Source: a virus. Taken from it: 26,150 bases of DNA. Of this stretch, positions 1 to 26,150 are shown one piece after another (position 1 is the stretch's first letter; the number at the start of each line of letters is the position of its first letter). The stretch is from positions 1-26,150 of the IMG/VR virus record IMGVR_UViG_3300006030_000094; one strand, given 5' to 3'. A program made the translations under genes and the position numbers. The notes beneath the pieces were generated by a model. It worked only from the letters and a program-made list of their open reading frames with translations. It had not been told where the DNA came from and made no database searches.

Positions 1-3
1 CAT
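1..3 (-). CDS. start codon of the next gene (partial, probably major capsid protein)
   Basis: Only the ATG lies inside the window. It is preceded on the minus strand by AAGGAG (positions 15-10) with a 6-nt gap, an excellent ribosome binding site that overlaps the end of the scaffold-like gene. In phage head modules the gene after portal and scaffold is usually the major capsid protein, so that identity is inferred from position alone. The start itself is well supported. Confidence 0.6.
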
Positions 4-6
4 TTC

Positions 7-888
7 CTACTCCTTCACATACTTGGCGTATTCCTCAAGCGGAACACCCAACTTTTTGGCAATCGCAACCTGACTCGGAGTCAACCGGACAGTGCGGCGT
101 GCATGATTTGAGCCCATTGAACGGGCGGCAGAGGCAACCGTTTGCACGGGCCGGTTACCTCTGGAAATCGTGGATGCTCTGTCAAACTTTTGGGGAAACA
201 GATCTCGCATCCTTTTGTCAAGCTCATCATAATACTCATCAGAGGTGGGATCAAATCCATCCTTCTGAATCAACTCTTTATGAATCCCCCAAGCGGCATG
301 GGTCATGACCGTGTCCTGCCCAAACCACTCGTTTCGCTCCGCCCAATCCTCCGCTTTGGGGTCGGGGGACCGAGGAGCGCGCGCAGCAGGGGCGGCGGGC
401 GCGGGCTGCTGTTGCTGCTGCTGCATCTGCTGGCTTAAATAAGAAGCCTTTTGCGACGCAACATTTGCCACTTGATGCCTCTCCATCATCACAGTGGTTA
501 ATCTTTGCTGGGCCTCTGTTTCAGTGTCAAAGTCCCCCTCTTCTCGCGCCTTCCTGATTATTTGCTTTAGCGCCAGTGCCTGACTGTCAAGCCTTGTTCC
601 AGCCTCTGACAGCCTGTCGTAGTCAGTTTTTTGGTATTGCTGCTCTAACAGGGCGGCCTTTTGCTGGGCATTTCTAGCGTAATCAAGCGCGGCCTGCTCA
701 CGACGCTCAGTCTCGCGCAAACGAGCAGTTAACTTGTCTATCCGACGTTTTACTCGCTCGCTGTACTGGTCAAGTTCGCTTTCCCCTACTTCAGGGGAAG
801 AAACTACCTTTGACTCCTCAGGGGTAATAGTGACTGTTGCGGGAGATTCGTCTTCCCCTACGTTAAACTGCATTTCTTCGTCTGCCAT
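7..888 (-). CDS. putative head scaffolding / capsid assembly protein
   Basis: A 293-residue acidic, mostly helical protein. The start chosen is the ATG at 888 (MADEEMQF), which has AGGAG 7 nt upstream; an in-frame GTG at 903 lacks this spacing. The N-terminal ~40 residues are acidic, roughly residues 40-150 are rich in charged residues and Gln and look coiled-coil, and a Gln run followed by an Ala/Pro linker precedes a C-terminal domain. The basic C-terminus (RRTVRLTPSQVAIAKKLGVP) resembles the capsid-binding helix of phage scaffolds. Its place between portal/GroES and a following gene with a strong ribosome binding site fits a scaffold that guides capsid assembly and is then lost. Family membership is inferred from composition and synteny, not from a catalytic motif. 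Confidence 0.65.
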   Translation of the reverse strand: MADEEMQFNVGEDESPATVTITPEESKVVSSPEVGESELDQYSERVKRRIDKLTARLRETERREQAALDYARNAQQKAALLEQQYQKTDYDRLSEAGTRLDSQALALKQIIRKAREEGDFDTETEAQQRLTTVMMERHQVANVASQKASYLSQQMQQQQQQPAPAAPAARAPRSPDPKAEDWAERNEWFGQDTVMTHAAWGIHKELIQKDGFDPTSDEYYDELDKRMRDLFPQKFDRASTISRGNRPVQTVASAARSMGSNHARRTVRLTPSQVAIAKKLGVPLEEYAKYVKE

Positions 889-899
889 TTGCATGCTCC

Positions 900-1373
900 T
901 CACATGTGAAGGATGTCTTCGGGGTCGTTAATACGGCCCACGATTTCATCGTCGTTCAAGATACGAATTTCCCCTCCGTCAATATTGATGCGGAGTCCGG
1001 CATAGCGCCCAAAGATGATCCAATCGCCTTCCTTGCACCAAGGACCGGAAGGAAATTTACTTTCGTCCTTGTAGGCAAGGTCGCCGACCTTCAAGACATA
1101 ACCGCAAGTCGTCGCCAGATTGGCACGACGCACTGATTCTTCCGCCAAAACAATACCGCCCTTGGTCTTCTCCGGCCCACGATAAGGAAGAATGGCAATT
1201 CTCCAGCCCACGGGAGTAGGGACAAGGTCTAGCAATGTTTTGTTAAGATTTTCGGGACGAAATTTCCCCTCAGAATCATAAGCATCGTCTAGTGCAGGGC
1301 CCCTTTCTTCGCTGGCTTCCCTCCACTTCTGCTCAAGCGCTGTCAATGTCTTTTCTTCAGACTCTGCTGACAT
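900..1373 (-). CDS. phage GroES-like co-chaperonin (chaperonin 10 kDa)
   Basis: A 157-residue protein whose residues ~52-150 match a GroES beta-barrel: PTPVGWRIAILPYRGPEKTKGG, a loop at 65-90 that would be the mobile GroEL-binding loop, then VGDLAY, GDWIIFGRYAG and GGEIRILNDDEIVG. The N-terminal ~50 residues are an extra charged extension absent from bacterial GroES (about 97 residues). T4 gp31 is the classic phage GroES that lets host GroEL fold the capsid protein; the location just before the scaffold-like and presumed capsid genes fits that role. Its stop sits a few bases before the scaffold gene's ribosome binding site, so translation is probably coupled. Fold assignment is fairly sure; dependence of the capsid on it is inferred. 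Confidence 0.85.
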   Translation of the reverse strand: MSAESEEKTLTALEQKWREASEERGPALDDAYDSEGKFRPENLNKTLLDLVPTPVGWRIAILPYRGPEKTKGGIVLAEESVRRANLATTCGYVLKVGDLAYKDESKFPSGPWCKEGDWIIFGRYAGLRINIDGGEIRILNDDEIVGRINDPEDILHM

Positions 1374-1390
1374 GAGTGTCCTCCCGTTGG

Positions 1391-1594
1391 TTAAAAATCA
1401 TCGCCGCTGCGTTTCGCCAAAAGCTCTTTGGCAATCGCTTCGACCATTTTCAAACCTTCAAGACGGCCCATCATGAAACGATAACGCTCCATGTCGGCAA
1501 TATTTCCGTTGAGCACAAACGTTTCTGTGTCAGCCTGCAACTTTCGTATCTCTTTAAGGAGACTTTCTGCAAATTCGAACATGGTTTTTTCCAT
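1391..1594 (-). CDS. small helical protein of unknown function
   Basis: A 67-residue protein (MEKTMFEFAESLLKEI...) predicted by eye to be two amphipathic helices, with heptad-like Leu/Ile spacing and a charged tail. It lies 17 bases upstream of the GroES-like gene in the head module. I recognise no family. Its size and position suggest a small head-assembly or decoration accessory, but nothing in the sequence proves this. Confidence 0.6.
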   Translation of the reverse strand: MEKTMFEFAESLLKEIRKLQADTETFVLNGNIADMERYRFMMGRLEGLKMVEAIAKELLAKRSGDDF

Positions 1595-1629
1595 GAAAAG
1601 CAGACGAATTAGGCCACGTCTGAAGGCGG

Positions 1630-1661
1630 TGCCATGGTGCCGTCAAATGCACACCATGGCA
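1630..1661. repeat. 10-bp inverted repeat in an intergenic gap
   Basis: Perfect arms TGCCATGGTG (1630-1639) and CACCATGGCA (1652-1661) flank a 12-nt loop, in the ~80-nt gap between two small head-module genes. There is no T-run on the minus side, so it is a poor intrinsic terminator. It could be an mRNA processing or stability hairpin. Confidence 0.55.
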
Positions 1662-1676
1662 AGTAATTCTTTTCCC

Positions 1677-1919
1677 TCAATAAATCTTGGTAGGCGTCCT
1701 TCCGTCACGCCGAACAACCGAACGAACCATTCCGCCATCGGCCTTCTTCATGCGCGATTTTCCAGCCTTCCCGTAGGCAATCGCAGCGGCCTGTGACACG
1801 GCAGCCTTGACACTCTTCGGCTTGGTTGTGCCAAGAGAGCCAGTCTTCTTGAATTTACGGACCATCTCTCCAATGTTGGCGCTAATGACCTTTTTACTGC
1901 GGCCCTTCTTGAGAGGCAT
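1677..1919 (-). CDS. small basic protein (DUF6496-like)
   Basis: An 80-residue Lys/Arg-rich protein beginning MPLKKGRSKKVISANIGEMVRKFKK and containing AVSQAAAIAYGKAGKSR. It resembles the short phage family whose members start PLKKG-S-KK and end in an ALSKAG-like helix (DUF6496, from memory). It also carries a KKADGGMV segment of the GG type seen in other virion candidates here. The start overlaps the last 26 nt of the portal gene. It is probably a nucleic-acid-binding or packaged virion component; function is unknown. Confidence 0.7.
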   Translation of the reverse strand: MPLKKGRSKKVISANIGEMVRKFKKTGSLGTTKPKSVKAAVSQAAAIAYGKAGKSRMKKADGGMVRSVVRRDGRTPTKIY

Positions 1920-4275
1920 TTTGCTGTGCTCCTTGGATTTGTTCGTTCATCATGGCCGCTCGTTCGCGTGCAACGTCCACTCTGGCTCCTGCAATCTTTT
2001 CCTGCGATTGAATTCGCTGCTGTTGAATCTGCGCGTTTTGCTGCAGTCTCGCTTGTTCTATTTGCAGCTTTGCTTGGTCCTGCTGTGCACGAAGCTGCAG
2101 TTCCTTCTCCTTCAACGCAATTACCGGGTCCGGTCCCGCCTGCTCCGCGCCCGCGCCAGAAAGCTGTTCCTGCATAGCCTTTGCTTCCTGCAGGTACTTT
2201 GCAATCAATGTTGCAATCAAACCCTCTCGTTGAATCGCAGAAACCATTCGCTCTGGGTCCTTCCCATACTGGCGGAAAAGTTCGGCCTCCGCATCTTCTT
2301 CTGCTTTAAGCCGAATGTGCTCAAATACGTGCTTCTGCAGCGTAATCGCCGCTTGAGGCATGGATTGGAGCAACGGTGACATCCCCATTAGTAGGTGTGC
2401 CATGATATGGGCATCATGTTGTTGCCCAGCAAAGGCCTTTAGTTCCATTAGGTCCATCACCGCTGCATTCTCGGACGCCGGGTCCTTGGGCATCTGCGTG
2501 TTCTGAGGCTTCAGAATGCCGTCAATGTCCCGCACGTTCATCGCGGCGTAGACGCGATAGTAGGCTTCGTACAGATTGTGCATCTGCGGCGCGCTCTGCG
2601 CCATTTCAAGCTGCATCTGCGCCAGCGTGAGACGCTGTGCGCTTGAGAAAATGTTCGGGTCGGATACCGGAAGCACCGCGACCATGTTGTTGAAGTCGTA
2701 ACGCTTGATCGTGCGGCTTGCACCGGGCACATCGTATGGATATGAGTCAGGAAGGCAGCGAGCAAACCCGCGCGCGAGCATCTCAAACTCAAGTTTTTGC
2801 GAATAGTGCAGCCGCTTGTGGATAGCGGACATCACCATCGAGCCGCGTTCCAGCAATGCAAGGGTAGTTCCTACCGCAGCCTGCTGATTTCCGTCTCCGA
2901 CCTGCATGTCGGCGATGCTGGCAAGGCGCTGACCGGCTTCAACCGTAAATCCAAGCAGCTGGAACAGGGTGTTGCTTGGTTCTTTGTACGGGAGCGGCAA
3001 CAAAGAGGCCGAAAGTTCCGCGCCGCCCGCGTCAATGTCCCTCCACTCGCCCGGCTGGATGGGATTGTCGTCGTCCGCGATGCGTGCGCCTTTGGCCTTG
3101 AACCCTGCAGGCAGGTTAGCCAGCGTACCAGCATCCAAAAGCTGACGAAGTGCCGAGGTCGCCGCCTTGGAAAGGCCTCCGATCAAGTGCACAAACCCAA
3201 GGCCATAGGCCCCCGGGCCTTCTACCAAGACGTAATGAACGAAATATTCGATTCGTTGCTTGAGTTCGTCGCCCTCTTCCCAGTTACGACGGATTCCAAC
3301 GACCTTGGAACTGTTTTCTTCAATCGTTACGACGTATGGGCGCTTGATTCCGGTCAGATTTCCTTCTTCATCCTCGTCTTCAAAGCCTTCAATGTCCAAA
3401 TCAACATGAAATTCGAGCAGGAAAATCTCGTCGGTGTGGCTTGAGGGCTCAATTCCGACCAGTCGGTTGATTCCAGACTGGATTTCGGACGGAGATTCGG
3501 GACTCGGAGACGGAAAAATCGTGGTATCAAGGTATTCTCCCGACCACGCACGCTTCTTGAAGTCGTTTTCGTACATTGCAATGCGATGAGTAATGCGCGG
3601 GCACTCACTCATCACACTCGATCCATTGTATGGAATCACCAAATCGTCGGCCAAAACCAATTTACTGACCATTCTGCCGCGCGTCGCGTCAAAATAAGTC
3701 TTCTTGAACACGGAACCCCCGTACCCAAGGTAGAACAAGGCTTGGTCCATCTCCGGTGTGTACTCCGACATCACCGAAGTAATCTGGTAATTCATGAAGT
3801 CCTGCACGCGCGCGGCCTGCTGAACCTTGTCCAAGGTCTCTTTGCCGACAATCTGCGTCCTGACAGGGCCTCCAGCGGGCATCAGTTCCTTAAATGCCTG
3901 CGCCTGAAACTGCACAATCGCCTCTGTAAGCATGGGATGCGCGGCACCCGAGGCTCCACGGAAGGGCTTTGTACGCTCTTCCAGCTTCAAGCCCAAGAGC
4001 TCAAGGCCCTTGGTGTACTGCGTCTCCCAGTCCCCACGGCTGGCCTTGTCAGAGTCATATAGGTCCAACAAGTCCATCGCGATCTTCGACAGCACAGACT
4101 CGTCGATGCGCTCCGCGAGGTTCTCGTAGAAGTCCCGTGGGCCTTGGTCCATGGTCCCTATTTCAATCGTCGCGCCCCCATCAGGGTCAATCACCACTTC
4201 GATGTCGGGCATCTCGTCTGTGACGGCAATGACCTCAAGCGAAGGCGCGGGGTTCAGGGCTTTTTGAACTGGCAT
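1894..4275 (-). CDS. portal protein (P22-like podovirus type)
   Basis: A 793-residue protein matching large podoviral portals, the dodecameric ring at one capsid vertex through which DNA enters and leaves. Visible landmarks are an acidic N-terminus, RGDWETQYTKGLELLGLK (~80-97), FRGASGAAHPMLTEAIVQFQAQA (~104-126), FKKTYFD and a beta-rich middle, AVGTTLALLERGSMVMSAIHKRLHYSQ in the stem region, and a long Gln/Ala/Glu-rich C-terminal helix (~690-790) like the portal barrel. It sits between a large Gly/Ala-rich protein and the head genes, downstream of the large terminase, as in other phage packaging modules. The length suits the P22 group rather than shorter lambdoid portals. Confidence is high from motif texture and synteny. 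Confidence 0.9.
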   Translation of the reverse strand: MPVQKALNPAPSLEVIAVTDEMPDIEVVIDPDGGATIEIGTMDQGPRDFYENLAERIDESVLSKIAMDLLDLYDSDKASRGDWETQYTKGLELLGLKLEERTKPFRGASGAAHPMLTEAIVQFQAQAFKELMPAGGPVRTQIVGKETLDKVQQAARVQDFMNYQITSVMSEYTPEMDQALFYLGYGGSVFKKTYFDATRGRMVSKLVLADDLVIPYNGSSVMSECPRITHRIAMYENDFKKRAWSGEYLDTTIFPSPSPESPSEIQSGINRLVGIEPSSHTDEIFLLEFHVDLDIEGFEDEDEEGNLTGIKRPYVVTIEENSSKVVGIRRNWEEGDELKQRIEYFVHYVLVEGPGAYGLGFVHLIGGLSKAATSALRQLLDAGTLANLPAGFKAKGARIADDDNPIQPGEWRDIDAGGAELSASLLPLPYKEPSNTLFQLLGFTVEAGQRLASIADMQVGDGNQQAAVGTTLALLERGSMVMSAIHKRLHYSQKLEFEMLARGFARCLPDSYPYDVPGASRTIKRYDFNNMVAVLPVSDPNIFSSAQRLTLAQMQLEMAQSAPQMHNLYEAYYRVYAAMNVRDIDGILKPQNTQMPKDPASENAAVMDLMELKAFAGQQHDAHIMAHLLMGMSPLLQSMPQAAITLQKHVFEHIRLKAEEDAEAELFRQYGKDPERMVSAIQREGLIATLIAKYLQEAKAMQEQLSGAGAEQAGPDPVIALKEKELQLRAQQDQAKLQIEQARLQQNAQIQQQRIQSQEKIAGARVDVARERAAMMNEQIQGAQQNASQEGPQ

Positions 4276-4293
4276 GAAGGATGTCTCGTTTGT

Positions 4294-6888
4294 TTATCCG
4301 TATGACTTAATGAAAGAGTTCATGCCGCTCGCAGCCATGGCGTTCGGGGAACTATTGTTCAGCCTATCATAGTCTTTTTTGGCGACATCCTCCGGGGTTT
4401 CTTCCGGCGCAACCTTTGCCATCAGTTCTCCAGCTTTTTGAATGAACGAATCAACGTCATTGCCTTCAATTTGCCGAGGGGCCCATGGCTGCCCGGGAAA
4501 GTTTACCTCTCCGCCGTACGCATAGCGGGAGGACTGCATTGCAAGCACCTCTAGCGGAGACATCCCGCCGCCTTCCGCCGCCAGCGAGCGAAAAGCGGTG
4601 GTGGGTGCAATTCTTGTTCCTATTGCAGCGGTCGGACGATTGATTGGCCTGTTGGTCTCTAGGTCATAAACCTTTCCGTCTCTTCCACGGTAGTACTCTG
4701 GAGGAACTTCCGCTGCTGGAGACTGCGCTATCTTAAGTGCTGGAGAGGGCGCAGCTGTTGGGAGCGCGAGAGGCTGAGGTGAACGCATGGCCGGCTGCTG
4801 CGTTTTTTTCTCGGGCGTGAAAGACGGCGTTGGAGGCGTTGGCTGCGCCAAGGAAAGGGCCGGCAATGTAGGGGACATGGCGGAGGGGGATGCTTCAGAA
4901 GCCGCAGCGGCGCTTAATCCCGCCCCAAGCTGCTGTGTCGTTTGCGGCAAAAGATTCGGCGAAACAACTTGAACCCTTCTTCCCGGATTCCGCCGTCCCT
5001 GACGCCGTCTTCGACTTAAGAGGGACAGGTCTTTAGCCGCTTGCCCGGAAGGGCCTTGCCCGTCCTCTCCCTGCTGGGCGGGGTTAACCATGTTGCCCAT
5101 GTAATCATACGTGCTTCCCTTTGGCGCAGACGGAGCTTTTGAGGCCGCCATCAAAGGACGTGACGCTGTTGTGAATAGGCTATCGTCGCCCTCCTCAGAG
5201 GAGAACATGGACGCATAAGGGTCATCCTCGGGCCCATAGGTCAAAGGAGAGTCACCTTCCGAATAAATCAGGGAGTAAGGGTCTCTGGTGTCATAAGAAA
5301 CACCGCGACCGCCCAATGTGAATTCCCACGGGTTTTGTGATTTGTAAAAACCGTAGGCGTCCGCAAGATAGTCAGAGGCAGAGGTGTCCCCGGGTTGGCC
5401 CGGATAGCCAGAGTAGTCTGGCTGTGCCTGCCCCGGCCCCTGTTGCTCTCCCTCTTCTCCCTGCGCCCTAATCGAAAAAGGTTCTGGAGCTTTGAGCCCC
5501 GCCTTGTCGGGAAGCAGGAAGTCCCCCGCCGCGCCTAGGGCTGCGCCTTCTACTCCGCCTATGTAGGAACTAGCTCCGCCGAGCAACGCTCCCGGAAGCC
5601 CTCCTGATACGCCCCCAGTAAATGCTCCCACACCTGTGTTGATCAAAGTAGAGAGCGCGGGATTTCCTATGATTCCCGACACGACACTGCCAATACTTCC
5701 GACGTTTCCTGCTCCCGCGACGCCTGCCGAAAAGGCCCCGGAAAGTCCTGCGCCGCTAGTCAAGGCTCCGATGGCAGAACCAATTCCATGAAGACCCGCT
5801 GCAAGCCCTGCAAACTGTGCAATGGTTCCAAGACTTCTAGCAATAACGCTAAATGCCCCACCGCTGTCTTTAGAGCGATAGTAAGCCGCCGTGTCGTTGA
5901 TGTATTGCCCAATAGAGTTTCTTAGGACCGGATTTTCAGTTGCCACCTGACGCATCGCCTCAGGCTTGTCTCGCAAAATCCCAAACTCTGGGTCATTAAA
6001 CAGTTCACGAATAACTGAAGCGGATTCTTGGTTGATGCGCCCCGCATATCCGTTAAAATTGTTTCTATCGTAAACCCCGCCTCCTGCGGTAAAAGTATTT
6101 CCGGGAGCAATGTAATAATTAGGAGCGCTTGATTTTACTTGTACATATCCCCTTGACCCATCTGCGTTAACAACAAATTCTTTTGACCCAAATGATCTTG
6201 AATATGCTCCACCAGTTCCCGCATCGGTTGGATTTCCGCCTTGCACAAAGCCAAGATATGCACTGTTAAACCTCCCGCTGTCAGGAAGCGACTGGCCCGG
6301 GGCTATGACTGGATTTGCGCTTCCGATAACTCCTAAAGGATCTGGACTATCGACGTAAAAAGTAGTTGTACTTCCTCCTCCTCCTCCAAAAATACCCGGA
6401 TTAGTTGATCGAACTGTCGCCCCGTCAATAATTCCAGTAGGGTTAATGTATGCGCCATTGATCATTGGCCCCAATCTAGGATTGGCCTGCGTTGTTTGCA
6501 GCCCAGCATCCCTAAACGCTTGGTTTGCTCCCGCAATATCGCCGGTAATTCTCCAGCGATATTCCGGCATAACTTCTACTTTTGTGCTTCCAGCAGCATT
6601 GAGCCCAGTGCGAGAGAATCTCTCAGATACATATGTAAAGCTGTTTCCTATGCCCCGTTCAACATATACATTTGCATTAGGCTGGGCCGGAGGAGTATTA
6701 GTCCATCCAACCGTTCTCCCTTGCGCGTCCTTAACCGCAAACTCAACCTGCGAAGCGATGTTGAACTGCTTAAGAATGGAGTTGTAGGTGGCCGTGTCTA
6801 CGAGCCAGTCATCAATGGCCCCACCAGAAAGATGCTGATTGGGGTCAAAGGGGTTCATGAACCCGTAGTCGCGTAACCTGTCACCCAT
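4294..6888 (-). CDS. large Gly/Ala/Pro-rich putative virion protein
   Basis: An 864-residue protein with ribosome binding site GGAG 7 nt before its ATG. Residues ~1-350 are beta-rich with many Gly/Asn/Tyr turns; ~350-460 is a Gly/Ala/Ser-rich hydrophobic stretch (LAAGLHGIGSAIGALTSGAG...) that could insert in membranes; ~470-780 is Pro/Ser/Gln-rich and probably disordered; the C-terminus has YAYGGEVNFPGQPW followed by a helical tail ending SFIKSYG. I recognise no named family. Its position between large terminase and portal, its size and the GG motif shared with other candidates suggest a structural or ejected virion protein. That role is an inference. Confidence 0.75.
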   Translation of the reverse strand: MGDRLRDYGFMNPFDPNQHLSGGAIDDWLVDTATYNSILKQFNIASQVEFAVKDAQGRTVGWTNTPPAQPNANVYVERGIGNSFTYVSERFSRTGLNAAGSTKVEVMPEYRWRITGDIAGANQAFRDAGLQTTQANPRLGPMINGAYINPTGIIDGATVRSTNPGIFGGGGGSTTTFYVDSPDPLGVIGSANPVIAPGQSLPDSGRFNSAYLGFVQGGNPTDAGTGGAYSRSFGSKEFVVNADGSRGYVQVKSSAPNYYIAPGNTFTAGGGVYDRNNFNGYAGRINQESASVIRELFNDPEFGILRDKPEAMRQVATENPVLRNSIGQYINDTAAYYRSKDSGGAFSVIARSLGTIAQFAGLAAGLHGIGSAIGALTSGAGLSGAFSAGVAGAGNVGSIGSVVSGIIGNPALSTLINTGVGAFTGGVSGGLPGALLGGASSYIGGVEGAALGAAGDFLLPDKAGLKAPEPFSIRAQGEEGEQQGPGQAQPDYSGYPGQPGDTSASDYLADAYGFYKSQNPWEFTLGGRGVSYDTRDPYSLIYSEGDSPLTYGPEDDPYASMFSSEEGDDSLFTTASRPLMAASKAPSAPKGSTYDYMGNMVNPAQQGEDGQGPSGQAAKDLSLLSRRRRQGRRNPGRRVQVVSPNLLPQTTQQLGAGLSAAAASEASPSAMSPTLPALSLAQPTPPTPSFTPEKKTQQPAMRSPQPLALPTAAPSPALKIAQSPAAEVPPEYYRGRDGKVYDLETNRPINRPTAAIGTRIAPTTAFRSLAAEGGGMSPLEVLAMQSSRYAYGGEVNFPGQPWAPRQIEGNDVDSFIQKAGELMAKVAPEETPEDVAKKDYDRLNNSSPNAMAASGMNSFIKSYG

Positions 6889-6953
6889 GACTTATCTCCT
6901 TCTCCAGCCGCACCAAGAACTTGACACGAAAAAATACCCTATGATATTGCTCA

Positions 6954-6983
6954 ATTTTAGGCCTTAATCTTCCGCCCCGACAA
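6954..6983 (-). promoter_or_regulatory. candidate sigma70-type promoter for the head operon
   Basis: On the minus strand TTGTCG (6983-6978) is followed after 18 nt by TAAAAT (6959-6954), about 65 nt upstream of the large Gly/Ala-rich gene. It lies in a 127-nt gap between terminase and the structural genes, next to the parS-like site. Two mismatches in the -35 make it plausible but unproven. Confidence 0.45.
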
Positions 6984-6996
6984 GTGCCGCACCGTG

Positions 6997-7012
6997 TGTT
7001 CCACGTGGAACA
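6997..7012. promoter_or_regulatory. parS: parS-like centromere palindrome
   Basis: TGTTCCACGTGGAACA is a perfect 16-bp palindrome and matches the chromosomal ParB binding site of proteobacteria (core GTTCCACGTGGAAC). It begins 3 nt after the terL stop codon and precedes the promoter of the structural genes. There is no T-run and no loop, so it is a DNA site rather than a terminator. No parB or parA gene is visible in the window, so host ParB is the likely ligand if it is functional. Confidence 0.75.
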
Positions 7013-7015
7013 TCC

Positions 7016-8476
7016 TCAGTAATACTCTGGAACAAGGTCGGCGGATTCGTCCTCGTCGTCCTGCAAATCCGAACCAAGCGTCACAAAATTCCCCGAGCGA
7101 AACCGCATTAACGCCTGCGTCGTCGAGTCCACCATGTCGTCATGATCCCCGTTCGGAAACGCCGCACACTCCTCCACCAACTCCTCCGCCCAGTCCGTAT
7201 ACGGGGCCCACACCATCCCCGCCTCGAACAACGGCGCTATCGAATGCGCCCTCGATACCTTGTCCTGCCCCGCTCTACGCCCACCCGGCGAGTACATCGT
7301 CACCGGAATACCCATCCGTCGCATTTCCTGCTGCAACGTAATACCCGTCGCCTTGGCTTCAATCAACACATTGTCAGGACGCCAGTAGTCATGCTCCTCC
7401 TTCGCAATCCGTTTCAGCTCAGGAAAGTCCCACCGACCACGCCGGACCGCTAGCAGGATAATATTCGGGCCAGAGTCCTCTCCGGGATAAAACACACCCC
7501 ACGTCGTAATGACAGAATAGTCCGCCGTCTCCTTCTTCGAGTACGCCGTGTCATACGACTGAATCAGATAATTCACCGCCGGCGGCTCCTCAGGCTCCCA
7601 AATCTTCCACCACTCCCGCTTCAATATCGCCCCTTCGTCGTTCGTGGGCTGCTGCTGGTACATCGCATTCCACTTCTGCGCGGACAGCGACGCCTTCACC
7701 GCCAACAACTCATCCAGCGCCCAGAACTCCGGCCACAGCGCCTTGCCAGACGGCAATATTGCCGGGAACTCAATCACCTCCCACTGGTCGGCCCGGTGAC
7801 TCGTCTGCGCCTTCAACAGCCTCGAAGTCAGGTCCTTCGTCCCCCAGCGCGTCATCACAATCACCACCACGCCACCCGGCTGCAACCGCGACCGTGGACC
7901 AGACGTATACCACTCCCACGCATTGTCCAAAGCCAACTCCGAAGCCGCGTCCTGCTCACTGTGCGGGTCGTCAATAATCAAAATATCCGCACCACGGCCC
8001 GTCATCGCGCCCCCAACGCCTACCGCAAAATACTCCCCACCATGGTTCGTGTCCCACCGGCCAGCCGCCTTACTGTCCGCACGCAACGCAACATCGGTAA
8101 ACACCTCCTTGTACCGCTCCGAATCCATCAGATTCCTGACCTTCCGGCCAAACCGTACCGCCAGCTCCCCCGTGTGGGTCGCCTGAATGACCTTGGTTCG
8201 CGGCTCACGGCCCATGAGAAACGCAGGCAGGAGGTACGACGCAAACTCCGATTTTGTGTGTCTCGGCGGCATGTTGATAATCAACCGCTTCAGCTTGCCC
8301 GCCGCAATCCGGTCAAACGCCTCCCCCATCTTCTTGTGATGCGCGCCAATCAAAGCCTCCGGCCATACGTACTTGGCAAACCCCAAAAAGCGCTTGGCAG
8401 CATTCTCCTGCGCCTCTAACTGCAACATCCGTAGCTCTAACTTCGAACGCTGCAACTCAAGTTCAGCACGATTCAT
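7016..8476 (-). CDS. terL: terminase large subunit (ATPase and nuclease)
   Basis: A 486-residue DNA-packaging motor. The N-terminal ATPase shows a variant Walker A PPRHTKSE (70-77), Walker B ILIIDDPHSE (165-174) with catalytic acidic residues, and coupling motif VVVIVMTRWG (203-212). The C-terminal RNase H-like nuclease shows acidic residues in SYDTAY (D309), LIEAKATG (E373) and GDHDDMVDST (444-452). The length is typical of the family. The ribosome binding site is weak (GAG 5 nt before the ATG), and a CCCCGGGG palindrome lies about 32 bp upstream of the start. The small-terminase gene is not adjacent: it lies about 5 kb away beyond the accessory island. Identification is very secure. Confidence 0.95.
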   Translation of the reverse strand: MNRAELELQRSKLELRMLQLEAQENAAKRFLGFAKYVWPEALIGAHHKKMGEAFDRIAAGKLKRLIINMPPRHTKSEFASYLLPAFLMGREPRTKVIQATHTGELAVRFGRKVRNLMDSERYKEVFTDVALRADSKAAGRWDTNHGGEYFAVGVGGAMTGRGADILIIDDPHSEQDAASELALDNAWEWYTSGPRSRLQPGGVVVIVMTRWGTKDLTSRLLKAQTSHRADQWEVIEFPAILPSGKALWPEFWALDELLAVKASLSAQKWNAMYQQQPTNDEGAILKREWWKIWEPEEPPAVNYLIQSYDTAYSKKETADYSVITTWGVFYPGEDSGPNIILLAVRRGRWDFPELKRIAKEEHDYWRPDNVLIEAKATGITLQQEMRRMGIPVTMYSPGGRRAGQDKVSRAHSIAPLFEAGMVWAPYTDWAEELVEECAAFPNGDHDDMVDSTTQALMRFRSGNFVTLGSDLQDDEDESADLVPEYY

Positions 8477-8507
8477 AAAGGCTCATTTCTATTTCAAAAA
8501 ATATAAA

Positions 8508-8521
8508 TACCCCCCGGGGTA
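8508..8521. promoter_or_regulatory. solitary TACCCCCCGGGGTA palindrome upstream of terL
   Basis: One copy of the core that forms the five-unit array at 8730-8860, set apart from it and 32 bp before the terL start codon in AT-rich DNA. On the minus strand it is followed by TATTTATAT, which could be a -10 region. This is a natural place for an operator acting on terL. Confidence 0.5.
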
Positions 8522-8729
8522 GGCATTTTCAGCAAAACAAGGGGGTAGGGGGGAAAGGATAACGGACCAAGGACCGTGGGCAATTCTTTTTTGGAACTAA
8601 TCGATTATGCGAAATCGAGCTTTAGCCTTAGCTCCTGAAATGCCGGGGCCCATGGCCCATGCTGCGTCGCGCAAGTACCACGGCCCACGGCCCGAGGCTG
8701 ACTCCCCCCACCCCCCGGCCCGAGCGGCG

Positions 8730-8860
8730 CGGATACCCCCCGGGGTATATGGGCGTATACCCCCGGGGGTATACGCCAGGTTCTCGGCCGCATACCCCCC
8801 GGGGTATGTGACCGTATGCCCCCCGGGGTATGTGACCGTATACCCCCCGGGGTATGTGCC
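8730..8860. repeat. array of five 24-bp palindromic repeats (CCCCGGGG core)
   Basis: Units lie at 8730-8753, 8754-8777, 8789-8812, 8813-8836 and 8837-8860, with an 11-bp interruption after the second. The consensus is roughly CGTATACCCCCCGGGGTATG followed by TGAC. The second unit lies inside a perfect 26-bp palindrome (8752-8777). Centre-to-centre spacing within each block is 24 bp, slightly more than two helical turns, so bound proteins would lie on nearly the same face. Iterons or clustered operators are the likely meaning; this is not a CRISPR array because there are no unique spacers. Confidence 0.85.
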
Positions 8861-8865
8861 ACGGA

Positions 8866-8930
8866 CCACGGCCCGGCACCACGGCCCGGCGCCACGGCCC
8901 GGCACCACGGCCCGGCGCCACGGCCCGGCG
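8866..8930. repeat. five tandem 13-bp repeats
   Basis: Five head-to-tail copies of CCACGGCCCGGCR follow directly after the palindrome array, with the last base alternating between A and G. Partial copies (CCACGGACCACGGCCC) flank both ends, and a related CCACGGCCCACGGCCC lies at about 8678-8693. No protein-coding meaning is evident. Confidence 0.8.
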
Positions 8931-9010
8931 CCACGGACCACGGCCCGCGCGTGACGCATGACGGGCGAAGGTGAGCAGGCCACGGGCCGAGGATCGCGGC
9001 CCGGTTCGGA

Positions 9011-9030
9011 AATTGAACGAACGTTCAATT
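9011..9030. promoter_or_regulatory. 9-bp dyad, possible repressor operator
   Basis: AATTGAACG, a 2-nt AA spacer, then CGTTCAATT form a perfect inverted repeat in a locally AT-richer pocket of GC-rich DNA. It contains the pattern GAAC-N4-GTTC, which is the form of the Gram-positive LexA box, though TetR-type operators look similar. No promoter is evident beside it. Confidence 0.4.
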
Positions 9031-9310
9031 AAGGACGGGCTCGAGTCGGCACGTGCCGGAGCGTATGCGGCGCGATACCAGCCCGCGTGGCCTGTGGCGC
9101 GCTACGGGCCCGCGTGAGCGGGTTTATCGGTCAGGCCATAGGTAGGTACAGGGTATAACCTTGGCTGGCCTGTGCGGGCTCTCCGTCGGTCTTAGAGACC
9201 ATCGATTCTAAGCCGTTTTTAGAGAGGGGGCCGGTAGGGTAGTGAGGGGTGCGCGTCCGGACGCCTGTGCGGCCTCTCCGTGGGTCTGGCGGCCATGCCG
9301 CGCGAGCGGC

Positions 9311-9340
9311 CAAAAGAAAGCCCCGCACAGGGCGGGGCTT
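9311..9340 (-). terminator. intrinsic terminator after the 77-aa gene
   Basis: On the minus strand AAGCCCCGC, a 5-nt loop and GCGGGGCTT are followed by TCTTTTG. It lies 24 bp after the stop of the 77-residue gene, ending the accessory island. The first 29 bp are identical to the terminator at 9852-9880. Confidence 0.85.
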
Positions 9341-9363
9341 GATGGGAGCAGGGTGGCGGGCTG

Positions 9364-9597
9364 TCAGGTGGCGAGGCGCTCGCCCTCTGCTTCTATTCGG
9401 TCCAACGCGCCGTATATCTCCGCCCAGAGGATCGGCGTTAACCCGAACCTGCGATCCCCGTCCCACAGTTCACCGGCATCTAGCGCGCACGCTAGCGACC
9501 CGCTGAACCGACCTAGAATGACGGTCGCCTCGAAGTCGCCGCCCTCACTATGGGGTTCAACTTCCACGATCAACCCGTGACGCAGATGAATCCTCAT
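9364..9597 (-). CDS. hypothetical protein, 77 aa
   Basis: The start at 9597 (MRIHLRHGLIVEVEP) has an ideal GGAGG with a 7-nt gap and overlaps the stop of the preceding 59-aa gene as ATGA, so the two are translationally coupled. The protein looks like a short mixed alpha/beta domain: a beta-rich N-terminus (GLIVEVEPH, FEATVILGRF) and a helical C-terminus (ILWAEIYGALDRIEAEGER). I know no family. It is the last gene of a two-gene unit closed by a terminator. Confidence 0.75.
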   Translation of the reverse strand: MRIHLRHGLIVEVEPHSEGGDFEATVILGRFSGSLACALDAGELWDGDRRFGLTPILWAEIYGALDRIEAEGERLAT

Positions 9598-9773
9598 ACC
9601 GTCACCTCCGTCTCGCGGCAGTGGGCATTCCACTGGTCCGCGGCTTCGGCCATGCGGCGCAACTCCGCTACTGCGTTATCTCGGCCCGTCCGGGTCTCAC
9701 TGTTCTCGATAACGTGGACCAAGAAGGTCACGAGGCCTGCCCATGTCGGGGTTATATCAACCGTGCGATCCAT
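9594..9773 (-). CDS. small conserved phage protein, 59 aa
   Basis: A short gene starting MDRTVDITPTWAGLVTFLV and ending HCRETEVTV, with TGGAG 8 nt upstream and an ATGA overlap with the next gene. The pattern DITPTW-GL followed by ELRRMAEAADQWN resembles short proteins I remember from many prophages and metagenomic phages, all without a known function. Two helices are likely. It has its own promoter (9815-9843) and 5' stem-loop (9792-9808), and with the 77-aa gene forms a self-contained transcription unit between two identical terminators. Confidence 0.8.
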   Translation of the reverse strand: MDRTVDITPTWAGLVTFLVHVIENSETRTGRDNAVAELRRMAEAADQWNAHCRETEVTV

Positions 9774-9791
9774 TTGCTTTTCTCCAGTATG

Positions 9792-9843
9792 CGCGGCCCG
9801 TTGCCGCGACCCAGATACTGCGCGCGCGGCGCGCTGGCGTCAA
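9792..9843 (-). promoter_or_regulatory. promoter plus 5' stem-loop leader for the 59/77-aa unit
   Basis: TTGACG (9843-9838), 17 nt, CAGTAT (9820-9815). Six nt further the stem CGCGGC/GCCGCG with a 5-nt loop (9808-9792) begins, about where transcription should start, and is followed by CATACTGGAG, the ribosome binding site. The -10 is imperfect, but the layout repeats that of five other units in the window. Confidence 0.6.
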
Positions 9844-9851
9844 TGCCCGGG

Positions 9852-9880
9852 CAAAAGAAAGCCCCGCACAGGGCGGGGCT
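9852..9880 (-). terminator. intrinsic terminator after the Cys-rich gene
   Basis: Stem AGCCCCGC/GCGGGGCT followed on the minus strand by TTCTTTTG, 23 bp beyond the stop of the 240-aa gene. It is an exact 29-bp copy of the terminator at 9311-9339. Confidence 0.85.
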
Positions 9881-9902
9881 CATGGGGGCGGGGCGGGTCG
9901 GG

Positions 9903-10625
9903 TCAGGCGGCCACGCGTTGCCGCCAGCCCGGACCGTGATCGAGTATCGCGATGCCGAGGCTGCGGCGCCCATCTGCGCCGCTGCACGCGCGACACTGCG
10001 CGCAAGTCGCGACTTTGCCAGCCTCGGCACTGGCTGGACAAATCCGTTCAGTCGGCATCACGTAATCGTCACGGCGCACGCGGAATGTTCGCCAGCCCGC
10101 AGCGTGCGCGGCATCGGCTTCGGCGATGCTGTCCGCGCTGGCCATTACCAGCGCGCGCCATGCGGCCACGCGCGAGCCTTTCAGGCCTTGCCATGCATGG
10201 GTATACCCCGTGCGGCCCGCTGCGTCGCGCACGAAATTCCGCCAGACTGAAAGCGGGCCCGCGAGTGGATCACCATATGCGCCGAGGCGCACCATGCGGC
10301 CGCGCGCGTACGCGCGAGCCTGCGCCGGCGTCGCGCGCGGATACGCGCCGCGTTTGTACGCGTTAAAAACTGACAGTGGCGCACGCCACGTTGCGACATA
10401 GCACGTACGCTTGCCGGTAGCGGGATCGAAACGGTGCGGGCACGTGCCGCAGATAGACGCGTCGCGGCTATCTATTGCCGCGACGTGCGGCGGCACGTCT
10501 GCGCGCAGTATCCACGTCTGGATCATATCGCCAGTTTTCGGGTTGCTGCTGCTGTCGGTGGCGATGATCACAATAGGCGCGCCGTCCAGCGCGCTTGGAC
10601 CTTCCCATAGAATTATCCCGGCCAT
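9903..10625 (-). CDS. cysteine-rich phage protein of unknown function, 240 aa
   Basis: A 240-residue protein with seven cysteines in a metal-site-like pattern: CGTC (59-62), C75 in TCYVA, C196 in ERICPASAEAG, and CAQCRAC (208-214). Other landmarks are VRLGAYGDP (112-120) and GYTHAW (140-145). I recall a widespread phage family with the same order of motifs and no established function; it may be DUF7227, but I am not sure of that name. Binding of zinc or an iron-sulfur cluster is plausible. GGGAG lies about 8 nt before the ATG and a stem-loop leader (10646-10664) precedes it; a terminator follows. It is GC-rich like its island neighbours. Confidence 0.8.
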   Translation of the reverse strand: MAGIILWEGPSALDGAPIVIIATDSSSNPKTGDMIQTWILRADVPPHVAAIDSRDASICGTCPHRFDPATGKRTCYVATWRAPLSVFNAYKRGAYPRATPAQARAYARGRMVRLGAYGDPLAGPLSVWRNFVRDAAGRTGYTHAWQGLKGSRVAAWRALVMASADSIAEADAAHAAGWRTFRVRRDDYVMPTERICPASAEAGKVATCAQCRACSGADGRRSLGIAILDHGPGWRQRVAA

Positions 10626-10645
10626 GATATTTTCTCCCTGTATTT

Positions 10646-10664
10646 GGCCGCCACGTCGGCGGCC
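10646..10664 (-). promoter_or_regulatory. stem-loop leader before the 240-aa gene
   Basis: GGCCGCC/GGCGGCC with a 5-nt loop, then AAATACAGGGAG, the ribosome binding site. It is a near copy of the leader at 10917-10935 and includes the upstream TAAGGT, but no -35 hexamer is present, so it seems to be a duplicated leader without its own complete promoter. Confidence 0.6.
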
Positions 10665-10675
10665 ATGTGCGAACC

Positions 10676-10897
10676 TTAAGCCCTTGCGCGGCTTAAGATG
10701 ATTTCATCTGAAAGCGTTCCAGTATATTCGCGCCAGCCTATTTCCCGCCAGCATACCATCGAGGGGAAGCCGCTCACGGGGCGGCCTTTTCTTAGCGCGT
10801 TATACGCGCGAACGGCGCCTAAACGCGTGCAATATCCACGCGCGGTGGTAAACCCGTCGTCCAACGTAAGCCAGACCAAAAAAGTAAAATCATCCAT
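10676..10897 (-). CDS. hypothetical protein, 73 aa
   Basis: Starts MDDFTFLVWLTLDDGF at 10897, where GGGAG lies 7 nt upstream; longer in-frame starts would run back through the promoter and leader and are unlikely. Residues include CTRLGAVRAYNALRKGRP, probably a helix, then an aromatic segment CWREIGWREYTG. I recognise no family. It is transcribed from the promoter at 10944-10972, and the stop runs directly into the leader of the 240-aa gene, so the two may be co-transcribed. Confidence 0.7.
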   Translation of the reverse strand: MDDFTFLVWLTLDDGFTTARGYCTRLGAVRAYNALRKGRPVSGFPSMVCWREIGWREYTGTLSDEIILSRARA

Positions 10898-10916
10898 ATT
10901 GATTCTCCCTGTATTG

Positions 10917-10972
10917 GGCCGCCACATCGGCGGCCATGTGCGGACCTTATCTGGTATGCGTCCGGGCGTCAA
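10917..10972 (-). promoter_or_regulatory. promoter plus 5' stem-loop leader for the 73-aa gene
   Basis: TTGACG (10972-10967), 17 nt, TAAGGT (10949-10944), directly behind the previous stop codon. The stem GGCCGCC/GGCGGCC (10935-10917) starts 8 nt past the -10 and is followed by CAATACAGGGAG. The spacer holds GTCCGGGC on the plus strand, one base off the GTCCGGAC palindrome of sister promoters. Confidence 0.7.
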
Positions 10973-11176
10973 TTATAGAATTTCCTCCAGCTTCCCCACT
11001 TTCGCGCGTCCGTCGATGATCAATCGCGCGTCGCGGCCCGTCATGATTTCATGCGCGGCCGCTGCCGACAGGATGCGGACCACGTCCGCCTCTAATTCGC
11101 GCGCGAAGGTGAAAAGGGGGCGGCCGTCTAACTCTGCAACGCGATTTCCCGCGCGGGTGTTGATTTCGAAATTCAC
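10973..11176 (-). CDS. hypothetical protein, 67 aa
   Basis: A GTG start with GGAGG 8 nt upstream gives MNFEINTRAGNRVAELDGRPL. The first 40 residues look beta then helical (LFTFARELEADVVRILSAAA), followed by MTGRDARLIIDGRAKVGKLEEIL. I recognise no family. It is a single-gene unit with its own promoter and leader (11197-11249), immediately downstream of the DUF932 gene. Confidence 0.7.
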   Translation of the reverse strand: MNFEINTRAGNRVAELDGRPLFTFARELEADVVRILSAAAAHEIMTGRDARLIIDGRAKVGKLEEIL

Positions 11177-11196
11177 TTTTAGTTCCTCCAGTGTAT

Positions 11197-11249
11197 GCGC
11201 CCCAGTATCGGGGCGCGTTGATTATGCCAGGGCGTCCGGACGCCTTCAA
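11197..11249 (-). promoter_or_regulatory. promoter, operator-like palindrome and 5' stem-loop for the 67-aa gene
   Basis: TTGAAG (11249-11244), 17 nt, CATAAT (11226-11221). A perfect 14-bp palindrome GGCGTCCGGACGCC (11231-11244) fills most of the spacer, where a repressor would block RNA polymerase. The stem GCGCCCC/GGGGCGC with a 6-nt loop (11216-11197) begins 4 nt after the -10, then ATACACTGGAGG supplies the ribosome binding site. The -35 overlaps the stop of the DUF932 gene. Confidence 0.75.
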
Positions 11250-12295
11250 GCCGCGAGTAGCTTGCCGGCGATGCGCTCGAGCGCGACGCGTTCCGACTGG
11301 TGCTCGATCTCGCGCGCGGCTGCGGTAATGGCGGTGACGGCATCCCAGATCGTTTCAACCGGGCGGCCTTCCTCGAGAATATGCTGGTGCTCAAAACGCT
11401 TCGCGACGCGCGGCCCAATTAACCTTGGCAGGAAGTCCGCCGAGATTTTCCGGTTGCGCGCCTCATCAATGGCCAGCACTACGTTACGGTCTGACTCCCG
11501 AGCTATCGCGGCCATGCGTGGCAGAACCGCATCGACCCACCGCGCGCCCGCGTGCTGGGTGTGGCGGATCGCGATTTCGTGCACTTCTTCCGCGCCCCAG
11601 ACGATCCTGTTGCTGCACACGTAATCGAAAAGGAACGTCGTGATCCGCAGCGAAGCGCTACCGACTTCAGAATTGGACACGAAAAACCCGCGCGCAAGGC
11701 TTCCGGTGCGCCCGTCACGGCGGTTCGGCAGTTCGATGCGGCGCTCCTCGTCCGCAAGAAAAACGAACATGTCCCGATCACTTGCGAATAATGTCGTGTT
11801 CTTTTTCGTGATTTCCACGGCCTTGCCGAATTCCCCGGGGATTCGGAAGTCCCCGGTGCGCCCGTCTCCGACCCGGTCGATCAGGGCGTCGATCACGTCG
11901 ACGTTCAGAATGCGACCGTATTTTGGTCCGGTCAGGGCGTGAACCGCGTCGTCCGACGCGTACAGCCGCAGGTCTTCCGCAACCTCAGACGACTTCGTGA
12001 CAAGAATTTCTGACACGAGCCGGGCGGGCAGAGAGCGCAGGAACTCCGGCGGCGCGCCGACTTTTCCGGCCAACTGGCCAAAGGCCCAGTGCGTCAACTT
12101 GCGAGGGCGTAGGAAGGAATTGTGGACGACGACGTCGTCTCCGGAGTCGGCGACGTGCAGGTCCTGCAGACGGATGCTGCGATCCGCCCAGTCGCGATGC
12201 GAATCCATCGCGTCGCGCATTTCAGGCAGTGACAGGAAGCGCTCGTCGGCAGGACGATGGGCCCAGTTAGAGTGGCAAGCAGTGAGTGTGGTCAT
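11246..12295 (-). CDS. DUF932 (phage/plasmid-like) protein
   Basis: A 349-residue protein matching the DUF932 family found on plasmids and phages. Characteristic segments are LTHWAFGQLAGKVGAPPEFLRSLP (~67-90), the ALTGPKYGRILN turn, and ARGFFVSNSEVGSASLRIT followed by FLFDYVCSNRIVWG (~201-234), then a helical C-terminus. The biochemical role is unknown; family members often lie near replication and mobilisation genes. The start has GGAG 7 nt upstream. A stem-loop leader and a weak promoter (12314-12369) precede it. High GC and the island setting suggest horizontal acquisition. Confidence 0.85.
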   Translation of the reverse strand: MTTLTACHSNWAHRPADERFLSLPEMRDAMDSHRDWADRSIRLQDLHVADSGDDVVVHNSFLRPRKLTHWAFGQLAGKVGAPPEFLRSLPARLVSEILVTKSSEVAEDLRLYASDDAVHALTGPKYGRILNVDVIDALIDRVGDGRTGDFRIPGEFGKAVEITKKNTTLFASDRDMFVFLADEERRIELPNRRDGRTGSLARGFFVSNSEVGSASLRITTFLFDYVCSNRIVWGAEEVHEIAIRHTQHAGARWVDAVLPRMAAIARESDRNVVLAIDEARNRKISADFLPRLIGPRVAKRFEHQHILEEGRPVETIWDAVTAITAAAREIEHQSERVALERIAGKLLAA

Positions 12296-12313
12296 GTCTT
12301 ATCTCCTGTATTG

Positions 12314-12369
12314 GCCGGGGGACATCCCCGGCGTGTTCGAACTGTGGAATAAAAAATTTTATCTGTCAA
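12314..12369 (-). promoter_or_regulatory. possible promoter plus 5' stem-loop leader for the DUF932 gene
   Basis: TTGACA (12369-12364) is a perfect -35, but the hexamer 17 nt on is CACAGT (12346-12341), a poor -10. The stem GCCGGGG/CCCCGGC with a 5-nt loop (12332-12314) begins 8 nt later, followed by CAATACAGGAG. Judged by sequence alone the promoter is weak; it is listed because spacing and leader match the sister units. Confidence 0.45.
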
Positions 12370-12604
12370 CCCCGCCGATGATAAATTTTTCGGCGTTGGA
12401 CTTATCCAAGCCCGTGGCCCGCGTTGTCCACGTCCCGTCCACCAGTTCCCGGATTCGCCATGCCTGCACGATGTCGTATCGGCGATTCGGGCGCTGCACT
12501 TTCACGTTCCGGCCAAAAGCCCTGCGAGTACCGTCTTCACTTATCATGATTTCGGAAGAGTGATCGGCCACCGCGCTGGAGGCACGCCGTGTGGGTATTT
12601 TCAT
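12359..12604 (-). CDS. hypothetical basic protein, 81 aa
   Basis: Start MKIPTRRASSAVADHSS at 12604 with AAGGAG and a 6-nt gap. The middle GRNVKVQRPNRRYDIVQAWRIRELVDGTWTTRA looks like a small beta-sheet domain, followed by NAEKFIIGGVDR. I know no family. A strong stem-loop (12629-12652) precedes the ribosome binding site. The 3' end overlaps the -35 of the DUF932 promoter. Confidence 0.7.
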   Translation of the reverse strand: MKIPTRRASSAVADHSSEIMISEDGTRRAFGRNVKVQRPNRRYDIVQAWRIRELVDGTWTTRATGLDKSNAEKFIIGGVDR

Positions 12605-12628
12605 CTCGATCTCCTTTCTGCTTTCGAA

Positions 12629-12652
12629 CCCCGCACGGCGAACCGTGCGGGG
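12629..12652 (-). promoter_or_regulatory. strong stem-loop before the 81-aa gene
   Basis: CCCCGCACGG/CCGTGCGGGG with a 4-nt loop (TTCG on the minus strand), a 10-bp stem. It is followed by TTCGAAAGCAGAAAGGAG rather than a T-run, so it works better as a 5' leader or processing hairpin than as a terminator, though it also lies 7 bp after the stop of the previous gene and could do both. Confidence 0.7.
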
Positions 12653-12659
12653 CAACTGG

Positions 12660-12995
12660 TCAGGTTTGATTTTCCGGCTGTTTTGCAATCCATTCCTCAT
12701 GGCTGGGGTGGTCCGGGCTGAACTGACCCTTGACGACAGGAGCGGCTTTCCCGCTACGTGAAATGCACATCAACCCGACTCTTTCCGGCGCGAACCCGTG
12801 CTCCCAGCAAACCGAACCAAAATCGTCTACCCATGTTTTGGAACGATCGCTGGACGTTAAGTAAACTTTCACCACAACCGTTTTGGTCTCGACGGCACTG
12901 CGGACCTTGCGGTAGAGCTTGGTCAGGTCGTCCCCGCGAACCCATTCGCCACCGTAGATCCCGCACGTGACCACCAGATACTCAGTGTTTTCCAC
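12660..12995 (-). CDS. hypothetical protein, 111 aa
   Basis: The start chosen is the GTG at 12995 (MENTEYLVVTCGIYGG), which has AAAGGA 6 nt upstream; an earlier ATG would lie next to the promoter. Residues 1-60 alternate beta and helix (YRKVRSAVETKTVVVKVYL), with WVDDFGSVCWEHGFAPERVGLMC and a charged tail. I recognise no family. It is driven by the best promoter of the island (13061-13089). Confidence 0.7.
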   Translation of the reverse strand: MENTEYLVVTCGIYGGEWVRGDDLTKLYRKVRSAVETKTVVVKVYLTSSDRSKTWVDDFGSVCWEHGFAPERVGLMCISRSGKAAPVVKGQFSPDHPSHEEWIAKQPENQT

Positions 12996-13033
12996 TGGAT
13001 TTCCTTTCTGCTTTCTGTTTTGACAAAGAACGA

Positions 13034-13089
13034 TTGATCGGAATTTCGACCAACAACCCGATCTTATCACATCGGAGTCCGGACGTCAA
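13034..13089 (-). promoter_or_regulatory. promoter, GTCCGGAC site and 5' stem-loop for the 111-aa gene
   Basis: TTGACG (13089-13084), 17 nt, TAAGAT (13066-13061), a strong sigma70 match. GTCCGGAC occupies 13077-13084, overlapping the end of the -35. A stem TTGGTCG/CGATCAA (one G-U pair, 6-nt loop, 13053-13034) begins 7 nt after the -10. About 40 nt later the ribosome binding site AGAAAGGA precedes the GTG start. Confidence 0.75.
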
Positions 13090-13196
13090 CCCCTGTCCCG
13101 ACGGGCTAGTGCGGACAGTGTCAGCATGAACAGGACGCGGAGCGCGATCCGAAAAAACGGTTTCGCCTCTTCAAGGTGTTTTCGATTGATCTTCAT
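13086..13196 (-). CDS. 36-aa single-span membrane peptide
   Basis: A short frame MKINRKHLEEAKPFF with a following hydrophobic run RIALRVLFMLTLSALA and a basic end RRDRG. The ATG is preceded by AAGGGAG, and the leader CGAAAACCAGAAAGGGAG resembles that of the 81-aa gene, which supports real translation. One transmembrane helix with a positive C-terminus is likely. It lies between the VRR-NUC gene and the promoter of the 111-aa gene. Small phage membrane peptides can be toxins, holin partners or exclusion factors; nothing here decides. Confidence 0.55.
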   Translation of the reverse strand: MKINRKHLEEAKPFFRIALRVLFMLTLSALARRDRG

Positions 13197-13238
13197 TTTC
13201 TCCCTTTCTGGTTTTCGAACCGGCGCAGGATGCAGCGC

Positions 13239-13634
13239 TCAGGCAAGCCCTGTCAACGCGTCCCGGATGACGTGCCACGGCGCGCGTCGAAGCGGCCAGC
13301 ATCCCACCGGCTCAACGCGCAAGCCCTGCAACTGCAATTCCACCGCCTGCGCGGCGGAGTAAAGGCGAATTTCATCGAGGTTCAGGCAGGCCACGAGAAT
13401 GCCTGCCGGGCAACCGAGCGCAGCGTGACGGGCGTGGAATGAGACTTGATGTGCAGACAGTGCGACCTTCATCCCGGACCGCACCACCTTCAGTTCAAGT
13501 GTGATGAAAAAACCCTCTTCAAAGGCAATCAAAAGGTCCGGCAAACCAAGCGTTGCCCGGCTTTCAAGGCGGGTGAATTCGCAGCGCTCAAGGTTGTCGC
13601 GCAGGCGTCGATAGAATTGTGCCTCAGTGGTCAT
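13239..13634 (-). CDS. VRR-NUC type PD-(D/E)XK nuclease
   Basis: A 131-residue protein with the catalytic layout of VRR-NUC nucleases: E4, GLPD with D33, LELK with E47 and K49, and Q63 in SAHQVSF. The length matches stand-alone phage and plasmid members, which cleave branched or structured DNA and may resolve recombination or packaging intermediates. It overlaps the end of the small-terminase gene by 11 nt, so the two are co-expressed; a link between branch resolution and packaging is plausible. The family call is confident; the substrate is inferred. Confidence 0.85.
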   Translation of the reverse strand: MTTEAQFYRRLRDNLERCEFTRLESRATLGLPDLLIAFEEGFFITLELKVVRSGMKVALSAHQVSFHARHAALGCPAGILVACLNLDEIRLYSAAQAVELQLQGLRVEPVGCWPLRRAPWHVIRDALTGLA

Positions 13635-14295
13635 TCTGGGGCTCTACAGGCGCTTCAAGCACAGAGTCCGGGTCGAAGTCCGGCTCCGCCGCAATCTCGC
13701 GTTCTACGGACTCCTGAACGGCAATAGGGTCCACGTCGATGATCTCCGGCGAAGCACCGCCCACGAACATTGCTTTGATCTCTCGCAGCTTCTGGGCAAC
13801 TTCCTCGCGGCTCATGCTGTCGATGGTGCCAACCCGGATTTCCTTTCGATCCACGTAAATGGTGCCCAACGCCTGCCCGCGCCGGTATTCAGCAGACACT
13901 GCCGCGCCGTATGCTCCGGCCTGTAGCGCCGCGTCCCGGATTCTCTGCAGGTCGCGCATATGCCGCTCAAACGTCGTGCCGTACTTTTCGTTCAACTCCC
14001 GCCGGTACTCTTGGATCGCTGCCACAACGTGGGGACTGCGGGCAGGGTCCGTCAGGTCACGGCCCGTGGACTTTGCAATGTGCTCCGAATACCCCGCCCG
14101 GATGGCCGCCTCGCGGACGCTGATCGCGCCGTCGTTCGCGACAAACTCCTGCACGAACCGCCGCTCCCGGTCGGTCAACTGCTTCAGGGGAATCCGCTTC
14201 GAAACAGGCGCGGACAGCCGTTGTTCGACGATTCTCCGGCTCGAGGTCCTCTGGTTTACCGCAAGCCCAGTGTGGTTTTCTTTTTTCTTAGGCAC
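13624..14295 (-). CDS. terS: terminase small subunit
   Basis: A 223-residue protein of the Terminase_2 type that recognises phage DNA and directs the large subunit. TDRERRFVQEFV (41-52) and SVREAAIRAGYSEHIAK (59-75) form the characteristic N-terminal helix-turn-helix, followed by a central helical oligomerisation region (100-145) and an acidic C-terminus (EREIAAEPDFDPDSVLEAP). The start is GTG with GGAGG 6 nt upstream. It is separated from terL by the accessory island, which is unusual. Upstream lies the AT-rich repeat spacer. Confidence 0.85.
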   Translation of the reverse strand: MPKKKENHTGLAVNQRTSSRRIVEQRLSAPVSKRIPLKQLTDRERRFVQEFVANDGAISVREAAIRAGYSEHIAKSTGRDLTDPARSPHVVAAIQEYRRELNEKYGTTFERHMRDLQRIRDAALQAGAYGAAVSAEYRRGQALGTIYVDRKEIRVGTIDSMSREEVAQKLREIKAMFVGGASPEIIDVDPIAVQESVEREIAAEPDFDPDSVLEAPVEPQNDH

Positions 14296-14386
14296 TCCAA
14301 CCCTCCGCTTCCTTTAGCTGATTTTCTATGAAAAACAAAAACATAAAAATAAAAAATGATCCGCGCGCGCACCCCGTATATTTCTA

Positions 14387-14480
14387 TAACACCTTACACC
14401 TTACTCCTGCACCATATTGGTGTGTGATGTACTAAACCCTTGAAAACACTATACTCTTACACCCTTACACCACTTACACC
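14387..14480. repeat. CTTACACC iteron-like repeats
   Basis: Exact CTTACACC copies at 14393-14400, 14456-14463, 14464-14471 and 14473-14480, with a partial TAACACC at 14387-14393. Three copies are packed at 8-9-bp spacing. They lie in the 250-bp gene-free spacer upstream of terS, together with a CACCATATTGGTG dyad near 14410. They look like binding sites for an initiator or activator. Confidence 0.7.
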
Positions 14481-14487
14481 TATTTTC

Positions 14488-14507
14488 AAAAAAAAATATT
14501 TTTTTTT
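14488..14507. repeat. perfect 20-bp A/T palindrome
   Basis: Nine A, then TA, then nine T, adjacent to the CTTACACC cluster. It could act as a bidirectional terminator closing the early operon that ends at 14549, or as an easily melted element of an origin. The A-tract would also bend DNA. Confidence 0.65.
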
Positions 14508-14548
14508 CACTCGTGGGTAAAACTCCCTAGTGGTTTCGTGTAAACGCG

Positions 14549-14737
14549 TTAGTCGTCCTCGATTTCGTCTCCCATCTCCTCCCCCAGCGACCCCGCCAAC
14601 GCCTCGCCCTCGATCCATGAGACAAGAAACTCGCCCTCTGCATCTCGCCTGAAGGCCTCTTTCACCGCCTCAGTCTCGCTTTCCGCCCTCACCCTGACCC
14701 TCAGCGCCTTCTCCATCACCACCACGAACGTCTTCAT
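14549..14737 (-). CDS. hypothetical acidic protein, 62 aa
   Basis: Start MKTFVVVMEKALRVRVRAES at 14737 with GGAGG 8 nt upstream; the ATG overlaps the stop of the previous gene as ATGA. The order is a beta hairpin, then a helix (ETEAVKEAFRRDAEGEF), then a very acidic tail (EEMGDEIEDD). It resembles small phage proteins that mimic a single alpha/beta unit. It is the last gene of the early operon. No function is known to me. Confidence 0.75.
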   Translation of the reverse strand: MKTFVVVMEKALRVRVRAESETEAVKEAFRRDAEGEFLVSWIEGEALAGSLGEEMGDEIEDD

Positions 14738-14946
14738 GCCCGTGCCCTCCACTTCTGCGGCTGCTGGACCTTGGGCCATGATTCACCCTCGTTGACCCGT
14801 CTGACGGCCTCCTTGACCTTTTCGACGTACCCTTGCCTCACCCACACCTCCAGCCGAATCATGCCCTCCGCAACGCGACGTGCGCGCTCAGCCTGCTTGT
14901 TCAGCCGCTTCTGTGCCTTTCTTTCTTCAGTCATCACTTTCTGCAC
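14734..14946 (-). CDS. small basic coiled-coil protein, 70 aa
   Basis: The chosen start is the GTG at 14946 (MQKVMTEERKAQKRLNK) with GGAG 6 nt upstream; an alternative is the ATG at 14934. Almost all residues are helix formers with a KQAERARRVAEGMIRLEVWV and KVKEAVRRVNEG pattern, suggesting one or two long helices, perhaps dimeric. It overlaps the end of the previous gene by 20 nt and the start of the next by 4 nt. I recognise no family. Confidence 0.65.
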   Translation of the reverse strand: MQKVMTEERKAQKRLNKQAERARRVAEGMIRLEVWVRQGYVEKVKEAVRRVNEGESWPKVQQPQKWRARA

Positions 14947-15187
14947 TTGTCTCTCCTTTCTTGTCCTTAACCCACAGTCTCCCCGGCCCTTGGGCCGTGA
15001 ACCGTTGATCTTGATGCAGTCTCCATCCCTCCTCGTCCGGCGGACGTTTTGCGACGCAAAACAGCATCCCCTTGGCCACGTAAACCGTGACCGAGGGGGC
15101 TGTAGCCTTGCCCGCGCGAACGATGGCCCTTGGATCGACGTGAGGGTCGATGCCAAGGGTATTCGCGACAACCTTGTAGGCCGTCAT
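14927..15187 (-). CDS. hypothetical protein, 86 aa
   Basis: Starts MTAYKVVANTLGIDPHVDPR directly after the stop of the 139-aa gene. The ribosome binding site is only GGTGAT, so translation probably relies on coupling to the upstream gene. Segment SVTVYVAKGMLFCVAKRP looks like a beta hairpin; the tail is charged. Reading the frame further upstream would run through the neighbour in another frame and gives an unlikely Cys/Arg-rich sequence. No family is recognised. Confidence 0.65.
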   Translation of the reverse strand: MTAYKVVANTLGIDPHVDPRAIVRAGKATAPSVTVYVAKGMLFCVAKRPPDEEGWRLHQDQRFTAQGPGRLWVKDKKGETSAESDD

Positions 15188-15188
15188 A

Positions 15189-15608
15189 TCACCAGTCTGG
15201 GGATAGGTTGGCCGCGAAGCGGGGGTTTGTGAACCCAAGTTGCGTGGCCCATGGTTCTGGGATGAAGTACCGATTGCGGTGGTCATAGACCTCGTTCGTT
15301 GTCGCGCGGACCACGAACGTATGCACGGACGCTCTCTTGCGGTCGTTCGCGTTCGGCGTGTTGGGATTCCCGCGCCACTCGCGCCACGGGTCAGTCTCGG
15401 CGCTGTCCACCACCTTGAACACCGCGTTCCGGGGCAGCAGGCCGGCATGCAGCCGCGCACATTCGCGTGCCTCTGCGTCGGCCTCCTTGCGGGTCGGGAA
15501 GCGATACCCCTGCGCGGCGGTTCCCCCTGTCACCCGCGCAAGCATGGGGCGGTAGATCGTATCAAAAAAGTACTTCACGTCCTTCTGAAAGGGGGTCAAT
15601 GCGATCAT
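15189..15608 (-). CDS. hypothetical protein, 139 aa
   Basis: GGAG lies 7 nt before the ATG, which overlaps the stop of the YkgJ-like gene as ATGA. The N-terminal helix (PFQKDVKYFFDTIYRPMLARV) is followed by a basic helical stretch (RKEADAEARECARLHAGLL) and a C-terminal region rich in Asn/Arg/Pro (NEVYDHRNRYFIPEPWATQLG). No catalytic motif stands out and I recognise no family. Confidence 0.7.
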   Translation of the reverse strand: MIALTPFQKDVKYFFDTIYRPMLARVTGGTAAQGYRFPTRKEADAEARECARLHAGLLPRNAVFKVVDSAETDPWREWRGNPNTPNANDRKRASVHTFVVRATTNEVYDHRNRYFIPEPWATQLGFTNPRFAANLSPDW

Positions 15609-16153
15609 ATCTGGTCTCCTTCGTTGGTTATTTCAGCGTCCACGGGTTTGTCTTCAGAGGGGTCTGGTGCAGCCTCGGGGTTGTCATCAAGTCCTTTCCA
15701 AAATGGAAACAATTTCAGGGCGGCGTACTTCTCCATCCATTTCATGAATTTGATGGTGCCGAGGTAGTTGTGGCCGCGATCAATGCGATAGGAAACATTG
15801 GCGTTGTGTCGAAGGTGGAAATGGATAATCCATGACAGCACCTCGACGGACAGCTTCTCCCCGCACTCGACCATCTCTAGGTAGGGTTCTTTGATCTCCT
15901 CCGAGTACTTCCATGTGAAGATAACGTTGGCTTCACTGGGTTTCATCCATTCAGGGATTGCCGCCTCTGTTCTCCACGCACAGACGTACTTCTGGCACGG
16001 GTCCTCGGGCCGTGTCTCGTAAATACTGCACCCGCCAGTCTTCATGAAATGGCACTTCCTTCCCGGGTACATCGGATAGGTCTGGATGGTGGAATACAGC
16101 CAGCCCTCGCAGCACCGCGTGCATCCCCCGCACTCCCTGATCGTAGGTCTCAT
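15605..16153 (-). CDS. YkgJ-like cysteine-cluster protein
   Basis: A 182-residue protein whose first 60 residues hold the CxxCxxCC-type cluster: C8, C11, C14, C15, then C34, C42, C53 and C58, with the segment YETRPEDPCQKYVCAW. This is the pattern of the YkgJ family, annotated as zinc- or iron-chelating and possibly binding an Fe-S cluster. The C-terminal ~120 residues (VIFTWKYSEE..., WIIHFHLRHNANVSYRID) are beta/helical, ending in an acidic tail. Such proteins occur in phages, but their role there is not known. It overlaps both neighbours by 4 nt, so it belongs to the early operon. Confidence 0.8.
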   Translation of the reverse strand: MRPTIRECGGCTRCCEGWLYSTIQTYPMYPGRKCHFMKTGGCSIYETRPEDPCQKYVCAWRTEAAIPEWMKPSEANVIFTWKYSEEIKEPYLEMVECGEKLSVEVLSWIIHFHLRHNANVSYRIDRGHNYLGTIKFMKWMEKYAALKLFPFWKGLDDNPEAAPDPSEDKPVDAEITNEGDQI

Positions 16154-16458
16154 TCGTTTGTTTCTCCTTCTTCGTTAATTACTTTGGTCCACAACTTCCT
16201 GACGTGTTCCCAAGCCTTACGGTCCATGTCATGCCCGAGTGGATGAAAAGAATCTCCCCGTTTGCGAGACTCATCGTCCCGCACAAACTCTTCCTCAACA
16301 TCGCGCTGGATGATGGCCTTGGTGTTTTCGCCGAGTTCATTCCACGAGCCAATCAAAAGATTGCAAAAGTCGGACACAGCATAGGTCATGCGCCCCATGT
16401 AGTACCGTGTCGCACCGACCCAGAGAGTGAGCTCATGTTGTGGTGACATTTTGTTCAT
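16150..16458 (-). CDS. conserved phage protein, 102 aa
   Basis: MNKMSPQHELTLWVGATRYYMGRMTYAVSDFCNLLI is a segment I remember from several phage genomes, always without a known function. The rest is helical: a central NTKAIIQRDVEEEFVRDD and a C-terminal HPLGHDMDRKAWEHVRKLW. ATGA overlaps join it to both neighbours. Probably a small helical regulator or enzyme accessory; this is speculative. Confidence 0.75.
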   Translation of the reverse strand: MNKMSPQHELTLWVGATRYYMGRMTYAVSDFCNLLIGSWNELGENTKAIIQRDVEEEFVRDDESRKRGDSFHPLGHDMDRKAWEHVRKLWTKVINEEGETNE

Positions 16459-16664
16459 TGGTCATTTCTCGCACGTATTGCATCGGCAATGTCGTGCCGG
16501 TAGATCGCTATCTCTGCAATCTTCGCACAGGCTTCGCGCTCGGCAAGTACAGCACTCTGTTTGACGAGTCGGGCGAAGCGTTCCAGCGCTGGTCCGTGCA
16601 GCTCGGCCAGTGACATGCCATAGCCTGCCTCCTGCGCCATGCGGACAATATCGTCTTGAGTCAT
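16455..16664 (-). CDS. small conserved phage protein, 69 aa
   Basis: Start MTQDDIVRMAQEAGYGMSLAE at 16664 with GGAGGAG just upstream. The pattern (DDI-RMA-EAG, then LERFARLV, then AEREACAKIAE) matches a small helical protein very common in phages of proteobacteria, with no assigned function. The longer upstream frame runs back through the repeat gene as a Met-Ala/Pro-Ala artefact and was dropped. ATGA overlap joins it to the next gene. Confidence 0.8.
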   Translation of the reverse strand: MTQDDIVRMAQEAGYGMSLAELHGPALERFARLVKQSAVLAEREACAKIAEIAIYRHDIADAIRARNDQ

Positions 16665-16684
16665 TCTCTCCTCCTCAAAATCTC

Positions 16685-17191
<507 letters not shown>

Positions 17192-17192
<1 letters not shown>

Positions 17193-17491
17193 CACACTCC
17201 CCAGTCGTCCGACACAAGCACCGAGAAAATTTCAGACTGAGCCGGAATCTCGACCCGTGTCTTCATCTTCCGAAGTGTGACGTTGTCGTCTTTTGGATTT
17301 GCGATCACACCGTCGAATCCAATCGACTCCCACCTGAAAACCCATACCGCTCTGTCCAAAAAGATGCGATTGCCCTCGCGCGTCACATCGCCCGCAAAGA
17401 TCCAACCGCGATCCACAACGACAACCGCGCGTGTGCCCGCAGCACGAACAACCGGCGCATACTCAATACCATCAATAATCACATTAGCCAT
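17192..17491 (-). CDS. conserved phage protein, 99 aa
   Basis: Start MANVIIDGIEYAPVVRAAG at 17491 with GGGGGAG 8 nt upstream; the longer frame runs back through the methyltransferase gene. Segments RAVVVVDRGWIFAGDVTREG, RIFLDRAVWVFRWESIGFDGVIANPK and VEIPAQSEIFSVLVSDDWG form a beta-rich single domain that I recall from many phage genomes as a protein of unknown function. It shares one base with the next start. Confidence 0.8.
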
Positions 17492-17493
17492 TT

Positions 17494-17928
17494 TTACTTC
17501 TCCCCCTTGGTTACAAATGTGACGAGCATGCTTGGGAACGGTGCGGAATTCTTGACCCCACCGAACTTCAAACGCCCGCGCAGGAACTCTACTTTGCCGT
17601 GCGGAAAACACAGCTCGTGAAACCACTTGGTGTCCGTCCGCGCAGGTAACAGACAGACGACAAGACTGGCCGTGGTCCGTGAAGCGTGAAGCGCTTTGTC
17701 GATCCACAGCCCAATCTCCCTGCCATAAGGCGGATTCATCCACACCCGCCCTGACCATTCCTGCGACAATCCGTCCTGTTCCTTGGTGAAGTAATGCGCG
17801 CATTTCGCATTCTCAGGAGTAGCGCACACGTCCAAAGTAAAGTGATGCACGGCGTCCAGCCTGTCGAATAAATCCTGTGGCGTCGCCCACTCAGGTGTAG
17901 CGCTAGTGAATAGCCCGGTGTTGATCAT
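17494..17928 (-). CDS. phage DNA N6-adenine methyltransferase
   Basis: A 144-residue protein of the phage Dam family. It begins WATPQDLFDRLDAVHHFTLDVCAT, holds the catalytic NPPY (65-68, in VWMNPPYGREIGLWIDKA) and ends with VEFLRGRLKFGG and APFPSMLVTFV, all typical of that family. It would transfer a methyl group from S-adenosylmethionine to adenine, probably masking phage DNA from host restriction or marking it for replication or packaging. It overlaps thyX by 4 nt. The recognition sequence cannot be read from the protein. Confidence 0.9.
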   Translation of the reverse strand: MINTGLFTSATPEWATPQDLFDRLDAVHHFTLDVCATPENAKCAHYFTKEQDGLSQEWSGRVWMNPPYGREIGLWIDKALHASRTTASLVVCLLPARTDTKWFHELCFPHGKVEFLRGRLKFGGVKNSAPFPSMLVTFVTKGEK

Positions 17929-18581
17929 CTTTCCTCGATTTCTTTCTTAACTAGACTCGGCATCAACTCTATAATAATCTTCGCGCACTCTAATGCCACC
18001 TGCCGGTGCTCTTTCTGGGTAGAAGAGTCGGTGCGAACATCAAGGTAGTGAATCCACGAACGGACGCTACCGTTCATATAGAGCACGCTCTCCATCATCC
18101 CCTCGGGCAGCAGGGCCCGTGCGACTTCTTTTGCAATGCCGTTTTCCCTCGCCCACTTATACCCGTCAAGTGCTGCTTTTATGATTTCATTCTGGTACGC
18201 ATCCCAGCGTTGCTGTAACTCCGGGCCGACGCCTTCGATAGAATTCTGTCGGTTCTTAGGATCGTGCAGCCGCGCTTCCCGGAAAACATACCCAAGCTCT
18301 GTCGGATCGGCGTAGCGTTGCGAGAATTCCTGAAAAGAAAAACTACGGTGCCGTAACATCTGCCGGGCGATGTCCCGGGTGGTTTTGACCTCCATACAAA
18401 CATTCACCAGCTCGAACGGCGACCAATGCTTGTGATCAATCAAATACCGCAACAACTTGTCAGCCGTCGCGTGATTGTCTTGGTTTTGCGGGTTACTCAC
18501 TCGCGCGCAGTAAGCAATCAACTGCTCCGGGGCCATGATTCCCAGAGGCGTTGTGGTGTACGAGATTAGTCTTACGTGCAT
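17925..18581 (-). CDS. thyX: flavin-dependent thymidylate synthase
   Basis: A 218-residue ThyX, which makes dTMP from dUMP using methylenetetrahydrofolate, FAD and NADPH and so supplies thymidine for phage DNA. The signature RHR-x7-S-x-R is intact at 77-89 (RHRSFSFQEFSQR), preceded by HWSPFELVNVCMEVK and followed by RSWIHYLDVRTD, the substrate-binding region. Start chosen at 18581 (MHVRLISYTT), with AGGGGG 9 nt upstream. It is linked to the methyltransferase by an ATGA overlap in the early operon, as expected for nucleotide metabolism genes. Confidence 0.95.
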   Translation of the reverse strand: MHVRLISYTTTPLGIMAPEQLIAYCARVSNPQNQDNHATADKLLRYLIDHKHWSPFELVNVCMEVKTTRDIARQMLRHRSFSFQEFSQRYADPTELGYVFREARLHDPKNRQNSIEGVGPELQQRWDAYQNEIIKAALDGYKWARENGIAKEVARALLPEGMMESVLYMNGSVRSWIHYLDVRTDSSTQKEHRQVALECAKIIIELMPSLVKKEIEER

Positions 18582-18582
18582 G

Positions 18583-18807
18583 CTATTTATCCCCCTCACG
18601 TAAGGCGGCATAGGCGCGCTTGACCACTGGAGCCATCATGTTCCCCTGCTCCGTTTCAAATTCGATGTGCTCAGCGGTCCAGCATTCTTCTGGATGGTAC
18701 TCGTCCAACAACTCCTTCAAGGATTCTCTGAGCAATTTGTTCTGGTTCATTAGATCAATGTGATCTTGCAGCAAACAATCCGCAATCTTCTCAATCATGT
18801 CGTTCAT
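18583..18807 (-). CDS. small helical protein, 74 aa
   Basis: Start MNDMIEKIADCLLQDHIDLMNQ at 18807 with AGGAG 8 nt upstream. It consists of an N-terminal coiled-coil-like helix (NKLLRESLKELLDEYH), an acidic centre and a helical tail (VVKRAYAALREGDK). I recognise no family. It lies directly before thyX in the early operon. Confidence 0.7.
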   Translation of the reverse strand: MNDMIEKIADCLLQDHIDLMNQNKLLRESLKELLDEYHPEECWTAEHIEFETEQGNMMAPVVKRAYAALREGDK

Positions 18808-18818
18808 GCCCACAACTC

Positions 18819-19025
18819 CTATTCCCATTCTTTTTCTAGCAGTCCATTCTTATCCATCACCGCGATCTCTATATCCACCGCTACTGCATACACGGCGTCA
18901 AGTAATAAAGGGTCGGTAATTTTCATATTTCCATTTATAATCTCGATCATTTCTTCATGCGTTAAACCCAAGCTCCCTCCTTTGCAGGACATCGCCTTAA
19001 TTAAGGTTTTGGTTTTCATTTTCAT
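18819..19025 (-). CDS. hypothetical protein, 68 aa
   Basis: Starts MKMKTKTLIKAMSCKGGSLG through an ATGA overlap; no good ribosome binding site is present, so coupling to the upstream gene is likely. Segments LTHEEMIEIINGNMK and LLLDAVYAVAVDIEIAVMD suggest a compact helical protein. No family is recognised. Base composition is more AT-rich than the island genes. Confidence 0.65.
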   Translation of the reverse strand: MKMKTKTLIKAMSCKGGSLGLTHEEMIEIINGNMKITDPLLLDAVYAVAVDIEIAVMDKNGLLEKEWE

Positions 19026-19246
19026 GATATTTCAACACCGTAGATGATGCCGTTAAACACTCGTTCACTGTTCTTGTACAGTGTTTTGTTGTTGGCCTCA
19101 TGGTACAGGGTCATGATGATGAACTTCTCATCTTCCGTGAACTTAGTTTTATGTAGGAATGTATAGGGAAAGTTCATAGTGCACTTGATACCATCATCGA
19201 TGGTCGTCACTCGGATGTATGGGACCTTTGCATATTGCTCGCTCAT
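19022..19246 (-). CDS. hypothetical protein, 74 aa
   Basis: Start MSEQYAKVPYIRVTTIDDGI at 19246 with GGAG 7 nt upstream. Beta-rich N-terminus (PYIRVTTIDDGIKCTMNFPYTFL), then helical KFTEDEKFIIMTLYHEANN, then NGIIYGVEIS. I recognise no family. It ends in an ATGA overlap with the 68-aa gene. Confidence 0.7.
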   Translation of the reverse strand: MSEQYAKVPYIRVTTIDDGIKCTMNFPYTFLHKTKFTEDEKFIIMTLYHEANNKTLYKNSERVFNGIIYGVEIS

Positions 19247-19266
19247 GATGGCACTCCTTCTACTGT

Positions 19267-19539
19267 TCATGCCCACAGCTCCTCCTGTTCGTAATACCCC
19301 GCCATACGGTCCGCTTCATATTCCAGAAGGTCCCGCGCGTCCTGTTCAATCTCTTCGATCTCCGCGTCCGTCAGGTCGTAAACCCTCTCTCCGCCCATGA
19401 ACACGTCGAAGTCGAGGAAGCCCTGCTCCTCGGGATACCACGTGTCCGGGTGGCCCGAGGACTGCCCGGGACGATCCGGGCAGTAGGCAGTGACGACAAC
19501 GGTGGCGGGCTCGCCGCGCAGTGTGATGTCAAACTCCAT
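19267..19539 (-). CDS. hypothetical acidic protein, 90 aa
   Basis: Start MEFDITLRGEPATVVVTAYC at 19539 with GGAGG 6 nt upstream. The first half is a beta-sheet (FLDFDVFMGGERV), the second an acidic helix (LTDAEIEEIEQDARDLLEYEADR). I recall similar short phage proteins of mixed beta and helix with unknown function. It overlaps the previous gene by 11 nt. Confidence 0.75.
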   Translation of the reverse strand: MEFDITLRGEPATVVVTAYCPDRPGQSSGHPDTWYPEEQGFLDFDVFMGGERVYDLTDAEIEEIEQDARDLLEYEADRMAGYYEQEELWA

Positions 19540-19837
19540 GACGCACCTCCTCACGCTTCCACAGGCTCTCAGCAGAGCGCCGTGCATGCACGGCAAACCC
19601 GGCGCAAATGGTTTTCCCAAGCTCCATGAGCCCTGATTTCTTGTCCATGTCCAACTCTGGGTCGTACAGGTCCGCGACCATGTTGACGAGGTCTACGGGA
19701 GATGTGTTGAGCATCTCGATCCTGCCCTCGCGTTCTGTCCAGTCGGAGATGATGTAGGCCTGCTCCTGACGATGGAGCTTGTCCCATGAGCCTCGGCCCT
19801 CGGCCAGTGCGCCGCGTGCAACAGTTTCCCAGTTCAT
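19529..19837 (-). CDS. hypothetical helical protein, 102 aa
   Basis: Begins MNWETVARGALAEGRGSWDK via an ATGA overlap, with GAGGTG just upstream. It contains HRQEQAYIISDWTEREGRIEM and VDLVNMVADLYDPELD, and ends with helices (SAESLWKREEVRHGV). No motif decides a function. Likely co-translated with its neighbours in the early operon. Confidence 0.7.
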   Translation of the reverse strand: MNWETVARGALAEGRGSWDKLHRQEQAYIISDWTEREGRIEMLNTSPVDLVNMVADLYDPELDMDKKSGLMELGKTICAGFAVHARRSAESLWKREEVRHGV

Positions 19838-20016
19838 GAGCGCACCTCGTCGAAGTCACGGTTGAAGCCGACGAGGTCGAGCAGCTGGTCCCACTGAGCC
19901 TGTTTGTGCCACTCGGCAAGGCCCTTGAACCAGCGGACATTGGCTTCGCTTGGCAGGAAGTGCCAAGCGTCGTGGAACAGCGTCACGTAGTGACGGTCAT
20001 CGAATGTGTATCGCAT
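19834..20016 (-). CDS. small protein at the head of the early operon, 60 aa
   Basis: MRYTFDDRHYVTLFHDAWHFL with ACAGGAG 7 nt upstream. It is aromatic- and His-rich and mostly helical (RWFKGLAEWHKQAQWDQLLDLVG). As the first gene after the promoter at 20058-20087 it would be expressed earliest and most strongly; such leading genes are often host-takeover or anti-defence factors, which is only a positional inference. No family is recognised. Confidence 0.7.
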   Translation of the reverse strand: MRYTFDDRHYVTLFHDAWHFLPSEANVRWFKGLAEWHKQAQWDQLLDLVGFNRDFDEVRS

Positions 20017-20034
20017 GATCTTCTCCTGTATTCA

Positions 20035-20087
20035 CACGCTCAAACAGCGTGGGAGAGAGTCTACGTCCGGACTCTATCCCACGTCAA
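20035..20087 (-). promoter_or_regulatory. promoter, GTCCGGAC site and 5' stem-loop of the early operon
   Basis: TTGACG (20087-20082), 18 nt, TAGACT (20063-20058). GTCCGGAC (20065-20072) lies in the spacer next to the -10. The stem CACGCT/AGCGTG with a 5-nt loop (20051-20035) starts 6 nt after the -10, followed by TGAATACAGGAG, the ribosome binding site. It drives the tightly overlapped genes from 20016 to about 14549. Confidence 0.7.
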
Positions 20088-20094
20088 CACCCTG

Positions 20095-20400
20095 TCACCG
20101 TTTTTTTGCGAGACCTCCGTGTCGAAGCCCCTGCAGGTATTTGTTGCGGTCTTTGATAGCCTTGAGCGTTCCCGGGAGGGATGGGGCCCGTGGTCCTTGG
20201 GCCTTGGCTGGGGCAGCCTTAGCTCGTGTCGCGGGGACGGCGGGTTTCGCCACCTTGGGCCTTACAGTGGGCGCAACGGCCTTGCGGGGTTGCGAGTAGG
20301 CCTCCTGTTCGGCAGCGAGCGCGTTCATATCACGCGTCCAGCGCTGCTGTTTGGCAGCGGGCCATGTATAGAAGTCCGGGGGCGGGGTGAGTTTTGGCAT
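20095..20400 (-). CDS. basic Pro/Ala/Lys-rich protein, 101 aa
   Basis: Start MPKLTPPPDFYTWPAAKQQR at 20400 with AAGGA 6 nt upstream. N-terminal helix, then a disordered Ala/Pro/Lys/Arg linker like a histone H1 tail (KVAKPAVPATRAKAAPAKA), then LKAIKDRNKYLQGLRHGGLAKKR. The end carries the GG-Lys/Arg motif shared with other virion candidates in this window. DNA binding inside the capsid is plausible but unproven. Confidence 0.7.
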   Translation of the reverse strand: MPKLTPPPDFYTWPAAKQQRWTRDMNALAAEQEAYSQPRKAVAPTVRPKVAKPAVPATRAKAAPAKAQGPRAPSLPGTLKAIKDRNKYLQGLRHGGLAKKR

Positions 20401-20503
20401 GACGGGTCCTTGGTTACTGTTCTCTTTATTGCGGGTTCCTGTATTGAGCTTGTGATCTGCTATTTGCAAGACTCACGCATCTTGATGTTACCTACTGTTT
20501 TTT

Positions 20504-21463
20504 TTATTTTTCTGCTTCCCCGATGTATTTTAACGAAACACCCGGAGAAATAAGGTAACTTGTCCCATGCTCGTCTTGCATTTCTACTGCGTCATAGCCT
20601 AATTGTTTTGCAATTTGGCCTCGCATTTTTTGAGCAACCATGCTGGCTTCTGCGTAGTCATCAGCCAATCCCGCAGACAAAGCCAACTCATCGGCGTCGC
20701 TCGTTTCTTCAATGATTGCTTTCCATGCCGATTCAAACTCTGGATCATTTTCCTTTATTTTTGTTATTTTGCTGAATACATCTAAGACTTTTTTGTACGG
20801 TAATTCATAGTTCAAATCGTAATTCGTTAAAATTTTATGCTCCGGAATATCCGCAAAATAATTGTGACCGGACCCATGCCCGCGCACTTTCCCGACAGAC
20901 GCAAAAAAACCATCAAATGTCCCGCCCTTTGGGACTTGCTCAAACCCTGAGTCGTGCCCCCCGTGGTATAAACGAAGATATCCTTCTTTTTCTGGAATAT
21001 CTTCGGCGTTACTTGCCGCCATTTTTTGAGCACCCTCCCCAGTCCCAATTTGCGAAGCCCTGAACTCCCCAAGAGGATTGTCTGGCGTAGGCTCAAACTT
21101 ATGCGGGGTGCCGTGGTACACCGTGGGCATGTTGAGGACGCCGGGGGCATAACGCGCCGTGGCCACGCCCGGAGCACTGACGTTCATGGCCATTTCCATG
21201 GCCTGTTCTGGCGTTACTTCCTCTCCTTCCATCGCACGGCGAGGGAGGGTAAACGCATCGAGCATTGACTTGGCAGTATTGCTATAGCCGAGGCCCCACT
21301 CTCTTTCCTTCTCACCCTGTTTGTTCTTTCGCATGCGGACGGGAAGGACGTTTCCGTATTCCCAGCCGGGCTCACGCTTCGTACTTCCAAGGGCGGAGCG
21401 AATGAACTCGTTAACGGAATCCTTCTTTGGCGAAGAGGGCTTCGGAGAAGAGGGCTTTGGCAT
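20504..21463 (-). CDS. ADP-ribosyltransferase-like protein
   Basis: A 319-residue protein. N-terminal ~100 residues are basic and partly disordered (MPKPSSPKPSSPKK...). Two ADP-ribosyltransferase-like openings follow: TVYHGTPHKFEP with the typical SQIGTGEGAQ (~114-146), and LRLYHGGHDSGFEQVPKGGTFDGFFAS (~163-190) leading to YFADIPEHKILTNYD. The C-terminus DAVEMQDEHGTSYLI resembles the end of that fold in phage and MuF-type toxins. The first copy seems truncated and fused to the second. If active it would attach ADP-ribose from NAD+ to a host or phage target, perhaps injected with the DNA. The fold call is moderate; activity is uncertain. Confidence 0.6.
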   Translation of the reverse strand: MPKPSSPKPSSPKKDSVNEFIRSALGSTKREPGWEYGNVLPVRMRKNKQGEKEREWGLGYSNTAKSMLDAFTLPRRAMEGEEVTPEQAMEMAMNVSAPGVATARYAPGVLNMPTVYHGTPHKFEPTPDNPLGEFRASQIGTGEGAQKMAASNAEDIPEKEGYLRLYHGGHDSGFEQVPKGGTFDGFFASVGKVRGHGSGHNYFADIPEHKILTNYDLNYELPYKKVLDVFSKITKIKENDPEFESAWKAIIEETSDADELALSAGLADDYAEASMVAQKMRGQIAKQLGYDAVEMQDEHGTSYLISPGVSLKYIGEAEK

Positions 21464-21472
21464 GACGGGTCC

Positions 21473-21748
21473 TCAGATGAGCTTTTTGATCAAACGGTCG
21501 AGGTACCACTTCGCTTTGCGGAGGTCCTCGACGCCGTTCTTTTCTTTCCAGCGCCAGATGTACTTAACGACTTGTGCGGTGTAGACGGCTTCGAAGCCGG
21601 CGAGGTTTTCAGTCACCGCGTCGATGCAGTCGATGCACTCAAGGTTGCCCCTCTGATAGTGCGCTGGGCGATTTACGTTGTCGGTCGGCATTGCGTGGTC
21701 GCCGAGCACTTGCCAGCGGTCTGGCTCTACGGGGACGAATTTTTTCAT
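21473..21748 (-). CDS. DUF3310 family phage protein
   Basis: A 91-residue protein with the family signature NVNRPAHYQRGNLECIDCIDAV (~25-46), FEAVYTAQVVKYIWRWKEKNG (~52-72) and EDLRKAKWYLDRLI at the end. DUF3310 domains are widespread in phages; T7 gp1.7, a nucleotide kinase, is the member I remember, so a role in nucleotide metabolism is possible. The start is uncertain: 21748 has only a distant GGGAG, and MPTDNVNRP at 21691 is the alternative. Its 5' part is overlapped by about 110 nt of the HNH gene in another frame. Confidence 0.8.
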   Translation of the reverse strand: MKKFVPVEPDRWQVLGDHAMPTDNVNRPAHYQRGNLECIDCIDAVTENLAGFEAVYTAQVVKYIWRWKEKNGVEDLRKAKWYLDRLIKKLI

Positions 21749-22208
21749 TGAGGAGAATCTCCCAGCGGTCTGGCATCTGCAGGTCATAGACTAGGTAATG
21801 GATTGCGCGGCGTAGGGTGTCGATGTCATCTCTGAAACTCCCTAGGCCAAGATTACATGGTGAACACAGCAGGCCCCGCACGCGCTTGGACGAGTGACAA
21901 TGGTCCACGAACAATCGTGAGCGCGACGGCGGCTTTTGGCAAATCTCACACACCCCTCCAACACTTGCGATCATACGCTGGAGCTGGTCGGAGGTTATGC
22001 CGTATCTTTTTTTCAAATCCTCTTCGGAGCGTTTCTTCTTGGCCTCTGGGCCGCTGCGATATTTTGCGCGTAAATATTTTTGGCAGACTTTGCATGTGTG
22101 CTGTTTGCCGAGAGGTTTGGTTAAGGATGCGAAAAATTCTGTGAGGGGTTTTATTTCGTGGCAGTAACCACAGCGTCTTTTATTTTGCAGTCCCAAAACG
22201 TTTGTCAT
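21639..22208 (-). CDS. HNH endonuclease of the T4 endonuclease VII type
   Basis: A 189-residue protein with a first zinc ribbon (C13, C16, C39, C42), a helical linker (RYGITSDQLQRMIAS), then the endonuclease VII core: CEIC (87-90), the catalytic VDHCH (101-105), RGLLCSPCNLGLG (111-123) with zinc ligands C115 and C118, and a C-terminal helix. Such enzymes resolve branched DNA, or spread as free-standing homing endonucleases. The last ~35 residues (NEKIRPRRARPLASARRP...) are read out of frame across the start of the DUF3310 gene and look unselected. It also overlaps the end of the holin gene by 29 nt, which fits insertion between two older genes. Confidence 0.85.
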   Translation of the reverse strand: MTNVLGLQNKRRCGYCHEIKPLTEFFASLTKPLGKQHTCKVCQKYLRAKYRSGPEAKKKRSEEDLKKRYGITSDQLQRMIASVGGVCEICQKPPSRSRLFVDHCHSSKRVRGLLCSPCNLGLGSFRDDIDTLRRAIHYLVYDLQMPDRWEILLNEKIRPRRARPLASARRPRNADRQRKSPSALSEGQP

Positions 22209-22596
22209 ACGAGCGAAGACCTCCGAGCCCTAAGAGCCCGAGCAGAATCACGATGAGGTCCCCCAAATCCACTGCCGGGATTGGCGTGGAATTTCCCGCA
22301 AGCAACAGCACCCATCCGGCCAACGGTCGACCAATGTAGTGCCATGCCAAGGCAGAGCCGCACACCCATCCCACAAAGGGACGCCACCGCGAGGTGAACG
22401 GGTCGGTGCTGGCTGCTTCGACTTTGTTGACATCGGCCTGCATCTGCATAGCTTGGATGTCTGCATCAAGCTGTTTGAACTCGCCTGCCTGCTTCATCTT
22501 CTCCAGTTCGAGAAGCGCGGCAGCTTTCTGTGCAGGGTCTGGCCATGCACGGTCGATTATTTTTCCGACGACTCCAGCGATTGCGTCTGCGATCAT
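22180..22596 (-). CDS. 3TM-type holin
   Basis: A 138-residue protein resembling the GTA_holin_3TM family. Start MIADAIAGVVGKIIDRAWPD at 22596 through an ATGA overlap with the endolysin gene. The N-terminus is helical with an amphipathic coil (KAAALLELEKMKQAGEFKQ), followed by RWRPFVGWVCGSALAWHYI and two more hydrophobic spans (WVLLLAGNS, LIVILLGLLGLGG) ending RSYDKRFG, a typical family ending. It would form holes in the inner membrane and release the endolysin at lysis time. Confidence 0.85.
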   Translation of the reverse strand: MIADAIAGVVGKIIDRAWPDPAQKAAALLELEKMKQAGEFKQLDADIQAMQMQADVNKVEAASTDPFTSRWRPFVGWVCGSALAWHYIGRPLAGWVLLLAGNSTPIPAVDLGDLIVILLGLLGLGGLRSYDKRFGTAK

Positions 22597-22943
22597 GCCA
22601 TGTTCCCGTAGCGTAGACTGAAATGGTTCCCGTCTTGACGGCGGAAGTCTCCGCCCCACGCACAGTCAGGGTGAAGAGACTTCCAGTACTTGCCGAGCGG
22701 CGCATAGGCCGCTGTGTCGGTCTGGTATTTTTCTTTGATGAACAAGTTCAGGTCGATGGCCAGACGTTCGCAGTGCAGGCTGGTGGCCGAGCCGATGCCA
22801 CGCTCCGCGTATATTTTCGCCGCCTCGGGAGAGCGATAGGCATCGCCCACGGTCAACTCAAACCCGTTGTCGTACGCCCAGAGAATGAGCTTGCCGACAT
22901 AGAGCGTAAAGCGCCGCTGTCGCTGTCCGAGGGTTTCGATCAT
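22593..22943 (-). CDS. M15-family peptidase endolysin
   Basis: A 116-residue zinc peptidase of the D-Ala-D-Ala carboxypeptidase / L-Ala-D-Glu peptidase group that cuts peptidoglycan peptides. The zinc-site pattern is intact: SLHCERLAIDL with H57 and D64, and WGGDFRRQDGNHFSL with H107; YRSPEAAKIYAERG precedes it. No signal peptide, so export depends on the adjacent holin, whose start it overlaps. Length is typical of single-domain phage endolysins. It overlaps the previous stop as ATGA and has only a weak ribosome binding site. Confidence 0.9.
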   Translation of the reverse strand: MIETLGQRQRRFTLYVGKLILWAYDNGFELTVGDAYRSPEAAKIYAERGIGSATSLHCERLAIDLNLFIKEKYQTDTAAYAPLGKYWKSLHPDCAWGGDFRRQDGNHFSLRYGNMA

Positions 22944-23347
22944 TTTTTACTACCGGGAAGTTCTTTATAGAACTGCTTAAATTTAGGCGTTTTATATGCC
23001 CCAGAAGCATACGGAATAGCTTCTTTTTTTGTATTGAACCGATAGTAATCTCCGCGTTTGATGGCGGAACTAAAAGCGCTTGGAACGCTAGAGAACTTTT
23101 TAAGTTTACCACCTATGTTTTGTACGGTGGGGAAGACGTACCATTTCCCATCTTCTCCTCGCTCCGCAGCCATTCGATGGGTTTCAACCTGTCCGTTTTT
23201 ATTACGCAAAACAGGAGACCGCTCAGGATAATCTATCCTTTTTTGAAAATCCGGGCTGGTATAGGGCATAGGCTCAAGGGGCAGTTTAGCGCCCCCTTTA
23301 GCCAGATTCCTCACAGCCTTCTTAGCGGTCTTTTTAGGTTCTCTCAC
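22940..23347 (-). CDS. putative virion-associated protein, 135 aa
   Basis: A basic N-terminus (MREPKKTAKKAVRNLAKGG, again with a KGG motif) is followed by RSPVLRNKNGQVETHRMAAE, GKWYVFPTVQNIGGKLKKFSS and NTKKEAIPYASGAYKTPKF. This order (PV-RN-DG-V-T-R, then a W/I-P-T beta segment, then a helix ending in A-A-YA) resembles a short domain I remember inside phage internal virion or ejection proteins. Starts at GTG through a GTGA overlap. Function is unknown. Confidence 0.65.
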   Translation of the reverse strand: MREPKKTAKKAVRNLAKGGAKLPLEPMPYTSPDFQKRIDYPERSPVLRNKNGQVETHRMAAERGEDGKWYVFPTVQNIGGKLKKFSSVPSAFSSAIKRGDYYRFNTKKEAIPYASGAYKTPKFKQFYKELPGSKK

Positions 23348-24297
23348 TTGCGCTTCTGCCGACGTACCTCGCCGCCGTAGCGAAGGCCCTGCATCATGGC
23401 CATGGCTTCATCCGGCGTCACCAGTTTTTGGCGGTGTGCTTCTACTGCACTACGAACCCTTTGTGCTTTTTTGGAGGTCCCCGGCTTGTATTTACGCTTA
23501 CGTGTAGTGCTTCGAATTGTGTCCTGACGTGCTCCAGTGGACACGGAGGAAATGTCCCGCCCCTGTCGAGCAGTGGGTCTGCTCAGGGTAGCGGATGCAC
23601 GCGGCTTACGCTTTCCAATGACGTCCGCCTTAGGGGCGTAAATAGAGGCTTTCTTTTCTTTAACCTTAGCCGGCTTAGGCGCGGCAAGTCGCGGAGGTGG
23701 GCTTCCCAAACGAGGGGTACTACTCGACCCCAAACGCGGCATCGCCGCTGGCGCAGAAAGTCCTGCAGGTTCCTGCTGCGGGTAAGAGCGCCCACGAAAA
23801 ACAGCCCGTGGGCCGCTTTCAGTCATAGCGCCGCCAGAGGTCCGTGGTGCGCGGGCCTTGGGCTTACCTTTCCCGAACAACAAAGAGACCCCCGAGGCCA
23901 TGCCTTCCCCGAAACCCTTTGCCATGTCCCCCGCGTAGTTCGAAAGACTTTCCGCCATTCCGGGGCGTCGTTTGTTTGCTGGCGCGGCGGTGCTGGTGCT
24001 TGGAACGGGCTTCATCGAGCCGCCCCATGAGGGTCGATATTTTCCAGACACGTCAGAGACGGGGGGCAGCATAGACTTTGTAGAGGGCATCTCTGCTTTT
24101 GAAGCAGGGGGTGTTGCAGCTGCCCTAGCGCGTGGCGTTTCTTCCGAGGGATCTTGGGCCGTATCAGACTTTGATCTGAACTGGAGTTTCCCGGTAGGCC
24201 CACGAGTTAGAACGAGGTCGGGATCGTTCAAGTATTTATCCAGTTCCGCCATTCGCGCATCAAGGCGCGCAATTTCGGACTTCGACATTTTTTTCAC
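23344..24297 (-). CDS. basic disordered protein with C-terminal GG motif, 317 aa
   Basis: Starts at GTG (MKKMSKSEIARLDARMAELD) through a GTGA overlap. A short N-terminal helix is followed by ~250 residues rich in Pro, Ser, Ala, Arg and Lys with no visible fold, then a helix (RVRSAVEAHRQKLVTPDEAMAMMQ) and the end GLRYGGEVRRQKRK. The high positive charge fits packaging with DNA. The end resembles those of the 101-aa and 361-aa proteins, so a shared targeting or anchoring signal is possible. Confidence 0.65.
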   Translation of the reverse strand: MKKMSKSEIARLDARMAELDKYLNDPDLVLTRGPTGKLQFRSKSDTAQDPSEETPRARAAATPPASKAEMPSTKSMLPPVSDVSGKYRPSWGGSMKPVPSTSTAAPANKRRPGMAESLSNYAGDMAKGFGEGMASGVSLLFGKGKPKARAPRTSGGAMTESGPRAVFRGRSYPQQEPAGLSAPAAMPRLGSSSTPRLGSPPPRLAAPKPAKVKEKKASIYAPKADVIGKRKPRASATLSRPTARQGRDISSVSTGARQDTIRSTTRKRKYKPGTSKKAQRVRSAVEAHRQKLVTPDEAMAMMQGLRYGGEVRRQKRK

Positions 24298-24617
24298 TTT
24301 GATTTTCCTTTTTTAGCTGTGCGCTTCGATACACGAAACGCCTTGTCCGTTGGGGAGCCTTTGCTCCCCGGGGCGCGCATCTTTTCGCCAGAGCCCGCAG
24401 CGATGCGGGCTCGTTTGGCGTGGATGTTGGCATATAGGCCTGAGGCGGCTTTGCGGGGCATCATTTCTCCTTGAACGTAGTTAGCAATCGCTTGCCGCGC
24501 AGCCAGCCCGATTTTCTCTGCGGCCTGAAACAATGGACGTGCTTCTGGAGCCCTTTTAATGAGTTCTTTTTCGAAGTCAGGGTTATCCATTAGCTGACGC
24601 TTTTGAGCTGGATTCAT
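24294..24617 (-). CDS. small basic conserved phage protein, 107 aa
   Basis: The C-terminal half MPRKAASGLYANIHAKRARI with AAGSGEKMRAPGSKGSPT is a motif I remember from many environmental phages, always of unknown function, Lys/Arg-rich and probably DNA-binding. Most remembered homologues start at that MPRK. Here an extra ~50 residues (MNPAQKRQLMDNPDFEKEL...) precede it. Both starts have ribosome binding sites: GGGGG 9 nt before 24617 and AAGGAG close to an internal ATG near 24462, so two products are possible. Confidence 0.7.
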   Translation of the reverse strand: MNPAQKRQLMDNPDFEKELIKRAPEARPLFQAAEKIGLAARQAIANYVQGEMMPRKAASGLYANIHAKRARIAAGSGEKMRAPGSKGSPTDKAFRVSKRTAKKGKSK

Positions 24618-24631
24618 TCTCGATTTCCCCC

Positions 24632-25717
24632 TTACTTCTTCCCTCGTGTCGGCTTGGCCATGCGGCCACGCACTGCGGGTTTAGTCATGCGGCCCCGCCC
24701 TGCGGGCTTGGCCATGCGACCTTGCGCTGCGGCCTTTTTCTTGGCCTCGCCGCCTTTCCTGAAGCGCGGCAGCGGCGTCCCAAACTGCTGCAATTGCTGC
24801 AACTGCTCCTGCGTCAACGGCTGCGGCTCACGACCCAGATGCCCATACCGAGCAGCCATCGCAGGATCCCGCAAGTCGATGGTCTCCGGCGACTGATAAT
24901 CCGGATGCATTTTTGGGTCCATTCCCTGCCCCGCGCCCAGTCCCTGCATACCCTGCATCCCCTGCCGCTGCGGCATTGCGGGGTATACCTGCGCCGTCGG
25001 TCCTGACGGCATTGCGGGGTATACCTGCGCCGTCGGTCCTGCTGTAGGAGCACCTGCCCTGACAGACTGCATGAACTGCTGCTGCCCTTGCTGCGGCATC
25101 CCCTGCCGCTGCTGCGCGGCCTGCTCCAGCTGCCTTTGATACTGCTGTTGCATTGCTGGGTCCATCCCCTGCAGCCCTGAATGCCCGCCAATCCCACCAG
25201 CAGCGCGCATCCCCTGCCGCTGCTGCATCATCTGAGCGTACTGCTGCATTGCCGGGCTCATTCCCTGCGGCATCCCCTGCGGCTGCGGCGGAGTGCGAAC
25301 GGGGCGATTGATTGGAGGAGTGATCCCCGGAATGTTGGGCCGAGACGGAGGAGACATCATCCCACCGCCGTTGTTGGCAATCATCGAACCACCCATGCCC
25401 GGACGAGGCACTCCACGGCCCATGCCACCGCCATTGTTGGCAATCATCGAACCACCCATGCCCGGACGCGGGACGGCCATCCCGCGTCCGGGGACGGCCA
25501 TTCCCGGACGCGCTGCAGGAGTAGTCGCCATCGCGGTCCGAGCGGGAGTAGTCGCCATCGCGGTCCGAGCGGGAGCGGCCACACCACCTACCTGATACTT
25601 CTGGACAGGAACCTTGCCCTTGGCCATGACCTTTTTAGCAGCGGGCTTCTTAGCAGCGGGCTTCTTCGCCATGACCTTCTTGCCGCGACCGGGCATCGCC
25701 TTCTTCGGAGTTCGCAT
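24632..25717 (-). CDS. Met/Gln/Pro/Gly-rich repeat protein, 361 aa
   Basis: Ribosome binding site AAGGA before MRTPKKAMPGRGKKVMAKK. A histone-like Lys/Ala start (AKKPAAKKPAAKKVMAKGK) and KYQVGG motif are followed by internal repeats: TARTAMATTP-like units twice, RPGMGGSMIANNGGGM twice, GPTAQVYPAMP twice, long Gln/Met stretches, then TPLPRFRKGGEAKKK and three GRMAKP/GRMTKP units. Almost certainly disordered. Probably a virion-internal or DNA-associated protein by analogy with its neighbours; no family recognised. Confidence 0.65.
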   Translation of the reverse strand: MRTPKKAMPGRGKKVMAKKPAAKKPAAKKVMAKGKVPVQKYQVGGVAAPARTAMATTPARTAMATTPAARPGMAVPGRGMAVPRPGMGGSMIANNGGGMGRGVPRPGMGGSMIANNGGGMMSPPSRPNIPGITPPINRPVRTPPQPQGMPQGMSPAMQQYAQMMQQRQGMRAAGGIGGHSGLQGMDPAMQQQYQRQLEQAAQQRQGMPQQGQQQFMQSVRAGAPTAGPTAQVYPAMPSGPTAQVYPAMPQRQGMQGMQGLGAGQGMDPKMHPDYQSPETIDLRDPAMAARYGHLGREPQPLTQEQLQQLQQFGTPLPRFRKGGEAKKKAAAQGRMAKPAGRGRMTKPAVRGRMAKPTRGKK

Positions 25718-25729
25718 TTAATTTCCTTC

Positions 25730-26053
25730 CTATCTGGAACGAGGCCGCGCACGACCTATGGGTTTGACTGACCCCCCTCGCCAGAACTTTGCTTGTGGTG
25801 TTGGAACCTCTTCCATGCGTTGCGAGGCAACTGGAACAGGTTTTTTTCTGGTGAGAGGGGTTTTTTTGCGGGGGATTACCGCTTGGGCATTAGGAGATCG
25901 AATAGATGGCTTCGTGGGCCGTGGTCCACGCACGTTCAAAAGAGACGCCATAAGCTCTTCTTGCGTCTCTTTTTTAGGGACAACATTGTCCCCTTCTTTA
26001 GGGGCAACGTTGCCGCCGCCGGAGTACCGGCGCGGCTTGCGCTTTTTTGGCAT
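25730..26053 (-). CDS. basic protein with two GG motifs, 107 aa
   Basis: Start MPKKRKPRRYSGGGNVAPKE at 26053, with AAGG 9 nt upstream. The rest is Lys/Arg/Pro-rich with one helix (KETQEELMASLLNVRG) and the end AKFWRGGSVKPIGRARPRSR. It carries two copies of the aromatic/basic-GG motif. Likely disordered and nucleic-acid-binding; role unknown. An upstream in-frame start at 26143 lies inside another reading frame and is less likely. Confidence 0.6.
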   Translation of the reverse strand: MPKKRKPRRYSGGGNVAPKEGDNVVPKKETQEELMASLLNVRGPRPTKPSIRSPNAQAVIPRKKTPLTRKKPVPVASQRMEEVPTPQAKFWRGGSVKPIGRARPRSR

Positions 26054-26084
26054 TGACGGGGCCCTTAATCTGTGCCATCCAGCC

Positions 26085-26150
26085 CTAATCGTACTCTCCA
26101 AGCGCGTCTGGGGCAATTCCGTCGTTCCAGTTCCGCTGCCCATGCCATCG
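26085..26150 (-). CDS. C-terminal fragment of an upstream gene (partial)
   Basis: The last 22 codons before the window edge read RWHGQRNWNDGIAPDALGEYD and then TAG. The sequence looks protein-like and stops 31 bp before the next start, as expected from the tight gene spacing. It is too short to identify, and two other frames are also open here. Confidence 0.35.
   Translation of the reverse strand, partial: RWHGQRNWNDGIAPDALGEYD

Follow-up and report, generated by a model that had tools for sequence, protein, structure and literature searches.

Predicted 5′-terminal stem-loops of unrelated sequence at sigma70-like promoters of short transcription units in uncultivated phages

Several short transcription units of the 26,150-nt viral stretch analysed here (IMGVR_UViG_3300006030_000094, positions 1 to 26,150; "the window") have a sigma70-like promoter followed by a stem-loop at the predicted 5′ end of the transcript and a ribosome binding site (SD). 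At the level of sequence, our analysis demonstrates the promoters, the placement of the hairpin and the conservation of its structure. We consider it probable, at roughly 0.6, that these hairpins are 5′-terminal stem-loops of the ompA/papA/T7 gene 10 type, blocking RppH and RNase E and deployed over many units.

A sequence-only reading had listed six promoter, hairpin and SD units, all of which are present at their coordinates, on the minus strand; it overlooked a seventh (unit 2 below, 10623-10678). The TTGACG -35 box that it ascribed to all six holds for four, the hexamer ending at 11249 being TTGAAG and that at 12369 TTGACA. Its ATACAGGAG site, or a near variant, is indeed found in five of the six, as ATACAGGAG twice (12311 and 20031) and as ATACAGGGAG, ATACTGGAG and ATACACTGGAGG once each, while the unit at 13089 has AGAAAGGAAA instead and a weaker hairpin, with an 8-pair stem that includes a G-U pair. 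With these corrections the observation as a whole is confirmed. The expected start was taken as the seventh nucleotide after the -10 box and the leaders were folded from there; all of them fold with a stem at or beside the predicted 5′ end, 0-3 nt from the start in six units; in unit 4 the start lies 2 nt into the stem. Stems are of about 5-10 bp and leaders are short (35-59 nt).

All units lie on the minus strand. Unit 1 (9771-9843) has TTGACG at 9838-9843, a -10 box CAGTAT at 9815-9820 and a predicted +1 at 9808, from which the fold begins in the stem (CGCGGC-aacgg-GCCGCG, 9792-9808); ATACTGGAG (9782-9790) and an ATG at 9773 follow. Its 59-aa protein (9594-9773) matches phrog_22670 and has no homologs among viral contigs, so its leader has no orthologs to compare. 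Unit 2 combines a weak -35 with TAAGGT at 10673-10678, a predicted +1 at 10666, the hairpin TGGCCGCC-gacgt-GGCGGCCA (10645-10665, by sequence and fold), the SD pattern ATACAGGGAG (10634-10643) and an ATG at 10625 opening a 240-aa phrog_2554 protein. Its leader is a near-copy of that of unit 3 (10914), and its hairpin is retained in the orthologous leaders of contigs L002-L005. Unit 3 (10895-10972) carries TTGACG (10967-10972), TAAGGT (10944-10949), a predicted +1 at 10937, GGCCGCC-gatgt-GGCGGCC (10917-10935, sequence and fold), ATACAGGGAG (10905-10914) and an ATG at 10897.

In unit 4 (11174-11249), TTGAAG (11244-11249) and a TG-extended -10 box CATAAT (11221-11226) precede GCGCCCC-gatact-GGGGCGC (11197-11216, sequence and fold), the predicted +1 at 11214 falling within the first pairs; ATACACTGGAGG (11185-11196) and a GTG at 11176 lead into a 67-aa protein, and the ortholog in L082 has the same stem with another loop. 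Unit 5 (12293-12369) comprises TTGACA (12364-12369), CACAGT (12341-12346), a predicted +1 at 12334, GCCGGGG-atgtc-CCCCGGC (12314-12332, sequence and fold), ATACAGGAG (12303-12311) and the ATG at 12295 of a DUF932 protein (Pfam DUF932). Unit 6 (12993-13089) has TTGACG (13084-13089), an extended -10 box TAAGAT (13061-13066), a predicted +1 at 13054 and GTTGGTCG-aaattc-CGATCAAT (13033-13054, sequence and fold, G-U pairing included); its SD is AGAAAGGA, without ATACAGGAG, before a GTG at 12995. Finally, unit 7 (20014-20087) has TTGACG (20082-20087), TAGACT (20058-20063), a predicted +1 at 20051, CACGCT-gtttg-AGCGTG (20035-20051, sequence and fold), ATACAGGAG (20023-20031) and an ATG at 20016 for a 60-aa protein. 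It is identical in the near-identical contigs L237-L239, and a gene related to it in L241-L245 carries another stem (CACGCC-atccc-GGCGTG).

Six units have a site of the ATAC(A/T)GG type after the stem, and unit 6 has TCGTTC. Since no U-tract comes directly after any stem, intrinsic terminators or attenuators were ruled out.

The layout is tied to the promoter. Hairpins 4-9 nt after the -10 box of a recognised promoter occur four times on the minus strand of the window, unit 3 among them, and never on the plus strand; 200 dinucleotide shuffles gave a mean of 0.42 and a maximum of 3, so that none reached four, and a stricter setting gave 3 against 0.14. These counts have thresholds that exclude weak promoters (CACAGT at 12341-12346, for one), and promoters were scored with the E. 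coli matrix. In relatives, strong stems lie 5-10 nt after a sigma70-like -10 box at 5.6 times background among terminase relatives and at 8.4 times among relatives of the DUF932 gene; the promoter-centred profile gave 54 against 9.7, 48 against 5.7 and 26 against 8.0 expected in three related sets. The same profile showed no excess in 200 kb of E. coli (0 against 1.5) or in control phages, including 50 kb of N4 (1 against 1.8). Moreover, when modules in related contigs were chosen by hairpin, ATACAGG-type site and start codon, blind to promoters, 81% had a sigma70-like promoter scoring at least 8, against 10.6% in shuffles. Forty-eight modules had a promoter scoring 6 or more, and in 33 of them the stem starts 6-9 nt after the -10 box, the most frequent distance in relatives being 7-8 nt; the claim that the stem base coincides with the predicted start thus holds in the window and beyond it. 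On these counts, the predicted layout is neither chance nor confined to the window contig. It is not a general rule either, because 440 gene-start promoters in the relatives lack a strong 5′ hairpin and 63 have one.

Perhaps the hairpin serves translation instead, insulating the ribosome site or offering a ribosome standby site, its 5′ position being a by-product of short leaders. Such leaders do place it a few nucleotides ahead of the SD, and the T7 gene 10 stem-loop upstream of an SD boosts expression (PMC6146998). Yet in leaders with 40-50 nt between -10 box and SD, the distance from the -10 box to the hairpin is 4-11 nt in 9 of 13 cases and 3 and 12 nt in two more, while the gaps from hairpin to SD are scattered over 7-24 nt. 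Where the leader leaves room, the predicted hairpin is thus found to track the promoter and not the ribosome site, for which reason the comparison with ompA fits. The SD lies outside the 5′ stem in every window unit, but in the folds its predicted accessibility ranges widely, from 0.08 to 0.81 unpaired, because it pairs with coding sequence. We hold a translational role to be unlikely, if worth keeping in mind.

The same locking to the promoter would suit an action during transcription, in which the nascent hairpin (+1 to +20) helps the polymerase to leave the promoter sooner, keeps R-loops or backtracking from occurring, or flags an antitermination complex. Known antitermination elements of the put/nut type are sequence-specific, however, and no conserved sequence is seen here; this explanation appears very improbable.

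Orthologous leaders keep the structure and change the letters, in agreement with the selection on structure that had been proposed. In one family, the orthologs of L249:16079, six of six leaders carry hairpins and all the stems differ; overall the 5′ hairpin is kept in 76 of 121 ortholog leaders (29 of which have divergent stems), compared with 14% where the orthologs are those of genes lacking a hairpin. For unit 5, 20 of 38 distinct promoter-bearing DUF932 ortholog leaders have it. Folds of unselected 60-nt leaders, a blunt but supportive measure, gave a mean z of -1.43 for DUF932 and of about -0.5 for other well-sampled genes. Of the compensatory changes that were anticipated, retention of the hairpin with altered stems is borne out, but column-by-column covariation is weak, as the stems change too fast to align. 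The only alignable leader set holds one compensatory pair (84 of 500 shuffles scored as high, not significant alone), and in aligned diverged leaders paired double changes are only mildly above slid controls because the stems no longer align; position-based ortholog tests were used instead. In the window, Rfam gave no covariance-model match at the gathering score and chance-level matches only at a relaxed threshold, and a nucleotide search of the region against named phages gave no match. DUF932 relatives among bacterial genomes came down to three MAG contigs, which are uninformative on the host.

A recurrent element beside a constant SD within one genome could also be an RNA operator, where translation is switched by a phage or host protein that binds hairpin and ATACAGGAG, in the manner of MS2 coat protein or of T4 gp43, whose binding site is a hairpin ahead of its own start codon (PMC3014915). 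The operator hairpins of T4 and RB69 gp43 have identical top 10 bases, whereas here the stems differ and the loops, of 3-8 nt, vary in length and sequence with a weak A/T preference only at their first two positions, which gives no support to a regulator site with a conserved loop. What stays constant is the SD, and hairpins are found next to AGAAAGG-type SDs too (15 of 48). We regard this possibility as very unlikely. As a mark of the hairpin across all viruses, ATACAGGAGA served only partly: a stem stood at the start in 10 of 61 leaders against 0.9 expected, and ordinary SDs were enriched as well (7 of 75 against 1.0), many of these matches being AT-rich or not ahead of a gene. The SD variant, judged from these counts, is a lineage habit and not the essence of the module.

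A sequence-conserved palindrome does exist, distinct from the hairpin. GTCCGGAC lies in the promoter spacer of unit 4 (11234-11241) and in the promoters of units 6 (13077-13084) and 7 (20065-20072), each a candidate DNA operator, and the promoter of unit 3 holds a near-copy, GCCCGGAC (10959-10967, minus strand). The window has four copies of GTCCGGAC against 0.47 expected, a number reached by no shuffle, and L004 and L005/L082 have four copies each of TTGACGnCCGGAC. Within the promoters it looks like a shared DNA operator. One may ask whether the hairpin sequences, being perfect inverted repeats close to starts, also act as DNA, either as repressor operators or as hairpin promoters of a virion RNA polymerase, N4 promoters being hairpins. 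Each promoter of one genome has another repeat, though, placed at the predicted start downstream of a sigma70 -10 box rather than ahead of the start; the signal is absent from the control set with N4, and the conserved palindrome is GTCCGGAC. This is extremely improbable.

For the preferred reading, a 5′-terminal stabiliser, the support extends as far as computation reaches, ompA-like interpretation included. The units would be short, separately promoted phage genes whose transcripts open with a stem-loop, from which a short spacer leads to a strong ribosome site. Most likely the stem would hide the 5′ triphosphate end from host RppH and from the 5′-sensing pocket of RNase E, so that, we propose, leaders of this short length (35-59 nt) would be preserved and go on being translated in the infected cell, with a longer half-life; the stem may also shield the ribosome site from other pairings. 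RppH and RNase E depend on single-stranded 5′ ends, which accounts for stabilisation by structure at the 5′ end (PMC3997798). Only some 10% of mRNAs in E. coli responded to RppH (PMC3997798), and the benefit of a stem would thus depend on the host. Any stable stem might suffice, which would let each gene have its own; gene-specific stems may also avoid direct repeats that could recombine. Timing of expression would probably be set by the separate DNA-level operator GTCCGGAC. It is also conceivable, if distinctly unlikely, that the stem is a family-wide self mark, a structural cap that would spare phage mRNAs when host mRNAs are removed by 5′-end-dependent host decay, perhaps at a rate raised by infection; stems would then evolve freely, as only pairing is recognised.

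We found no earlier description of such recurrent promoter-hairpin leaders in the literature, and to our knowledge 5′ stem-loops have otherwise been described for only a few individual genes. In the present case one device is repeated across numerous units of transcription in a large number of uncultivated phages, its stems having no sequence in common. This recurrence allows the requirements of a 5′ stabiliser (how far it lies from the start, how long the stem is, which loop it has) to be compared across natural examples, and it supplies a ready collection of compact promoter-hairpin-SD leaders for expression work. Sequence-based RNA-family searches, Rfam included, miss the device, which may therefore be widespread yet unnoticed.

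By large terminase, the nearest named genomes include DSL-LC04 (OR003939, 78%), HTVC027P (60%) and HTVC023P (55%). DSL-LC04 is a metagenome-assembled phage of the proposed 'Dishuiviridae', and the other two are Pelagibacter phages. Similar leaders occur in DSL-LC04 at 16079 and 17123, while HTVC027P belongs to the control set without a 5′ hairpin excess. T7 uses the promoter of its own polymerase and has one well-known leader, whereas the promoters here resemble those of host sigma70 and the stem differs between genes. What the two share is a hairpin in a phage leader, ahead of a strong ribosome site, the T7 hairpin raising expression and mRNA abundance (PMC6146998); in C. necator the gene 10 stem-loop increased expression 1.5-3 fold and raised mRNA abundance (PMC6146998). 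Another phage hairpin ahead of a ribosome site is the T4 gene 43 operator (PMC3014915), but it and its RB69 counterpart are sequence-specific and protein-bound, and here neither loops nor stems are conserved. In E. coli ompA and papA, 5′-terminal stem-loops stabilise the mRNA (Emory 1992; Bouvet & Belasco 1992; Bricker & Belasco 1999, via PMC3997798), and the likeness lies in a stable stem at the transcript 5′ end, predicted in our case, upstream of the SD, where structure matters and not sequence. Those are single host genes, in contrast to a short compact leader with unrelated stems that recurs over several units of one phage and in many phages.

Seven units in which a promoter is followed by a hairpin and a ribosome binding site lie on the minus strand of the window (9771–9843, 10623–10678, 10895–10972, 11174–11249, 12293–12369, 12993–13089 and 20014–20087). 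The sequence-only reading had located six of them correctly and had overlooked the one at 10623–10678, in which a -10 is present and the -35 is poor. It had also proposed TTGACG as the -35, which holds in four units while two carry TTGAAG or TTGACA. Of the five units for which it had given ATACAGGAG or a close variant as the ribosome binding site, two have it exactly and three nearly so, the unit at 12993–13089 having another SD. When leaders were folded from the seventh nucleotide past the -10, where sigma70 transcription usually starts (every transcript start is predicted), the stem began at +1, +2 or +3 in six of the seven units; at 11174–11249 the predicted start fell two bases inside the stem. 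Such promoter-plus-stem coincidences number four on the minus strand and none on the plus strand, against a shuffle mean of 0.42, and 0/200 shuffles reached four. The added unit closely repeats the 10914 leader: leaders 10625–10678 and 10895–10949 are nearly identical from CGCACATGGCCGCC through ATACAGGGAG, their downstream genes are unrelated, and the pair is a leader duplication inside the phage.

The recognisable genes of the window, a 26,150-base IMG/VR virus record, are on the minus strand, encoding the terminase large and small subunits, portal, a GroES-like protein, ThyX, endonuclease VII and a DUF932 protein, along with many small hypothetical proteins. By large terminase, the nearest named genome is DSL-LC04, a metagenome-assembled phage (PMC10611076), at 78% identity, followed by one seawater phage and Pelagibacter phages HTVC027P and HTVC023P; among named phages, no nucleotide match to the region was found. 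The DUF932 gene (11246–12295), led by the unit at 12293–12369, is common among virus contigs (243 matches), yet it is all but missing from the genomes of 84,980 bacterial and archaeal species, where it turned up in 3 MAG contigs.

Relatives were collected for four window proteins, as partial metagenomic contigs. A search for a hairpin, then an ATACAGG-type site, then a start codon, with the promoter left out of the criteria, gave 53 distinct modules, and 81% of them had a sigma70-like promoter scoring 8 or more vs 10.6% of shuffled sequences, by hand-entered -35/-10 matrices of approximate E. coli frequencies. The -10-to-stem distance was 6–9 nt in 33/48 modules with a promoter score of at least 6. 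In the reverse search, started from promoters with the ribosome site left free, strong stems peaked sharply 5–10 nt past the -10: 54 vs a background of 9.7 in terminase relatives (5.6-fold), 48 vs 5.7 in DUF932-gene relatives (8.4-fold) and 26 vs 8.0 in more distant contigs (3.2-fold), although Poisson values for these enrichments overstate certainty since related sequences are not independent, and loci were de-duplicated by exact flanks only. E. coli K-12 (200 kb) had 0 such stems with 1.5 expected, and N4, Caulobacter phage S2B and four other phages had 1 with 1.8 expected, hence no excess. Judged from the sequences, the promoter/5′-hairpin layout is a property of a phage group, in which gene-start promoters without a strong hairpin are still the majority.

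Contig L233 (3191–6125) holds the densest set seen in any contig: four distinct leaders of the promoter/hairpin/ATACAGGAGAATGAAA kind, their stems 7–10 bp long. Two records of a different phage lineage (2974574029 and 2974540528; 146–147 kb) also have 5′ hairpins behind sigma70-like promoters, several repeating one stem, GCCGGGGA/TCCCCGGC, together with a ribosome site of the AAAGGTAAA type; this looks like an independent use of the layout. At L190 593 and L206 7130, a hairpin and ATACAGGAG occur with no recognisable promoter at the proper distance; such cases may be operon junctions generated by processing, or another kind of promoter may be in use. On the minus strand of DSL-LC04, a strong intercistronic hairpin, CGCCGGGG/CCCCGGCG, lies directly 5′ of the start codon at 33187 with no promoter ahead.

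If the hairpin were an insulator of the ribosome site, its position would follow the SD. Yet in leaders with 40–50 nt from -10 to SD, where the hairpin could shift, its gap to the SD ranges over 7–24 nt while its distance from the -10 is held, 9/13 hairpins beginning 4–11 nt past it (two more, at 3 and 12, are tallied separately). In short leaders the hairpin is thus anchored to the predicted 5′ end and not to the SD, as 5′-end protection predicts; in leaders of 60 nt and more, positions are scattered with few at the start, so that the start-anchored signal belongs to short leaders.

The structure is kept while its letters change. In the family of the gene led by the DSL-LC04 leader at 16079, whose other members are 72–76% identical to its product, a perfect stem stands at the predicted start in 6/6 members found, with stems including GCGGGA/TCCCGC, GCAGCGGCGC/GCGCCGCTGC, GCCGGGCA/TGCCCGGC, CCGAGCC/GGCTCGG and GCGGGGC/GCCCCGC. 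For hairpin-led genes, the 5′ hairpin is kept in 76/121 distinct promoter-bearing ortholog leaders, 29 with divergent stems; orthologs of hairpin-less genes have one in 63/456. DUF932-gene leaders, unselected for structure, are more stably folded (mean z -1.43) than those of other well-sampled genes (about -0.5). Column-wise covariation is weak because stem turnover is too fast for alignment; in the alignable phrog_2554 leaders, seven of seven pairs are kept with one compensatory change, which alone is not significant. Among 48 distinct hairpins, stems are mostly 5–7 bp (up to 10), the mean energy is -11.0 kcal/mol, and loops of 3–8 nt share no motif beyond a mild A/T preference at the loop start. 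Selection acts on hairpin structure, and placement and structural selection are both demonstrated at the sequence level.

The window has four copies of the 8-base palindrome GTCCGGAC vs 0.47 expected, three of them inside promoters of hairpin units (11234–11241, 13077–13084 and 20065–20072) and one at 9255–9262; a near-copy lies in the promoter of a fourth hairpin unit (10959–10967). Relatives L004 and L005/L082 (one contig) have four copies each of TTGACGnCCGGAC, and there too the palindrome is found inside promoters. Being conserved in sequence, as the stems are not, it is a better candidate than the stems for a shared DNA operator, which may time the hairpin-unit genes; it is likely the operator of a phage regulator, defining a regulon.

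The hairpins are most likely 5′-end shields of short, separately promoted phage messages, where the stem would deny RppH or the 5′ sensing of RNase E a single-stranded end; what we infer from the analysis is where the transcripts start, that they are stabilised and which enzymes take part. This reading draws on a T7 precedent and on the need of RppH, and of RNase E in its 5′-sensing mode, for a 5′ end that is single-stranded, a need that accounts for the stabilisation of mRNAs such as ompA and papA by 5′ structures (PMC3997798). Purified B. subtilis RppH needs a minimum of two unpaired nucleotides (PMC3997798), and stems 0–2 nt from the predicted end would fit that need. The leaders match no Rfam family, and we found no description in the open-access literature of such a leader type recurring across numerous transcription units in a group of phages. 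Single cases of the 5′ stem-loop device are well known; the T7 gene 10 stem-loop, likewise a phage leader hairpin, raised reporter output 1.5–3 fold in C. necator, with mRNA abundance also up (PMC6146998).
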